A stretch of 64,000 bases of DNA from Nitrososphaeraceae archaeon. Its GTDB lineage: Archaea; Thermoproteota; Nitrososphaeria; Nitrososphaerales; Nitrososphaeraceae. Made by a program: the position numbers and the translations under genes. The stretch covers positions 62,001-126,000 of the forward strand of contig JALDRC010000005.1 in the NCBI GenBank assembly GCA_031316115.1. Direction: 5' to 3'. The notes beneath the pieces are model-generated. The model was not told the DNA's origin. It ran no database searches and saw nothing but the letters and a program-made list of their open reading frames with translations. Below, one piece after another: positions 1 to 64,000 of this stretch (its first letter is position 1; every line of letters begins with the position of its first letter).

Positions 1-86
1 CCAGCCTCAGATATACCTTTTATGGCATTTATCCTAACTTGACGGACTTTTTCTCTCAGATCCAAATAGCGCATACCGAATTTCAT
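1..86 (-). CDS. Transketolase N-terminal subunit-like protein, 5' fragment
   Basis: Only the first 28-29 codons are inside the window; the rest lies beyond base 1. The reading begins at an ATG at 84-86 and gives MKFGMRYLDLREKVRQVRI, ending in IKGISEAG at the edge. The pattern of a charged helix followed by an (S/G)-E-A-G turn resembles the start of split archaeal transketolase N-terminal subunits, where a thiamine-diphosphate-binding SGHPGGS motif would come next. That motif is off the window, so the family call is an inference from a short stretch. It is divergent from the aminopeptidase gene at 225, so 87-224 must hold two promoters. Confidence 0.4.
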   Translation of the reverse strand, partial: MKFGMRYLDLREKVRQVRINAIKGISEA

Positions 87-224
87 TTACCATATCTCCC
101 GACCATGTAAGTTGGATAATGGAACAAAATATTAAGATAGATAAAAATCTAGCTGGTTCATTTTTTATATCTATTATTTTAAAGTATACAATAGTTTAAA
201 ATATTCAAGCTATAATTCAAAAAC

Positions 225-1691
225 ATGTTAAGAATTATAGCAGATAATATTGCAAAAAAAATAAATTCTCAATTGTTAGTTATAGGTTGTTTTGCAAATG
301 AAGATTACTCGGTAATCTTTGAGAAAATACAGCCAGAATTAGGTAAAATCGGAAAAGAATTTATAGAAAAATCTAGCTCAAAGTTCGGTTTGATCAATGG
401 ATTTTCTACATTAAGAACTTCTCAAAAAATATTATTTGTTGGTTTACAAAATAGAAAAGATTTTACTCAGGAAAAGGCTAGAATAATTACAGGAAAAATA
501 ATAAATCACTTAAAAGAATTTGAAATCAGAGAATTTTCCATTATTGCATTTGATTCATCTGAAGAAACAATTGAAGCCATAACTGATGGAATTATTCTTT
601 CAACTTACTCCTTCAATAAATATAAATCAAAGATTGAAAAAAATGTTCTTCAGAAGGTAACAATAATTTGTGAGTCAAAAATAAAAAATCCTCAGAAAAT
701 TATTGATAAAACGTGTATAATATCTGAAACAATAAATTTTGCTAAAGATATAGCTAATATGCCTCCTAATGAATGCTCTCCAGAGTATCTAGCTAGACTT
801 GCTATGAATATGAATAAAGAACGAGTAAAAACAACAATTATTGATTACAAGGAGATGGAATCAGTTAAACTAAATGGAATAATCTCCGTAGGGAAAGGAA
901 GTAAAAATGAACCAAAATTTATAATCTTAAAATATATTGGAACTAAAATTAGTGAAAAACCGGTTCTATTGGTAGGAAAGGCAGTAACTTTTGATTCTGG
1001 AGGATTGTCTATTAAACCAAGTGAAAAAATGGATGAAATGAAATTTGACAAATGTGGAGGAGTGAATATTATCTCAATCATCAAAGCTCTATCACTTTTA
1101 AAGCCTAGGATGAATGTAATAGGAATAATCCCAGCTGTAGAAAATATGCCTTCTGGCTATTCATATAGGCCAAGTGATATTATTGAGATGTATAATGGAA
1201 AAAAGGTGGAAGTATTGAATACCGATGCAGAAGGCAGGTTAATACTAGCAGATGCATTATCCTATGGAATATCTACGTTTAACCCTAAATATGTAATAGA
1301 TATGGCAACATTGACTGGCGCTTGTATAATTGCTTTAGGATCTAATGTAGCTGGAATAATGGGAAATAATTCAAATTTAATTAAAAAAATTTTATCAATT
1401 TCTAATACAACCGGAGAGAAAATGTGGGAATTGCCTTTATTCGATGATTTCCATGAACAGATCAAAAGTAATTATGCCGATATAAAAAATATAGGAGGCA
1501 GGGCAGGTGGAGCAATAACTGCAGCTGCTTTTTTGTCAAATTTTGTAGAAAATGTTCCATGGGTACATATTGACATAGCTGGAACTGCATGGATTCAGGA
1601 GGGAACAATTTCTAAATCTTATAATACTAATGGAGCAACAGGATTTGGAATAAAAACTATTATCAAATTGTTAATAGGAGATTCCAAATAA
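225..1691 (+). CDS. pepA: Leucyl aminopeptidase (M17 family)
   Basis: Cytosolic two-metal aminopeptidase that removes N-terminal residues from peptides, at 488 aa the usual length for M17. The C-terminal catalytic half is clear: VGKAVTFDSGG (about residues 248-258) supplies the metal-binding Lys and Asp, MKFDKCGG follows, and the family signature NTDAEGRL lies at about 332-339. The N-terminal half (1-160) is the poorly conserved macro-like domain. The ATG start follows an AT-rich stretch with no obvious Shine-Dalgarno sequence, as expected of a short-leader archaeal mRNA. The gene stands alone; the next gene on either strand is 5S rRNA, convergent with it. The family is certain; preferred substrate cannot be read from the sequence. 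Confidence 0.93.
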   Translation: MLRIIADNIAKKINSQLLVIGCFANEDYSVIFEKIQPELGKIGKEFIEKSSSKFGLINGFSTLRTSQKILFVGLQNRKDFTQEKARIITGKIINHLKEFEIREFSIIAFDSSEETIEAITDGIILSTYSFNKYKSKIEKNVLQKVTIICESKIKNPQKIIDKTCIISETINFAKDIANMPPNECSPEYLARLAMNMNKERVKTTIIDYKEMESVKLNGIISVGKGSKNEPKFIILKYIGTKISEKPVLLVGKAVTFDSGGLSIKPSEKMDEMKFDKCGGVNIISIIKALSLLKPRMNVIGIIPAVENMPSGYSYRPSDIIEMYNGKKVEVLNTDAEGRLILADALSYGISTFNPKYVIDMATLTGACIIALGSNVAGIMGNNSNLIKKILSISNTTGEKMWELPLFDDFHEQIKSNYADIKNIGGRAGGAITAAAFLSNFVENVPWVHIDIAGTAWIQEGTISKSYNTNGATGFGIKTIIKLLIGDSK

Positions 1692-1723
1692 TAAAAATTT
1701 TTGAAAGCAATACCAAGTCAATT

Positions 1724-1842
1724 TAACGCCAGCACTGCCCCTTCCCAACCACTCTCGTAGATCAGTACTAGGCAGCGACGACAGGTTTGACTTCCGGGTT
1801 CGGTATGGGACCGGGTCGCGCCCTGCCACTATGACCGGCTGT
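1724..1842 (-). rRNA. rrf: 5S ribosomal RNA (unlinked)
   Basis: A GC-rich island of about 115 nt in AT-rich DNA. On the minus strand it begins GCCGGTCATAGTGGCAGGG, contains the 5S core CCCATACCGAACCCGG followed by GAAGTCAAACCTG, and ends GGCAGTGCTGGC. The ends pair to form helix I. Mature ends are estimated from that pairing (core 1728-1839). The gene lies about 34 kb from the 16S-23S operon, which has no 5S of its own; unlinked 5S is common in Thaumarchaeota. A short T-run on the minus strand near 1694-1698 may end transcription before the convergent pepA gene. Confidence 0.93.
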
Positions 1843-1963
1843 TATAGAGAATCAAGGTGGTTAATTTAATCCTTTTTGAAAAGTTAATTAAAAATAAATG
1901 CAATGAATATAAACCCAGCAAGAGATATAATACATATTTATAAAATTAAAGTGAATAATTAAC

Positions 1964-3757
1964 TTGATAGAACCGTCTTCTAGGGTAGCTGTGTTGGATG
2001 AAGAGTTATGCAAACCAAAGAAATGTGGATTAGAATGTATAGTTTACTGTCCAGTAAATAAGACAGGAGGTGAATGTATTGTCCAGAGACCCGAAGATGG
2101 CAAAGCAGTAATTTCAGAAGATCTGTGTACGGGATGTGGAATATGTGTTAAAAAATGTCCTTTTGATGCAATAGTAATTGTTAACTTACCAAAAGAATTA
2201 GGTGAACATAAAATTCATCAATACGGAATAAATTCCTTCAGATTGTATCATTTACCGACACCTAAGAAGGGGTCTGTGGTAGGACTATTGGGAAGAAATG
2301 GAATGGGTAAATCGACTATAATAAACATATTATCTGGTAATTTGAAGCCAAATTTTGGTGAATATGGTAAGAAAGTAGAGTGGGAGGATGTCTTTGAAAA
2401 ATTTCATGGAACCGAGTTAAAGACACATTTTGAAACTATATCAAGTGCAAATACAAAAGTATCTATAAAACCTCAACTTGTATATAAAATTCCAAAATTT
2501 TTTAAAGGAACTACAAAGGAAATGTTACGTAAATTTGATGAATTGGATATGTCAGATCAAATTGTAGAACAATTAAACCTTACAAGTTCATTGAATAAGA
2601 ACATAAATGAATTAAGTGGCGGAGAATTACAGAGATTGGCTGTGGCGATCACTACGGTAAAAGATGCAGATTATTATTTTTTTGATGAACCCTCATCCTA
2701 TAACGATATTTATCAAAGATTGGCTGTTGCTAAGGTAATTCAAAATTTAGCTAGGAGAGGAAAAACCGTTACAATAATTGAGCATGATCTTACGCTATTG
2801 GATTATTTAGCTGATTATATACATATTTTATATGGTGAACCTGGAGCGTATGGTATAGTTTCCAGTTTGCAAACTACAAAAATAGGAATAAATAATTTCC
2901 TAGAAGGATATATTCCATCAGAAAATGTAAGATTTCGAGAAAAAATGTTTAGATTTGATTCATTTAATCCAACTGAAGACATATTGCTAAACACAAAGGT
3001 TACTCAATATTCAACTTTAGTAAAAAAATTTAATTCTTTTAATGTTAAAATATCTGCAGGAGGAATCAGAAAGGGCGAGGTAATTGGCATTACAGGTGCT
3101 AATGCTTTGGGAAAAACTACATTTATGAAGATAATAGCAGGTATTGAAAAAACTACTGAAGGTACTGTAGAAACACACTCAAAAATATCGTATAAACCAC
3201 AATATATAAGTCAAGATTACGATGGAGATGTTAAGTCATTATTATATTATGTTTATCAAAATGCCATTGAAGGGAGTTTAGTTGAGGAACAGATCATTAT
3301 TCCAATGGGAATTAAAAAATTATATGATAAAAATGTTAAAAATTTAAGTGGTGGCGAACTTCAAAAAATAGCTATTACTTCCACACTAATTCAAAATGCT
3401 GAAATTTATGCATTAGACGAACCATCCGCATTTCTTGATATAGAAGAGAGAATAGCATTAGCAAAATTTATTCAGAGATTCGTAAGGGCACAAAATAAAT
3501 CTGCTATAATTATAGATCACGACATGCAGTTAATAGACATTGTTGCGGATTCTTTAATAATATTCGAAGGTTCTCCAAGTATAGAAGGTTATGCTTCTGC
3601 ACCAATGTCAAAGATAAATGGTATGAATCAATTTCTGAAAAATATTTCAATTACGTTCAGGAGAGATGAGAGTACAGGGAGACCTAGGGTAAATAAAGAT
3701 TTAAGTCGACTAGATAAAATGCAAAAAGAATCAGGAGAATATTACTATTTAAGTTAA
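1964..3757 (+). CDS. abcE1: ABCE1 / RNase L inhibitor homologue, ribosome recycling ATPase
   Basis: Iron-sulfur ABC ATPase that splits terminated 70S ribosomes, normally with aRF1 or aPelota. Domains: N-terminal [4Fe-4S] region with two cysteine sets (C16, C21, C25, C29 and C55, C58, C61, C65), first ABC domain with Walker A GRNGMGKST (110-118) and an LSGGELQRLA signature, second ABC domain with Walker A GANALGKTT and signature LSGGELQKIA. The two signatures and D-E-P Walker B ends are intact. There is no transmembrane part, as expected for ABCE. At 597 aa it is normal length. The start is a TTG at 1964, chosen because it gives the usual N-terminus just before the first cysteine set. The trm5-like gene follows after 5 bp, so the two probably share one mRNA. 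Confidence 0.95.
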   Translation: MIEPSSRVAVLDEELCKPKKCGLECIVYCPVNKTGGECIVQRPEDGKAVISEDLCTGCGICVKKCPFDAIVIVNLPKELGEHKIHQYGINSFRLYHLPTPKKGSVVGLLGRNGMGKSTIINILSGNLKPNFGEYGKKVEWEDVFEKFHGTELKTHFETISSANTKVSIKPQLVYKIPKFFKGTTKEMLRKFDELDMSDQIVEQLNLTSSLNKNINELSGGELQRLAVAITTVKDADYYFFDEPSSYNDIYQRLAVAKVIQNLARRGKTVTIIEHDLTLLDYLADYIHILYGEPGAYGIVSSLQTTKIGINNFLEGYIPSENVRFREKMFRFDSFNPTEDILLNTKVTQYSTLVKKFNSFNVKISAGGIRKGEVIGITGANALGKTTFMKIIAGIEKTTEGTVETHSKISYKPQYISQDYDGDVKSLLYYVYQNAIEGSLVEEQIIIPMGIKKLYDKNVKNLSGGELQKIAITSTLIQNAEIYALDEPSAFLDIEERIALAKFIQRFVRAQNKSAIIIDHDMQLIDIVADSLIIFEGSPSIEGYASAPMSKINGMNQFLKNISITFRRDESTGRPRVNKDLSRLDKMQKESGEYYYLS

Positions 3758-3762
3758 AAGAT

Positions 3763-4605
3763 ATGGCACATATGCTTAAGGATGTATTAATAAATACTCT
3801 ATCCTTAGAAGAAATAACTAAACTATATTCATCCTTTGACGTAATAGGAGATATTGTTATAATAAAAATCCCAGAATCACTATATTCTAAAAAGTACTTG
3901 ATTGCCAAAACGTTATTAAATAAGATCAAAAATGTTAATACAATTTTTCAACAAACATCTCCAGTAGCAGGAGATTATCGTATAAGAAACCTAGAATTCT
4001 TAGCAGGGGAAGAAAAAACGGTTACAGAATATAAAGAACATGGATGTGTTTTCAAGGTTGATGTTTCGAAAACATATTTTTCACCTAGACTCTCAACAGA
4101 GAGACTCAGAATTACAAAGTTAATAGGAGAAAGGGAGATAATCGTCAACATGTTTGCTGGGATAGGTACATATTCCATTATATTAGCAAAAAAAAACCCC
4201 GACTGTATAGTATATAGCATTGATTCCAATCCAACGGCTATAGAACTTTGTATAACCAATTGCAAATTAAATAAGGTTGAAAATAGGGTGATCCCGCTTT
4301 TAGGCGATGCGAATAACGTAATATCAAATAAATTGATAGGAGTAGGAACTAGAGTATTGATGCCACTTCCAGAAAAGGCATATGAATTTATAGAGTCAGC
4401 AGTATTATCACTTGAAAATAAAAAAGGTATAGTTCATTTTTTTGCACATATCAAATCTAATAACAAAAAAAACGCTATTAATGATGGAATAGAGTATAGT
4501 ATGAATATCTTCAAAAATTATAAAAAGAAAATAATTACATGTAGAGTGATCAGAGAAGTAGGTCCTAGAATTTATCAGGTTGTCACAGATATTTATTTAC
4601 TGTAA
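3763..4605 (+). CDS. trm5: Trm5-family tRNA (guanine37-N1)-methyltransferase
   Basis: SAM-dependent methyltransferase of the Trm5/TYW2 family, which methylates or modifies G37 next to the tRNA anticodon to keep reading frame. Visible features: the SAM loop MFAGIGTYSIILAKK (about 127-141), an acidic ribose-binding end YSIDSNPTA, a glycine-rich GDANNV segment, and RVLMPLPEKA at about 188-197 in place of the family's N-L-P-P motif. The C-terminal Rossmann fold is complete, and the N-terminal 80 residues match the small D2 part of short archaeal Trm5 proteins. It is 5 bp downstream of ABCE1. TYW2 (wybutosine) is the main alternative, since both share this fold and the N of NLPP is changed here to P. 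Confidence 0.8.
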   Translation: MAHMLKDVLINTLSLEEITKLYSSFDVIGDIVIIKIPESLYSKKYLIAKTLLNKIKNVNTIFQQTSPVAGDYRIRNLEFLAGEEKTVTEYKEHGCVFKVDVSKTYFSPRLSTERLRITKLIGEREIIVNMFAGIGTYSIILAKKNPDCIVYSIDSNPTAIELCITNCKLNKVENRVIPLLGDANNVISNKLIGVGTRVLMPLPEKAYEFIESAVLSLENKKGIVHFFAHIKSNNKKNAINDGIEYSMNIFKNYKKKIITCRVIREVGPRIYQVVTDIYLL

Positions 4606-4615
4606 TTTTCAGTAT

Positions 4616-4828
4616 TTACTCATCAGATAATTTTGTAGTCTGAGAAGCAGATACCATTGTGTAGCCTATCCAAATAAAAACAGTAACTACAATACCAACG
4701 GTTGCGGTTATAGTAAGTTTAATTATTAATAGATCATAAGATGATAAAAATAATAGATAAATATATGCTAAAAATAACAGTAGCGGGATAGTTAATAAAA
4801 AGATTCCAGTTGACTTATTGCCTTTCAT
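4616..4828 (-). CDS. Small two-pass membrane protein, unknown
   Basis: Predicted protein of 70 aa with two hydrophobic stretches (about 10-30 and 36-58) joined by a short loop, and a short polar tail ending KLSDE. No family was recognised. It runs convergently into the trm5-like gene with 10 bp between stops and sits 33 bp downstream of the RimI-like gene on the same strand, so it could be the distal cistron of that unit. The TM pattern, ATG start and gene-like spacing support it as real, but at this size the evidence is limited. Confidence 0.55.
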   Translation of the reverse strand: MKGNKSTGIFLLTIPLLLFLAYIYLLFLSSYDLLIIKLTITATVGIVVTVFIWIGYTMVSASQTTKLSDE

Positions 4829-4861
4829 TATAAGAAAACGAGATTAAAATATTATATATCT

Positions 4862-5359
4862 CTAACTAAGATCTTTTGCCATCAAGTATGCATCCTCACC
4901 GTCTCGATAGTATGAAGAAAGTTTAGATTTGATGTGAAAGCTTATATTTTGGTATAATTTCACAGCAGTGGCGTTACTTACCCGTACTTCCAGATAAACT
5001 TCATCTCCTTTTCTTTGTCTAAGACCTTTTATTGCTTCCAAAACCAAAGCCCTTCCTATTCCTTTGCCTCTATGTTCTTCTAATACAGCAACAGATACGA
5101 CATGTCCTTTTTTAACAAATCCTAATTTCCGGAAATTAGAAAAACCAAATTCTATTTTGCACATTATATAGCCTATTACTTGATTTTTAAGTTCTGCCAC
5201 AATGAAAGCCTCAGGAAGTTCTGTTAGAAGAGAGCTAAAAAAATAATCAGAATAATGTTCAGGAAGTGTAACCATATTTATATCAATGACAGATTTAAGA
5301 TCCTCTTCTTCACAATGACGAATAATATAATTTCCAACATTTCTGAGTTCTGATTGCAA
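4862..5359 (-). CDS. rimI: GNAT N-terminal acetyltransferase, RimI/Ard1-like
   Basis: Acetyl-CoA-dependent N-alpha-acetyltransferase of 165 aa, the normal archaeal RimI length. The acetyl-CoA loop is VAVLEEHRGKGIGRALV (about residues 91-107; Q/RxxGxG/A motif R-G-K-G-I-G), followed by the beta5-alpha4 end EVYLEVRVSNATAVKLYQ that is very typical of RimI/Ard1 enzymes (LEVR-x-SN-x-A-x-x-LY). Archaeal members acetylate N-termini of ribosomal and other proteins with broad specificity. The gene is monocistronic or paired with the small membrane protein downstream. Confidence 0.85.
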   Translation of the reverse strand: MQSELRNVGNYIIRHCEEEDLKSVIDINMVTLPEHYSDYFFSSLLTELPEAFIVAELKNQVIGYIMCKIEFGFSNFRKLGFVKKGHVVSVAVLEEHRGKGIGRALVLEAIKGLRQRKGDEVYLEVRVSNATAVKLYQNISFHIKSKLSSYYRDGEDAYLMAKDLS

Positions 5360-5454
5360 ATGTATAAGATTAATTTTGATAAAGTATTTAACTGTATATA
5401 AACAATAAGAGAAGGAATTATTAAATATGTTAAAGAATTAAAAATTTTTAGAAC

Positions 5455-6555
5455 TTATTTTTGTAACAAAGTAACATCAGGTTCAGGACACACCAAAATC
5501 TTGCTATTTTTGCCGTATGTTGACATAAATGTTACGAGAACCTCTTTAATATTATTAAAGGTAACAAATCCTAATTTTTTATGTGTGTAGTAAAAAGGCA
5601 ACGATGAAACAATCCCAAGATTGTAATGATTTTTTAGAAAATCTAAAAAAAATAAATGTTCTGCCCCATTAATATAATTTTTTTTAATTTTATTTTTGTC
5701 TAATCTTCCCTCGATAAACATTTTTAATGCTCCTTCTCCTATTCCTTTATTATTTTCTGATAGCAAGACAGCTGAGCCATTTTTTTTGAGTACAGGTAAC
5801 ACATTCCATAAGAAATTTAAGGAATTTGTTAAAGTCATATGATTTTCATATTCATATCCAGAGCTAACAATAATTGACTTATTTTCTCCTACATTATAAG
5901 TAGATCTAGAATTTAGAGTAGAAAAAGATTCTTTGAATGAATCAGCATTAGTATAATTGATATTAATAATTCCCGAAGCACATGATATCAGATCAATTGA
6001 ATATATATCTAATTTATTACACCATTCCATAGCAATTTTTAGTGGTTCATTTATAGTACCAGGTTTTGGAAATTCAAAGTCAAAAGATGAAAAAATTTGA
6101 TGCATAAGGTTATTTGATGAATTTCTAATTAAAATTGTAGGAGTTCCACTAAAACCAAATACAGGATCATATGACAATCTAGAGATGAAAACAACTTGAT
6201 CATACTGTTTAATTTGATTTATTAGATCTAGTGGATCAAATTGAAAAAAATGTTTTATAGAATTGGAGAAAAAGTTTTTGATGAGAGAAAAAATCTCGGG
6301 ATAAGTACCTATTGAAAATTCAAATTGAGGTTTAGAGTTGAAAAGTTCAATGATAATTGAAATTATTTTTAATACGAATTTAGAACTTGATAAAGGAACA
6401 AATAAAGTATTTTTGGAGAATTTGATATTTGCTAAAAAATCATTAAGATATTCATCAGATAGAATTTTTGGAGATTGTAGGATTTGATTAAGATTTTCCT
6501 GTTTGATATCAAGAACTACGTTTGTTGTACCATATCCAAGCCATATTTCTGGCAT
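5455..6555 (-). CDS. LarA / DUF2088-like protein, diverged
   Basis: Conserved-looking protein of 366 aa. The order of landmarks fits the lactate racemase (LarA, DUF2088) fold: an N-terminal LGYGTTNVVLDI strand, a central FGFSGTPTILI loop where LarA has a GGP-K loop, then GTINEPLK, and a C-terminal IIVSSGYEYENHMTLTNS followed by KKNGSAVLLSENNKGIGEG, matching the D-x-V-I-x-S-x-G-G-x-P and G-G-x-I-I-L-x-A-E-C blocks of LarA. The G-T-H-R histidine motif that helps hold the nickel-pincer cofactor in LarA is not visible. So it has the fold but probably not classical lactate racemase chemistry. The gene is divergent from pyrE 55 bp away. The call is from motif order only and needs a profile search. 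Confidence 0.5.
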   Translation of the reverse strand: MPEIWLGYGTTNVVLDIKQENLNQILQSPKILSDEYLNDFLANIKFSKNTLFVPLSSSKFVLKIISIIIELFNSKPQFEFSIGTYPEIFSLIKNFFSNSIKHFFQFDPLDLINQIKQYDQVVFISRLSYDPVFGFSGTPTILIRNSSNNLMHQIFSSFDFEFPKPGTINEPLKIAMEWCNKLDIYSIDLISCASGIININYTNADSFKESFSTLNSRSTYNVGENKSIIVSSGYEYENHMTLTNSLNFLWNVLPVLKKNGSAVLLSENNKGIGEGALKMFIEGRLDKNKIKKNYINGAEHLFFLDFLKNHYNLGIVSSLPFYYTHKKLGFVTFNNIKEVLVTFMSTYGKNSKILVCPEPDVTLLQK

Positions 6556-6610
6556 ATAGATAGTATTGTAAAAGCGTTAAAATAAATCTCTTTCACATAA
6601 CAATACTAAC

Positions 6611-7213
6611 ATGAATGATTTTCAGGAAAGATTGACACTTTTTTTAATAAATTCCAATTCATTAAAAGTTGGTAAATTTAAACTATCTAGTGGTTTAGAG
6701 AGCAATTATTACATAGATTTAAGGAATATCCAGAGCTATCCATCAATTTTTCATGAGATAGTCATATTGTTAAGAGATAAGATAATCAAGGAAGAAATTG
6801 AGTTTGATCTACTAGCTACAGTGCCTACTTCAGGATTAGTATTTACTTCTGCGTTAGCATATGAAATTTTTAAACCTTTAATTTATATACGAAAAGAAGC
6901 AAAGGGATACGGTGTCAATAACCTAATCGAAGGTAAATTTGAGAAGGAAAATAAGGTTTTGCTTATAGATGATGTTATAACAACAGGAAAATCTCTTGTT
7001 CATGCTGTAGATATAATTAGAAGAAGAAATTTAAAAATAAATACGGTGTTATCCCTACTTTTTAGAGGAAATGAACAAACGATTCAAACATTTACAAAAA
7101 TGGGAATAGATTTAAAATTTTTAATTTCTATTAAAGAGATTTCGAATATCATTTCCTCTAAAAACTTAATGGGAGAAGAAGATAGAAAAAAGTTGAGACA
7201 AGTAAAAATATAA
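6611..7213 (+). CDS. pyrE: Orotate phosphoribosyltransferase
   Basis: Joins orotate and PRPP to make OMP in UMP synthesis. The protein is 200 aa, normal for PyrE. The PRPP-binding signature VLLIDDVITTGKS is at about 117-129, and an upstream KEAKGYGV segment gives the flexible catalytic-loop lysine expected in the family; SGLESNYYIDLR near 27-38 is the usual N-terminal orotate-side motif. Alone on its strand, convergent with tbp (21 bp between stops). No other pyrimidine gene is adjacent. Confidence 0.93.
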   Translation: MNDFQERLTLFLINSNSLKVGKFKLSSGLESNYYIDLRNIQSYPSIFHEIVILLRDKIIKEEIEFDLLATVPTSGLVFTSALAYEIFKPLIYIRKEAKGYGVNNLIEGKFEKENKVLLIDDVITTGKSLVHAVDIIRRRNLKINTVLSLLFRGNEQTIQTFTKMGIDLKFLISIKEISNIISSKNLMGEEDRKKLRQVKI

Positions 7214-7234
7214 CTAAAAGAGAATATCGGGTAA

Positions 7235-7798
<564 letters not shown>

Positions 7799-7820
7799 AT
7801 TGGTTAAGCGTTCTGTGAAC

Positions 7821-7832
7821 TATATAAATATA
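7821..7832 (-). promoter_or_regulatory. TATA box of tbp
   Basis: Minus-strand tatatttatata lies 23-34 bp before the tbp start codon. In archaea transcription starts about 25 bp after the box centre, so the mRNA would begin at or within a few bases of the ATG (leaderless). This is inferred from position and sequence only. Confidence 0.5.
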
Positions 7833-7921
7833 TTATATAAACTTTTATGAAACATAAAATAAAATTATTATTGATATGATAAACAATTAATTTAATTATA
7901 TATTATTAACCTATAAGTAAA

Positions 7922-9310
7922 ATGTCATTCAGGATTGATAAAGATTCTATAGGTGATATACAAGTTCCAAAAGATTCCTACTATGGTCCATTCACTGCTC
8001 GAGCATTAAAACAATACATAGTTACTGGGCAAAAATCCCATATTAACTTGGTGAGAGCATTCGTGATGATTAAAAAATCTGCAGCATTAGCAAATATGGA
8101 ATTAAAAGTACTTGATAAAGAGATAGGAAATGCTATCGTTACAACCTGTGATGAAGTTCTCGCTGGAAGATTTATGGAAGAGTTTGTAATAGAATCGATA
8201 AATTCAGGCGCTGGAACAGCTTTCAATATGAACACAAATGAGGTAATAGCTAACAGAGCTTTAGAAATTATTGGAAAAAATAAGGGAGAATATAATATCA
8301 TAAGTCCTAACGATCATGTTAACATGTCCCAATCTAGTAATGACACCTTTCCTACAGCAATGAATATTGCTATACTGATCAATGCAAATCTTATGATTTA
8401 TTCACTAGATAAGTTATTAGATTCATTAGAAAAGAAAGCAAAACAATTTTCTAATATTATTAAAATTGGAAGAACTCATTTGATGGACGCTATACCAGTT
8501 ACTCTAGGGATAGAATTTGAGGAATATGTTTTTTCTATTAAAAGAGCGAAAGAATCAATAATATCAGCAAAAGAGAAGTTAGAATTTATAGGAATTGGTG
8601 GGACAGCAGTAGGCACTGGAGCTAATACACCCAATGGTTACAAAGAGAAGGTAGTAAATCATCTAGCAGAAATATCAGGATTAAATTTAAAAGCATCTGG
8701 AAACTTGTTTTATTCTTTACAAAGTAAATATGATATAGTTAATTTCTCTTCCTCACTGAGGAATCTCTCCTTAGAGTTAATTAAAATGGCTAACGACTTA
8801 AGACTCATGGCTTCTGGACCTATTGCGGGATTAGGAGAAATCCTTATCCCAGCAGTTCATGCAGGATCTTCAATAATGCCTGGAAAGGTAAATCCTTCAC
8901 TTGCAGAATGTCTAAACATGATTTGCTTTGATGTTATAGGACGAGATCATTCAGTTGCATTGGCTGCTCAAGCTGGTCAATTTGAATTAAATGTTATGTT
9001 ACCAAGCATGCTAAAAAATATCTTAGATTCTACTGACATGTTTATAAATTTCCTTCCAATCTTTGCTTCCAATTTTATAAAAGGAATACAACCAAACATT
9101 GAAAAATTAAGAAATCAGGTAGAAAGGAGTCCTATCTTAATTACATTATTAAATCCATATATCGGATATCTAAAAGCGGCAGAAATTTACAAAGAATCAT
9201 TAAAAACCGGAAAAGGTATCAAAGAACTAGTATTAGACAAAAAATTGATGAAAGAAGATGAACTAAATAATATTTTATCTAATGAAAAAATATTAGAAGC
9301 GATACGATAA
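7922..9310 (+). CDS. fumC: Class II fumarate hydratase
   Basis: Fumarase/aspartase superfamily enzyme of 462 aa, normal length for FumC. The signature GSSIMPGKVNP is at about 315-325; the P-G-K form is typical of fumarase, while aspartases usually read P-A-K. Other landmarks are VNMSQSSNDTFPT (about 138-150) and GRTHLMDAIPVTLG (about 184-197), both active-site segments. It would convert fumarate to malate in the incomplete TCA cycle and in the branch that ties carbon fixation to biosynthesis. The gene is divergent from tbp. Aspartate ammonia-lyase is the alternative, less likely. Confidence 0.88.
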   Translation: MSFRIDKDSIGDIQVPKDSYYGPFTARALKQYIVTGQKSHINLVRAFVMIKKSAALANMELKVLDKEIGNAIVTTCDEVLAGRFMEEFVIESINSGAGTAFNMNTNEVIANRALEIIGKNKGEYNIISPNDHVNMSQSSNDTFPTAMNIAILINANLMIYSLDKLLDSLEKKAKQFSNIIKIGRTHLMDAIPVTLGIEFEEYVFSIKRAKESIISAKEKLEFIGIGGTAVGTGANTPNGYKEKVVNHLAEISGLNLKASGNLFYSLQSKYDIVNFSSSLRNLSLELIKMANDLRLMASGPIAGLGEILIPAVHAGSSIMPGKVNPSLAECLNMICFDVIGRDHSVALAAQAGQFELNVMLPSMLKNILDSTDMFINFLPIFASNFIKGIQPNIEKLRNQVERSPILITLLNPYIGYLKAAEIYKESLKTGKGIKELVLDKKLMKEDELNNILSNEKILEAIR

Positions 9311-9756
9311 TTTTATTAGTCATTTTAATTTCCAGAGCACTATATATGTTAGAAAACAGAGTAGTCTTTATTTTGAATTATTAAGTATTATTGATAAAGG
9401 TTTTGATGGTGCATATATAAAGGATCAAATCATCAACAGCACAGAGAAGACATATAGGATTATAAGATAATAGTTCTGAGCAGATATTTGCATCTGGTGA
9501 TTAGAATGAATATAAAGTTATTTCGTATAATATATACAGAAAGTGTAATTTCAACTAATTTTATTATTCTTAGTATTGAAGTTTAATTTATTAAAATAGA
9601 AAAAAGAGTATGTTTTACTATCAAATGAAACTTAATTTTATTATATTAGTTAAATGCATAACAATAATATAGGATTTTCAAATAGCAGATAGTTTCTTTT
9701 TTTTTAATATTAGATAATTACTAATTTCTTATATTGCATTAGTTATAGATTAAGCT
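9311..9756. other. Non-coding stretch after fumC
   Basis: About 450 bp of strongly AT-rich DNA between fumC and the small zinc-finger gene. I see no ORF with coding character, no GC-rich RNA-like island and no clear repeat. Confidence 0.5.
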
Positions 9757-9903
9757 ATGCATCCAGACGACTTGAATACTATCTGGTACTGTGAAGATTG
9801 TCATGATAGTTTCTTTTTTAATTCGGATGTAGATGATCATAAACACAAAACAGGTCATAACAAAATACGTAAAATAAGTTCCGTCTCAGGTGGAATGATT
9901 TGA
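9757..9903 (+). CDS. Small C2H2-type zinc-finger protein
   Basis: A 48-codon reading from the ATG at 9757 to the TGA at 9901-9903. The protein contains WYCEDCHDSFFFN and then DDHKHKTGH, so two cysteines spaced C-x2-C followed by histidines, the layout of a single C2H2 finger. Short proteins with one such finger are frequent in soil Thaumarchaeota and may bind DNA or partners; the role is unknown. It sits alone in a gene-poor region, just upstream of a transposase relic. The Cys/His spacing is the main reason to believe this small ORF. Confidence 0.6.
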   Translation: MHPDDLNTIWYCEDCHDSFFFNSDVDDHKHKTGHNKIRKISSVSGGMI

Positions 9904-10184
9904 TTAATTAATAAATTAGAACTTGTTTTTACTGTAAATGTATTACATTTTTAACTAATATACATGCATTAGCAATTCATAGTAATCAACTAAAATAGAA
10001 TGATAAAATTTTCTATCAATAATCTCTTTTGTTTAGATAAGCAGCGAAAGATATAGCTAAGAAACTTGTATTTGTGAAATTAATAAAATCAAATTTGAAA
10101 AAATACATTTCCTTGTATTATACCCAATTATCATAATCTATACTTGGTTTAAGTTCATGTAGTACATCTAAGTATTGATTATAT

Positions 10185-10570
10185 TAGACATGAAAAGAGA
10201 AATTACCTGTCTGTATGGAATTGGATTAAATGATTGGTTCGTACAAGATATTCAAAAGAAAAAAAGACTAACTGCTTCTATTATACATGAACCATTATTC
10301 AAATAGGAGAGCAGAATTTTTTGACTGTAGTTTTGCTTAGAACCATCTATAGTTCTGTGCTTGGAAATTATATTTTGAAGAGAAAATGCTTTTTGCAGAA
10401 AAATTCATCAGATATCTTGTATCTCAGAATAGTTTGATGTAGAGTCAACCAATATTTGGAAGACAGAATAGAAAGTTTTAATGACTATTATCCTTTTAAA
10501 CAAAATCAAGGATATATATTACATGTACATAACTAGATGCGATCCTTTGTTTCTATGTATAATAATACAA
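10185..10570 (+). pseudogene. IS6-like transposase relic (copy 1)
   Basis: Translated in shifting frames this stretch gives NYLSVWNWIK, then KKKRLTAS with II-x-E-P, IGEQNF, EPSIVSVLG, AEKFIRYLV and finally QYLEDRIESFNDYYPF and LHVHN, matching blocks of the better preserved copy at 45325-45981. The middle part with the VYTDGG block is missing, so an internal deletion joins AEKFIR to the QYLEDRIE block. Several frameshifts and stops are present. The element is dead; its ends and inverted repeats could not be defined. Coordinates are approximate. Confidence 0.7.
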
Positions 10571-10702
10571 TAGTGAAAAATATTTATGATTTTTTATTAA
10601 AGGAAATGAATATTATCTTTTAACAAAGCAGATTAGGGGGATATTATCTTTAATTAATAGTACAGAAAAAAGAAATCAACAGTATATACTTTTATCAAAC
10701 AA

Positions 10703-12508
10703 TTATACTTGCAAAATTTTTTCTAACTCTATTACTTTAGCCTTGACTAACTCAAACCCTTGTTGCCAAAAATTACTAGTGGAAATATCAATTCCAATTT
10801 CATTTAATAGATGATCAGGTTTTATAGATCCCCCAGCAGAAAGTATTTTTAGATAATTTGGAAAAAAAGAACGACCTTCCTTTTTATACTGATTGAATAG
10901 TGATAGTACTAATAAATTACCAAATGAATATGCGTAGCAATAAAATGGAGTATGATAAAAATGAGGAATATAGAGCCATTCCCATCGAAAATCTTTGGAA
11001 ACAATCATAGAACTTCCAAATTGCTTATTTAAATTATCGTGATAAAGATGGGAAAGGTCATCGATCGTAAAATTTTCTTTAGTTATTTTCTCATGTGCAT
11101 CAATTTCGAAAAGTGTAAAAAATGATTGACGCATTATAGTAGCGTACATATCATCAATTTGCTCTGCTAACAATATTTTCCGTTCATTAATTTCCGCTTC
11201 TTCTACTAGTTTTTCATTCAATAACATTTCAGCAAATACTGATGCGGTTTCAGCTAATGGCAAAGGTGCATTTGAGACGGTTATTGGTAAGTTTCTGGAA
11301 CATAAACTATGTATAGCATGACCAAATTCATGGGCTAAGGTTGAAACATCCCTTGACTGTCCATTAAAATTAAGCAGCACGTAAGGAATTATTTTAGGCG
11401 TAATAGTAGAACAAAATGCACCACCCATTTTGCCTTTCCTTATTGCAGAATCAACATGGTTATTATTTAATATCAACTCAGCAAAGTCTCTGAATTTCGG
11501 ATTAAATGATTCAAATACCTCTAGAACTAAATTGACTGCCTGTTCATAAGTATATTTTTTTCTCTTACCTTGTATGACTAATGGTGCGTATAAATGATAA
11601 CGTGTTAATTTTTTCATACCAAGCATTTTTGCTTTCAATATGAAATATTTTTGGAAGATATCAGCATATTGTCTACAGGTATCTAATAGAACATCTACTA
11701 CTTTGTCATCAATATTATTATACATATTTCTAACCGAGATCGGGGAGTTAAATCCCCTCACTTTAATATTTTCTTCATACCATTGAATGATTAAATTAAC
11801 ATAGATTTCACCCAATATTCCACTATATTTCTCATAGACATTCAATAACGATTTATATGCAGCTTCTCTCTCCTGCGGATTGTGACTTCTTACCAATGAC
11901 ATTAATTTTTCCTTATTTGCAAATTTCCTTTTCTGTATCTTATCTACTTTTTTGATATATGCCACAAATTCGAAATCATTAGTCATTCTATCATAAATCT
12001 TAACGAGTGCGCTGGGTCCTGTTACCTCGAAAATATTTACAAGTTTTTCTTCTTGTTCTGAAAGCGTATACTTTCCCATAAGTCTTTTATGTCGAAGAAA
12101 TTCCACATATACGGGATCAATATTTCTTATTAGTTCATCAGCTTTTTTCTGACTTAATAAATTTTTAAACCAAATATCAAAATAAAGTAATTTATTAGAG
12201 ATTTCTGTACCAAATAATTCCATTTCTGTGACTAATGCAGAATAGGTGTTTGAAGTAGTGTCGGAACTATATTGTAAATGTGCGTAACCCATTATTATGT
12301 TAAGTTTTTCCGAGATCTTTTCTATTTGTTTCAAAATAGTCATAAATTTTGGGGTAGTGATAGAATTATTTAGATTAGATTTAAATTTTTCAAAAATTTT
12401 CAGATCATTATTGATTTCCTCTATATAAATCTTGGAATTGATATTTTTGGTATCTATAAGATCTGTTAGATTCCAGTTTCCTAATACAGGTTTTTCAAAT
12501 AATATCAT
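10703..12508 (-). CDS. pepF: Oligoendopeptidase F (M3B zinc metallopeptidase)
   Basis: Cytosolic zinc endopeptidase that cuts short oligopeptides. The protein is 601 aa, as usual for PepF. The zinc motif HEFGHAIHS (HEXXH) is at about residues 389-397 within STLAHEFGHAIHS, and a downstream LAETASVFAEML supplies the third ligand Glu, as in M3 enzymes. The C-terminal FYCYAYSFGNLLV is the substrate-binding Tyr region. No signal peptide. It is flanked by non-coding DNA on both sides and appears monocistronic. Confidence 0.93.
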   Translation of the reverse strand: MILFEKPVLGNWNLTDLIDTKNINSKIYIEEINNDLKIFEKFKSNLNNSITTPKFMTILKQIEKISEKLNIIMGYAHLQYSSDTTSNTYSALVTEMELFGTEISNKLLYFDIWFKNLLSQKKADELIRNIDPVYVEFLRHKRLMGKYTLSEQEEKLVNIFEVTGPSALVKIYDRMTNDFEFVAYIKKVDKIQKRKFANKEKLMSLVRSHNPQEREAAYKSLLNVYEKYSGILGEIYVNLIIQWYEENIKVRGFNSPISVRNMYNNIDDKVVDVLLDTCRQYADIFQKYFILKAKMLGMKKLTRYHLYAPLVIQGKRKKYTYEQAVNLVLEVFESFNPKFRDFAELILNNNHVDSAIRKGKMGGAFCSTITPKIIPYVLLNFNGQSRDVSTLAHEFGHAIHSLCSRNLPITVSNAPLPLAETASVFAEMLLNEKLVEEAEINERKILLAEQIDDMYATIMRQSFFTLFEIDAHEKITKENFTIDDLSHLYHDNLNKQFGSSMIVSKDFRWEWLYIPHFYHTPFYCYAYSFGNLLVLSLFNQYKKEGRSFFPNYLKILSAGGSIKPDHLLNEIGIDISTSNFWQQGFELVKAKVIELEKILQV

Positions 12509-12679
12509 AAATTAAACATATTCTCGAGTTTAAGTCATATTAATAGTTATCATCACACAGATAAATAAATTTAAACATTTATTTTGAATTAATAAAAAAT
12601 AAATGAATTTGTAACTGTTAATTGTGTTAGAAATAAAATTACTAAATCTTATCTAGACCTATGAGTTGTTATTAAGTAA

Positions 12680-13090
12680 TTATCGGAGATCTTCTAGTAA
12701 ACTATCATCACGATAATTGTTTGGATCTAACCTAAATCCTTTTGTTGATTCATACGGAATTTCAAGTAATTTCAGATTATAATCTATATTTTTTTTCTTA
12801 AATTGTTTTGATAACCATAATACAAATTGTTGTTCCACCGTTACCCCTTCTTCGTTTATTATATCTTGATAAATTTCTGTTAATTTTCCAATAAATAGTG
12901 GATCAAAATAAATTTGAAAAAAATCCCATCCAAATGCATTACCATTAGAAGAAACTTCATAATCAAAATTAAATCTTATAACTAACTCTAATTCATCTAT
13001 ATATCTAATAATTTTTGTTCTTTCCTTTTCAAAATTCAAACATGCACCTGAAATGATTATTGGAGGAGAGTTGTCTAAAACTTTAATCAA
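12680..13090 (-). CDS. Unrecognised 136-aa protein
   Basis: No family recognised. The predicted protein is soluble and acidic, with alternating hydrophobic patterns in the N-terminal half (VLDNSPPIIISGACL, then a helix ERTKIIRYIDELELVIRF) and a C-terminal tail rich in D, N and R (GFRLDPNNYRDDSLLEDLR). A central helical part with VTVEQQFVLWLSKQFKKK follows a loop containing GWDFFQIYFDP. It is about 170 bp upstream of pepF on the same strand (transcribed toward it), but the gap makes co-transcription uncertain. Even amino-acid use and absence of stops support a real gene. Confidence 0.6.
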   Translation of the reverse strand: MIKVLDNSPPIIISGACLNFEKERTKIIRYIDELELVIRFNFDYEVSSNGNAFGWDFFQIYFDPLFIGKLTEIYQDIINEEGVTVEQQFVLWLSKQFKKKNIDYNLKLLEIPYESTKGFRLDPNNYRDDSLLEDLR

Positions 13091-15059
13091 TAGTTATAAA
13101 ATGGCAAAAGAAATATAAAAATGCATCTATAATTTCATTATCAAGTAAATTACAGATTTTGAACCATAATAAAGTTATTTCGTACAAAAATCTTCTAGGA
13201 TATTATAAATAATTACGTTCTGTAAAGATATCTAATTCATTATATTAACTTTAAGATATTAAATATTAACTGAAAATTAAAGCTAAAGATCTGATATATA
13301 TTCTTGTGTCTAATTTAAAATTATAATTATATAATTGATCATATATATACATATTGCTACAGAGCTTATATTTCTTGGAATTATAATAACTAAAATTAGA
13401 TATTTTTCAGTATATGACCAATAAAACTTTAATAACAAATTCTGAAATACAAAATAGATACTAATAAAAATTAGGCAATATATAAGATATCATTATATTC
13501 TGTTTCGATAAATAGAAATAACTTGATTTAATATTTTGAGTTTGATGAGTGTTTAAATATCTAAAGTCAATAGTTTATCTTAAATTCCATCCAGTCAATA
13601 ACGCATTGAGCGTTGTTGATGAACATATTCATAATCTTAAAACAAATAATAAAGAAATAGAACATAAACTATATTCTGTTGTATACTTTTTATCTATATT
13701 TTATTACCTTAATTTAATGTAATACATATAGACATCATATTAAAGATAAGAATGATAGTTACGTGTCAGCATTAAGACGAATACAAGAGTTTCGTTATGG
13801 TGATAATTATAATAAAAAAATTAATAGTAATAGTTGAAACAATTCATAATCTTCGTACCCATTATTTCTGGTTATGATTTTCAGTTAAATCATTACATAG
13901 TTCTTTCTTGGGAATAAATCTCAAAATAGAGAAACATAGTTGTTCCTGAAATAAGCACAAAATCTTGCATACAAATAGTGAAAACTCTTTTGTTGGATTA
14001 TTACCATCCAACATAGGTATTCTTCTTATGTTTAATAGGAATTTGTCTGTATACAACGAATTCATCAGAGAAGGTGATTATTTCCATATGGATATTGCGT
14101 TTGTTAAATGATAAATAAGGAGAGAAGGTAGTAGTGTAGGAGGAGGAAACAATAACTATGAACAAAAAAGAAATAGGGCAGACAGTTTCTTCTATATCAT
14201 GATATTTAAAATTTCTAGCATTTTTCAAAATTAGATTTTCCATTGAATATAGATCTTTACAGGGAATTTTCAGAAGAGTAGTAGACTATATCAAAATCAA
14301 GGAAATTCATTTTACAATTCTGAGAAGATGTATCAAGACAATGTGTATTAAGTGTAGGATATTTATATACAAAACAAAAACAATAACAACAGTATATGTC
14401 AATCTATAATATCGGTAATTGATGATGCATCAGGTCTTAACGTGATCTAAAAAGGTAATAATTATATAAAGGACTATTTGAAAAAAGAAAAAACAGAGAA
14501 AATAAGAGAAATGGTATCTCAAATCAAATATTTCAGTTGATGTAAAATCAAAACAATAGTTTTAAGTTTGCCTCAATAAGAGTACAGTTCATCATAACAA
14601 GAAGTTTTTATACTTGTGATAAAAGAGATTTCTAAAAACAATAACATTACAAAATATAATCCACATTAAACATATGACAGTATAGTTAATTTTAATCCGT
14701 AAGCAAATTGCATATTAAGCATCTGACTTTTATCAATAAAAAGAATGAATGCTGATAGTATTGTTAGAAGAACAAGAAAGGGGAATCAAGAAATTAACAG
14801 GTATATCTATCTGATTCGAAAAATTTGATATGCAAATTACAATCTACTAAAAAAACTCAGGTCATAGATGGATTAAGGAGTAGATTTCAAGTCAATAAAA
14901 CATGTACTAACTCAACATTTACTGGTAATGAAATATAGAATGCAGAAAGCAGAATCTACTATGGAGAAAGTATTGGATAACTAGTTTTTCTTTTTTTAGG
15001 ATCAAAATTCACTACTTTATGATTAAAATGTATTATTGTTGAATTAAGGGATACAATAA
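13091..15059. other. Degenerate gene-poor region
   Basis: Nearly 2 kb of very AT-rich DNA with many stops in all frames. On the minus strand two overlapping short readings (13862-14065 and 14001-14243) could together be remnants of one broken gene, but no family is recognisable. No tRNA-like GC-rich island and no clear tandem repeat were seen. Its position between two transposase relics suggests an old insertion and decay zone. Confidence 0.5.
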
Positions 15060-15290
15060 TGAAAAAATGTAATGTATACAAATGGAGTAATTTGGTGTGC
15101 TCAAGCGTGTAGCAATATTGGATTAAAATCATATTGACACTCTCTATTTTGAAAAAAAGTTTGACTGAAATGGTAAACGGGTATTATAAGGATAGAATTG
15201 AATAATTTGTAGTCAGTATCATTATGGTTCATAGAAATAGAATCTATTTCTAGAATAGAACGATCCAATTCTTTGTAACTTTTCATAATG
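15060..15290 (+). pseudogene. IS6-like transposase relic (copy 2, fragment)
   Basis: Only the central part of the transposase remains. The plus strand reads VYTNGVIWCAQACSNIGLK, then a stop, then KSLTEMVNGYYKDRIE before another stop. These align with VYTDGGIIAEEACHVIELK and KSLMERANQYFKDRIE of the copy at 45325-45981. Frameshifts separate the blocks. No N-terminal or C-terminal part was found nearby. Confidence 0.65.
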
Positions 15291-15366
15291 ATGTTAATAC
15301 ATATAATAACAATTTATTCTTGATTAAATGAGGGAGATTTTAAATTAAAAGCACATGATATTGACA

Positions 15367-15789
15367 TTATTTATTTCGATCTGGAAGAACACTAAATAAT
15401 ACTTCTTCTATCTTTGGAACTGAATCAAAAAAAATAATCTCATCTGGATTTATCCATCTATACTCCGAATTTTCCCAGTTAAGTTTGATTATTTTGGTCA
15501 TTGATAAAAAAAGAAATGGATGGATATTTAGTTTTATATAATTATCAAATGGAAATAATGAAATTACTTTACCTTTCTTCAAAAGTTGAAGCAAATTTTT
15601 TTCAATTCCTGTCTCTTCAAAGATTTCCCTATATGCACATGTTAAACTATCTTCGTTTTCTATATATCCACTTATGCCGGCCCATTTATTTCTCATAGTT
15701 TTTACATTGTTACTTCTTTTCAATAATAGCATCTTATCTGCATTTAATAAAAAAACAGTAACTACATCATGAGATAAAGATAGTTTCAA
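15367..15789 (-). CDS. Nudix hydrolase
   Basis: Nudix-fold pyrophosphohydrolase of 140 aa. The Nudix box is visible as GYIENEDSLTCAYREIFEETG (residues 41-61), with the catalytic REIFEE core at 54-59; the spacing before it is one residue shorter than the textbook G-x5-E-x7-R-E, a form seen in several archaeal members. The N-terminal strand VVTVFLLNADKMLLLKRS is typical of the family. Substrate (nucleotide sugar, oxidised dNTP, dinucleotide) cannot be told. It follows the DTD2 gene on the same strand by about 45 bp and may be co-transcribed with it. Confidence 0.85.
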   Translation of the reverse strand: MKLSLSHDVVTVFLLNADKMLLLKRSNNVKTMRNKWAGISGYIENEDSLTCAYREIFEETGIEKNLLQLLKKGKVISLFPFDNYIKLNIHPFLFLSMTKIIKLNWENSEYRWINPDEIIFFDSVPKIEEVLFSVLPDRNK

Positions 15790-15833
15790 ACAGGAAATAT
15801 ATATTATAAAGTTATTTATTAATGCAATATTTT

Positions 15834-16643
15834 TTAAAGTTTTATGATTTCCAATCCACTTTTGTTTATCAAATCCAATATTCGTTGTTTTTCTTTTCCC
15901 AGACCTTTATTGTCTAGTGCTATATGGGTTGTTTGTTCACAACATTTTGTAGTCATTTGCTTTAGGATACTTTCATTGATACTCTTTAAATTGTATTTAG
16001 AACAGATATGACCCATAGCTATATCTGAATTTAATAACAAAAAATTAAATTTTGACCCGTAGTGATTTCCTCCAAGCCCTATGCCTATTTTTTTTTTATG
16101 GGTTATAGGCCTTGAAAGGATAGTAACGATACTTTTGCATACAATAGCAGCAATATCTCTATTATTCCATTCTTTTTCTGTAGAACCTATCTCGACGAAT
16201 AGAACAGGTTTTTTCAAAGAAGTAGGTCCATGATGCGTAGCTTCAATAGTAATTTCAAATGATTGTAAATCATCTCTAAGTTTAGAGACATGTTGTAAAT
16301 AGCCTTTTTGAAGAGACGGAAAAGTAATACCTAATTCACATGGGTTACCTCCATAGCAATTATCTTGAAAATTACCAGTGAAATGACATGTCAACGATGC
16401 CTTTTTAGAACTTGAAAAATGTTTGGATAAAAAGATAAAAAATTGTGAATTTGGAACTTTTTTATCCAATTCTTCAGCATATATCAATGGAGTATCAGAT
16501 TTATACAATTGGATGTTATCATAATTTTTCGAATAAAATATATTTTCATGTTTAGAAGGTAAAAATTCTTGTTCATTCTCTAGATATGAACTCATTGTTT
16601 TGCTAGCAGGGTCCGAATCGGATACTACCAATGTAAAAAACAT
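15834..16643 (-). CDS. dtdA: D-aminoacyl-tRNA deacylase, archaeal DTD2 type
   Basis: Zinc-dependent enzyme that hydrolyses D-aminoacyl-tRNAs and so guards translation; archaea and plants use this DTD2/GEK1 type rather than bacterial DTD. The 269-aa protein shows the family blocks EATHHGPTSL (about 133-142), FVEIGSTEKEW (about 149-159), and GIGLGGNHYGSKFN (about 192-205), with the N-terminal VVSDSDPAS start that is also typical. Length is normal. It is upstream of the Nudix gene on the same strand. Confidence 0.93.
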   Translation of the reverse strand: MFFTLVVSDSDPASKTMSSYLENEQEFLPSKHENIFYSKNYDNIQLYKSDTPLIYAEELDKKVPNSQFFIFLSKHFSSSKKASLTCHFTGNFQDNCYGGNPCELGITFPSLQKGYLQHVSKLRDDLQSFEITIEATHHGPTSLKKPVLFVEIGSTEKEWNNRDIAAIVCKSIVTILSRPITHKKKIGIGLGGNHYGSKFNFLLLNSDIAMGHICSKYNLKSINESILKQMTTKCCEQTTHIALDNKGLGKEKQRILDLINKSGLEIIKL

Positions 16644-16780
16644 AATGATACTTATTTTCTAAAGATACTATATTACTTTGGGACTAATCTATAACGAATT
16701 TCAAGCAATAATTTAAATAAAATTATCAAAAATCAAGAAAAATCCATAACATTTAACATTGACATTGGATATTTTGATTT

Positions 16781-16978
16781 ATGGATAATTGGGTAGAAAA
16801 TACCTCTGACGATATAGAGGTTTCTGAAATACTTACTGTTCCCAATATAAAATACATGGTAGAAGCATTAGAGACTTTGCTACAAACAAATTTAGATGGT
16901 GAAAAACGGGCTAATGTCATTAAATTGAGAGACAAATTAATTAATATATCTGGCTCAATAATGAATGATTTTAATTAA
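16781..16978 (+). CDS. Small acidic helical protein, unknown
   Basis: A 65-aa reading, MDNWVENTSDDIEVSEIL then a long helix-forming stretch IKYMVEALETLLQTNLDGEKRANVIKLRDKLINI. No family recognised. The opposite strand carries a similar-sized reading at 16753-16935, but the plus-strand product has the more protein-like composition: heptad-like hydrophobics and charged residues, without cysteine or serine runs. It lies between the divergent dtdA gene and the convergent L19e gene. Moderately supported. Confidence 0.5.
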   Translation: MDNWVENTSDDIEVSEILTVPNIKYMVEALETLLQTNLDGEKRANVIKLRDKLINISGSIMNDFN

Positions 16979-17013
16979 TATATACTTTACCTGAAATAGA
17001 ATACCTATTTTAT

Positions 17014-17463
17014 TTATTGTTGTGCTTTTAAAACCATTACATTTTCTCTCAAATGTGCTAGTGATCTTATTTGGCCTCCATTAACTTTTTTATAAAGGCT
17101 CCAGAATATTTGTCGATTGATATCATTTCTATTTTTTAATACTTTCAAATGATACCTCATGCTTCGTATCTTCCTTACATAATTCTGTTTTTTTCCCATT
17201 CTAGCAGTTTTCTTTCCTTTTTTTGATCCTGGACCTGTACCATGTTTTTTCTTTGTCTCTAATTTTGTTTTTGCTCTGCCCCTTGATGTTCCGCGAGGTT
17301 TTGTTGTCCAGATTACCCTGTTCTTTATCAAAGAACGAATATCATCTCGAGTAATTGAATCAGCGATATCGTCTAACTTGTCTGGTTCAAATCTTATTCT
17401 ATTTGCACCCACATTCAAGATTCTAGCAACTAGTTCTCTTTTCTTTTTAAGATTTACGACCAT
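17014..17463 (-). CDS. rpl19e: Ribosomal protein L19e
   Basis: Large-subunit protein of 149 aa, normal for the archaeal form. It starts with VVNLKKKRELVARILNVGANRIRF, has the diagnostic WTTKPRGTSRGRAKTK region (about 51-66) and a very basic C-terminal helix with GPGSKKGKKTARMGKKQNYVRKIRSMR. It follows L32e with 2 bp between stop and start, the order seen in the archaeal spc operon, but here the pair is isolated from L18, S5 and the rest. Confidence 0.97.
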   Translation of the reverse strand: MVVNLKKKRELVARILNVGANRIRFEPDKLDDIADSITRDDIRSLIKNRVIWTTKPRGTSRGRAKTKLETKKKHGTGPGSKKGKKTARMGKKQNYVRKIRSMRYHLKVLKNRNDINRQIFWSLYKKVNGGQIRSLAHLRENVMVLKAQQ

Positions 17464-17465
17464 TT

Positions 17466-17891
17466 TTAGTTGTTAGCCTCTTTTGATGTAACGAGTTTTG
17501 AGTTAGAATCAGATTTACCTGGATTTAGAACTTTGATCCCTAATTCAAAAGCTTTTGATACGATTTGTTTTTTCTTTAATTTCCCTACAGTGCGAGAAAT
17601 TCTTGCCGCCTCATTTTTTGGGTTTAATTTTTCAATCTCATTGACATTGCACACTAATCTATCAACATATCCAGAGGGATGGAGACCACGTGAAATTTTA
17701 GGTCCTCTATACCCTATTTTAACTATTGATGGTACGCCAGATACTTGTAATCTCATCTTATTATCTTTGCCTTTCGGTTTTCTCCAATTTTCTGCAAGTC
17801 TATCATATCTCCAACTTTCCTGTCTAACAAATTTCGGTCTATGTTCTGAAATATTTCTTCTCTTTTCAAGCAATTCCTTATTTATTACCAT
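17466..17891 (-). CDS. rpl32e: Ribosomal protein L32e
   Basis: Large-subunit protein of 141 aa. The core PKFVRQESWRYDRLAENWRKPKG (from about residue 19) and SGVPSIVKIGYRGPK, with GLHPSGY(V) soon after, are diagnostic. Archaeal L32e is often longer at the N-terminus; this one is the short form. It is the first gene of a two-gene unit with L19e. A poly-AT region upstream (17900-17960) would hold the promoter. Confidence 0.97.
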   Translation of the reverse strand: MVINKELLEKRRNISEHRPKFVRQESWRYDRLAENWRKPKGKDNKMRLQVSGVPSIVKIGYRGPKISRGLHPSGYVDRLVCNVNEIEKLNPKNEAARISRTVGKLKKKQIVSKAFELGIKVLNPGKSDSNSKLVTSKEANN

Positions 17892-17980
17892 GTATCTGCA
17901 GGAAAAATTAATTTCAAATTTTCAATAAATACTTTTCCCCCATTATTTAAATGCATAATTCTTGAAATACAAAATAAGCG

Positions 17981-17992
17981 CATAAATATATC
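17981..17992 (+). promoter_or_regulatory. Putative TATA box of the superoxide dismutase gene
   Basis: Plus-strand cataaatatatc, centred about 42 bp before the sod start codon. A start of transcription 25 bp on would leave a leader of roughly 15 nt. Position and sequence only; no factor-binding operator was recognised. Confidence 0.3.
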
Positions 17993-18028
17993 ACAAAGAA
18001 TAATAATGCAGGACATGAAATAATCGAT

Positions 18029-18655
18029 ATGAAAAAATATGAATTACCATCCTTACCTTATAATTACGATGCATTAGAGCCGTATATTGATGCACGAACT
18101 ATGGAGATACATCACACAAAACATCATCAAACATATACCGATAAGCTTAACGCAGCGTTAGACGGGTGTTCAAACGATGTTCAAGAAAAAGACATTGTAG
18201 AAATACTTTCAAATCTTGAAATTGTCCCTGAGGATAAAAAAAGTGCGATTAATTTTAATGGAGGAGGATTCGATAATCATCGAATATTTTGGCATAATAT
18301 GAAATCTAATGGAGGAGGAGAACCAGGAGGAGCTATTGCAGATGCAATAACTTCATCATTTCAGAGCTTTTCCGCTTTCAAGGAAAAATTTTCATCTACA
18401 ACAGCAGTAATCCAAGGCAGTGGATGGGGATGGCTAGTATACAATCCTTCAAATAATAAAGTGGAATACAAATCTATGCCTAATCAGACAAGTCCCAGGA
18501 CTGAAGGTTTGATTCCCCTACTAGGATGCGATGTATGGGAGCATGCATATTATCTAAAATATCAAAATAAAAGACCAGATTACATTTCTGCTTGGTGGAA
18601 TGTTATAAATTGGGATGATGTCGAAAGAAGGCTTAATGAAGCATCTAATAAATAA
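18029..18655 (+). CDS. sod: Superoxide dismutase, Fe/Mn family
   Basis: Cytosolic enzyme of 208 aa turning superoxide into oxygen and peroxide, useful for an aerobic ammonia oxidiser. All metal ligands are visible: His in TMEIHHTKHHQTY (about 26-38), His in FDNHRIFWHNM (about 79-89), and Asp and His of LGCDVWEHAYYLKYQNKRP. GSGWGWLV is also present. The metal cannot be decided firmly from sequence. Monocistronic, followed by almost 800 bp without a gene. Confidence 0.96.
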   Translation: MKKYELPSLPYNYDALEPYIDARTMEIHHTKHHQTYTDKLNAALDGCSNDVQEKDIVEILSNLEIVPEDKKSAINFNGGGFDNHRIFWHNMKSNGGGEPGGAIADAITSSFQSFSAFKEKFSSTTAVIQGSGWGWLVYNPSNNKVEYKSMPNQTSPRTEGLIPLLGCDVWEHAYYLKYQNKRPDYISAWWNVINWDDVERRLNEASNK

Positions 18656-19433
18656 AAATTTAGATTAAGGAATATTTTTGCAAACTAACTTATTTTTTTA
18701 TATCAACATTTCAGATAATCCATGAATAATATCTTTAGTTTAGATACGAATTAAGTCTAGTATAATTATATCAAATATGTTAAATTCATTCAATCCTTTC
18801 AAGTGCCCCTAAAATAAAACTATTTAATCTCAAATTTAGAAAGTTATTTCTAATTTTTACGTTATTCAGATAAACAAATAGATTGATCTAATTCTATAAA
18901 CGATTTAGATCACAACTATTCATTTTCTTTTTGAAACAAAGATAGCAATCATCAAAACATAAAAACATATCTTAAAATATTGCATTACTCTTGTTTTGGA
19001 GTAACAGCCTAATCAATCATTTATAAAGTGGTTTTGTTGATTTCGAATTCATTAATGGTTCATGTGGTTTTTCCTATATTATTTTAGTAACTGTAAAAAT
19101 AATTCTAAAGATATCATATTATGAATTTTTTCATTCTTATTATTTTCGTCATTCTTTAAAAATGAGATTTATGTTCTAAATCAAGTTATTTTATCAATTA
19201 GTGCAATCTAACATGAAACAAGTTTGATCGCCATCGAAAAGATCATTTGACAATATTTTACTTGTTATATCGATAAAATAGTATTATAGAAAATAGTATT
19301 AAAAAACATTAATTCATAGTAAAAATGTCACATTTTTAAAAAAAATTGGAAAAGATTTCAATATTTTTTGTTTTATAAAATATATGACTAAAAAAGTGAT
19401 ATAGCGCAGCGAATTTCAATACGCATTAGATAA
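18656..19433. other. Non-coding stretch between sod and rps10
   Basis: About 780 bp, very AT-rich, with no credible ORF on either strand, no GC-rich RNA island and no clear repeats. The two flanking genes converge, so promoters are not expected here unless an unseen small RNA exists. Confidence 0.5.
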
Positions 19434-19742
19434 TCAAGTTAGAGACACTTCTATGTATACATCATCAGGTATTCGAAGACGCATTAGCTGTCTTATTGCT
19501 TTGTCATCAGCACCTAGGTCTATTACTCTACGGTGTATTCTTAGTTCATATTTATCCCATGTATTTGTACCTTGTCCACATGGTGACTTACGAGTAACTA
19601 CTTTCATTTTTTTTGTTGGAAGGGGATATGGACCCTTTAAACTAATTCCACTTTTTTCCCCTATACCTTTAATTTCAGAACATACACCTTCCAAAGTAGA
19701 AAGATTAGTGCTCGTTAGTTTTATTCTTGCTTCCTGAGGCAT
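19434..19742 (-). CDS. rps10: Ribosomal protein S10
   Basis: Small-subunit protein of 102 aa. Recognised by ARIKLTSTNLSTLEGVCSEI at the start, GPYPLPTKKMKVVTRKSPCG (about 39-58) and the end YELRIHRRVIDLGADDKAIRQL. It lies 13 bp after the EF-1 alpha gene on the same strand; the tuf-S10 pair is an old archaeal operon linkage. Confidence 0.98.
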   Translation of the reverse strand: MPQEARIKLTSTNLSTLEGVCSEIKGIGEKSGISLKGPYPLPTKKMKVVTRKSPCGQGTNTWDKYELRIHRRVIDLGADDKAIRQLMRLRIPDDVYIEVSLT

Positions 19743-19755
19743 TATTAAATTTCAC

Positions 19756-21063
19756 TTATTTTTTCTCGTATTTTTCTGTGACTGCTTTAACAACACCAGC
19801 TGCGATTGTAGTTCCCATGTCCCTAAGTGCAAATCTACCGATCTCAGGAAATTCCTTAAATGTTTCAATCGCAAGTGGTCTGACTGGTCTTATTTTTACT
19901 ACTGCGGCATCACCAGTCTTTAAAAACTTTGGTTTATCCTCTAGTACTCCTCCTGTTTTAGGATCGATTTTTGCAAGAAATTCTGAAAGTGTTGCAGCTA
20001 CTTGTGCCGTATGTGCATGTAGTACAGGAGTATATCCTGGTGCCATTGCTGTTGGATGATGAATAACTATAATTTGAGCCTCGAATTCTTTTGCCACATT
20101 TGGTGGACTGTCTACATTTCCTATTACATCACCACGATGAATGGATTTTTTATCTATTCCTCTAAGATTAAAGCCGATATTGTCGCCAGCTTCTGCAGAA
20201 TCCATTTGTGTGTGATGTGTTTCGATAGATTTTATTTCACCTGTTATACCTGCTGGCATGACAATAACTTTGTCATTAGCTTTTACTTTGCCGGTTTCAA
20301 CTCTCCCAACAGGTACTGTACCAACACCTGTTATAGTATAGACATCTTGAATGGGAATTCTCAATGGTTTACCAATTGGTTTTTCAGGTGCATCAAACGC
20401 ATCTAATGCCTCAAGAAGAGAAGGTCCTTTATACCATGGCATATTTTCAGAATTTTTAATAAGATTATCACCTTTCCAGCCAGAAACTGGAACAAAGTTA
20501 ACTTTTGCTATGTTGTATCCAACCATTTTCAACATTTTTTCTACCACTCCTTTGACCTCATTATATCTAGATTCGGAATAATTAGAATCATCCATTTTAT
20601 TGAGAGCCACAACAATTTGTCCAACACCCAAGGTTCTGCATAAAAACGCATGCTCTCTAGCTTGTCCTCCTGGCTCAGTAGCAGCTTCTGTTTCTCCTGA
20701 TTTAGTTGAAACTACTAGAATTGCAACATCTGCTTCGGAAGCACCAGTTATCATATTCTTGATAAAATCCCTATGTCCTGGTGCATCAATTAGAGTAAAG
20801 AAGAATTTTTTAGTTTCAAATTTTTGAAATGCTAAATCGATTGTAATACCTCGATCTCTTTCATCCTTAATACTATCCAAAACCCATGCATACTTGAATG
20901 TATCACCTTTCCCAGTAGCTTCTGATTCTTTTGCGAATTGTTCTATAGTTCGTTGATCAATAACTCCTAAATCAACCATTAAATGACCAACTATAGTGGA
21001 TTTACCATTATCTACATGTCCAGTAACCACTAGATTCATGTGTGGTTTCTTGCTTGAACTCAT
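19756..21063 (-). CDS. tuf: Translation elongation factor EF-1 alpha
   Basis: GTPase of 435 aa that carries aminoacyl-tRNA to the ribosome. G1 GHVDNGKST (about 15-23), G3 DAPGHRDF, and G4 NKMD are intact, followed by domains II and III with the archaeal RGDVIG and TAQVAATL segments. Upstream operon partners S7 and S12, usual in many archaea, are not adjacent. A minus-strand TATA-like box at 21085-21099 sits about 29 bp before the ATG, so the mRNA may be leaderless. Confidence 0.98.
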   Translation of the reverse strand: MSSSKKPHMNLVVTGHVDNGKSTIVGHLMVDLGVIDQRTIEQFAKESEATGKGDTFKYAWVLDSIKDERDRGITIDLAFQKFETKKFFFTLIDAPGHRDFIKNMITGASEADVAILVVSTKSGETEAATEPGGQAREHAFLCRTLGVGQIVVALNKMDDSNYSESRYNEVKGVVEKMLKMVGYNIAKVNFVPVSGWKGDNLIKNSENMPWYKGPSLLEALDAFDAPEKPIGKPLRIPIQDVYTITGVGTVPVGRVETGKVKANDKVIVMPAGITGEIKSIETHHTQMDSAEAGDNIGFNLRGIDKKSIHRGDVIGNVDSPPNVAKEFEAQIIVIHHPTAMAPGYTPVLHAHTAQVAATLSEFLAKIDPKTGGVLEDKPKFLKTGDAAVVKIRPVRPLAIETFKEFPEIGRFALRDMGTTIAAGVVKAVTEKYEKK

Positions 21064-21084
21064 ACACGGAAGAGTATTTATCAG

Positions 21085-21099
21085 CTTTATTTATATTTC
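21085..21099 (-). promoter_or_regulatory. TATA box of tuf-rps10
   Basis: Minus-strand gaaatataaataaag, centred about 29 bp before the tuf ATG. Spacing predicts transcription start within a few bases of the start codon. Confidence 0.45.
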
Positions 21100-21216
21100 G
21101 TTATTATTTAGAAATATTAATGAAGCAATTTAAGATTTTAACATTCAGTTGTTCTTAGTTTTTATTCCACCTATTTGGGTATAACAATATATTCCAAAAA
21201 ATAATAATAACAATAG

Positions 21217-21510
21217 TTGAACAATTACAAAAAACTTTCTTTAGAAGAGATTCAAATTAAAATGGAAAGATTAGACGGTTGGATTGTTAAGGATCGAAAA
21301 TTGAATAAAAATTTTGAATTTAGAAATTTTATTCATGCCTTCGGGTTCCTCACGAAAGTAGCGTTAGAATCGGAAAAAATAAACCATCATCCTGAAATAT
21401 ATAATGTATATAATAAAGTGGAAATATCACTTTCTACACACGATATTGATGGAATTAGCGACTATGATTTTAATTTAGCTCAAAGTATTGACAAAGTAAT
21501 AGTTGATTAA
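21217..21510 (+). CDS. Pterin-4-alpha-carbinolamine dehydratase
   Basis: Small dehydratase (97 aa, usual PCD length) that recycles carbinolamine forms of tetrahydropterins. The active-site motif is visible as INHHPEIYNVYNKVEISLSTH (from about residue 55), i.e. [E/D]-K-x-[N/H]-H-H-P. Residues DGWIV and DFNLAQSID at the ends also match. The start is a TTG at 21217, because no ATG lies upstream in frame and the LSLEEIQ segment is the usual N-terminus. No pterin-dependent hydroxylase is adjacent; in archaea the partner is often unclear. Confidence 0.9.
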   Translation: MNNYKKLSLEEIQIKMERLDGWIVKDRKLNKNFEFRNFIHAFGFLTKVALESEKINHHPEIYNVYNKVEISLSTHDIDGISDYDFNLAQSIDKVIVD

Positions 21511-21536
21511 AGGTATTGAATATTGTTTTCAGAAAA

Positions 21537-22975
21537 TCAAATATCTGCATATAGAGCAAATTCATGAGGATGAGGTCTCAAAGTAACCTCTCTATGTTCT
21601 TTTACACCGTGATCAATTATCCTATCGATTCATTAAAAATCGGTTTAAGAAGCTCTATCATTTTTTAGAGACTCTACTGCCTCAAGTAAACTTGATGGCA
21701 GTTGTTTTATATTTAGTTCCTTCCTTCTTTTTGAACTCATTTTAAATATATCTTCATCAATGGGATCTCCAATAGATGTTTTCTTTTTTATTCCATCAAT
21801 TCCAGCTGCTAAAATTGCAGAAAATGCAAGATAAGGATTACAAGATGGATCAGGTGCTCTGAATTCAATTCTTTTCATATTCGAAAATTGTGCACCACGA
21901 AAATGTCCAGGTATTCTAATAATGGCAGATCGATTTCCAGTACTCCAGGCTACATACACAGGAGCCTCATATCCAGGAACCAAACGCCTATAAGAATTAG
22001 TAGTTGGAGATACTATTGACGCCAAAGCAAATGAATGTTCCAAAATTCCGCCACAAAAATATCTTGCGATATCAGAGATTTCAGCATAATTATCGTTCTC
22101 ATCAAAGAATAGATTTTTACCGTTATTCCACAAGCTAGTATTAACATGTAAACAAGAACCATTATCGAGAGCTACTGCTTTTGGCATCATAGTTGCAACC
22201 ATATTATGTTGTTTTGCTATATTTTTTACTATATACTTGTAACTCAACTGGATCTGCGGCATTTACTAATGTATCATATCTTATGTCTATTTCGCATTGT
22301 CCAGCAGTGTCAACTTCATGATGATGTGCATCACATATAATGCCAAAATTATTAAGTATTTCTACACATTCATTACGGAAATTTAAAGTATCAGCAGGAG
22401 TGTTAGGTAAATAACCTTCCTTGAGATTTAAGGTATAGTTAAATCCATCTGACGACCAAGGAGATTCTCTTGAAATTATTTCATAACTTTGTCTATGGGA
22501 CGGTGTTAAAGTATCTACTCTAATTTTATCAAATACAAAAAACTCTACTTCTGGTCCCCCAATAAGATAATTCATAGCCGTTAGCTTTCATATATTCTTC
22601 AGCTTTCTTTGCTATGCCTCGTGGATCCCGTGAAAATTGATCTCGGTTAGAACCACCGCTTAGTATATCACAAATTAATCTAGCAGTAGGATATTCTGGA
22701 ATCCATGGAACAGTTGCAAATGTGGATGGATCAGGTCTGATTATCAAGTCAGATTCTTGTATTTCTGTAAATCCACGAATGGATGAACCATCAACCTTTG
22801 GTAACCCACTATCAAAATCCTCTTTCTTGAACATATTTGCTGATAATTTAATGTGATGAAACCTTCCAAAAAGACTAGTAAATTGAAGATCTATAAATTT
22901 AATCTCATTATCTTTTAATAGGTTTATTACGTCATCTTGAGAAAATCTTTGTTGTTCAATCTTACCATCAATTAT
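21537..22975 (-). pseudogene. glnA: Glutamine synthetase, frameshifted pseudogene
   Basis: The whole length of a type I glutamine synthetase can be followed across several frames. Blocks in order: KFIDLQFTSLFGRFHHIKLS; DGSSIRGF; GPEVEFFVFDK; HHHEVDTAGQCEID; YKYIVKNIAKQHNMVATMMPK; GSCLHVNTSLW; PVYVAWSTGNRSAIIRIP; RIEFRAPDPSCNPYLAF; and a last block HREVTLRPHPHEFALYADI ending at a TGA at 21537-21539. Frame changes occur near 22560, 22240, 21660 and 21625, and no good start codon remains in frame at the 5' end. Also GSGMHVH of active enzymes is GSCLHVN here. Protein-level conservation between lesions is high, so inactivation is fairly recent. A working copy must exist elsewhere. Confidence 0.88.
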
Positions 22976-23091
22976 TTTATGAGGTAATTTATTTCAATAT
23001 TAAAATGTGTCTTATTATAAAGCTTTGAGAATTTAGATAACTAGAAGGAAATTGTTTATAAATCATTATATTTTGTTGAATATAATATTTA

Positions 23092-23676
23092 ATGTCTAAT
23101 GATATTGAGGATGATCTAAATTTAGAGATAGCTTATACCACCCTGGCAAAAGAATTTCAGATTCCTAGTCTACAAGAGATCCCTTATGATTTGTATCAAC
23201 AATTTGCAAAAACAATTAATGACTTGAAATCAAATGAATATCAAAATGAGGAAAATAAAATAGTATTTAAGTTAATAGAAATGTTTTCAGAGATTGCCAC
23301 TCTTTTGCTACAAATAAGAATGGAGAAGATTTACAATTTAGAAAAATACAATAAAAGAGAAGAAATAGATTACTCAAGAATAACCGATGAGGAAAAATAC
23401 ATTCTCTATGACAAGTATCGTGTGAAAACAAAAATAGACGAGGTAAATTCTTTAATAATTAATGGTAGGCCAAGAGTTCTGGAAGGAATTTCAGAATCGC
23501 TAAAACAAAAAAAAGTACTTATAAGATTTGTGAAATCAATAGAACAATTTGTCGGCGTTGATATGTTACATTACGGACCTTTTAATTCAGAAGATATAGC
23601 AAATTTACCTCTAGAGAATGCACTCTCGTTAATAAATAGCAACATAGCCACTAAAGTTCTTGTCAACTTTAAGTAG
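23092..23676 (+). CDS. GINS complex subunit (Gins51/Gins15 type)
   Basis: Component of the archaeal replicative helicase assembly (MCM-GINS-Cdc45/GAN). The 194-aa protein has an N-terminal helical A-domain and a small C-terminal B-domain with the family end FVKSIEQFVGVDMLHYGPFNSEDIANLP (about 149-176), where YGPF-x2-x-D-I/V-x-x-LP is diagnostic. A-domain first, B-domain last is the Gins51 (Sld5/Psf1-like) order. Next gene is a small membrane protein 50 bp on. No primase or MCM gene is adjacent. Confidence 0.8.
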   Translation: MSNDIEDDLNLEIAYTTLAKEFQIPSLQEIPYDLYQQFAKTINDLKSNEYQNEENKIVFKLIEMFSEIATLLLQIRMEKIYNLEKYNKREEIDYSRITDEEKYILYDKYRVKTKIDEVNSLIINGRPRVLEGISESLKQKKVLIRFVKSIEQFVGVDMLHYGPFNSEDIANLPLENALSLINSNIATKVLVNFK

Positions 23677-23725
23677 CAATAAGATTAAATAAACATATAA
23701 GTGAAAATATAATTAAGATATTGAA

Positions 23726-24040
23726 TTGACACATAACGGAATAGAAATCGATCAATTTGTATTACTTACGATTTATCCGGCTCTAGCAATATTTATAATT
23801 GCATTTATTTGGAAGAAGATAACCCTAAAAAAATCCTTTCAGTATCTAATACAAGCTATAACATGTATAGTTTTTGCAATATTATACTATTTATTTATAC
23901 CAAATGGAGGAGCCCAAGGATTGGCAATAGTTCTATTTTTATTTAGTTTTGTATTACTGCTAATGGCTAGAAAACAGAAGATCGAACCAGAAGAAAATAA
24001 CGAAACAAAAGATTTCAAAAAGTTTTCTTTACGTGATTGA
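23726..24040 (+). CDS. Small three-pass membrane protein, unknown
   Basis: Predicted 104-aa protein with three membrane segments (about 11-29, 37-57 and 64-82) and a polar C-terminal tail rich in K, E and N. The start is a TTG at 23726, giving THNGIEIDQF before the first helix; no ATG is in frame upstream. No family recognised. It lies 50 bp after the GINS gene and could share its transcript, but a functional link is not implied. Confidence 0.6.
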   Translation: MTHNGIEIDQFVLLTIYPALAIFIIAFIWKKITLKKSFQYLIQAITCIVFAILYYLFIPNGGAQGLAIVLFLFSFVLLLMARKQKIEPEENNETKDFKKFSLRD

Positions 24041-24883
24041 ATTTCAGTTTAAAGATCGGTGTAATTTTATTGTAATCAGTATAATAATTAAAAAACGTTT
24101 TCTGATATTGTTAAAATAATTCAATTATGCAATTTTTACGATATACATCTATTTTTTATATAGATTGAACTTTTTCTGACGCATAAAAAATCCATTAATA
24201 TTCAGGACCAGTATTTGAAATCAGATAAAAGTAGAATATTATTGACTTGAATTATTTACTGTCCATTCCAGTTAATATTATTATACAATTAATAATAACA
24301 ATTATATAGAAAATGGATAGAATTATATAAAAAAAATTGAATATGAACATGCTCAGTTAGTTTTGCTAAATAATATAATCACATTTTAGTGATCTTATTC
24401 CATCAATGGAAAGTTTTGTTTTAAGAGAGAGTACTATATAAAGTAAATCAATGAGACATAATAATTCTCTTGTACAATACAGTTATTTTAAATTCTAGTT
24501 TATATTAATTTTCAGGGTTTTATATTGCAATATGCTGTAAATCAGAAAGATTAAAAAAGATACGACAAATATGAGATTTAAGAGTCATAAAATTATAGAC
24601 TAATTACGAGGAAATTTCTACATTGTACAATGTATATCAAGTGTTGATTATCAACATTAAATTCTATTACCTTATTTTTTAATTCTTTTTCTACTATTAT
24701 AAGCTCTAAGAGTGAATGATATTTTACAGAAATAATATTCAATTTAACTCAAAATTAAATATTTAGAACTCGATATTTAATTGGCTTTAAGTGATTAACC
24801 TATTCGAAATAAGTATTTTCAAATTATTATTTGCTAGTTATAATTAAGAAATATTTAATATCCTTTAACAAATTCAAGTTAAT
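24041..24883. other. Non-coding stretch
   Basis: About 840 bp of AT-rich DNA with no credible ORF over 40 codons on either strand, no GC-rich island suggestive of a structured RNA, and no repeat I could identify. Confidence 0.5.
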
Positions 24884-25063
24884 ATGTTTTGTAATTGTAG
24901 ATGTATAAAATGCAAAAGTCCGGACTTAGACTATTCTGAATTTATTGCAGCAGATGGTTTCAATGAAGTTCATCATACCTGCAAAGATTGTGGGAGTCAT
25001 TTTAATCATCTTGATGGGGAAACTTACGAATTGTGTATAGAATGCAATTTTATAAAGAGATGA
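24884..25063 (+). CDS. Small double zinc-ribbon protein
   Basis: A 59-codon reading from ATG at 24884 to TGA at 25061-25063. Eight or nine cysteines in paired arrangement: CNCRCIKC near the start, CKDCGSHF in the middle and CIECNF near the end, with histidines between. This pattern suggests one or two zinc ribbons. Role unknown; similar short zinc-ribbon proteins are common in this lineage and may be transcription or translation adaptors. It stands alone. Confidence 0.65.
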   Translation: MFCNCRCIKCKSPDLDYSEFIAADGFNEVHHTCKDCGSHFNHLDGETYELCIECNFIKR

Positions 25064-25310
25064 AATTTGATTATGAGTAAAAACTACCTGTAAGTATTAT
25101 TATCTACCTGTACATTAGTTTAGTTAAAATTTATTTAGCCTTTGTGATCAATAATTTTCAAGCATTTCAGAAAATCATTAAAAATGTCGACTAATAAATC
25201 ATTTCATAATAATTTGTTTTTTATTGATATATCTGCTTTCATTTCATTTTCAGGATTAATACTTATATTTTATTAACACTTAAAAGTAGGAATAATATTT
25301 ATGTAGTGAT

Positions 25311-25469
25311 ATGGCTGCCCGAAAAAATACATCTAGAAAGATAAGACTAATAAAAAAAATGAGGCAAAACAGACCGGTGCCAGCCTGGGTCATCATACGT
25401 ACTCATAGACAAGTAAGGTCTAATCCGAAAAGAAGATCTTGGAGAAGGTCTGATGTAAATATAGGATAA
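25311..25469 (+). CDS. rpl39e: Ribosomal protein L39e
   Basis: Short, very basic protein of 52 aa lining the exit tunnel of the large subunit. Sequence landmarks are [19 protein letters not shown] and an end with [12 protein letters not shown], both typical of L39e. ATG at 25311; a TATA-like stretch (taatatttatg region) lies about 15-20 bp upstream. L31e follows at once, the usual archaeal L39e-L31e pair. Confidence 0.95.
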
Positions 25470-25471
25470 TT

Positions 25472-25477
25472 AGGAGG
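25472..25477 (+). promoter_or_regulatory. Shine-Dalgarno sequence deciding the L31e TTG start
   Basis: aggaggt-type sequence (ggaggt at about 25472-25477) complementary to the 16S 3' end present at 39493. It lies 11-12 nt before the TTG at 25489; an ATG at 25479 in another frame gives only a 5-codon reading that ends at TAA. This supports the TTG as the real start of L31e within an internal cistron. Confidence 0.6.
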
Positions 25478-25488
25478 TATGGAAAAAA

Positions 25489-25782
25489 TTGTCTAATCAA
25501 GATAGTGCAGATCATGTTTATACTGTAAATCTTAGCAAGGCCTGGTTGACTCCTAAATATAGGAGAACGGATAGAGTTATCAACATGATAAAAGAATTTG
25601 CAATACGACATATGAAAAATGAGAATGTCAAAATAGATCAGGAATTAAATCAACAGATATGGAAAAGAGGAAAAACAAACCCGCCAAGAAAGATCCGTAT
25701 AAAAATGTCTGTTGATGATAATATGGTGTTAGTTTCATCATATCAGGACTTCGTTGTAGAAAATAACACCGAAAAGAAATAG
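25489..25782 (+). CDS. rpl31e: Ribosomal protein L31e
   Basis: Large-subunit protein of 97 aa. Recognised by VYTVNLSKAWLTPKYRRTDRV (about 10-30), IREFAIRHMK-like helix and WKRGKTNPPRKIRIKM (about 63-78). The start is a TTG preceded by a good ribosome-binding site. In many archaea L39e-L31e is followed by aIF6 and other genes; here a convergent tRNA-modification gene follows instead. Confidence 0.96.
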   Translation: MSNQDSADHVYTVNLSKAWLTPKYRRTDRVINMIKEFAIRHMKNENVKIDQELNQQIWKRGKTNPPRKIRIKMSVDDNMVLVSSYQDFVVENNTEKK

Positions 25783-25857
25783 ATGAATAATTGTTTTCAA
25801 CGATTTTATAAAATATTATTTAGAAAAGTAGATCCAATAATCAATTAAGAATTAGAT

Positions 25858-27291
25858 TTATGAATGTATCAAATCTGCTTTTAAAGAATACTGGGAATAA
25901 TTAGAAATCTTAACTTTGACTGTATCACCTATATCCAACCCAGAGTTAACATCTTTTATTATTACAGATTTATATGCATAATTCCTTCCCTGAAAAGTAT
26001 TATTATTTATTTCGTCTATTAACAATTCACCCACCCAGTTTTTCCATATAGAATTTCTCTTTCTGGATATTGACCTGCAAACACTATGCAAAATCTCCGA
26101 ACGATTTTTTATAATATTTGATGGAATTTTTTTATACTTGGAAGAAAATGTACCAGATCTGGAACTATATTTGGAGATATTTACGATATCTGGTCTGGTG
26201 AGTTTAATTAAATTGATAGTTGAATTAAAATCATATTCGGATTCTCCAGGAAAACCCACTATTATATCGGTGGCAATTGTTATTTCTGGAATTTCTTTTC
26301 TAAATTTTAAAACAACATCCTTGAAAGTATCTATATCATGACCTCTAAGCATACGTTTTAATATTTTTCCGCTACCGCTTTGAACAGGTATATGCAGGAA
26401 TTTGTAAATTTTATCAGACTCTTTATAGAGTCGTAATAATCCATCTAATATATCAGGCAAATACATAGGGTTCATCATTCCTACTCGAATTTTAAAAGTT
26501 CCGGGCAATGATGAACATGACTCTAATAATTCTACGAGATTTGAATTTATATCCCGCCCATAACAACCATTATCAGTGGAGGTTAACCAGATCTCTTTAC
26601 ATCCATCAACAACATCATTTTCTAACTGTCTAATAATTGATCCGTTGCGGTAACTTTTAAGCCAACCCTTTGCAATTTTTGTCTGACAAAAAGAACATTG
26701 ACTTAAACATCCTGTTGCTATTTCTATGATGCTAATGATCTTATTTTGACGAATACGTGGTAAATTTATCTTTTCGTGATTAGAATCATCTAAAAATACA
26801 CTTTTTCTCCTAAATTTTGCTAAGTCAACCACATCCAATAAACTATTTAATGAATTAGGGCCTATTAGACTGGCTTTTGGATTTATTTGTTCAATTTTTT
26901 CTCTTTCTGTCTTAGGAAGACATCCTGCAACTACTAAAGGTTTGTCGGTATTTGTTAAATTATATATTTGATGAAGAATTTTATGTTCTGTAGAATCTTT
27001 AACAGAACATGTTACTAAAATATTAAGATGAGATTTGTTTTCATCATCAACTATATTGTATCCTTGCTTTAATAACATACCTCTTATTATTTCGGAATCT
27101 GCAATATTGGCAGAACATCCATAGGCGTGAACCCATATGTTTTTTATAGGGCTACCAATAGATTCAGTCTTATAAAAAGACTCGTTACCTGAATCAACAT
27201 TAGAATAATGATTTTTTTTCCCCATTATAGATGAGTCTTTCTTTTTCAAAATTGAAATTGTTTTAATAAGATCGGTGTCAAGAAATCCCAA
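25858..27291 (-). CDS. tRNA t6A37 methylthiotransferase (MtaB/CDKAL1 type)
   Basis: Radical SAM enzyme that adds a methylthio group to N6-threonylcarbamoyladenosine at position 37 of ANN-decoding tRNAs. Parts: N-terminal UPF0004 domain with VHAYGCSANIADSE (first cluster cysteine near residue 57), a second cysteine in VAGCLPKTERE, the radical SAM cluster GCLSQCSFCQ (CxxxCxxC), and a C-terminal TRAM domain (last 60 residues, INNNTFQGRNYAY...). At 477 aa it is slightly long because of a polar N-terminal extension of about 45 residues before the domain; a later start at the second Met (MGKKNHY) is possible. Confidence 0.88.
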   Translation of the reverse strand: MGFLDTDLIKTISILKKKDSSIMGKKNHYSNVDSGNESFYKTESIGSPIKNIWVHAYGCSANIADSEIIRGMLLKQGYNIVDDENKSHLNILVTCSVKDSTEHKILHQIYNLTNTDKPLVVAGCLPKTEREKIEQINPKASLIGPNSLNSLLDVVDLAKFRRKSVFLDDSNHEKINLPRIRQNKIISIIEIATGCLSQCSFCQTKIAKGWLKSYRNGSIIRQLENDVVDGCKEIWLTSTDNGCYGRDINSNLVELLESCSSLPGTFKIRVGMMNPMYLPDILDGLLRLYKESDKIYKFLHIPVQSGSGKILKRMLRGHDIDTFKDVVLKFRKEIPEITIATDIIVGFPGESEYDFNSTINLIKLTRPDIVNISKYSSRSGTFSSKYKKIPSNIIKNRSEILHSVCRSISRKRNSIWKNWVGELLIDEINNNTFQGRNYAYKSVIIKDVNSGLDIGDTVKVKISNYSQYSLKADLIHS

Positions 27292-27352
27292 ATATTTATA
27301 CCTCGAATAATACCATAAAGAATTTAACTATTTATGCGGGCATTGGCAATAC

Positions 27353-28222
27353 TTATGTATATTTTTCTTCCATTTTATTATATTTTGGAAGGTTTACGAA
27401 TTCGTTAAATTCGTTAAATGTGATCATTTTGTTTTTCAATTTGTACGTCATGCCTGTCTGTTTCAGAGAGGTTAAAATATTTTTTATTGCATAAGTTGAA
27501 GAATATAATGCAGAGAGTGGAAAGACAACCATTCTAAAACCTAGTTTTTCTAATTCCTTTGAGGAAAGGTTAGGGGTAGCTCCTCCTTCAATCATATTAG
27601 CTAAGAGCGGAGCATCTATTTCTTCAGTAATTCTTTTCATTTCTTCTATAGTCTTTGGTGCTTCTATAAATATTACATCTGCCCCAATTTTTTGATATTG
27701 TTTGCCTCTTTCTATTGCTTCATCCAAACCATATTGAGCCAGGGAATCTGTTCTTGCTACAATAATGAAGTCATTGCTTTTCCTAGCATCTATTGCAGCT
27801 TTTAACTTCGGAATATATTCTTGTTTAGTTATTACTGATTTTCCTTTCATATGACCACATCGTTTAGGCCAAACTTGATCCTCAAGAAAAACACCACTGG
27901 CTCCTATTCGTTCCAAATCATTCACCATTCTCCAAACATTTAGAGGGTTACCATATCCTGTGTCTATGTCAACTAAAATGGGAATTTCTACAGAATTAAT
28001 AATTCTCCTAGCATTATCTATTGTTTCCCCTGCATTAAGAAACCCAAAATCAGGCATTCCAAGTAATGATGCAGATGTTCCATATCCGGTTTGAAATGCC
28101 GCGCTAAAACCCACATTCTCAGCTATTCGAGCACTTAATGCATCATAAACTCCTGGTAGGACAATTATATCTTTTTTGGTTTCAAGATGTTCTCTGAGTG
28201 AGATTGTTTTCAATTTTTTCAT
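27353..28222 (-). CDS. Isocitrate lyase/PEP mutase superfamily enzyme
   Basis: TIM-barrel lyase of 289 aa. Seen: LPGVYDALSARIAE at the start, TGYGTSAS, the metal-site strand VDIDTGYGNPLNV (about 84-96) and FLEDQVWPKRCGHM (about 115-128), with the K-R-C-G-H motif of isocitrate lyase, methylisocitrate lyase and carboxy-PEP mutase families. Likely activity is 2-methylisocitrate lyase-like or PEP mutase-like C-C or C-P bond cleavage, but substrate is not fixed by these motifs. No methylcitrate or phosphonate genes adjoin it. Confidence 0.8.
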   Translation of the reverse strand: MKKLKTISLREHLETKKDIIVLPGVYDALSARIAENVGFSAAFQTGYGTSASLLGMPDFGFLNAGETIDNARRIINSVEIPILVDIDTGYGNPLNVWRMVNDLERIGASGVFLEDQVWPKRCGHMKGKSVITKQEYIPKLKAAIDARKSNDFIIVARTDSLAQYGLDEAIERGKQYQKIGADVIFIEAPKTIEEMKRITEEIDAPLLANMIEGGATPNLSSKELEKLGFRMVVFPLSALYSSTYAIKNILTSLKQTGMTYKLKNKMITFNEFNEFVNLPKYNKMEEKYT

Positions 28223-28314
28223 TTAATTAATTAAATTATATAAACTTATGAACATTTGAATAGAGTAATAATATGTAAGGAATAATTGATAGTGTAGTTA
28301 TAAAATTTTTAAAA

Positions 28315-28476
28315 TCAATTTGCTTGTTTCTCAAAGATTTCATAATTAGTTTCTGAATATTTTGTAACTTCGATTTTGCAATTTTCACATATGTAATATT
28401 TTACTGGAGGGTCATGACTGATAGATCCGTTTATCCAGATCATCATTGCATCACAAATAGGACATTTCATTGTCAT
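28315..28476 (-). CDS. Small zinc-ribbon protein
   Basis: A 53-aa reading on the minus strand, ATG at 28474-28476 to TGA at 28315-28317. KCPICDAMMIW at the N-terminus and YYICENCKIEV in the middle give two C-x2-C knuckles, a zinc ribbon. Nothing else is recognisable. It lies about 90 bp upstream of the PEP-mutase-family gene on the same strand and could be read with it. Confidence 0.6.
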   Translation of the reverse strand: MTMKCPICDAMMIWINGSISHDPPVKYYICENCKIEVTKYSETNYEIFEKQAN

Positions 28477-28924
28477 AACTAATATATCTAAGTTAAAGAC
28501 TTTTAAAAATCTTTCAAGTATTATTATCGATTATTATTATTTTACTACACGTTATGACGTTGTCTATTTGACCATTTGGAAATGAAAGAGATGGGATATA
28601 GTAAAATTTTGTTAAAAAGAAATCTAAAAATATCTAATGTTGTATTTCTAGTATTAGAATTTAATTTATATAATATTTAGGCTATTATTTAGGTCTAATT
28701 GATTCCAAAAGTTATAATCATCTCATATCCAGGTTGAAAATTTTTAATCTACTAGTTTTCTAAAATAATTTACAGATTTAAATTAGTCTGCTCTAGGAAA
28801 TCAATTTTTTAGATACTTAGTTCTAAATATTAGTATTTTATTATTTGAATCATCCTCATTAAATTTCTATGATCCAACATTGCTGAAGAAATCTTAATAA
28901 ATCGCTAGTGATATAAATATTTCA
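28477..28924. other. Non-coding divergent region
   Basis: About 450 bp between the zinc-ribbon gene (minus) and the PadR gene (plus). Must contain both promoters; a TATA-like tgatataaatat lies just before the PadR start at about 28909-28920. No operator palindrome could be singled out by eye. Confidence 0.45.
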
Positions 28925-29413
28925 ATGATATCTCATTGGTTTTCAAGAGTAAATAGTGTTATTCCTAGAGGATTCTCAAGGCATTATATTTTAAACTTGT
29001 TGAAAGAAAAACCTATGAGTGGTAAGGAAATTATAGATTATGCAATTTATGAGAGTGAAGGAAAATGGAAACCTTCGCCTGGATTAATTTATCCCATGTT
29101 GGGAAGACTATTAGAGGAAGGTTTGATAGTTGAAATAGAAAATGGAAAATATAAAATCACACACAAAGGTCTAGGTATTGCAGAAGATATTCAATCTATC
29201 CAGAAAATATTACAAAAACAATTAGATGTTATGTTTAGATTTGGAAATATAGGTAAGTTTATGGCTATGGATTTAATAGACAGATTATCATCTGTTGGAT
29301 CAACTCTTAGTTCAAATCTCGATAAGATGACAGAACAAGAGAGAGAAAAATATAAGGAATTTTTAAGAACCGAGCTTGAAAAAATAAAAGATCAAGAAAA
29401 AGAACTAAAATAG
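28925..29413 (+). CDS. PadR-family transcriptional regulator
   Basis: Winged-helix regulator of 162 aa. The DNA-binding domain is residues 18-85: HYILNLLKEKPMSGKEIIDYA, then the PadR hallmark PSPGLIYPMLGRLLEEGLI (about 56-74) and the wing IENGKYKITHKG. The C-terminal half (90-162) is a charged coiled-coil helix for dimerisation. PadR proteins usually repress a neighbouring gene and their own. The candidate target is the 118-aa gene 55 bp downstream. Confidence 0.88.
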   Translation: MISHWFSRVNSVIPRGFSRHYILNLLKEKPMSGKEIIDYAIYESEGKWKPSPGLIYPMLGRLLEEGLIVEIENGKYKITHKGLGIAEDIQSIQKILQKQLDVMFRFGNIGKFMAMDLIDRLSSVGSTLSSNLDKMTEQEREKYKEFLRTELEKIKDQEKELK

Positions 29414-29468
29414 TAAACTCAATAATAAAATTACAAATATATAAAAAAGATCAATATAATTTAATAGT

Positions 29469-29825
29469 GTGATCTCGGATTTTTTTAACTCCATAGATAA
29501 GCTTAATTTGAAAATAGATGAAATCGAGAAAGAAATCGAAATTCAGGCGGAAAAGATAAGTGAAGAATTTAAGAAAAAAAGCACAAAATTAAAAGAGAAT
29601 GAGAACTATTTTCTTTCTGGTATTCAATATGGAGTTCCTTTAAAATCCTATCTTATCACCTCTAAGGGGATAGAAGTCCTTGGAGAAGAGGTAATTGATA
29701 TCAATGTATTCATCAAAGAGGTAATAAATTTCGCAAATAATCCTAAAAGAAAAATAGAAGTATTGAAAGAATTAGCTAATCATCTGCAAAAATTTCACGA
29801 GGTAATAGCTACAAAAAAAATATAG
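29469..29825 (+). CDS. Coiled-coil 118-aa protein, unknown
   Basis: Starts at a GTG (29469). Residues 5-45 form a strongly charged amphipathic helix (NSIDKLNLKIDEIEKEIEIQ...), then a central part YFLSGIQYGVPLKSYLITSKGIEVLGEEV, then another helix. No family recognised. Its place 55 bp behind a PadR regulator on the same strand suggests one transcription unit. A protein-interaction role is only inferred from the coiled coil. Confidence 0.6.
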   Translation: MISDFFNSIDKLNLKIDEIEKEIEIQAEKISEEFKKKSTKLKENENYFLSGIQYGVPLKSYLITSKGIEVLGEEVIDINVFIKEVINFANNPKRKIEVLKELANHLQKFHEVIATKKI

Positions 29826-30025
29826 AATTCCAATATTAATTAATGATAAATTAGTTATTTTGTTATTTGAAGCAAAAGAAATGGAAATTTTTCAATAACT
29901 TCCATCATCTTTCGTGATTTCTATTAATTTAATCTTTATTAATTTTCATAGATATATAAAAGAAGATAAGTGGTTACAAAGTTCTCATTATTAAGGTTTC
30001 CAAGAATATATTTGTCTAATAGGTT

Positions 30026-30490
30026 TTATTTGACTTGAACTTCAAATTCTGCGAATTCAGGATTTATTGGAACAAAGTTAATTCCTAATACTGGAACCTT
30101 GATATTATATAAACCAGGTGATTCAAACTTGTATGGTATAGTGACTATTCCTTCTGCGGTATGTAATAGAGGTTGACCTGTTAGTTTAGATGCAGAAAAG
30201 ATCTCTTGATTGTCAGAAGAAATTATCAAGTCATAATCTACGTGAACTTGAACAGTACTACTATTTGGTTCAAAAAAAGTTATCTTAAATTTGGTTTCAT
30301 CTTGTGAATTAATAGGAATTGGTAAAGGTGAAATTTTTACATCGAGGGAACCTCCGTTGGTACTAGAAAACATATCAGAATTGATTTCATTGGGTGTTGA
30401 ATAGACTGATTGTTCGAAATTTAATGCAATAAATGATATTGTTATGAAGGAAATCATGAAATATTGAAGATATTTTACTCCATTCCACAT
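30026..30490 (-). CDS. Exported or membrane-anchored beta-rich protein
   Basis: Predicted 154-aa protein with an N-terminal hydrophobic segment (YLQYFMISFITISFIALNF, residues 8-26) that reads as a signal peptide or anchor, and an outer part with alternating strands (LDVKISPLPIPINS, FKITFFEPNSSTVQVHVDYDL, YKFESPGLYNIKVPVLG) typical of an Ig-like or CARDB-like sandwich. No catalytic motif. Extracellular location is inferred. Thaumarchaeota encode many such small surface beta-sandwich proteins of unknown role. Confidence 0.65.
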   Translation of the reverse strand: MWNGVKYLQYFMISFITISFIALNFEQSVYSTPNEINSDMFSSTNGGSLDVKISPLPIPINSQDETKFKITFFEPNSSTVQVHVDYDLIISSDNQEIFSASKLTGQPLLHTAEGIVTIPYKFESPGLYNIKVPVLGINFVPINPEFAEFEVQVK

Positions 30491-30917
30491 ACCAAGTTAC
30501 TTTATACTAATCATATTTATTTATTCACTAAAATTAATGATTGGAGTATTTAAAATAATTTAAAAAAATCAACATATTGACCGTGAAATCACAAATCATA
30601 ACTCAAGATATTTTCATATTATTTTGATTTATAGGTTTATTGTTTCTTAAATGATAATCCTATTTGTTTAATTCATATTACAAAACAACCATCACTTTAA
30701 ATAACATTATTTCAATTTATAAGTAATTTATTTCTGACTATAATTGTTAACCAACAAAAATTAATAATTTAAGTAACTGGACTCACAGTGCAAGCCATAT
30801 TGATATACTATGCTAGATAAAGGTGATATATTCAATTATTTGTATTTTTTTGATGATTTTACGATAAGATTAGATTTTTAAACAACAGTATTAGTTATCA
30901 TGATTATTAAAATATAG
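30491..30917. other. Non-coding stretch
   Basis: About 430 bp of AT-rich sequence between two minus-strand genes. No ORF with coding character and no structured-RNA-like island seen. Confidence 0.45.
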
Positions 30918-31238
30918 CTAGTACACTATAACCTGTAAATTGTTAAAAAGTTGTTTCAATTCAGAACAAGAACCAAAAATATCCATATTTATATTAGATT
31001 GAATAGTTATTTTAGCAGTTCTAAAAACTAGACCTTTTTCACAATATTTAATTTCATGTAATTTATCTAGACGTTCACTTATAATATCATCAGATTTTAG
31101 AAAACGCCCTCTTTTTGCGTAAAGTATTATTCTTAAATCTGTGATCAAGAAATTATATCTATTTTCTCCATATTTTACTTTAGTCTTACTTTGAAATTTA
31201 ATATTTTCATCAGGTAGTAAGAATTCGTGAATACTCAT
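30918..31238 (-). CDS. PH-like domain protein
   Basis: About 106 aa if read from MSIHEFLLPDENI; an upstream in-frame start at 31256 would add six hydrophobic residues. The pattern of short strands FQSKTKVKYGENRYNFLITDLRI (a turn, then a hydrophobic strand), ILYAKRG, and a C-terminal helix FGSCSELKQLFNNLQ is that of bacterial/archaeal PH-like (bPH) domains, which often begin with a D/E-E-x-I stretch. Function unknown; likely cytosolic. The family call is tentative. Confidence 0.5.
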   Translation of the reverse strand: MSIHEFLLPDENIKFQSKTKVKYGENRYNFLITDLRIILYAKRGRFLKSDDIISERLDKLHEIKYCEKGLVFRTAKITIQSNINMDIFGSCSELKQLFNNLQVIVY

Positions 31239-31437
31239 AAGACAGACTATTAACATAAGGTTTATTATTTATTAACTCAAGTCATAACTAATTCTCAAAA
31301 TTGATAATTAAATTTAATAATTACTAGTAAAAGAAAAATTTTACTAAAAATATAAAAATAATAATTTATCATGTTAAATTATCTTTCTTTAAACAAAAAT
31401 TATTTGATTCATTAACTATCAAATATATACCAACAGT

Positions 31438-32292
31438 GTGAAAATAAAAATGATAGCAAAATTGTCATCAGGAATGTCTGTTAAAGAACATTTTTCTGAA
31501 TTGCGATCCAGAATATTAAGAATTGCTATTATTATTATCATTTTCATTATTTTTTGTATTACCTTCGGGATAAGTCTTTATTCAATTAAAATTGATTCAT
31601 TCTATACAACAGATAACGTAATCACATTCCCGATCATTTATCCTGATCCTTTTAACAATATAGCAATACAAACCACTACATTTATGAAATTAATGTTGCT
31701 TCCTCCAGGTGTTGATCTCATACAAACAGCACCAGGTCAAGCGTTTGTTGCACAGATTTATGTAGCTTCTTTGATAGGTATAACATCCTCAATACCCCTA
31801 ATTATCAAGGAATTTTATGAATTTCTAAGTCCTGCTCTAGAGGAAAAAGAGAAAAAGAAAAATAAACTTTTAAAGATATTTATCCCTACAGTAGGTTTAT
31901 TTGCTTCAGGAATTGTCTTTTCGTTCTTAATTGTCATTCCTTTTACACTCGATTTTTTGTATAAATATGGAGAAGCTATAGGTGTTGAAACATTTTTAAA
32001 TATAAATGATTTCATTTCATTTGTTCTTCAATTTCTTTTAGGATTTGGTATTGCTTTTCAGCTCCCCGTTATAATGTATATAATATCACTGTCCGAGATA
32101 GTAGATAATGATTTTTGGAAAAAAAATCTTAGATACGCTATAATTATCTTTATTATTTTCGGGGCTGTCATCACACCAGATGGTAGTGGGGTTACCATGT
32201 GGTTTATTTCAGCTCCAATGATATTACTATATATCTCTGGAATATTTGTTGTAAGAATAAAATCTAGAAAAAATTATTACAAAAAAACGTAA
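31438..32292 (+). CDS. tatC: Sec-independent protein translocase TatC
   Basis: Core receptor of the twin-arginine pathway that exports folded proteins. The N-terminus SVKEHFSELRSRI (about 15-27) is the conserved TatC start, and six membrane helices can be placed, with the diagnostic FYEFLSPALEEKEK (about 125-138) first-cytoplasmic-loop pattern and FGIAFQLPVIMYIIS (about 200-215). At 284 aa it is somewhat longer than bacterial TatC owing to an extended first outer loop. Start GTG at 31438, or ATG at 31450. No tatA lies beside it. Confidence 0.93.
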   Translation: MKIKMIAKLSSGMSVKEHFSELRSRILRIAIIIIIFIIFCITFGISLYSIKIDSFYTTDNVITFPIIYPDPFNNIAIQTTTFMKLMLLPPGVDLIQTAPGQAFVAQIYVASLIGITSSIPLIIKEFYEFLSPALEEKEKKKNKLLKIFIPTVGLFASGIVFSFLIVIPFTLDFLYKYGEAIGVETFLNINDFISFVLQFLLGFGIAFQLPVIMYIISLSEIVDNDFWKKNLRYAIIIFIIFGAVITPDGSGVTMWFISAPMILLYISGIFVVRIKSRKNYYKKT

Positions 32293-32499
32293 TGTTTATG
32301 AGGAGTTATGATTTGTGAATCCCTACAGGCTTAAACTATATAGTATAATACTAAATAAATCCACAAATATTATCAATAAATGAATTTAAAATGATTCTAA
32401 TTAATTTATACATAAATCATGTTTTTATGATGCTAATAAACAAATCTGTAAAATAGAAAAGATTAAAAATTTAATAATTATTATCAATCTAGAAGAAAA

Positions 32500-35214
32500 G
32501 TGTATCCGGAATCCGACCGCATAATTGAAACAAAAATGTTTAATAATATGTTGGAATTGCCTGAGAATAAAAAAGTTATATTACTTTCTTCATTTTATTC
32601 CGGAGAAGAACGTAGAGTTATCTTAAAATTTTATGATCCTGATTCAAAATTAATATATTTTTGGAAGGATCATACCAATCATAAACCTTATTGCTATACA
32701 AAAACAGAGTTCAAAGAAAAAGCCTTAGATATTGAGAAGGAACAACCGAAATATCAAATGCAAGATGATAAAAAAATTGATTTTATTCTGGACAAGGAGA
32801 TAAACGTAATTAAAATCATTGCACCGGATCCCTTATCAATAGGTGGTACTAGTGATAGTGTTAGAGAAAAAATACATTCTTGGGAAGCTGATATAAAATA
32901 TCATGAAAATTATTTATATGATAATTCTCTTATTCCAGGTACATATTATTTTAGAGTTGGTGATAATATTGTCGAATACAAATATGAAATAACAGAACAA
33001 ATAGAACGACAATTGAATTATACTTTATGGAACAAAATTTCACACCAAGAAATAACAGAAATCGATGAATATAAGTATTATATTTCTAACTGGGTAAACT
33101 TATTGAATCAACCTATACCATATATGAAAAGATTAGCAATAGATATAGAAGTTGAATCAGAAGAGGGCAGAATCCCTAATCCAAGAGATCACGATAAAAA
33201 AATTATAGCTATAGGAATGGTTGGAAGTGATGGATTCAAGAAAGTATATGTTCTAAATTATGATGACTATGATGATAAAAATCCGAACAATAAGATGATC
33301 CCTGAGGCCATGGTGTTTGAAAATGAGAAGGATTTGATTTCAGAAGCATTCAAAATAATCGAATCATATCCGATAATTCTTACATTTAATGGGGATGACT
33401 TTGATTTACCATATTTGTATACAAGGGCACAAGATCCACTTATAGATAAATATCAGAAAAAAGCCATAGAAAAAGATAATATTCCAATAATAATAAAAAA
33501 AGAATCTCTTATAAAGAGAGGAATGCAGGCAGAACCAGTTCAAATTAAACATGGAATTCATTTAGATTTATTTCGAACGTTACAAAACAGATCTATTCAA
33601 AATTATGCATTTAATCACAAATATACAGAATTAACATTAAATGCAATATCAGAAGCTCTATTAAATGACCATAAATTAGAATTTACTGGAGATATAACTG
33701 ACTTACACATGGATAAATTAGCGGAGTATTGTTTAAAAGATGCAGATTTAACTCTAAGATTAACTACCTTTAATGATGATCTATTAATGAAATTGCTTGT
33801 AGTTATATCTAGGATAGGACATTTGCCGTTGGATGATATTTCAAGATTTGGAGTTAACCAATGGATAAGAGGAATGTTATACTATGAACATAGACAAAAA
33901 AATGCATTGATACCAAGACGTGACGAATTAATATCAAAAGGAACTTCTTCTACTACTGCGATAATAAAAGAAAAAAAATACAGAGGAGGTTTGGTAGTCG
34001 AACCTAAATTAGGGATCCATTTTAAGGTAGTGGTAGTAGATTTCGCTTCATTGTATCCTAGTATAATTAAAGTGCATAATTTATCATATGAAACTGTTAA
34101 TTGTTCACACGAAATTTGTAAGCTTGATCCTAAACAACATATTCCTGAGACCACCCATTGGATTTGCAAACGAAAAAGAGGACTTACGTCCCTTTTAATT
34201 GGTTCATTAAGAGATCTTCGAGTTAATTATTATAAATATTTATCAAAAAATAAAACAATTGAAGGAGAAAAACGTCAAACATTTGAAGTAATAAGTCAGG
34301 CTATAAAAGTTATTCTAAATGCTAGTTATGGAGTAATGGGATCGGAAATATTTCCATTATACTGTTTGCCAGTAGCAGATGCTACTGCTGCAATTGGGAG
34401 GGATACTACAACAAAAACAATTGAAAAATGTAAGGAAATAGGAATAGAAGTAGTTTATGGTGATACCGATTCGTTATTTCTGAAAAATCCTTCACCTCAA
34501 AATGTTGATATTATATCAAACTGGGCAAGAAATAATCTAGGAGTAGATTTAGAAATTGACAAAATGTATAGATATGTTGTATTTAGCGAGTTAAAAAAAA
34601 ATTATCTTGGAGTATTGCAAGATGGTACAGTAGATGTCAAAGGTTTGACAGGAAAAAAATCTCATACACCTCCATTTATAAGAAAAGCTTTTTACAAAAT
34701 ACTAGATATTTTACGAGAAGTCGGATCCGAGAGTGAGTTCGAAAATGCAAAGAAAAAAATTAGAAAGATAATTAAAGAATATGCCATTAATTTAGAAGAA
34801 GGAAAAATTCCAACTAAAGATTTAAGTTTTAACGTAATGGTAAATAAGTCTCCAGAAAGATACGGAGAAAAAACTAATAATTCTAAAATACGATCTATAG
34901 ATGGTAAAAATATAGATTATATAACCTATAAGGGTTTACCCCAACATATTAAAGCGGCTATGTTATTAGATCAGTCAGGTAAACAGATAAGAGCAGGAGA
35001 CATAATATCATACGTTAAAACTAAAACAAATGACGGAGTAAAACCTGTGGAACTAGTTACTAATATAAATGAAATCGATATTGAAAAATATCTAGAAACA
35101 ATGGAATCTACTTTTGATCAGATATTAGCCTCGTTGAATTTTAATTTTAAATCCATCTTAGGAAAGGAGAGGCAATCAAGTTTAGATGAATTGTTTTGGT
35201 CTAAAAATAAATAA
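32500..35214 (+). CDS. polB: DNA polymerase, family B
   Basis: Replicative/repair polymerase of 904 aa. Exonuclease motifs: Exo I AIDIEVESEEG (about 211-221), Exo II LTFNGDDFDLPYLY, Exo III YCLKDADLT. Polymerase motifs: A VVVVDFASLYPSIIK, B KVILNASYGVMG, C VVYGDTDSLF. All catalytic acids are present, so proofreading and synthesis should both work. No intein interrupts motifs A-C. The start is a GTG at 32500. Together with PolD, family B polymerases act in thaumarchaeal replication. The agmatinase-like gene begins 38 bp after it. Confidence 0.97.
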   Translation: MYPESDRIIETKMFNNMLELPENKKVILLSSFYSGEERRVILKFYDPDSKLIYFWKDHTNHKPYCYTKTEFKEKALDIEKEQPKYQMQDDKKIDFILDKEINVIKIIAPDPLSIGGTSDSVREKIHSWEADIKYHENYLYDNSLIPGTYYFRVGDNIVEYKYEITEQIERQLNYTLWNKISHQEITEIDEYKYYISNWVNLLNQPIPYMKRLAIDIEVESEEGRIPNPRDHDKKIIAIGMVGSDGFKKVYVLNYDDYDDKNPNNKMIPEAMVFENEKDLISEAFKIIESYPIILTFNGDDFDLPYLYTRAQDPLIDKYQKKAIEKDNIPIIIKKESLIKRGMQAEPVQIKHGIHLDLFRTLQNRSIQNYAFNHKYTELTLNAISEALLNDHKLEFTGDITDLHMDKLAEYCLKDADLTLRLTTFNDDLLMKLLVVISRIGHLPLDDISRFGVNQWIRGMLYYEHRQKNALIPRRDELISKGTSSTTAIIKEKKYRGGLVVEPKLGIHFKVVVVDFASLYPSIIKVHNLSYETVNCSHEICKLDPKQHIPETTHWICKRKRGLTSLLIGSLRDLRVNYYKYLSKNKTIEGEKRQTFEVISQAIKVILNASYGVMGSEIFPLYCLPVADATAAIGRDTTTKTIEKCKEIGIEVVYGDTDSLFLKNPSPQNVDIISNWARNNLGVDLEIDKMYRYVVFSELKKNYLGVLQDGTVDVKGLTGKKSHTPPFIRKAFYKILDILREVGSESEFENAKKKIRKIIKEYAINLEEGKIPTKDLSFNVMVNKSPERYGEKTNNSKIRSIDGKNIDYITYKGLPQHIKAAMLLDQSGKQIRAGDIISYVKTKTNDGVKPVELVTNINEIDIEKYLETMESTFDQILASLNFNFKSILGKERQSSLDELFWSKNK

Positions 35215-35252
35215 ATGGTAGTTTATTTTATCTACAAAGGAAACAAAAATAA

Positions 35253-36212
35253 TTGAATTTGTTTGATAAAATAGAACATTTTTTTATTCCACCTGAGAAA
35301 ACTCAAGCTGGATACAGTTTTATGGATGTACCTGATAGGATATCATTCGATGATTCAGAAGCTATCTTATATGGTATCCCACTAGATATAACAACGAGTT
35401 TCGGAAAAGGAACTAAATGGGGTCCAAAGGTGATTCGAACAACGTCAGCAAAACAAATTGAAACATTTCTTTTAGATAGTAATATTGAAATTCATAAGAA
35501 ATTAAAGATATTCGACATTGGAGACTTTAAATTGCCAGGTTTAAAGAAGAAAAATTTAGATGAAATATTTGAAAAAATGTCTAAAAACATATCTGAGATA
35601 AATTTTGAAATAAGAGAGAATAATAAAATTCCGATAGTACTAGGAGGAGAGCATACAATTTCTTACTTTACGATAAAAGCTACTACTAAAGAAAATCCAG
35701 TGATATTACATTTTGATGCGCATAGAGATATGAAACCTGTATATGATGGAATGAAACTATGTCATACAACCCCATTTTACCACTTAATTAAAAACAAATT
35801 CATTAAAGGTTCAAATTTGATTCAAATAGGAATTAGGCAAACAGATCGAGAAGAAAATTATATAGCCAAAAAAAGTGATGTTACTACTTTCGATGCTTGG
35901 GAAATACATAATAATTTTCAAGAAGTTAAACAGAAATTAAAAACGATCACAGATAATAAAAAAATCTATATTTCTTTTGATATAGATGTATATGATATAT
36001 GTTATGTTCCGTGTACAGGAACACCTGAACCCTTTGGATTGAATCCGTTTGAATTAATAGAAATTATAGATTCGATAAGCAAGAATTCAAAATTAGTTGG
36101 TTTAGAAATAGTTGAAGTAGCTATGAAAAATGGTGATTACCGAGAAGGTACTCTAGCAACTCAAACTTTGTATAGAATCATTTCTAGGTTGATGAATAAA
36201 AATATAAAATAA
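35253..36212 (+). CDS. speB: Ureohydrolase family protein, agmatinase-like
   Basis: Binuclear manganese hydrolase of the arginase/agmatinase fold, 319 aa. All metal ligands are visible: H134 in GGEHTIS, D155/H157/D159 in HFDAHRDM, and D243/D245 in SFDIDVYD. The third family motif usually reads DxDxxDP-x3-PG; here it is DIDVYDICYVPCTG, so the first Pro is Ile and the Gly is Cys. Agmatinase (agmatine to putrescine and urea) is the default archaeal guess, but other guanidino substrates are possible. Start TTG at 35253. Transcription converges with the 23S rRNA. Confidence 0.8.
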   Translation: MNLFDKIEHFFIPPEKTQAGYSFMDVPDRISFDDSEAILYGIPLDITTSFGKGTKWGPKVIRTTSAKQIETFLLDSNIEIHKKLKIFDIGDFKLPGLKKKNLDEIFEKMSKNISEINFEIRENNKIPIVLGGEHTISYFTIKATTKENPVILHFDAHRDMKPVYDGMKLCHTTPFYHLIKNKFIKGSNLIQIGIRQTDREENYIAKKSDVTTFDAWEIHNNFQEVKQKLKTITDNKKIYISFDIDVYDICYVPCTGTPEPFGLNPFELIEIIDSISKNSKLVGLEIVEVAMKNGDYREGTLATQTLYRIISRLMNKNIK

Positions 36213-36219
36213 AAAAAAA
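36211..36219 (-). terminator. T-run behind the 23S rRNA
   Basis: On the minus strand nine consecutive T lie about 60 nt after the 3' side of the 23S processing stem, the usual form of archaeal intrinsic terminators. It overlaps the end of the convergent agmatinase-like gene. Confidence 0.45.
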
Positions 36220-36269
36220 TTTCATCAAGTATAGGACCAATTCAATAAGAGATACCGATCTTTACGTAT

Positions 36270-36280
36270 ACTACCCAGAT
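36270..36280 (-). other. 23S rRNA processing stem, 3' arm
   Basis: Minus-strand ATCTGGGTAGT pairs with ACTATCCAGAT at 39264-39274 (one G-U), joining the two flanks of 23S rRNA. Archaeal pre-rRNA is cut at bulge-helix-bulge structures formed by such stems. Confidence 0.65.
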
Positions 36281-39263
<2,983 letters not shown>

Positions 39264-39274
39264 ATCTGGATAGT
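39264..39274 (-). other. 23S rRNA processing stem, 5' arm
   Basis: Minus-strand ACTATCCAGAT, the partner of 36270-36280. The 16S-23S spacer holding it (39275-39492) is about 215 nt, AT-rich, and contains no tRNA gene. Confidence 0.65.
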
Positions 39275-39474
39275 AATTCTACGCGATCAGATATATTTTA
39301 ATTTGAAGCCAACTAACCATCTGTCATTATTCTATATTTTAATAATATATGAATAATCGGTTAATTGTTGATCCTATACTTGATGATCATTGTAAACTTT
39401 CGTTTACTACATCCTTCATTCCTAAATTTTGTTTAGGAATTGCATTTTTTTTAGATTACAAACCCTTTACACAG

Positions 39475-39485
39475 GTTGTCCGACC
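39475..39485 (-). other. 16S rRNA processing stem, 3' arm
   Basis: Minus-strand GGTCGGACAAC just after the 16S 3' end; perfect 11-bp complement of GTTGTCCGACC at 40992-41002 before the 16S 5' end. Confidence 0.75.
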
Positions 39486-39492
39486 TTATACT

Positions 39493-40960
<1,468 letters not shown>

Positions 40961-40991
40961 AATCCTTTTTATTTATAAATTTAAAGAGTAC

Positions 40992-41002
40992 GGTCGGACA
41001 AC
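40992..41002 (-). other. 16S rRNA processing stem, 5' arm
   Basis: Minus-strand GTTGTCCGACC about 32 nt before the 16S start, partner of 39475-39485. Confidence 0.75.
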
Positions 41003-41165
41003 TATGAATTGTGCGGGTTTGTAACCATTATCAGATTTAATTACTTTATTAAATCCTCATAATATGAGCGCAATTGGAGATCAATAAGTCACATTTTGGT
41101 CTTCGACCAATATCATTATTGATGCCGCCTATGCTTTGCGTTCTAAATTCCATCTTTCACTGTAT

Positions 41166-41175
41166 CATATAAATC
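41166..41175 (-). promoter_or_regulatory. Candidate rRNA operon TATA box
   Basis: Minus-strand gatttatatg, preceded by purine-rich gccgaa which could serve as a BRE-like element. It would start transcription near 41145, giving a leader of about 185 nt that includes the 16S processing arm. Other weaker boxes exist nearer 41250, so this is the best of several. Confidence 0.4.
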
Positions 41176-41274
41176 TTCGGCTCCTATTTTTAATTTTTTT
41201 AAGATTTTGATTATAGCTTTTAGATTTATTCCCATAACTTTTAAATTAGTTCATTATTTCTTTCAAACAGTTAA

Positions 41275-42621
41275 ATGAAAATACCTAAAAAAATGGATGA
41301 ATTTCAACAAATCTATAAAATAAATACTAAAAAATCGCACTCTCTCTATAAAAAATCCTCTAACATTTTTCCTGGTGGTATAAGTCATAATATTAGGTTT
41401 TTCAATCCATATCCATTTTTCGTAAGAAAAGCTAACGGAAAAATTATCACTGATGTAGACAATAATAATTATATTGATTATTGGATGGGGCATTGGGCTT
41501 TGATATTAGGCCATTCGCCAAAAATTGTTTCAAAAGCTTTAGCGAAACAAGTAATGAATGGAACATTATATGGTACTGTAAATAACCTGAGCTTAGAACT
41601 TGGAGATATAATTCATAACCTGATCCCGAGGGCAGAGATGATGAGATTTGCTTCTACTGGTTCTGAAGCCACCATGTATGCAGTTCGCCTAGCTCGGGCT
41701 AAATCAGGCAGGAAATTTATAGCAAAGATTATTGGAGGATGGCATGGTTTTAACTCTACACTGTTAGAAACCGTAAACTATCCATTTAGTTCTGCCGAAG
41801 GTATGGGATTTAACCCAGACAGAAACTACATAAAATCAATACCATTTAATGATTTGGACGCGTCATTAAAAATCCTTAACTCTATAAAAGACAATTTAGC
41901 ATGCCTAATAATTGAACCTGTCCTGGGAGGCGGTGGATGTATAGTACCAGAAAAAGATTATTTACAAGGTTTACAAGAATTTGCAAAAAAGAATGGTATT
42001 ATTTTAGTATTAGATGAAATTGTTACTGGTTTTAGGCTTTCTATAAATGGAGCATATAATATGTTTAAATTAGAACCAAATTTAATAACACTTGGAAAAA
42101 TCGCAGGCGGTGGGTTACCTATTGGTATTGTTTGTGGTGAAAAAGAGATTTTATCATTGGCTGATCCTAAAAATAGATCAAAAGAGGGGTATTGCTCAAT
42201 CGGAGGAGGGACATTTTCTGCAAATCCAGTGACTATGGTTTCAGGAATACAAACTTTGACTTTTTTAAGGAAAAATAAAGATCAAGTATATGATAAGATA
42301 AATAATTTAGGAAATTTTATACGGGTAGAACTAGAAAAGGTCTTTTATGAATATAATATAAATGCAATAATAACTGGGATAGGGTCGTTGTTTCATATCC
42401 ATTTTCCGAATGACAACATCATCAAGATAAAGAATGCTACGGAGGTAGCATTATGTGATCGAGAAAAGTTGAAAAATTTTCATTTTGTATTAATGGCTAA
42501 GTATGGAATATTTTTTTTACCAAATAAAATGGGAGCAATATCATATGTACATAATAAACAAGATCTCATCAAACTAATAGAGTCGACTAGATCGATCATA
42601 GAATACAAATTATTGCAGTAA
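41275..42621 (+). CDS. Class III aminotransferase, glutamate-1-semialdehyde aminomutase-like
   Basis: PLP enzyme of 448 aa. Blocks: FPGGISHNIRFFNPYPFFV at the N-terminus, DYWMGHWALILGHSP, FASTGSEATMYAVRLAR (phosphate-binding), LIIEPVLGGGG, LVLDEIVTGFRL, and LGKIAGGGLPIG, whose Lys binds PLP. These are the HemL motifs, including the N-terminal G-G pattern. But no hem gene is adjacent; the neighbours are membrane and glycosyl-transfer genes. It may therefore be a GSAM paralogue acting on another amino or keto compound. Divergent from the rRNA operon. Confidence 0.8.
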   Translation: MKIPKKMDEFQQIYKINTKKSHSLYKKSSNIFPGGISHNIRFFNPYPFFVRKANGKIITDVDNNNYIDYWMGHWALILGHSPKIVSKALAKQVMNGTLYGTVNNLSLELGDIIHNLIPRAEMMRFASTGSEATMYAVRLARAKSGRKFIAKIIGGWHGFNSTLLETVNYPFSSAEGMGFNPDRNYIKSIPFNDLDASLKILNSIKDNLACLIIEPVLGGGGCIVPEKDYLQGLQEFAKKNGIILVLDEIVTGFRLSINGAYNMFKLEPNLITLGKIAGGGLPIGIVCGEKEILSLADPKNRSKEGYCSIGGGTFSANPVTMVSGIQTLTFLRKNKDQVYDKINNLGNFIRVELEKVFYEYNINAIITGIGSLFHIHFPNDNIIKIKNATEVALCDREKLKNFHFVLMAKYGIFFLPNKMGAISYVHNKQDLIKLIESTRSIIEYKLLQ

Positions 42622-42647
42622 TTTACTAACACCACTTTGAATTTAAA

Positions 42648-44093
42648 GTGCATTCTATCAACATTTTTCATCCATTAAAAAAGGAATACATTATTTTTTT
42701 AATTTTTTTTTTAGGCTGCTTTATTAAAATTATTCCTGAATTGGTAGCATATCCCTTTCCAATAGGATATGATGTCGTAAATTACTATATTCCATCGATT
42801 CTTTACTTTGAAGAGTTAAATTTTGAAAAATTTCATATATATGTAACCTTACTGTATATTCTATATACAACATTCCATTTAAGTGCCCAAGATACGGTGA
42901 TCATTTTAGCATCAATATGCTATGGTTTACTTTCGGTTATGATTTACTTATGGTCACAAAGATTTTACCTTTCAAAAATTCAAGGGTTATTTATGACTAT
43001 ATTCGTGATATTTCAAATTTCTATGTTAAGAACAGGGTGGGATCTACATAAAGATATATTTGCCATAGTAATAATGTTGCTAGTATTTTACATCATTACT
43101 TACAAAAATCGAGATTCTTTAATCAATCTTTTTTTAATTTTGTCATTAACAGTTCTAACCTTATTTGTAGACATAATGATATCATTTTTAACATTTGTAA
43201 CTTTAATAATATATTGTACAATCCATAAAAAATGGATTTATCTATCTTCGATAATAGCAATCACTTCAATCACCCTCACAATTATATTAATTTCTAATCC
43301 TCATAATACAAATCCCATCATTAGTAATATAAATAAATTAATTAACGAAAATTTTACTATTGATATTAGATATAGTCAAATAAATATGGTTTTGTTATTC
43401 ATAAAAATAAATCTACTTAATTTACCTACATTCATTGTAGGACTCAGATATTTAAAATCGAGTATCTTTTATATATCTACAATAATTGTTTTGATGGGAT
43501 CGATGAGTTGGATCGTTCTGCCTAATACTAATTTGCTCCTTCCAGATAGATGGATAATCCTTTCTGGTTTGTTTTTATCAATTTTTTCTTTTTTTGGTTT
43601 GATTTCATTGATATATAAATCTCAAAAGTTAAGAAATCATATAATGTTCTCTGTAATTCTTTCATTTTTAATTATTATCGGATTAGCATATATGGTCATG
43701 CCTAATAACCAACCATTTCCCATCTATGCAGTATTCAGAGAACATACAGATTTTTTTATTCCTGCAAGCATGCAAACGAATGTTGTAGATATAGATCATA
43801 ACCAAGACCTCTTGACAGCAATAGAGTGGATAAATAAAAATACACAATCAAATGCAACGATATATGGAGAAAATCATCTAAAAGGATGGATGAAAGTTAC
43901 TTTAAAGGGAAATAGAACGTTTGATACTTATAATAACAACATGGTTAATAAAGAAGTAATTTATTTAATAGACCACAAAATAAAGAACCAGATTAATCAA
44001 GATGTCGATATCTTGTTTACAAAAGGAAATTTTAACATTATAAAGAATTTGTATTCAATGAATAGCGTAAACAATTTAACTAAAATGAAATAA
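42648..44093 (+). CDS. Multi-pass membrane protein, GT-C glycosyltransferase-like
   Basis: Protein of 481 aa with about ten hydrophobic segments. The first outer loop reads AYPFPIGYDVVNYYIP: an acidic residue shortly after the first helix, as in GT-C enzymes that use lipid-linked sugars. The last 80 residues are soluble, with AIEWINKNTQSNATIYGENHLKG, a pattern (W-x-N-x-N-T-x-x-N/D-A-x-I) common at the C-terminal end of archaeal membrane glycosyltransferase-like proteins. Start GTG at 42648. Likely role in surface glycan assembly is inferred from topology and neighbours only. Confidence 0.6.
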   Translation: MHSINIFHPLKKEYIIFLIFFLGCFIKIIPELVAYPFPIGYDVVNYYIPSILYFEELNFEKFHIYVTLLYILYTTFHLSAQDTVIILASICYGLLSVMIYLWSQRFYLSKIQGLFMTIFVIFQISMLRTGWDLHKDIFAIVIMLLVFYIITYKNRDSLINLFLILSLTVLTLFVDIMISFLTFVTLIIYCTIHKKWIYLSSIIAITSITLTIILISNPHNTNPIISNINKLINENFTIDIRYSQINMVLLFIKINLLNLPTFIVGLRYLKSSIFYISTIIVLMGSMSWIVLPNTNLLLPDRWIILSGLFLSIFSFFGLISLIYKSQKLRNHIMFSVILSFLIIIGLAYMVMPNNQPFPIYAVFREHTDFFIPASMQTNVVDIDHNQDLLTAIEWINKNTQSNATIYGENHLKGWMKVTLKGNRTFDTYNNNMVNKEVIYLIDHKIKNQINQDVDILFTKGNFNIIKNLYSMNSVNNLTKMK

Positions 44094-44104
44094 TAACTTG
44101 CTTA

Positions 44105-44554
44105 TTGAAATATAGAAAAGACAATAGCTGGTTTAGAAGACGTTGGTTAGATTTTAGACAAGGACACAGTATTTATTTAATCTTTCTCATGACATTTGCT
44201 AATTTTATTACAATACAGTATAAATTGTTGTTGGAGAAAATTCCATCCATAGACATTATAACTGGAGGTAATATTATAGTATTTGCTGTAATATTTGTTG
44301 CTTTATATGTTCCTTTAAGTATAATAATAGGTTATTGGCATAGAAAAAGTCAATGGAAAGTAGAAGCAGAAGCATTATTTAAAGAGAATAGAATAGGAGC
44401 AACTATGTGGTTATTTGTGATAGATCTAATTGATGGAAAAGTGACAGAACAAGAAAAAAAAGAAATGAGGGATATGTTATTAAAAATTACTAAAGGCAGG
44501 AAAAAGACATCTGATGAAAAAATCGACAATGATATAGACAATAAAGCTACTTAA
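44105..44554 (+). CDS. Two-pass membrane protein, unknown
   Basis: Predicted 149-aa protein: basic N-terminus (RKDNSWFRRRWLDFRQG), two membrane helices (about 24-40 and 56-78) and a charged cytoplasmic tail of about 70 residues with EAEALFKENRIGATMWLFVIDLIDG. Start TTG at 44105, 11 bp after the GT-C-like gene's stop, so very likely co-transcribed. No family recognised. Confidence 0.6.
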   Translation: MKYRKDNSWFRRRWLDFRQGHSIYLIFLMTFANFITIQYKLLLEKIPSIDIITGGNIIVFAVIFVALYVPLSIIIGYWHRKSQWKVEAEALFKENRIGATMWLFVIDLIDGKVTEQEKKEMRDMLLKITKGRKKTSDEKIDNDIDNKAT

Positions 44555-45324
44555 TCATGTATTAAATCATTTTACTAAAACATGAAAAAATAGATTATTT
44601 TGTATCGACTGATTCAAATGTGTTTGTCTTTTGATAAGAATATCCAATTAGAGAGATGAGGAAAGTCATTGCATAGTTTTTCGTATTAATGAATAAAATT
44701 ATGTATTGTGATTTTTTTGGAAATTACTCTTCATACCAATCGATATTTATTATATGTTTTTTAGGCAAAGATACTACTTTGGTAACTGATTCTATTTTGG
44801 ATGACAATATGTGTTTTAATTCCTCAGAAAAGCACTAGATCATATTGGAAGTTGAATAAAAGTATTTAGTATCAAGATACATGAAAGACAAGACATTTGT
44901 TTGATAGGGAAATTGAATTCAGATATTTTTTAAATTTTTTATTTGATTAATAGATAAATCTCCCCAACATATTTTCTGATATCATTATAGTAAGTATTTA
45001 TTCGTAATTCCACAAAGCCATATCATTATTTTAGAACCGAAGCAAAAGATTCAGTGAATTGATTAATGTTATTTAAAAAAGAAAAATAAAATCTTCTTTT
45101 AATGTCTGCTATTATATACCAAATTTTCATATAATTTTTACTACGTTAATTCTACCACTCAGAAGAATTATATGACATTCATCAACATATCGATATCTAA
45201 ATATAACTAAAGATTGGTAAGGATCGCGTTTTATAAGCTAATCAAGTTTTGCATTTACTGAATATACACCATATTCTTGTAGAAAGTAATTTATAATTTT
45301 AAAATCATAGCTTTAAGGGCTCTG
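44555..45324. other. Non-coding, degenerate stretch
   Basis: About 770 bp of AT-rich DNA between the membrane-protein gene and a transposase relic. No gene or RNA recognised; probably a decayed insertion zone. Confidence 0.45.
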
Positions 45325-45981
45325 TTAAGATAAGATAATATTCACCTCCTTTAACCAAAAATTATTGTTATTATTTGTTATTACATCGTTATACATAGAA
45401 GTAAAGAATTGTATCCAGTTATGAACATGAAATAGATTACATTCAATTTGCTTACAAGGATAGTAATCATCAAATGATTCAATTCTATCTTTAAAATACT
45501 GGTTTGCTCTTTCCATCAAACTTTTTTCTATTGAAGAATGTAGATAGTGTTTTAATTCAATTACATGACACGCTTCCTCTGCAATTATACCGCCATCTGT
45601 ATAGACAGTATGTTTTCCATATTTTGTAACTAATGATCTAATGAATTTTTCTGCAACAAGCATGTTTCTCTCTTCAGAAATATAGATTCCAAGCACCGAA
45701 GAGTTAATTGGTTCTATACATATCCATAACCAAAAATGTTGACTACCAATCTGAATAATTGTTTCATCTATAATAAAAGCAGTTACTCTTTTTCTTTTGT
45801 AGATCTGACAGGAACCAAACCTTTGTATCCAATTCCAAACAGAAACATGACTCCTTTTATCATCTCTAAATACTACTAATGCTTTAGATACTGCGTAGGC
45901 TCAAACCAAGAAAGCATAGATAAAGAGAATACATTACAATAAAAGAGCTGTTCTATTTCTTTCAAATTTGATTTGATTCAT
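45325..45981 (-). pseudogene. IS6-like transposase pseudogene (copy 3, best preserved)
   Basis: N-terminus MNQIKFERNRTALLL, then a stop and a frame change, then an open stretch of about 190 codons with SKALVVFRDDKRSHVSVWNW, AFIIDETIIQIG (first catalytic Asp), HFWLWICIEP, GIYISEERNMLVAEKFI, HTVYTDGG (second Asp), LKHYLHSSIEKSLMERANQY and FKDRIESFDDYYPC. This is the DDE layout of IS6-type transposases: D-E-T, T-D-G and a late Glu in the E-K-S-L-x-E-R segment. Inactivated by the stop and frameshift near 45900-45935. Terminal inverted repeats were not found by eye. Confidence 0.75.
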
Positions 45982-46075
45982 ACGATAAATATAAAGTTCT
46001 TAGCTATAGCTGTTTCTGCTTAAGTTAACAGAACCGTTAAAACAGTAATAAATCTAGGACAAATCTAGGAAATGA

Positions 46076-46912
46076 TCAAAAGGATTTGTTAATTATATTT
46101 ATACGTGATAGATAACTTTTTAATCTTTTATGCTGAATGCTCTTTAAAAATTGACGAACGTCTTCTTCATAAAGATTTACATTGTGACTTTGATAACCTT
46201 TCATCATATATAAGGCGCCTTTTGGATTTTTTAAAAATACTAAACCGATCCTAGCTATTGAATATAATGAGCTATATCCTAATGCTTTGAGTGATTTTCC
46301 ATACGAGATATAAGTTTCTTTGTTATATGAAGTCCTAGTAGGTCTATTGGTAGAACTTAATAAATCATGCAATACCTGGATTTTGTATCCTAATTGTTGA
46401 GCTTTTACTAATAAATATGTTTCAAATCCATAGTTCAGTGGATATTGTAATCCTATTTGCATCCAGAAATCACTTCGGACTATGCGGCCTGATCCTCTAG
46501 GGACAACACTATTTTCCCCATTGATTTGTCCAGAACATATTGCTAATTTATTGTTTTTATCCATATGTTCTAATATTATCGATATATAGTTTGATGGTAA
46601 AATATGATCGGCACCTAAAATCATCACATATTCACTTGGGTCAAGTTTCACTTTACTTAATCCTGAATTAATTACTCCTGCTAAAATCGGTGTTCCTTGG
46701 GCGTTAAATCCCCTATCCCTTATATCTAAAATTTCAACATTTCTGAATTTTGAAATAATATTTTTAGTATTATCTACCGAACCGTCATTTACAACTATTA
46801 TCCTATGTTCATGGATTTTTTGTTTTAGCAATGATGAAAGTGTCTCACCAATAAACTTTTCTTCGTTTCTAGCAGGAATGATTGTCGAAATTTTATATGT
46901 ATAGTTCGTCAA
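46076..46912 (-). CDS. Glycosyltransferase family 2
   Basis: Cytosolic GT-A-fold sugar transferase of 278 aa. Start YKISTIIPARNEEKFIGETLSSLLKQ, then VVNDGSVDNT (nucleotide-binding D-G-S), and the DxD-like site MILGADHILP at about residue 97. The C-terminal part (from about 200) has an amphipathic helix near LYSIARIGLVFLKNPKGAL that may attach to the membrane. Likely adds sugars to a surface glycan or glycolipid; substrate unknown. It lies alone between two transposase relics. Confidence 0.85.
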   Translation of the reverse strand: MTNYTYKISTIIPARNEEKFIGETLSSLLKQKIHEHRIIVVNDGSVDNTKNIISKFRNVEILDIRDRGFNAQGTPILAGVINSGLSKVKLDPSEYVMILGADHILPSNYISIILEHMDKNNKLAICSGQINGENSVVPRGSGRIVRSDFWMQIGLQYPLNYGFETYLLVKAQQLGYKIQVLHDLLSSTNRPTRTSYNKETYISYGKSLKALGYSSLYSIARIGLVFLKNPKGALYMMKGYQSHNVNLYEEDVRQFLKSIQHKRLKSYLSRINIINKSF

Positions 46913-47223
46913 TAGATGTATACAATAAACATATAAAGCATTAAAAAATTTTTTGATTGCAAATCATAAAGACATATATTTTTCATAGGTAATTAATTAG
47001 GTAGATCTCAAGATAATTTCAAAAAATTATATTAGTTTACAACTTATTATAATTATTTAAAAAATTTTCTGTCAGAATTAAATTATAACTAAGGATATTT
47101 TGATCCTTATAATAACAATTAACAATATTGCGATCAAAAAGATCTAAATTTTAATGTAAATGTAAAATATCGTGATAAATCCATTGAAAGATTTACTTTA
47201 TATATCAAAAGAGACTATGTTAA
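46913..47223. other. Non-coding stretch
   Basis: About 310 bp of AT-rich DNA upstream of the GT2 gene and before a transposase relic. It should hold the GT2 promoter; nothing else was recognised. Confidence 0.4.
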
Positions 47224-47940
47224 CTTAACGTAAGAGCTTTAGCTGTGAATGTTCTCTTTCTAATCTATGGTCATTAGATTATTTGAAAGAAACAGAACAT
47301 TCACATGTATAGGAATTTATTCTTTGTATTTGTACTTTCTTGGTCTCAGTCTACGAAGTACATCCAAAGCAATGGAACTGTTCAAGGATCAGAGTAGAAG
47401 TTATGTTACTGTTTGGAAATGAATTCAAAGGTAGGATCATGTCAACCTTACAAGAAAAGAAGAGTTTACGCATTCATCATAGATTAAACTATGATTCAGA
47501 TTGGTAATAAGCATTTTTGGTTATGGATCGGTATTGAACCTGTTTACAGTTCTGTGCTAGGAATCTTGATCTCAGAAGAGAGAAACATGTTTGTATTAGA
47601 GAATTTCATATGATCCCTTGTACCCCAATATGGCAGACATACAGTTTATACCAATGGAGGAACATGGTATCCTCAATCATGTAACTTTTTACATCTCAAA
47701 GATATATTGCATCCACCTTTTGAGAAAAGTCTGATTGAAGAGTAATGCAGTTTTTTTAAGATAGAACAGAATGTTTTGATTACTATCCATTCATCAAAAA
47801 GAGTAGAAATATTTGTGATCTACAACATGTATACAATTGGATTAATCTATTCATTTATCTAGATAACACAAGAGTCAGTAACACAGTTCTATACAAGATT
47901 GGAGATGAATTATTCTTAAGTAAACATAACCATAAAAGAT
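47224..47940 (+). pseudogene. IS6-like transposase relic (copy 4)
   Basis: Nearly full-length but with many lesions. Reading across frames: FERNRTFTCIGIYSLYLYF, GLSLRSTSKAMELFKDQS, SYVTVWK, FIID-like and [35 protein letters not shown], then stop, YGRHTVYTNGGTWYPQSC, LHPPFEKSLIEE, stop. Lies directly behind the stop of the flavoprotein gene at 47946 on the other strand. Same family as copies 1-3; more decayed than copy 3. Confidence 0.72.
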
Positions 47941-47945
47941 AAAAC

Positions 47946-48977
47946 TCAAAGAGAATTTACTAATTTATTCATTTTTTCGAAATTTATTTCAAATCCAAAT
48001 CTCCTTTCATCTTTTTTCATATGTCTATACATTTTCATCAACAAATGAAAGTGTTTAATAGTATTTAATTTATTATCCATTTTTAGTCTCAATATTCTGT
48101 AAACATCATCATAATAATTAAATTTCTTTAGAACTAGATTTTTATATAATTTATAGTCAAAAGTAGAAGGATTATTATCAAAAACCTCAAGAAATATCTC
48201 ACAACATAGTAATGATGGAATAATCCCTTCACCTAACATTGGAAACACACATCCAATTGATTCACCTATTCCTATTACATTATTTTGAAAAAATGGTTCC
48301 ATTCTTTTTGGTGGAGATAATCTAATAGGTCGTCCTATCTTTTTTAATATTCTAGCAGAAGGATTATTTTGGAAAAATTCCTTTATTCCATAGTATTTCC
48401 TATCTATATCTCCGGCACCAACAAAACCTTTCCCTTTATCCAAAGGAAAATACCAAAAATATCCTCTTGCTCCCTTATAACCTATCACATAGAATTCATC
48501 AAGTCCTTTGATATTTTCTACTAAATATTCATACGCAGGAATAATAAAATCTTGACTAGACTTCGGCAATAATGATCTATGCAATCCGGTACAATCGAGA
48601 ACATAATCATAGTTTGAAAAAGGAAAAGAAGATGAATTACATTTAAAATCATAAATTACATTTACATTTTTCAAAATGTCTTGTTCCCATTTTAGTTTGT
48701 CATATGTTACAAGTCCATTAAGCTCTAAAAATTCTGTCCTGTTATTAGGCAAATCCATACGTAGTTTTTCCCCTTCATGTAAAATATAATCTTCGAAATT
48801 CAATCCAGCGTTGTGTGAAAAAATTTTAAGGATATTCTTTGACGCTCCCCAAGCACATACCGCCCAATGATTTTCTTTTTTTGATGATTCAAAAATAGTA
48901 ACATCATTTCCTCTTTTTTGTAATGAGAAACCCAGATAACTTCCAGAAACTCCTGCACCAGCAATAGCTATTTTCAT
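47946..48977 (-). CDS. FAD-dependent oxidoreductase, geranylgeranyl reductase-like
   Basis: Flavoprotein of 343 aa. The N-terminal dinucleotide fold AIAGAGVSGSYLGFSLQKRGNDVTIFES (GxGxxG, then acidic end) is clear; the second FAD motif is GIGESIGCVFPMLGEGI (about 228-244), matching the GD-A-A-x-x-x-P-x-x-GEGI of geranylgeranyl reductases that saturate archaeal lipid chains. The usual Asp in GDAA is Glu here. The PxxYxWxFP-like block appears as GYFWYFPLDKG. It may act on membrane isoprenoids or on polyprenyl carriers; isolated, so specificity is open. Confidence 0.78.
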   Translation of the reverse strand: MKIAIAGAGVSGSYLGFSLQKRGNDVTIFESSKKENHWAVCAWGASKNILKIFSHNAGLNFEDYILHEGEKLRMDLPNNRTEFLELNGLVTYDKLKWEQDILKNVNVIYDFKCNSSSFPFSNYDYVLDCTGLHRSLLPKSSQDFIIPAYEYLVENIKGLDEFYVIGYKGARGYFWYFPLDKGKGFVGAGDIDRKYYGIKEFFQNNPSARILKKIGRPIRLSPPKRMEPFFQNNVIGIGESIGCVFPMLGEGIIPSLLCCEIFLEVFDNNPSTFDYKLYKNLVLKKFNYYDDVYRILRLKMDNKLNTIKHFHLLMKMYRHMKKDERRFGFEINFEKMNKLVNSL

Positions 48978-49303
48978 AAAAATAACTAAATCCTTTTTTC
49001 TTTATTAATTCTTTGAATCTGATTAAGTTCTAAAGATGTATAGAAGTTTTTAAACAAATAATCTAAAAAATTTAACATTATAATCTTTAAAGGTAATTTG
49101 ATTTGAATAGATCTTTATTTAGAAATATCTGAATTTATATTTGTAAATAATATTATTTAGTAGACATATTGTATTGATTTAGATCTAGTTATATGCTAAG
49201 TAGCTATTGTACTAATAAATAGTTACATTAAATATCATATATACTTAGTTATAATAAAAATAATAGATTAACATAAATATCTCAACACCAAACCATCTAC
49301 TAA
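48978..49303. other. Non-coding divergent region
   Basis: About 330 bp between the flavoprotein (minus) and the exported beta-helix gene (plus). AT-rich; a TATA-like atatatactta lies about 65 bp before the latter's ATG. No operator identified. Confidence 0.4.
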
Positions 49304-50143
49304 ATGAACAGAACACTAATGGCATATATGTTGGCAGCAATAGTGGCTTTCTCTGCTATTGCAGGAATAACAATGCAGCCAATACCTCTAAGTGCACAAC
49401 AAGTTACACCACAACAGACATTACCAGATCCTGTACCACTCGCAACTAGTCCATCATGTGGTCAGGTAGTAACAACAAATGTAGTTTTAACCGCAAACTT
49501 GGTTTGTGAAGAAACAGATGGAATTATAGTAGGCGCAGAAAATGTAGATATAGACCTTAACGGACATACGATCACCGGACCAGATGTAACTCCAGACGGT
49601 GCTACAGTACCAACACCAAAAGATTCTAGCAAAGTAGGAGTTATGGTGCCAAATCATAATGGCGTAACAATACGAGACGGTACCATTGAAGGATTCCAAG
49701 CTGGTATCCTGTGTACTGGATGTCAAGGACTTACTATTACAGGAGTCACTTTAAAAGATAATCAAATAGGTCAATTCAGTACTGGTGCTACAACTATATC
49801 TACTAGACTTTCAACTATAGTGGGTAATGCAATAGGTATTGCTGGACACTCGACACAACTAAGTGAAATCGTTAACAATATCATATTCGACAACGACCTA
49901 GCAGGAATAACATTAGTAAACTCAGATGACGCAAAAATATCACTGAATTCCATCACAGAATCAAATAATGGACTCTATGTAGATAACCAAAGTAATGATA
50001 ACTTTCTATTCTGGAACAATGTTAAGCTTAACACTATAGATATTAACAATGCTAATGGATTACCTGTGAATACCAATAACAACCAATTCGATCAAAATAA
50101 CTGTGATACCTCTAATCCAAGTGGTATATGTATTGGACAGTAA
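49304..50143 (+). CDS. Exported right-handed beta-helix protein (NosD-like)
   Basis: 279 aa with a clean signal peptide (MNRTLMAYMLAAIVAFSAIAG, cleavage likely before QQVTPQQ). The rest is a parallel beta-helix: repeated short segments such as DIDLNGHTI, VTIRDGTIEGF, LTITGVTLKDN, STIVGNAIGI, NNIIFDNDLAGITL and AKISLNSITESNNGLYVDN, spaced about 22-25 residues, as in NosD/pectate-lyase-like folds. Four cysteines in two pairs (C50/C66, C133/C136-like) may form disulfides. Likely a cell-surface carbohydrate-binding or protective protein. Composition is richer in T, P and G than neighbours. Confidence 0.8.
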   Translation: MNRTLMAYMLAAIVAFSAIAGITMQPIPLSAQQVTPQQTLPDPVPLATSPSCGQVVTTNVVLTANLVCEETDGIIVGAENVDIDLNGHTITGPDVTPDGATVPTPKDSSKVGVMVPNHNGVTIRDGTIEGFQAGILCTGCQGLTITGVTLKDNQIGQFSTGATTISTRLSTIVGNAIGIAGHSTQLSEIVNNIIFDNDLAGITLVNSDDAKISLNSITESNNGLYVDNQSNDNFLFWNNVKLNTIDINNANGLPVNTNNNQFDQNNCDTSNPSGICIGQ

Positions 50144-50305
50144 ATAAAATCTCCACCAATTCTTTTTTTCTAAGTCAATTTAATATAACAATAGGATAAA
50201 TTTTAATAAAAAAGTATTAAATCAAGTTTTATAATACCTTAATTTTATCGTATATTAGAGATACAAAGATTTACAAAGATTAACAAATCTAATAGGTATT
50301 TGAAT

Positions 50306-50479
50306 CTAAAAACTATTAGGGTTTTTTGAATAATAATCTGAAACTCTATATTTTAGATATTTATCCTCCGGAGAAAATTTTGCAGGTTTAGGATCAATAG
50401 TATCGACAAGACAAAAAGAACACTTGAATTTTAAAGTATATCTATTACACACTGTGCATTTCCGGAGGAGATGTTTCAT
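50306..50479 (-). CDS. nop10: H/ACA RNP protein Nop10
   Basis: A 57-aa gene too short for usual ORF callers. It reads MKHLLRKCTVCNRYTLKFKC, then SFCLVDTIDPKPAKFSPEDK and YLKYR. The zinc-like knuckle C-x2-C...C-x2-C and the PAKFSPEDKY end are diagnostic of Nop10, a core protein of the H/ACA pseudouridylation complex with Cbf5, Gar1 and L7Ae. ATG lies 1 bp after the aIF2 alpha stop, and the aIF2 alpha-Nop10 pair is a well-known archaeal operon linkage. Confidence 0.95.
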   Translation of the reverse strand: MKHLLRKCTVCNRYTLKFKCSFCLVDTIDPKPAKFSPEDKYLKYRVSDYYSKNPNSF

Positions 50480-50480
50480 A

Positions 50481-51287
50481 TTAGTGTATCAACTGCTGTT
50501 GAGTTTTCTTAGATTCTTGTCTTATAAAGTTAAAATGTCCTTCTTCGTTTTCTATTGCTAACTTGACCTTTTCTATACAATTGTTTAGAGATTTTTCAGC
50601 CATCTTAAAATTATCAGCTGCAACTACAAGTCTATACTTAGGAGCAGCAATGTATGTGATCAATATTTTTGTATTCCCTTTTGTTTCAACATTTCCCAAG
50701 ATGGATTTTATTATATCTACTCCATTTGGTTTATGAGACGATATTTCAATTATTCCTCTGATTTCGACATGTGCAAGAGAAATTTTGCTGCTTTCCACTT
50801 CAATAGTTTTATTAACATCTGCGGGAAATTCAAAGACATCTAGTACATCTATACCTTTTTTTGCAACTGCTTCAAATAGATCATATACATAGTCATATTT
50901 TGTTAGTATTTTTTCTTCAATTTCCTTGATCTGTTCTTTTGATAAATGAGTTTTGTCCTGTATTATTTTCATAAATGCATTTGCTTTTTCGTTTTTCTTT
51001 ACTTCAATGATTTTAGATTTCTTTTCCTCCCCAGATACTTGTTTTAAAGACAAATCAACTTCGGATCTTGCTCTATTGACTCGAATTACCTTTAGAACAA
51101 TCTTTTGGCCTGGTCTAACATATCTTTCGATATTTCTTATCCAGCCAGTTGCAATCTCAGAAATATGTAAAAATCCTGTGAGATCACCATATTCTTCTAA
51201 AGCTACATATGCACCATGATTAGTAACTTGTTTAACATTAGCAAAGACTATATCCCCTTCTTCTGGGATATTTTTTAAGTCATCCAT
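50481..51287 (-). CDS. aif2a: Translation initiation factor aIF2, alpha subunit
   Basis: 268 aa. N-terminal S1 domain (residues 8-84) with GDIVFANVKQVTNHGAYVAL and GFLHISEIATGWIRNIERYV, then a helical domain, then the C-terminal alpha-beta domain that binds the gamma subunit (IVITYIAAPKYRLVVAADNFK-like block). The factor brings Met-tRNAi to the small subunit. Same unit as Nop10; the cobalamin adenosyltransferase gene lies 60 bp upstream on the same strand. Confidence 0.95.
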   Translation of the reverse strand: MDDLKNIPEEGDIVFANVKQVTNHGAYVALEEYGDLTGFLHISEIATGWIRNIERYVRPGQKIVLKVIRVNRARSEVDLSLKQVSGEEKKSKIIEVKKNEKANAFMKIIQDKTHLSKEQIKEIEEKILTKYDYVYDLFEAVAKKGIDVLDVFEFPADVNKTIEVESSKISLAHVEIRGIIEISSHKPNGVDIIKSILGNVETKGNTKILITYIAAPKYRLVVAADNFKMAEKSLNNCIEKVKLAIENEEGHFNFIRQESKKTQQQLIH

Positions 51288-51347
51288 CCTTTATTTACCC
51301 AAACAAACTAAATATTAATTATGTAGCTAAATGGTAATATGGATTTA

Positions 51348-51884
51348 TTAATAATCTATTCCTTTTTTCGCTTTTATTCCTCTTTTAAATGGATGTTTGA
51401 TCTCATTCATCTCTGTTACCAAATCTGCTATCTGTATTATTTCCTTTGGTGCATAATTACCTGTTAAAACAAGAGAGGTTTTTTTTGGTTTTATTTCTAT
51501 TAGTCTTAAAACTTGATCTGAAGTAACTAGCTTTAGTTTGATTGCATAGTTAATTTCATCAAGTATTACGATATCATATGAATTTGATATTATCTTAGCA
51601 TGTGCCAGATCAATAGCTTCTCCAGCAGCCTTTTTATGTTCTTCAAATTCGTGATCATCGTCTAAGATTCCTATGAATCCTTTACCTGCTGCAATCATCT
51701 CGAATTCAGGTTCAAGTCTTTTAGAACTAGAGAGTTCTCCATAAAACCATTCTCCTTTGATAAATTGAACCATCAATACTTTTAAACCATGGCCTACTGC
51801 TCTTAAAACTATCCCTAATGCAGCAGTAGTCTTTCCTTTCCCTTTTCCAGTATAAATCAATACAATTCCATCATCTGTTGTCAT
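51348..51884 (-). CDS. cobA: Cob(I)alamin adenosyltransferase, CobA type
   Basis: 178 aa. Walker A YTGKGKGKTTAALG (about 11-24), then LRAVGHGLKVLMVQFIKGEW and VILDEINYAIKL, which are hallmarks of CobA/CobO/BtuR. It transfers the adenosyl group of ATP to cob(I)alamin. Thaumarchaeota make cobalamin and use it in methylmalonyl-CoA mutase of their carbon-fixation cycle. No other cob gene adjoins, but an MtrA-like corrinoid-protein homologue is encoded 1.1 kb away. Confidence 0.93.
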   Translation of the reverse strand: MTTDDGIVLIYTGKGKGKTTAALGIVLRAVGHGLKVLMVQFIKGEWFYGELSSSKRLEPEFEMIAAGKGFIGILDDDHEFEEHKKAAGEAIDLAHAKIISNSYDIVILDEINYAIKLKLVTSDQVLRLIEIKPKKTSLVLTGNYAPKEIIQIADLVTEMNEIKHPFKRGIKAKKGIDY

Positions 51885-52028
51885 CTTTCAGTTAATCATT
51901 TTCTGAAAATACAAATTAATATACTTGCGGGAGGTATTCGGTTATTGTAAATAATTCTGTTTACTAGTTTGATATAAATAATTAAAGAAATATTTAACAT
52001 TAAAATTTATATCATAATAAGAGTAATA

Positions 52029-52997
52029 ATGAACAGTGATTCTTCATTTATGCAAAATAAACATATAATTTTACAGAATTGGAATGATGAAAATGTTCTA
52101 ATCACAGATATTCTAACTAATGTAATTACTTTACTCAATTTTAATGATAGTACTGTTAAAAATCAAATTATTCAAGTCTTAAAAAATCACGACGGATCTA
52201 CAACTCCTTCTGACAAATGGTTTGATGTTTTAAAGACGTTAGCAATATTATCCGTAAAAAATAATGTAATTTTTTCACAGGCGCAGATTTACGACCTATT
52301 AACAATATTTTCTAAGATAGCAGATGAGAAAAAGAAAGAGGTTGTAAATACCGTTACCTTTAATGTTTATAAAGATATCATGGAGAATCATTATAAATTT
52401 GAAGAAAATTTAAAACTAATTTACCCTGTAATTATCGTTAATCTTATGCATATAATTAAATACAGTAAAGATATTGATGGAAATCCTGTTAATTTATTTT
52501 CAATTAATAATTATTATCAAAAATCTAAATCCAATATAGAACAAGAATTGCAAAAAATAAGATCTTATGAATTTCAAGATAAAAAATTTGAAGGTAATAA
52601 TAACGAAACAATCAAGTTATTAGGATTATTGACCGGAAGAAATGAAACAGATTTACTCCCCTTGTATTCAAGTCTTCAAGAATCTGATCAGAAAAAAATT
52701 ATTGATTTGTGTAGTAATTATCAGAAAATTGAGGATTATGGAAAATTAATCGAAACTGAAAAATTTAGTGATGTGATTGAAAATGAGATTGGTAGAAAAT
52801 TATCTGATAGTCAACTTCAACATGCAGCGAACTCTATAAAAAAAACAAAAAAATATATCGAAAATGTCTTAGATGGAGGATTTCTTCCAAAAGGAAAACA
52901 TGGTATCAATCATGTGAAACATAATATAGAATACGGATTTCAATTAATGGGTATTATGAAGTCTAAAAGGAGAAAGTCAGAAATCAAATCGGATTGA
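52029..52997 (+). CDS. Unrecognised 322-aa protein coupled to MtrA-like gene
   Basis: No family recognised. Predicted to be cytosolic and mostly helical; residues 40-130 resemble repeated helix pairs, then a charged linker. The C-terminal end has KGKHGINHVKHNIEYGFQLMG (about 291-311), where H-G-x-x-H-V-x-x-N resembles an HD-domain opening but no second HD motif is seen. Its TGA stop overlaps the TTG start of the MtrA-like gene (52994), so the two are translationally coupled and probably act together. The ATG start follows a TATA-like stretch (atttatatca at about 52005-52014). Confidence 0.6.
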   Translation: MNSDSSFMQNKHIILQNWNDENVLITDILTNVITLLNFNDSTVKNQIIQVLKNHDGSTTPSDKWFDVLKTLAILSVKNNVIFSQAQIYDLLTIFSKIADEKKKEVVNTVTFNVYKDIMENHYKFEENLKLIYPVIIVNLMHIIKYSKDIDGNPVNLFSINNYYQKSKSNIEQELQKIRSYEFQDKKFEGNNNETIKLLGLLTGRNETDLLPLYSSLQESDQKKIIDLCSNYQKIEDYGKLIETEKFSDVIENEIGRKLSDSQLQHAANSIKKTKKYIENVLDGGFLPKGKHGINHVKHNIEYGFQLMGIMKSKRRKSEIKSD

Positions 52998-53521
52998 GAA
53001 TTTCAAGATTCCCATTAGCAAAAAATTACCAAAATTTGAGAGTAGGAACTCAAATAGAAAAAGTATGTGGTATTTGCTGTTATTATTTGATCCCAATAAA
53101 ACAAAATTATTTATTGGGAAATGGTGAAAATATTGCAATTTGTACTCTATCTAGTTTAGATTTATTGGACAAAATTGGAAAAGACAAAGAACTCATTAAC
53201 AAGATAGTGATTGCCGGTAGATTACTTTCTGAAAATAAAGGTATTGATTTGATTATAAAATTTATAAATAAAAATGAAAAATTACGTCACCTCGTAATTT
53301 GCGGAAAAGATGTAAATGGTCATTTATCTGGACAGGCACTTTTATCGTTAAAAAAGGATGGAGTTAATGAGCAAAATAGAATTATTGGTGCGAAAGGTAG
53401 ATACCCCATATTATCGTCTTCCCTAGAAGAGATTGATAATTTTAGGAATAAAATAGATTTAGTGAATCAAATTGGATTGACAGATGTGAAAAAAATAAAA
53501 ACAATAGTATTTAGTATTTAA
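52994..53521 (+). CDS. MtrA-like (methyltransferase subunit A) protein, soluble
   Basis: 175 aa. From residue 72 it follows MtrA of methanogens closely in pattern: IAGRLLSENKGIDLIIK, then LRHLVICGKDVNGHLSGQAL, RIIGAKGRYP, and FRNKIDLVNQIGL. The histidine at about 110 (V-N-G-H-L-S-G) falls where methanogen MtrA has its corrinoid ligand His84, as I recall. The C-terminal membrane helix of MtrA is missing, so this is soluble. Cysteines at 25, 28 and 29 are extra. Start TTG at 52994. The organism shows no methanogenesis genes here; the protein may bind a corrinoid for another methyl-transfer or sensing role. Confidence 0.75.
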   Translation: MRISRFPLAKNYQNLRVGTQIEKVCGICCYYLIPIKQNYLLGNGENIAICTLSSLDLLDKIGKDKELINKIVIAGRLLSENKGIDLIIKFINKNEKLRHLVICGKDVNGHLSGQALLSLKKDGVNEQNRIIGAKGRYPILSSSLEEIDNFRNKIDLVNQIGLTDVKKIKTIVFSI

Positions 53522-53840
53522 GTTCTTGTCTCTTTTTATTAATTTTATGTTTTTTTGAATATTCTTCTACTAGTTCTGTGGGACTCATTCCAAGCTCTAA
53601 CGATGCCTGAATAACAAAATGAAGAATATCTACAACTTCTTCCTTGGCAAGTAGAATATTAAAATCTTGAGATCTTTTCCACCATTTCCAATTAGTCAGC
53701 CTTTGAAGCTCGACAGCCTCATGTATAATAGCTACAGAAAGAGATGAAATCTTTGCTTCCAATTTTTTCGGATACCTAGAAGAGGTTACATACTTTTCTA
53801 GATCTTGTTGCATTTGGAAAATATCGTCTAATTTATCCAT
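53511..53840 (-). CDS. Dimeric dUTPase / MazG-like all-alpha NTP pyrophosphohydrolase
   Basis: 109 aa, all alpha. The motifs EAVELQRLTNWKWWK (about 38-52) and EEVVDILHFVIQASLELG (about 67-84) are the E-x2-E and E-x3-D metal sites of the dimeric dUTPase/MazG superfamily, and the N-W-K-x-W pattern favours the dUTPase-2/dCTPase-like group. It would hydrolyse dUTP or another NTP, keeping uracil out of DNA, a task shared with the type 4 UDG at 55638. Its 3' end overlaps the end of the MtrA-like gene by 11 bp, tail to tail. Confidence 0.75.
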   Translation of the reverse strand: MDKLDDIFQMQQDLEKYVTSSRYPKKLEAKISSLSVAIIHEAVELQRLTNWKWWKRSQDFNILLAKEEVVDILHFVIQASLELGMSPTELVEEYSKKHKINKKRQELKY

Positions 53841-53926
53841 ATAATAAGTCTAATTTTCTAATATTTAACTCGTGGAACAAGATCTTTAAATATGATATTT
53901 ATAATGGGGTATTACTTGTATAATTA

Positions 53927-54769
53927 ATGGAATATGCTAATCCTAATGTACTAGTTGATACAAAATGGGTAGAAGAACACATCAATGATAACAATGTACG
54001 AATAGCAGAAGTAGATTATGATCCAAAAACAAATTATTTTCTTGGTCACATACCAAATTCAGTATTATTTGATTGGAAAAATGATATAAATGACCCAACT
54101 ACAAGAAATATACTTTCTAAGGAATCGTGTCTAAACTTATTACAAAAGTCTGGAATAAATCAAGATACTACTGTTGTTCTATATGGAGATTTTAATAATT
54201 GGTTTGCAGCCTTTGCTTTTTGGGTATTTGAATACTATGGTATAAAAAATTTGAAAATAATGAATGGAGGTAGGAAAAAATGGCTTGAAGAAGATAGGTC
54301 AATTTCAAAAGAAGTTCCTACTTTTCCCACGGGAAATATTACTCCTTCTGAACCGAACATAAATTTAAGGGCTTTTCTAGACCAAGTCAAAGAATCACTA
54401 GAATCTGAAAAAACGGTTCGAGTAGATGTAAGAAGTCCTCAGGAATTTAGTGGTCAAATTACAGCCCCACCAGAATATCCTACAGAACATGCACAAAGAG
54501 GTGGCCACATCCCAGGATCTGCAAACATACCATGGGGAAAAGCAGTTAATGAGGATGGTACTTTCAAATCTGCAGATGAGCTTTATGATTTATATAAAGC
54601 ACAGGGCATAACACCAGAAAAAGAAGTAATAACATATTGTAGAATAGGAGAACGTTCATCCCATACATGGTTCGTTTTAAAACATTTGTTAGGATATAAA
54701 GATGTAAAGAATTATGATGGTTCATGGACAGAGTGGGGAAATATGATAGCAAATCCAATTGAAAAATAA
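53927..54769 (+). CDS. sseA: Rhodanese, thiosulfate/3-mercaptopyruvate sulfurtransferase
   Basis: 280 aa with two rhodanese domains. The C-terminal one is active: EVITYCRIGERSS with Cys238 as the persulfide carrier; the six-residue loop C-R-I-G-E-R is of the thiosulfate type. The N-terminal domain (8-125) has LGHIPNSVLFDW and VVLYGDFNNWFAA, with no catalytic cysteine. It moves sulfur from thiosulfate or mercaptopyruvate to an acceptor. The gene ends 15 bp from the end of the GcvH/TusA-like fusion gene on the other strand, which offers a possible acceptor. Confidence 0.93.
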   Translation: MEYANPNVLVDTKWVEEHINDNNVRIAEVDYDPKTNYFLGHIPNSVLFDWKNDINDPTTRNILSKESCLNLLQKSGINQDTTVVLYGDFNNWFAAFAFWVFEYYGIKNLKIMNGGRKKWLEEDRSISKEVPTFPTGNITPSEPNINLRAFLDQVKESLESEKTVRVDVRSPQEFSGQITAPPEYPTEHAQRGGHIPGSANIPWGKAVNEDGTFKSADELYDLYKAQGITPEKEVITYCRIGERSSHTWFVLKHLLGYKDVKNYDGSWTEWGNMIANPIEK

Positions 54770-54784
54770 TAATTAATTTATTTA

Positions 54785-55462
54785 TTATTTTTTAGTTTCG
54801 TTTTCTTTTCTTATCAAAAAGTGAAAAAAATGGTTTTCTTTTCTCACATCTACTATAGTCTGAAAGTTTTCTTTTGACCACCTCTCAATTTCCAAATCTG
54901 CTGTTACATCATCAGATACTAAATAGATTATCTCTCCTGTCTTAATTCGAGGTATTAGATCATCCAATTTTAAAAGAGTTGCTGCGCATTCTGATCCGAT
55001 TTCATATAACTCATGATCAGGAAAAAACTTGAAACATCGTATATTTAGGTTTTTTATGGTTTCTTCAAATATCTTGTTACAATCTTGTATATTTTTCAAA
55101 TATTTGATATCCTCATCTAAATTTGATGGATTGATAGTTACAAACCACCCTTCTTCATAAGGACTATCATTTACTAACTTAGGAAATTCTATGATTTTAT
55201 CATTCCTTTTTTCTATTTTACCGTAGATTGGGGACCTTAATGTTCCGAAATATCTTAAACTCTCAATTGAACTAAAACGTTTTCCCTTATCTATTGTTAT
55301 GTTTTCCTCTTTTATTTTAACAGATATTAATTTTCCTGAAATAGATGCCATAATTGGGGTTATGCCTAATTTTATAGAGTTTTTGTTTGAAACATCTATC
55401 CAAGTAAAATTTTCAATATCATAAAGCAAGGATTCAGGAAATGTACAATTGTTTATAATCAT
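54785..55462 (-). CDS. GcvH-like / TusA-like fusion, no lipoyl lysine
   Basis: 225 aa with two recognisable parts. Residues 1-120 follow the glycine cleavage H protein: YDIENFTWIDVSNKNSIKLGIT, then SIESLRYFGTLRSPIYGKI, and PKLVNDSPYEEGWFVTI. In H proteins the middle block is E-S-V-K with Lys carrying lipoate; here it is E-S-L-R, Arg70, so lipoylation is not expected. Residues 140-225 resemble TusA/SirA sulfur carriers: ECAATLLKLDDLIPRIKTGE (Cys159 in the place of the CPxP Cys, but without prolines), then YLVSDDVTADLEIERWSKE. A sulfur-relay or structural role is inferred. No gcvP or gcvT is adjacent. Confidence 0.7.
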   Translation of the reverse strand: MIINNCTFPESLLYDIENFTWIDVSNKNSIKLGITPIMASISGKLISVKIKEENITIDKGKRFSSIESLRYFGTLRSPIYGKIEKRNDKIIEFPKLVNDSPYEEGWFVTINPSNLDEDIKYLKNIQDCNKIFEETIKNLNIRCFKFFPDHELYEIGSECAATLLKLDDLIPRIKTGEIIYLVSDDVTADLEIERWSKENFQTIVDVRKENHFFHFLIRKENETKK

Positions 55463-55637
55463 ATCGCGACATAATAAACATTCTAATTTTAGTCTTTAGT
55501 CCATTAGAAGGTTATTGCATCTATTTTTTTAGATTTACAAACAATTAAAAAGTTTTAGATAAATTCGTTCAAGTTCTTAAAATTTTAGAAATTAAAAATA
55601 TTTAATATAATTAGAATTAGAAATAATAATAATCAAA

Positions 55638-56204
55638 ATGAATTTTGATAATAATTTAGATTTAATGAATAGTCTAGCAAATGATATTAAAACATGTAAA
55701 TTATGTCAGTTATCAAATTTTAGAAAAAATGCTGTTCCAGGAGAAGGAGGTTTTAAAAAAAAACTAATGATAATAGGAGAGGCTCCTGGTTATTATGAAG
55801 ATCAGGTTGGGAGACCTTTTATTGGAGCTGCAGGTAAAATACTGAGAAATATTTTAAAAAAGTACTGCATTGATGAGGATGATGTATTCATTACAAATAT
55901 AGTAAAGTGTAGGCCTCCAAATAATAGACAACCGAAAAAGGAAGAAAAGGATCTATGTATAAGATATCTCGAAACACAAATTGAATTGTTACAGCCAAGA
56001 CTTATCTGTATTTTAGGAAATATTGCAAGCTCATATATACTCGGATTGAAATCACTAACACGTGAAAGAGGAAGGATTATAGAAAAAAGAAACAAGAACT
56101 ACTTTATAACTTATCATCCTGCTGCTACAATATATAATAGAGAGTTATTGTCAACTTTTGAAAATGATATTAAAAAGTTGGGAGAGATAATAAATAACAA
56201 TTAA
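55638..56204 (+). CDS. udg4: Type 4 uracil-DNA glycosylase (4Fe-4S)
   Basis: 188 aa, normal length. Cluster cysteines are in CKLCQL (about 18-23) and KCRPPNNRQPKKEEKDLC (about 94-111). Motif A is GEAPGYYEDQVGRPFIG, with the E-D-x-x-G-R-P-F form of family 4, and the second is FITYHPAAT near residue 163. Removes uracil from DNA at the start of base-excision repair. Monocistronic, convergent with nothing close. Confidence 0.94.
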   Translation: MNFDNNLDLMNSLANDIKTCKLCQLSNFRKNAVPGEGGFKKKLMIIGEAPGYYEDQVGRPFIGAAGKILRNILKKYCIDEDDVFITNIVKCRPPNNRQPKKEEKDLCIRYLETQIELLQPRLICILGNIASSYILGLKSLTRERGRIIEKRNKNYFITYHPAATIYNRELLSTFENDIKKLGEIINNN

Positions 56205-56476
56205 ATTGGTTATAATCTGAAAATGAAAATAATATTAGGTATTACAATTATACGATATTTGACAAGATCTAAAAAATTTAACTTAGATTGATATCCCAAA
56301 TAGTATAGTCTATCTTTAGGTATTGAAACAATAAATGAGTTATAGTCTATCTGAAATTACTTGTTATAAACAGGATAAATTCCTTTATCCTCAGTTATAG
56401 AATCAATTCAATGACAATTGACATTTAACTTTAGACTGAAAGCTTTTTTATCTGGTGAAATATTTTATATAATAAA

Positions 56477-56905
56477 ATGCCAAGGAAAAGCTCGAGCAAG
56501 ACATCTGAAAAAGAAGGCATTCCCAAATGGGTGGAAGATGAGATAAAATCTATAGAACTTAGCGAGTATGAAACATTAAATCGTGTTGGCTATATACTAG
56601 AAATCTATGACAAAGATAAAAAATTAGACATACAGTTGTATGAAGCATTACCAGATGGAAGAACCATTGTAGAGGGTATTGATGTACCAAAATTTCATGA
56701 TTTTTCAAAATTCATGAAGGGATTTGTTTATGAATTTAAGATAAAAATGTCCAAAGGAAAGATTAGTGATAAAACTAGAGAATTTCTCAAAATGCAGTAC
56801 ATGTTGGAGATGGACTATATTTTCCAGTTTGAATTAGTTGAATTACAACTAATGGATGTTGAATCTGAAGCTATAACATCAGATATAAACGAAAGCGATG
56901 AATAA
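56477..56905 (+). CDS. Unrecognised 142-aa protein
   Basis: No family recognised. Basic N-terminus (PRKSSSKTSEKEG) then IPKWVEDEIKSIELSEYETLNRVGYI, a beta-rich middle (LEIYDKDKKLDIQLYEALPDG), and helical FHDFSKFMKGFVYEFKIKMSKGK, ending with an acidic tail (ESEAITSDINESDE). The basic head and acidic tail resemble small nucleic-acid-associated proteins, but this is only an impression. Alone, with a TATA-like attttatataat 14-26 bp before the ATG. Confidence 0.55.
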   Translation: MPRKSSSKTSEKEGIPKWVEDEIKSIELSEYETLNRVGYILEIYDKDKKLDIQLYEALPDGRTIVEGIDVPKFHDFSKFMKGFVYEFKIKMSKGKISDKTREFLKMQYMLEMDYIFQFELVELQLMDVESEAITSDINESDE

Positions 56906-57000
56906 TAATAAAATTTATTGATTTATTGAATATATCGCTAATTTGGATATACCTATCTTATTTTATACAATAGTTTTTTATCTCCAACTAGTTAATCTAA

Positions 57001-58074
57001 CTATTGTTGTTTTCTAAAATGTATTCCCCTATCTACAGTAATTTTCATTAATGCTATCCACATGATAATTAATGGAATATGATAAGATGCGATCCTCCAA
57101 GCTATTATTACTGTCAAATGGGAGTCCGCTAAAACATCATTCAATGATGGAATGCGATCCAATCCAGAAACGTATGCCCATAAACCTAATTCGGTCAGAC
57201 CAGAGCCTCCAATGGTGATAGGCAGACTTCCTAATTGAGTAGAAGCAGCAGTTGCTAGAATGGAATTATACAATCCTAATTTCGGTTCGACTAGTCCACC
57301 TAATATTAAAAAAGACACACCTTGAGAAACAAACGCAAAAAAGGTAATAATAATCCCGACAAAGAAAATCTTAATTGTTTTTGAAGAGTTGAAATTCTCT
57401 CTACTCATTAGGCATAGATCAGACATAGCAACATTGGTATAAGTAATGATTTTATGAGATCTTTCTTTAGATAAAAACCTTTTAATTATTTTTACTACAA
57501 AATTAGGTAATTGAATATTATATTTAGCCGAAAAAATGACTACAAGTAACCAAAAAGATAAAACGGCAAGTGAAACTAAAATAATTATTGTTCCAATTAA
57601 TGTAGCTCCGTTGTAAATAGCAATAGTTCCAGCCATTAAAGAAAGAATGGTTCCAACGAATACATCTGCAATTATTTCCATTGTAGCAATCCAAGCTGCT
57701 ATGCCTGGAGGAACGTTTTTCTTAGTTAACCAGGCGATTCGAACTATTTCTCCTCCAACATATGAAGGTGTAGTATTAGTGACAAATTCGCTACCTACCC
57801 TTACTAAAATAAGTTTAGAAGAGGAAGCTACTTTATATTGTAAAAACTTGTCTACAAAATATTTAAATCTATAAGCTTGTAAAAACACTTTGCCTAAACT
57901 AAAACAAACAGAGAGTAGAAAAGGAACTAACCCTACACTAAAAATATCATTTATGGAAATAGGAGAAAATATGAATAATAGGATCATAGGAAGAAGACTA
58001 ACAATAATTGCTATTAGTCGCCAGTTCAATTTATCTAAACAGTAAACTAATTTAGGTATATAATAATTAAACAA
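57001..58074 (-). CDS. UPF0104 / lysylphosphatidylglycerol-synthase-like membrane protein
   Basis: 357 aa with about eight membrane helices. Recognised by YRFKYFVDKF, the region FVTNTTPSYVGGEIVRIAWLTKK (about 92-117; N-x-x-P-x-x-x-G-G-E) and the late GSLPITIGGSGLTELGLWAYVSG (about 278-300; P-x-x-x-G-G-x-G-x-x-E), both typical of the UPF0104 / AglD-linked flippase-like family. In archaea members are thought to handle lipid-linked sugars or lipids. Function not proven. Divergent from the GPN GTPase. Confidence 0.8.
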   Translation of the reverse strand: MFNYYIPKLVYCLDKLNWRLIAIIVSLLPMILLFIFSPISINDIFSVGLVPFLLSVCFSLGKVFLQAYRFKYFVDKFLQYKVASSSKLILVRVGSEFVTNTTPSYVGGEIVRIAWLTKKNVPPGIAAWIATMEIIADVFVGTILSLMAGTIAIYNGATLIGTIIILVSLAVLSFWLLVVIFSAKYNIQLPNFVVKIIKRFLSKERSHKIITYTNVAMSDLCLMSRENFNSSKTIKIFFVGIIITFFAFVSQGVSFLILGGLVEPKLGLYNSILATAASTQLGSLPITIGGSGLTELGLWAYVSGLDRIPSLNDVLADSHLTVIIAWRIASYHIPLIIMWIALMKITVDRGIHFRKQQ

Positions 58075-58182
58075 TTTGGTATAATATAACTAAGACATAG
58101 TTAGATTGTGGCATTATATTGTATTAAAAGCATATGAAATTTGAAAACCATAATATTTGAAATTTCAATTAATAATATAAAT

Positions 58183-58941
58183 ATGAATATGATATTTATT
58201 ACTGGGACAGCCGGTTCGGGTAAATCATTATTAACTTCTAGACTGGTAGGATGGTATCAAGATCGTGAAAATAATTCTGTTGCATTGAATTTAGATCCCG
58301 CAGTAGAAAACTTACCGTACACACCAGATATAGATATTAGAAATTATATTGATATTGATGAGTTACAGAAAAGATACGGATTAGGACCTAATGGTTCTAT
58401 AATTATGGCATACGATTTGATTGCAACAAAGCTCCCAGAAATCCAAGATGATATAAGTGAACTCAATCCGGATTATGTTTTAGTAGATACCCCAGGTCAG
58501 ATTGAACTGTTTGCATATAGATCGAGTGGATCGTATTTTGTTAATAATATTTATTCAGAAAATAAGGCAACTATCTTTTTAATGGATGGCGTTCTTGTTT
58601 CTTCTCCTATAAATTTTGTATCCTTATCGTTATTATCCACATCTATTAATCTAAGACTGAAAACAGCGCAAATCAACGTTTTGACAAAAAAAGATTTAAT
58701 ATTGAACAATTTGGAGAATATTGTGAAATGGAACTCTTCTAGTTCATCTTTAATGGAAGCGCTCGATAAAGAAAATAATTTCGAATTTTCACTTCTTAGT
58801 AAAGATATCATTAGAAATATTTTTGGAAATAGTTTAAATTCTGAGTTAATTCCTGTATCTAATTTAACCCTGAATGGATTTATAGAGCTTTCTGCTACCT
58901 TAACAAGAATACTTAATCAAGGAGAGGAAATTCAATATTGA
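58183..58941 (+). CDS. GPN-loop GTPase
   Basis: About 252 aa from ATG at 58183; an in-frame TTG at 58141 would add 14 residues, but MNMIFITGTAGSGKS places the P-loop (GTAGSGKS) right at the start as in the family. Other motifs: the G-P-N loop YGLGPNGSI (about 117-125 of the longer form), VDTPGQIE (G3), and LTKKDL (G4). Eukaryotic relatives assemble RNA polymerase II; the archaeal role is unknown. The homoserine kinase gene overlaps its stop by 4 bp. Confidence 0.92.
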   Translation: MNMIFITGTAGSGKSLLTSRLVGWYQDRENNSVALNLDPAVENLPYTPDIDIRNYIDIDELQKRYGLGPNGSIIMAYDLIATKLPEIQDDISELNPDYVLVDTPGQIELFAYRSSGSYFVNNIYSENKATIFLMDGVLVSSPINFVSLSLLSTSINLRLKTAQINVLTKKDLILNNLENIVKWNSSSSSLMEALDKENNFEFSLLSKDIIRNIFGNSLNSELIPVSNLTLNGFIELSATLTRILNQGEEIQY

Positions 58942-59885
58942 ATATGACAGATACTTGCACGGCTACTGCACCCTCTTCCACTGCTAATTTGGGACCAGGT
59001 TTTGATATTTTTGGATTAGCATTAAATTTATTTGAAGATACAGTAAAGTTGACTAGGAAACAAACAAAAGGTAATAAAATTATAATCAATAGAATTGTTC
59101 AATCAGGTCCAGAAATCCCTCTCGAAACACAACAGAATTCGTCTGGCTTAGTAGTTAAAAAAATGGCTCAAGATTTCAAAATTTCTGATGACATAGAGAT
59201 AGAGATTTTCAAAGGAATTCCGAGTGGTTATGGGTTGGGTAGCAGTGCAGCTTCTTCGGCAGCAGCAGCATATGCATTTAGCAAGTTATTTAAATTAAAA
59301 ATGGACAATAATTTATTGGTAGATTATGCAGCAGAGGGAGAGATTGCATCTGCAGGTACAAAACATTATGATAATGTCGCGTCATCATTGTTAGGTGGTT
59401 TTGTAATAGTTAGAACTTTACCAAAGATAGAATTTATAAAAATGCTACCTCCTGAGGATCTCAATATTATAGTAGGTGTTCCTCAGATAAGAGTACCAAA
59501 GAAGAAGACAGAAGCAGCCAGAAACATACTTCCAAAGAATGTCTCTTTAGACAATGTTATACAAAATATCTCAAATGCTAGTACTGTAGTAGCTGGATTT
59601 GCTTTAAAAGATGTCCAAATGATTTCCAAAGGAATAAATGATATGATAATAGAGCCAGTCAGAAAGGAATTGATACCTAGTTATGAAATTGTAAAAAAAT
59701 ATGCACTTGACGCTGGTGCCCTTGCTCTCACCATTAGCGGTGCAGGACCGTCAATCATAGCAATTTTAAAAACAGATGTAAATTCTAAAAAAATTATCAG
59801 TGCAATTCAAGATGGATTTAATGAGTCACATATAGAATCCAAGGTTTATTTATGCAAACCAAGTAATGGTGCAAAAATTATTTAA
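58938..59885 (+). CDS. thrB: Homoserine kinase (GHMP family)
   Basis: About 315 aa from TTG at 58938, which overlaps the GPN GTPase stop, or 313 from ATG at 58944. GHMP motif 1 SSTANLGPGFDIFGLAL, motif 2 GIPSGYGLGSSAASSAAAAYAF, motif 3 ALALTISGAGPSIIAI. Phosphorylates homoserine for threonine synthesis. No other thr gene is adjacent. Confidence 0.93.
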   Translation: MNMTDTCTATAPSSTANLGPGFDIFGLALNLFEDTVKLTRKQTKGNKIIINRIVQSGPEIPLETQQNSSGLVVKKMAQDFKISDDIEIEIFKGIPSGYGLGSSAASSAAAAYAFSKLFKLKMDNNLLVDYAAEGEIASAGTKHYDNVASSLLGGFVIVRTLPKIEFIKMLPPEDLNIIVGVPQIRVPKKKTEAARNILPKNVSLDNVIQNISNASTVVAGFALKDVQMISKGINDMIIEPVRKELIPSYEIVKKYALDAGALALTISGAGPSIIAILKTDVNSKKIISAIQDGFNESHIESKVYLCKPSNGAKII

Positions 59886-59962
59886 TTGGACAACACATAT
59901 TGAAGAATATATTGTCCAACTTTGTTAATCATTTTAATTTTCATGTTCTGAGTGTTATTGCT

Positions 59963-60826
59963 TTACTTCTTTTTACTTTTATTCAGAAAAGCGGACATGA
60001 GATTCTTGCGATCTTCATGTGCAAAGCATAACGCCCATCCATAAATCTCCATTCTTAATCCTGAATCTATATCCATATCCATTCCTTTATTTATCAAGAA
60101 CTTGCTGGTTTTTACCGCATTATAACTATTTTTTGTGATTTCCTTTGTTAATGTTAGTGCTTCATTTATTAGCTTTTTATTCAAAATTTTAGCTATTTTT
60201 TTATCTCTTTCCTTCACTTTAACGACATCGTCTTGAGGTACTTGATCCGGAATTTCATCCTGATTATCTATTTTAACTACATTATTGACCAGACCAATTT
60301 CATATGCTTCCTCCGCATTGATCATTTTTCCAGTAAAAATTAGTTCTTTTGCTTTAGATGGTCCTACTATCCGTAGTAGTCTTTGAGTTCCTCCCCAGCC
60401 AGGAGGAATACCAATAGTTACCTCTGGCTGACCTAATTTTGCGTTAGATGAGGCTATTCGGATATCACAAACAAGTGCTAATTCGCATCCTCCCCCTAAT
60501 GCAAAACCATTTACTGCAGCAATTACCGGTTTATCTAATTTTTCTATTTTGTTTAGTACTGCTTGAGCTGAAGACGCATATTTTTCAGCCTCTACAGGAC
60601 CAATATTAACCATGTATGAAATATCAGCCCCAGCGCAAAAAGATTTTTCACCCGAACCAGTTATAATAACTGCTTTGATTGAATCATCGACTCCAACGAT
60701 ATCGATAGTTTTAGATAGTTCCCATATAACATCAAGATTCATAGAATTTAATGCTTCTGGTCTATTGATTTTGATTAATGCTATTTCACCCATAGGTTCA
60801 AGAAGAACATATTTCATTGTGGACAT
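59963..60826 (-). CDS. Enoyl-CoA hydratase/isomerase family; possible 3-hydroxypropionyl-CoA dehydratase
   Basis: 287 aa crotonase-fold enzyme. Oxyanion-hole segments CAGADISYMV and NGFALGGGCELALVCD; both catalytic Glu are present (GCELAL and QPEVTIGIPPGWGGTQ). In thaumarchaeal carbon fixation one crotonase does both 3-hydroxypropionyl-CoA dehydration and crotonyl-CoA hydration, and this gene is a good candidate for it. Residues about 195-222 carry a charged insertion (DNQDEIPDQVPQDD, VKVKERDKK) longer than in common crotonases. Specificity would need comparison with the biochemically known homologue. Confidence 0.8.
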   Translation of the reverse strand: MSTMKYVLLEPMGEIALIKINRPEALNSMNLDVIWELSKTIDIVGVDDSIKAVIITGSGEKSFCAGADISYMVNIGPVEAEKYASSAQAVLNKIEKLDKPVIAAVNGFALGGGCELALVCDIRIASSNAKLGQPEVTIGIPPGWGGTQRLLRIVGPSKAKELIFTGKMINAEEAYEIGLVNNVVKIDNQDEIPDQVPQDDVVKVKERDKKIAKILNKKLINEALTLTKEITKNSYNAVKTSKFLINKGMDMDIDSGLRMEIYGWALCFAHEDRKNLMSAFLNKSKKK

Positions 60827-60970
60827 AATATGATTCGATTATGATGATACGTCAATTAAAGTTTATTGAATACTTTAACACATAATTGATATTGCAGTAA
60901 TATTCGATGTTATAGTTTTAAATCGGTTAAAATGTATAATTTGTGATCAAAAAAGGAAAAAAGAAAGATA

Positions 60971-62677
60971 TTATGCTCCAGCCATTCCGGTTCTCAAGTC
61001 TACTGCTTTGTGATCTTCTAGTTCACTTTGAGCAGCAGCCTTGTGCATGTCGGATAAAGCACAACCCATTTGAGCCTCTGGTTTGCCGCGTCTCATCAAT
61101 CCTCTATATAATCCTGCTTCCAGTGTTTGACCATGTTGCTTTTCCCATTCTTCAACTGGAATACTGTACTTCTTTTGAATTCTATCTCTATACCATTCAG
61201 GAATAACATTAAATGCACAGAATGGTACTATTCTAAGGTCAGGTGTCAGGTAATGAATATCACATCTTTGCAATCTTTCTAAATCTTCGTTATACTTATC
61301 TTGGAAATGCATCATACCAAGGAAGAGAGACCTAACATGCCACGAGCCTACAGCATCGAAATTACGTTTCAAAAGTATACTCGAGAACATCTTTGCTAAA
61401 TTAAGACCATGTGGTTGTTTAGTTCTATCCACAAATTGGTTTAATTTACGAACAACTTCAAGCATTGTCCAATATCTATTTGCTCCGGAACGTAATTCAT
61501 CTGCTTTCTCTTCAAAATATTCCAGTAAACCTTTAATATCTACAAAAGAGGTCAAAGGTATTAGTTTTTTAGTCTGTACATCTTCAAAAACATATGTTCC
61601 TGCACCACAAGCAAAGTGAATGGATAATTCGTACTTTGGTTTTTTACTAAATGCTTCAATTACATCAGTCATAGGCATGCATGATGGAACTGGTAACCAA
61701 GCATCTTTAGAAATATCACCATTAGTTTGTTCTTCGATTCGTTCAATACAATCAGGAATTGTTATTCTATATTTTTCTCTCTCTTTCTTACCCATTCTTC
61801 CAGTAAGTGAAACAGGCTGAAAGTTTACTGCATGTACAACATCCATGTTCTTTTGTGCATATCCAATTATTCCACCTAATTCATGATCGTTTATGGATTT
61901 TATTACTGTTGGAACAAAAACAACAGTCATACCACATTTTCGAGCAGATTCAAGGGTATATGGAACTTCCCAATGATTCTTTGGATTAGTTCTGGGTGTA
62001 ACACCATCGAATGAAAGATAAAGATTACTTACACCTGCAGTTCTTACTTGCCGCATTGTTTCTGGTGACATTGCTAATTTGATACCGTTAGTATTTAATT
62101 GAATATGATCTACGCCTTCTTCTTTCATAATTTTTATTACATCTGTTATATCGTCTCGTAGCATTGGTTCGCCACCTGTAACTTGAATTGAATTTCCAGC
62201 TATTGGTCTTTCCGCTTTAAGAGTTTTCATCATAGCTCTTATTTGTTCATAATTTGGTTCATAGAGATAAGCTCCTTCTAGACCTTTCTTAACATAAAAG
62301 AAACAGTACCAACATGTCAAGTCGCATCTATTGGTAACGATCATATTTGATAAGCCTGAATGTGATAAGTGATTGGTACATAAACCACAATTTGTTGGAC
62401 ACGCACACTTATCTACCATTACATTAGGTGCATGAGCTCCTTTGCCATCTTTCCAATAAGTACTAAATTTCCTGTACATCTCGTATGAACCGAAATACAA
62501 TTCCTCGCATTCGCCATGAGATGGACAAGTTTTTGTCATGAATACTTTGCCATCTCTCTCGAAGACTTCAGCATCAAGAATCATATTACAATCAGGACAT
62601 ATACTTTGTGTAAATCTAATAGTTTTTTTTGTTGTAGAAACTTTATTTGTAATATTAGATATCTGTATTAATTCCAT
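60971..62677 (-). CDS. tes: Tetraether synthase-like radical SAM protein (Tes)
   Basis: 568 aa. N-terminal rubredoxin-like knuckle C27-x2-C30 and KTCPSHG (51), a cysteine-rich cluster site CACPTNCGLC (91-100), the radical SAM motif NRCDLTCWYCF (C118, C122, C125), GGEP in QVTGGEPMLRD, and a long C-terminal part with CAFNVIPEWYRDRI. This architecture matches the MJ0619/Tes family, in which radical SAM chemistry joins two phytanyl ends to make GDGT membrane lipids. Such lipids (crenarchaeol) are a hallmark of Thaumarchaeota. Its exact substrate in this organism is inferred. Confidence 0.78.
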   Translation of the reverse strand: MELIQISNITNKVSTTKKTIRFTQSICPDCNMILDAEVFERDGKVFMTKTCPSHGECEELYFGSYEMYRKFSTYWKDGKGAHAPNVMVDKCACPTNCGLCTNHLSHSGLSNMIVTNRCDLTCWYCFFYVKKGLEGAYLYEPNYEQIRAMMKTLKAERPIAGNSIQVTGGEPMLRDDITDVIKIMKEEGVDHIQLNTNGIKLAMSPETMRQVRTAGVSNLYLSFDGVTPRTNPKNHWEVPYTLESARKCGMTVVFVPTVIKSINDHELGGIIGYAQKNMDVVHAVNFQPVSLTGRMGKKEREKYRITIPDCIERIEEQTNGDISKDAWLPVPSCMPMTDVIEAFSKKPKYELSIHFACGAGTYVFEDVQTKKLIPLTSFVDIKGLLEYFEEKADELRSGANRYWTMLEVVRKLNQFVDRTKQPHGLNLAKMFSSILLKRNFDAVGSWHVRSLFLGMMHFQDKYNEDLERLQRCDIHYLTPDLRIVPFCAFNVIPEWYRDRIQKKYSIPVEEWEKQHGQTLEAGLYRGLMRRGKPEAQMGCALSDMHKAAAQSELEDHKAVDLRTGMAGA

Positions 62678-63317
62678 AATTCTCTTCCTTAATTTGTTGA
62701 TTCGATTGTATTAATATATAAATATAATTATAAGAATCCTAAGGTGATTAGGTTAGCTATAAAAAATGTAGAACATGCTTATTGTTATCAAATTTTTTTT
62801 ATTTTTTATGATGATCATTAGTTTGTTGTTCATTATCGTCTGTTTGTTTTAGAAATTTAATGATTTATTATTAAAACTAGTTGTTTATATCAATTAAAGA
62901 AATTAATTTTAATTAATGAGATATAATAGAAAAATATTAGATTTTCAAAAAACCAAGTTCCAACTAGTAATTCTGACAAAAAATTTAGAAAAGATTTTAT
63001 CGATATTTTATTTATTTTTAAAATAGTATAAAATAATACTTCACAATATCCTCTACTCATCTCGAAAGACAAGTTTATTCAATAGCAATTAAATCAAGTT
63101 ATAATAAAGAATTTAATAAATCGATTAAGTATTCTAAATTAATATAACTTCATTCTACTAATGATCGAATAAAATTCATTAGGATTTTTATGACGAGATA
63201 TATTAAAAGAAAACAAAAACCTTACGTGCGTGAATTCAAAAACCTTACGTGAATTTTGATAGTTTTATTTTACAAAAAAAAGAATTTTAGTAAAGAAAAT
63301 AATTTTACATAACTCTA
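62678..63317. other. Non-coding stretch between tes and cdc48
   Basis: About 640 bp, AT-rich, between two minus-strand genes. Holds the tes promoter at its low end and a 15-bp direct repeat at 63214-63251. An ORF-like stretch on the minus strand at 62890-63072 has low-complexity composition and was not accepted. Confidence 0.5.
63214..63251. repeat. 15-bp direct repeat
   Basis: caaaaaccttacgtg occurs at 63214-63228 and again at 63237-63251, eight bases apart; each copy is soon followed by gaatt. It stands out from the surrounding AT-rich sequence. Role unknown; it may be a tandem slip, or a site for a factor acting on the cdc48 3' end or the tes upstream region. Confidence 0.55.
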
Positions 63318-64000
63318 CTATCCATATTGTGAATGTGCACTTTTCATTCCAGGTTTCATCTCTCTCTGATTCTTTACCTTTCTTACTGCATCCTCAAAGT
63401 GATGCATTGTTACTTTAGCTTCCATAGCATGTTTTGATGCTTCTTCTGGTGTCGGATATTTTGCAATATATTCATGCAGTACAAGAGATATAGCGGTATT
63501 TACAACAGCTGCAACATCTGCTCCACTAAAGCTATCAGTAATTTCTGCTATACGTTTTAGGTCCAGATCATTGCTAACAGGTTTTCCTTGGATATTAAGA
63601 TCCAATATTCTCTCTCTTGTCTTGACATCTGGATTTGGAACATAAACTATCTTATCAAATCTTCCTGGTCTCAGTAGGGCAGGATCAATCATATCTGCAC
63701 GATTAGTAGCAGCAAGAACGACAACACCAGACAAGGCTTGAATACCATCCATTTCGGTTAGTAATTGAGAAACCATTCTCTCTGTGCTTGCATGACCAGC
63801 TCCTTCTAGTCCTCTGATTGGAGCTATAGAATCTACTTCATCAAAGAATATAACACAAGGTGAAGCCTGTCTTGCACGTCTAAAGATTTCACGTATACCT
63901 TTTTCAGATTCTCCTACCCATTTTGACAAAAGTTCTGGGCCTTTAACACTTATGAAGTTGGCTTCCGATTCTGTTGCAACTGCTTTAGCTAACATGGTCT
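63318..64000 (-). CDS. Cdc48/VAT-family AAA ATPase, C-terminal part
   Basis: The window edge cuts the gene inside its last AAA domain: the first visible codons are T-M-L-A-K-A-V-A, the end of a Walker A (GPPGTGKT). Then follow SKWVGESEKGIREIFRRAR, Walker B CVIFFDEVDSIAP, and the sensor/arginine-finger region LLRPGRFDKIVYVPNPD, typical of the D2 domain of p97/VAT. After it come about 60 residues with a helical small subdomain and a tail ending QYG. It unfolds substrates for degradation. About 227 codons are present. Confidence 0.9.
   Translation of the reverse strand, partial: TMLAKAVATESEANFISVKGPELLSKWVGESEKGIREIFRRARQASPCVIFFDEVDSIAPIRGLEGAGHASTERMVSQLLTEMDGIQALSGVVVLAATNRADMIDPALLRPGRFDKIVYVPNPDVKTRERILDLNIQGKPVSNDLDLKRIAEITDSFSGADVAAVVNTAISLVLHEYIAKYPTPEEASKHAMEAKVTMHHFEDAVRKVKNQREMKPGMKSAHSQYG

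Follow-up and report, generated by a model that had tools for sequence, protein, structure and literature searches.

The 64,000-nucleotide stretch of Nitrososphaeraceae DNA analysed here (the window) encodes a soluble, free-standing member of the MtrA corrinoid-protein family at positions 53036-53521 of the forward strand. The open reading frame extends from 52994 to 53521 and yields 175 aa counted from its first possible start; alignment with relatives favours a start further downstream, which gives a protein of 161 aa. This product matched the MtrA profile (PF04208) with an E-value of 2e-23 and 83.3 bits, against a cut-off of 25 bits, as well as the solved MtrA chains 5laa and 5l8x. Its AF2 model (mean pLDDT 87, residues 1-22 disordered) displays the MtrA-type Rossmann-like fold and retrieved only MtrA chains from the PDB at E <0.001, seven in total, with TM scores of 0.74-0.78. 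The open reading frame terminates past the soluble domain and the C-terminal transmembrane helix is absent, as had been noticed in a preliminary description of the locus. The NCBIfam MtrA equivalogs scored the protein far under their cut-offs (TIGR01111, 83 vs 249 bits), and a PHROG search returned no match for it or for the gene located just upstream, referred to here as gene 1.

The preliminary description had also proposed that the core of MtrA is kept, including the histidine that binds the corrinoid in methanogens, and our alignments agree with this view. In methanogen MtrA, the cobalt ligand is His84, which is hydrogen-bonded by Glu54, while Lys52, Thr53, Gly57 and Asn64 contact the nucleotide tail of the corrinoid (PMC4915002). 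The histidine of the VNGHLSG string in the window aligns with His84 and corresponds to residue 96 of 161 (codon at 53321-53323, forward strand); the counterpart of Glu54 is Glu66 (codon at 53231-53233, forward strand). His84 and Gly83 are invariant in 81 of 81 homologues from ammonia oxidisers, none of which lacks the histidine. Ser53, Glu54, Asn55 and Gly57 are likewise invariant across this set, a conservation biased by the search because one of the two search patterns spanned positions 50-58, His84 lying outside both. In a sample of 46 homologues drawn from the family by the Pfam profile alone, 44 carry His84 together with Glu54, while the remaining two (L079 and L080) have lost the pair. 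Other positions have changed. Lys52 is replaced by Leu or Phe and Asn64 mostly by Tyr or Phe in the homologues of ammonia oxidisers, so that the mode of corrinoid binding may differ. Furthermore, the methanogen meander consensus at position 109, GAIPF-Y/F-xEN (PMC4915002), gives way to GAKGRYPIL in the window and to SxSPxPxL in many relatives. Judged from these alignments, the putative cobalt-ligating core is retained, and motifs found specifically in the Mtr complex have disappeared.

Of 250 genomes from the class Nitrososphaeria, 162 contain a PF04208 match; among the 196 good genomes, the number is 146. The proteins of ammonia oxidisers form a single clade (support 99/95) with respect to methanogen and deeper sequences, and the MtrA sequences from the rest of the phylum stand at a clearly greater distance. 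The protein is held vertically in ammonia-oxidising archaea. However, mtrA was lost repeatedly in marine lineages, one loss leaving a pseudogene. Several genomes of Nitrosopumilaceae retain mazG next to an empty mtrA slot; across loci L205-L212 the gene was lost from this same slot, cleanly in most of them and with a decaying pseudogene left in L208. A decaying mtrA carrying stops was observed in G085.

Examination of the neighbourhood of mtrA revealed several recurrent genes. A cobO-type ATP:corrinoid adenosyltransferase gene (51348-51884, reverse strand; PF02572, E-value 3e-63) diverges from it, which corroborates the earlier mention of such a gene 1.1 kb away on the other strand. Divergent cobO genes lie 149-1111 bp from mtrA in 15 of the fetched loci, an arrangement restricted to Nitrososphaeraceae. 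On the other side, a convergent gene of the dUTPase_2/MazG type (53511-53840, reverse strand; PF08761, E-value 2e-15) overlaps the 3' end of mtrA by its own 3' end, and the same overlap occurs in 57 of 80 loci. A gene for a PPOX F420-type flavin oxidoreductase stands directly upstream of mtrA, at -8 to +59 bp, in 23 loci that span Nitrososphaera, Nitrosocosmicus, Nitrosocaldus and one marine genome. This arrangement is scattered over several clades of the tree and is probably older than that of gene 1 and mtrA. In the genome under study, a PPOX homologue (44% identity) is located on another contig, apart from mtrA. In Nitrosopumilaceae and Nitrosotalea, a DegT aminotransferase gene overlaps mtrA from upstream (35 loci). 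DegT is no obligate partner, as it persists without mtrA in four genomes (G063, G037, G141 and G102); at empty mtrA slots of Nitrosopumilaceae it is kept in some genomes and missing in others, having been lost along with mtrA in L205, L207 and L209. Nor does mtrA of Nitrosopumilaceae belong to a cluster for B12 biosynthesis: the only B12 gene among the annotated conserved upstream genes is cobJ, which lies some 3 kb from mtrA rather than beside it, and the others include those for PCNA, aspartokinase and DUF7482.

Two further features of the window were recorded. A single open reading frame at 54785-55462 (reverse strand) combines a glycine-cleavage H-like domain (PF01597, E-value 6e-26) with a TusA-like domain, the latter at an E-value of 2e-6, slightly under its cut-off. 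It adjoins a two-domain rhodanese gene (53927-54769, forward strand), and together they resemble parts of lipoate-linked sulfur transfer. At 49304-50143 (forward strand) lies a gene for a NosD/beta-helix repeat protein, probably secreted, which is also kept close to cobO in further genera of Nitrososphaeraceae.

A corrinoid-binding role is supported indirectly, because His84, Glu54, Asn55 and Gly57 are kept, the fold is that of MtrA, and a divergent cobO recurs beside mtrA in Nitrososphaeraceae. Since the histidine that holds cobalt is kept and the usual partners are missing, the protein probably carries vitamin B12 for another task. More specifically, our tentative proposal, which we regard as plausible but short of probable, is an accessory base-off/His-on carrier or reserve of cobamide rather than a part of a methyl-H4MPT:CoM methyltransferase. 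We infer that the protein would take up cobamide from its own cell in the base-off/His-on state, with His96 as the ligand and Glu66 holding it, and that the bound cobalt could be reduced by the PPOX-type flavin/F420 oxidoreductase, whose gene several deep lineages have directly upstream. The recipient of the corrinoid, or of its upper-face group, might then be CobO or a B12 enzyme, and the protein would be useful yet dispensable. The neighbourhoods set bounds to this proposal: in Nitrosopumilaceae the PPOX link is lost, with DegT found there instead, the PPOX gene of this genome is not beside mtrA, and the cobO link holds in one family only.

A His-on corrinoid site suits methyl transfer equally well, and the main rival to an accessory cobamide carrier is therefore a methyl carrier, whose corrinoid would take a methyl group from a methyltransferase other than MtrH and hand it on to an acceptor, for instance homocysteine or a different thiol, in the manner of methanogen MtrA. 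Such transfer is the ancestral chemistry of the family, and the His84-Glu54 pair that it would use is kept. In addition, deeper Nitrososphaeria (L079-L081, from G008, G012 and G039) encode an MtrA domain fused to PterinBD-DUF4346, and in methanogens MtrA is predicted to feed core methionine synthases (PMC7857596). Proteins of the core MetE (Meth_synt_2) type in two other genomes (L097 and L098, from G246 and G259) have a C-terminal stretch that resembles the DUF4346 part of the fused PterinBD-DUF4346 domain, which might connect MtrA-like carriers with the synthesis of methionine. Several findings speak against this route. MtrH (PF02007) was found in none of 120 genomes, the one under study included, while the methanogen controls were positive, and it was discarded as a partner. 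No MetE-type acceptor domain was detected in Nitrososphaeraceae or in G003, which disqualifies MetE as the methyl acceptor in this family, and the pterin-binding proteins seen in the same genomes are limited to one of DHPS size and MetH. DUF4346 is absent from the sampled ammonia oxidisers, so a separate DUF4346 protein was also set aside.

Cobalamin-dependent MetH fares no better as a partner. In this genome, it is encoded by two adjacent genes (L182:898-4493, contig C14 of G000), one for a homocysteine domain of 318 aa and the other, of 838 aa, for pterin, B12 and activation domains; the enzyme is complete, the last two of these domains being its own. Furthermore, its presence does not track that of mtrA: counting a detected match as presence, both genes occur in 143 genomes, mtrA without MetH in 19 and MetH without mtrA in 31, the two being decoupled both ways. 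MetH was also detected in Nitrosopumilaceae genomes that lost mtrA. On balance, we consider a methyl carrier somewhat unlikely.

It is also conceivable that the fold was retained while corrinoid binding was lost, the protein having become a binder of another ligand or a structural adaptor. Replacement of the Lys52 and Asn64 contacts and the altered meander motif are consistent with such a change, and the loss of both His and Glu in two deeper relatives indicates that it can happen in the family. Nevertheless, unlike in those relatives, the His/Glu/Asn/Gly core is invariant in ammonia oxidisers, which makes a loss of binding distinctly unlikely. Ammonia-oxidising archaea reportedly accumulate nitrocobalamin (Heal et al. 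2018, as cited in PMC6908642 and PMC7819960). A more elaborate version of the carrier proposal, in which the MtrA-like protein would be the core of a module that recovers cobamide, together with the PPOX flavin/F420 reductase and CobO, from poisoning by the NO and nitrite produced by the cells, appears improbable to us.

Gene 1 (52029-52997, forward strand) encodes an all-helical protein of 322 aa, as predicted by a model with a pLDDT of 81 and a pTM of 0.59. No family matched it in Pfam or NCBIfam, and no fold in the PDB matched its model below an E-value of 0.001. It had been credited with an HD-like end; the string HGINHV does exist and falls within the model's last helix, ahead of a disordered tail, but there is no profile match to an HD domain, no room for one in the model and no fold match. 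Homologues were found in 33 genomes, that of the window included, all of them Nitrososphaeraceae, with conservation of the C-terminal part. The gene lies directly before mtrA in one clade of four members only, the window and its three nearest relatives (L102-L104; support 100/97). In other genera, it is found downstream of the convergent MazG/dUTPase-type gene, and in another genus elsewhere in the genome. In G189, from a sister genus within Nitrososphaeraceae, it stands between cobO and mazG, and the mtrA slot is non-coding. Because its placement varies and it exists without mtrA in G189, the two genes are not conserved as neighbours; together with the repeated losses of mtrA, this indicates that mtrA is accessory and that gene 1 is independent of it. 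Gene 1 is therefore a lineage-specific neighbour of mtrA and no required partner.

The spacing of the two genes also differs from the initial account, which had them overlap by 4 bp and concluded that they are made together. That overlap requires translation to begin at the TTG of position 52994. Among the three nearest relatives, the ATG of mtrA lies 6 or 28 bp past the stop of gene 1, and in other genera the homologues start 8-11 residues ahead of an 'AGxxC..LPI' motif. An in-frame TTG at 53036 gives the mtrA of the window the N-terminal length of its relatives in the alignment, and the true spacing is thus likely a gap of 38 bp. With such a gap, a shared transcript is possible and translational coupling is not required. 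The idea that gene 1 and the MtrA-like protein form a dedicated pair for corrinoid methyl transfer or sensing, as first put forward, has in its favour that they adjoin on one strand within 6-38 bp in the window and its three nearest relatives, but is most improbable given that gene 1 is absent outside Nitrososphaeraceae, occupies another position in other genera, survives in G189 where mtrA is gone and yielded no enzyme or sensor fold.

Among known systems, the cytoplasmic MtrA homologues represented by that of Methanothermus fervidus (5LAA), which has been reconstituted with cobalamin, come close to the window protein. Both are soluble single-domain proteins of similar length (161 aa here, within the limit of a single soluble cobalamin-binding domain of <215 aa set for these homologues in PMC4915002), with a fold similarity of TM 0.75, about 30% identity, and His84, Glu54, Asn55 and Gly57 in common. 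They differ in that the organism of the window has neither the Mtr complex nor MtrH and is presumed to be aerobic, and in that the meander motif and two nucleotide-tail contacts of its protein are changed. The MtrA subunit of the Na+-pumping methyl-H4MPT:CoM methyltransferase shares the corrinoid-binding domain and the axial histidine; unlike this subunit, the window protein has no transmembrane helix, and it belongs to a class in which no MtrH was found in the 120 genomes searched. MtrA-like and MtrAH proteins are known in non-methanogenic Asgard archaea (PMC11291895), and MtrAH remnants have been described outside methanogens (PMC9635834). The Asgard proteins are likewise divergent members found outside methanogens, but the archaea concerned have MtrH or MtrAH fusions as well (PMC11291895) and ammonia oxidisers do not. 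The window protein is set apart from these Asgard proteins and remnants by the missing MtrH and by its presumed aerobic, ammonia-oxidising host, which the names of its relatives place in Nitrososphaeraceae. Finally, the fusions of deeper Nitrososphaeria share the MtrA domain and the class with it, and differ by the added PterinBD-DUF4346 and by the loss of the cobalt-ligand His and Glu in two of the three. A literature search, made mostly outside subscription journals, retrieved no paper on the MtrA-like protein of ammonia oxidisers.

Ammonia-oxidising archaea are major environmental producers of vitamin B12, and little is known of their intracellular handling of this cofactor. A small, soluble, orphan MtrA whose cobalt-ligand core is intact occurs in about three quarters of the good genomes without MtrH, suggesting that a corrinoid domain of the methanogenesis type serves another purpose in aerobes. 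Should cobamide binding be borne out, labelling genes as 'tetrahydromethanopterin S-methyltransferase subunit A' or the like would be misleading in these genomes, and a new B12-dependent step would await discovery.
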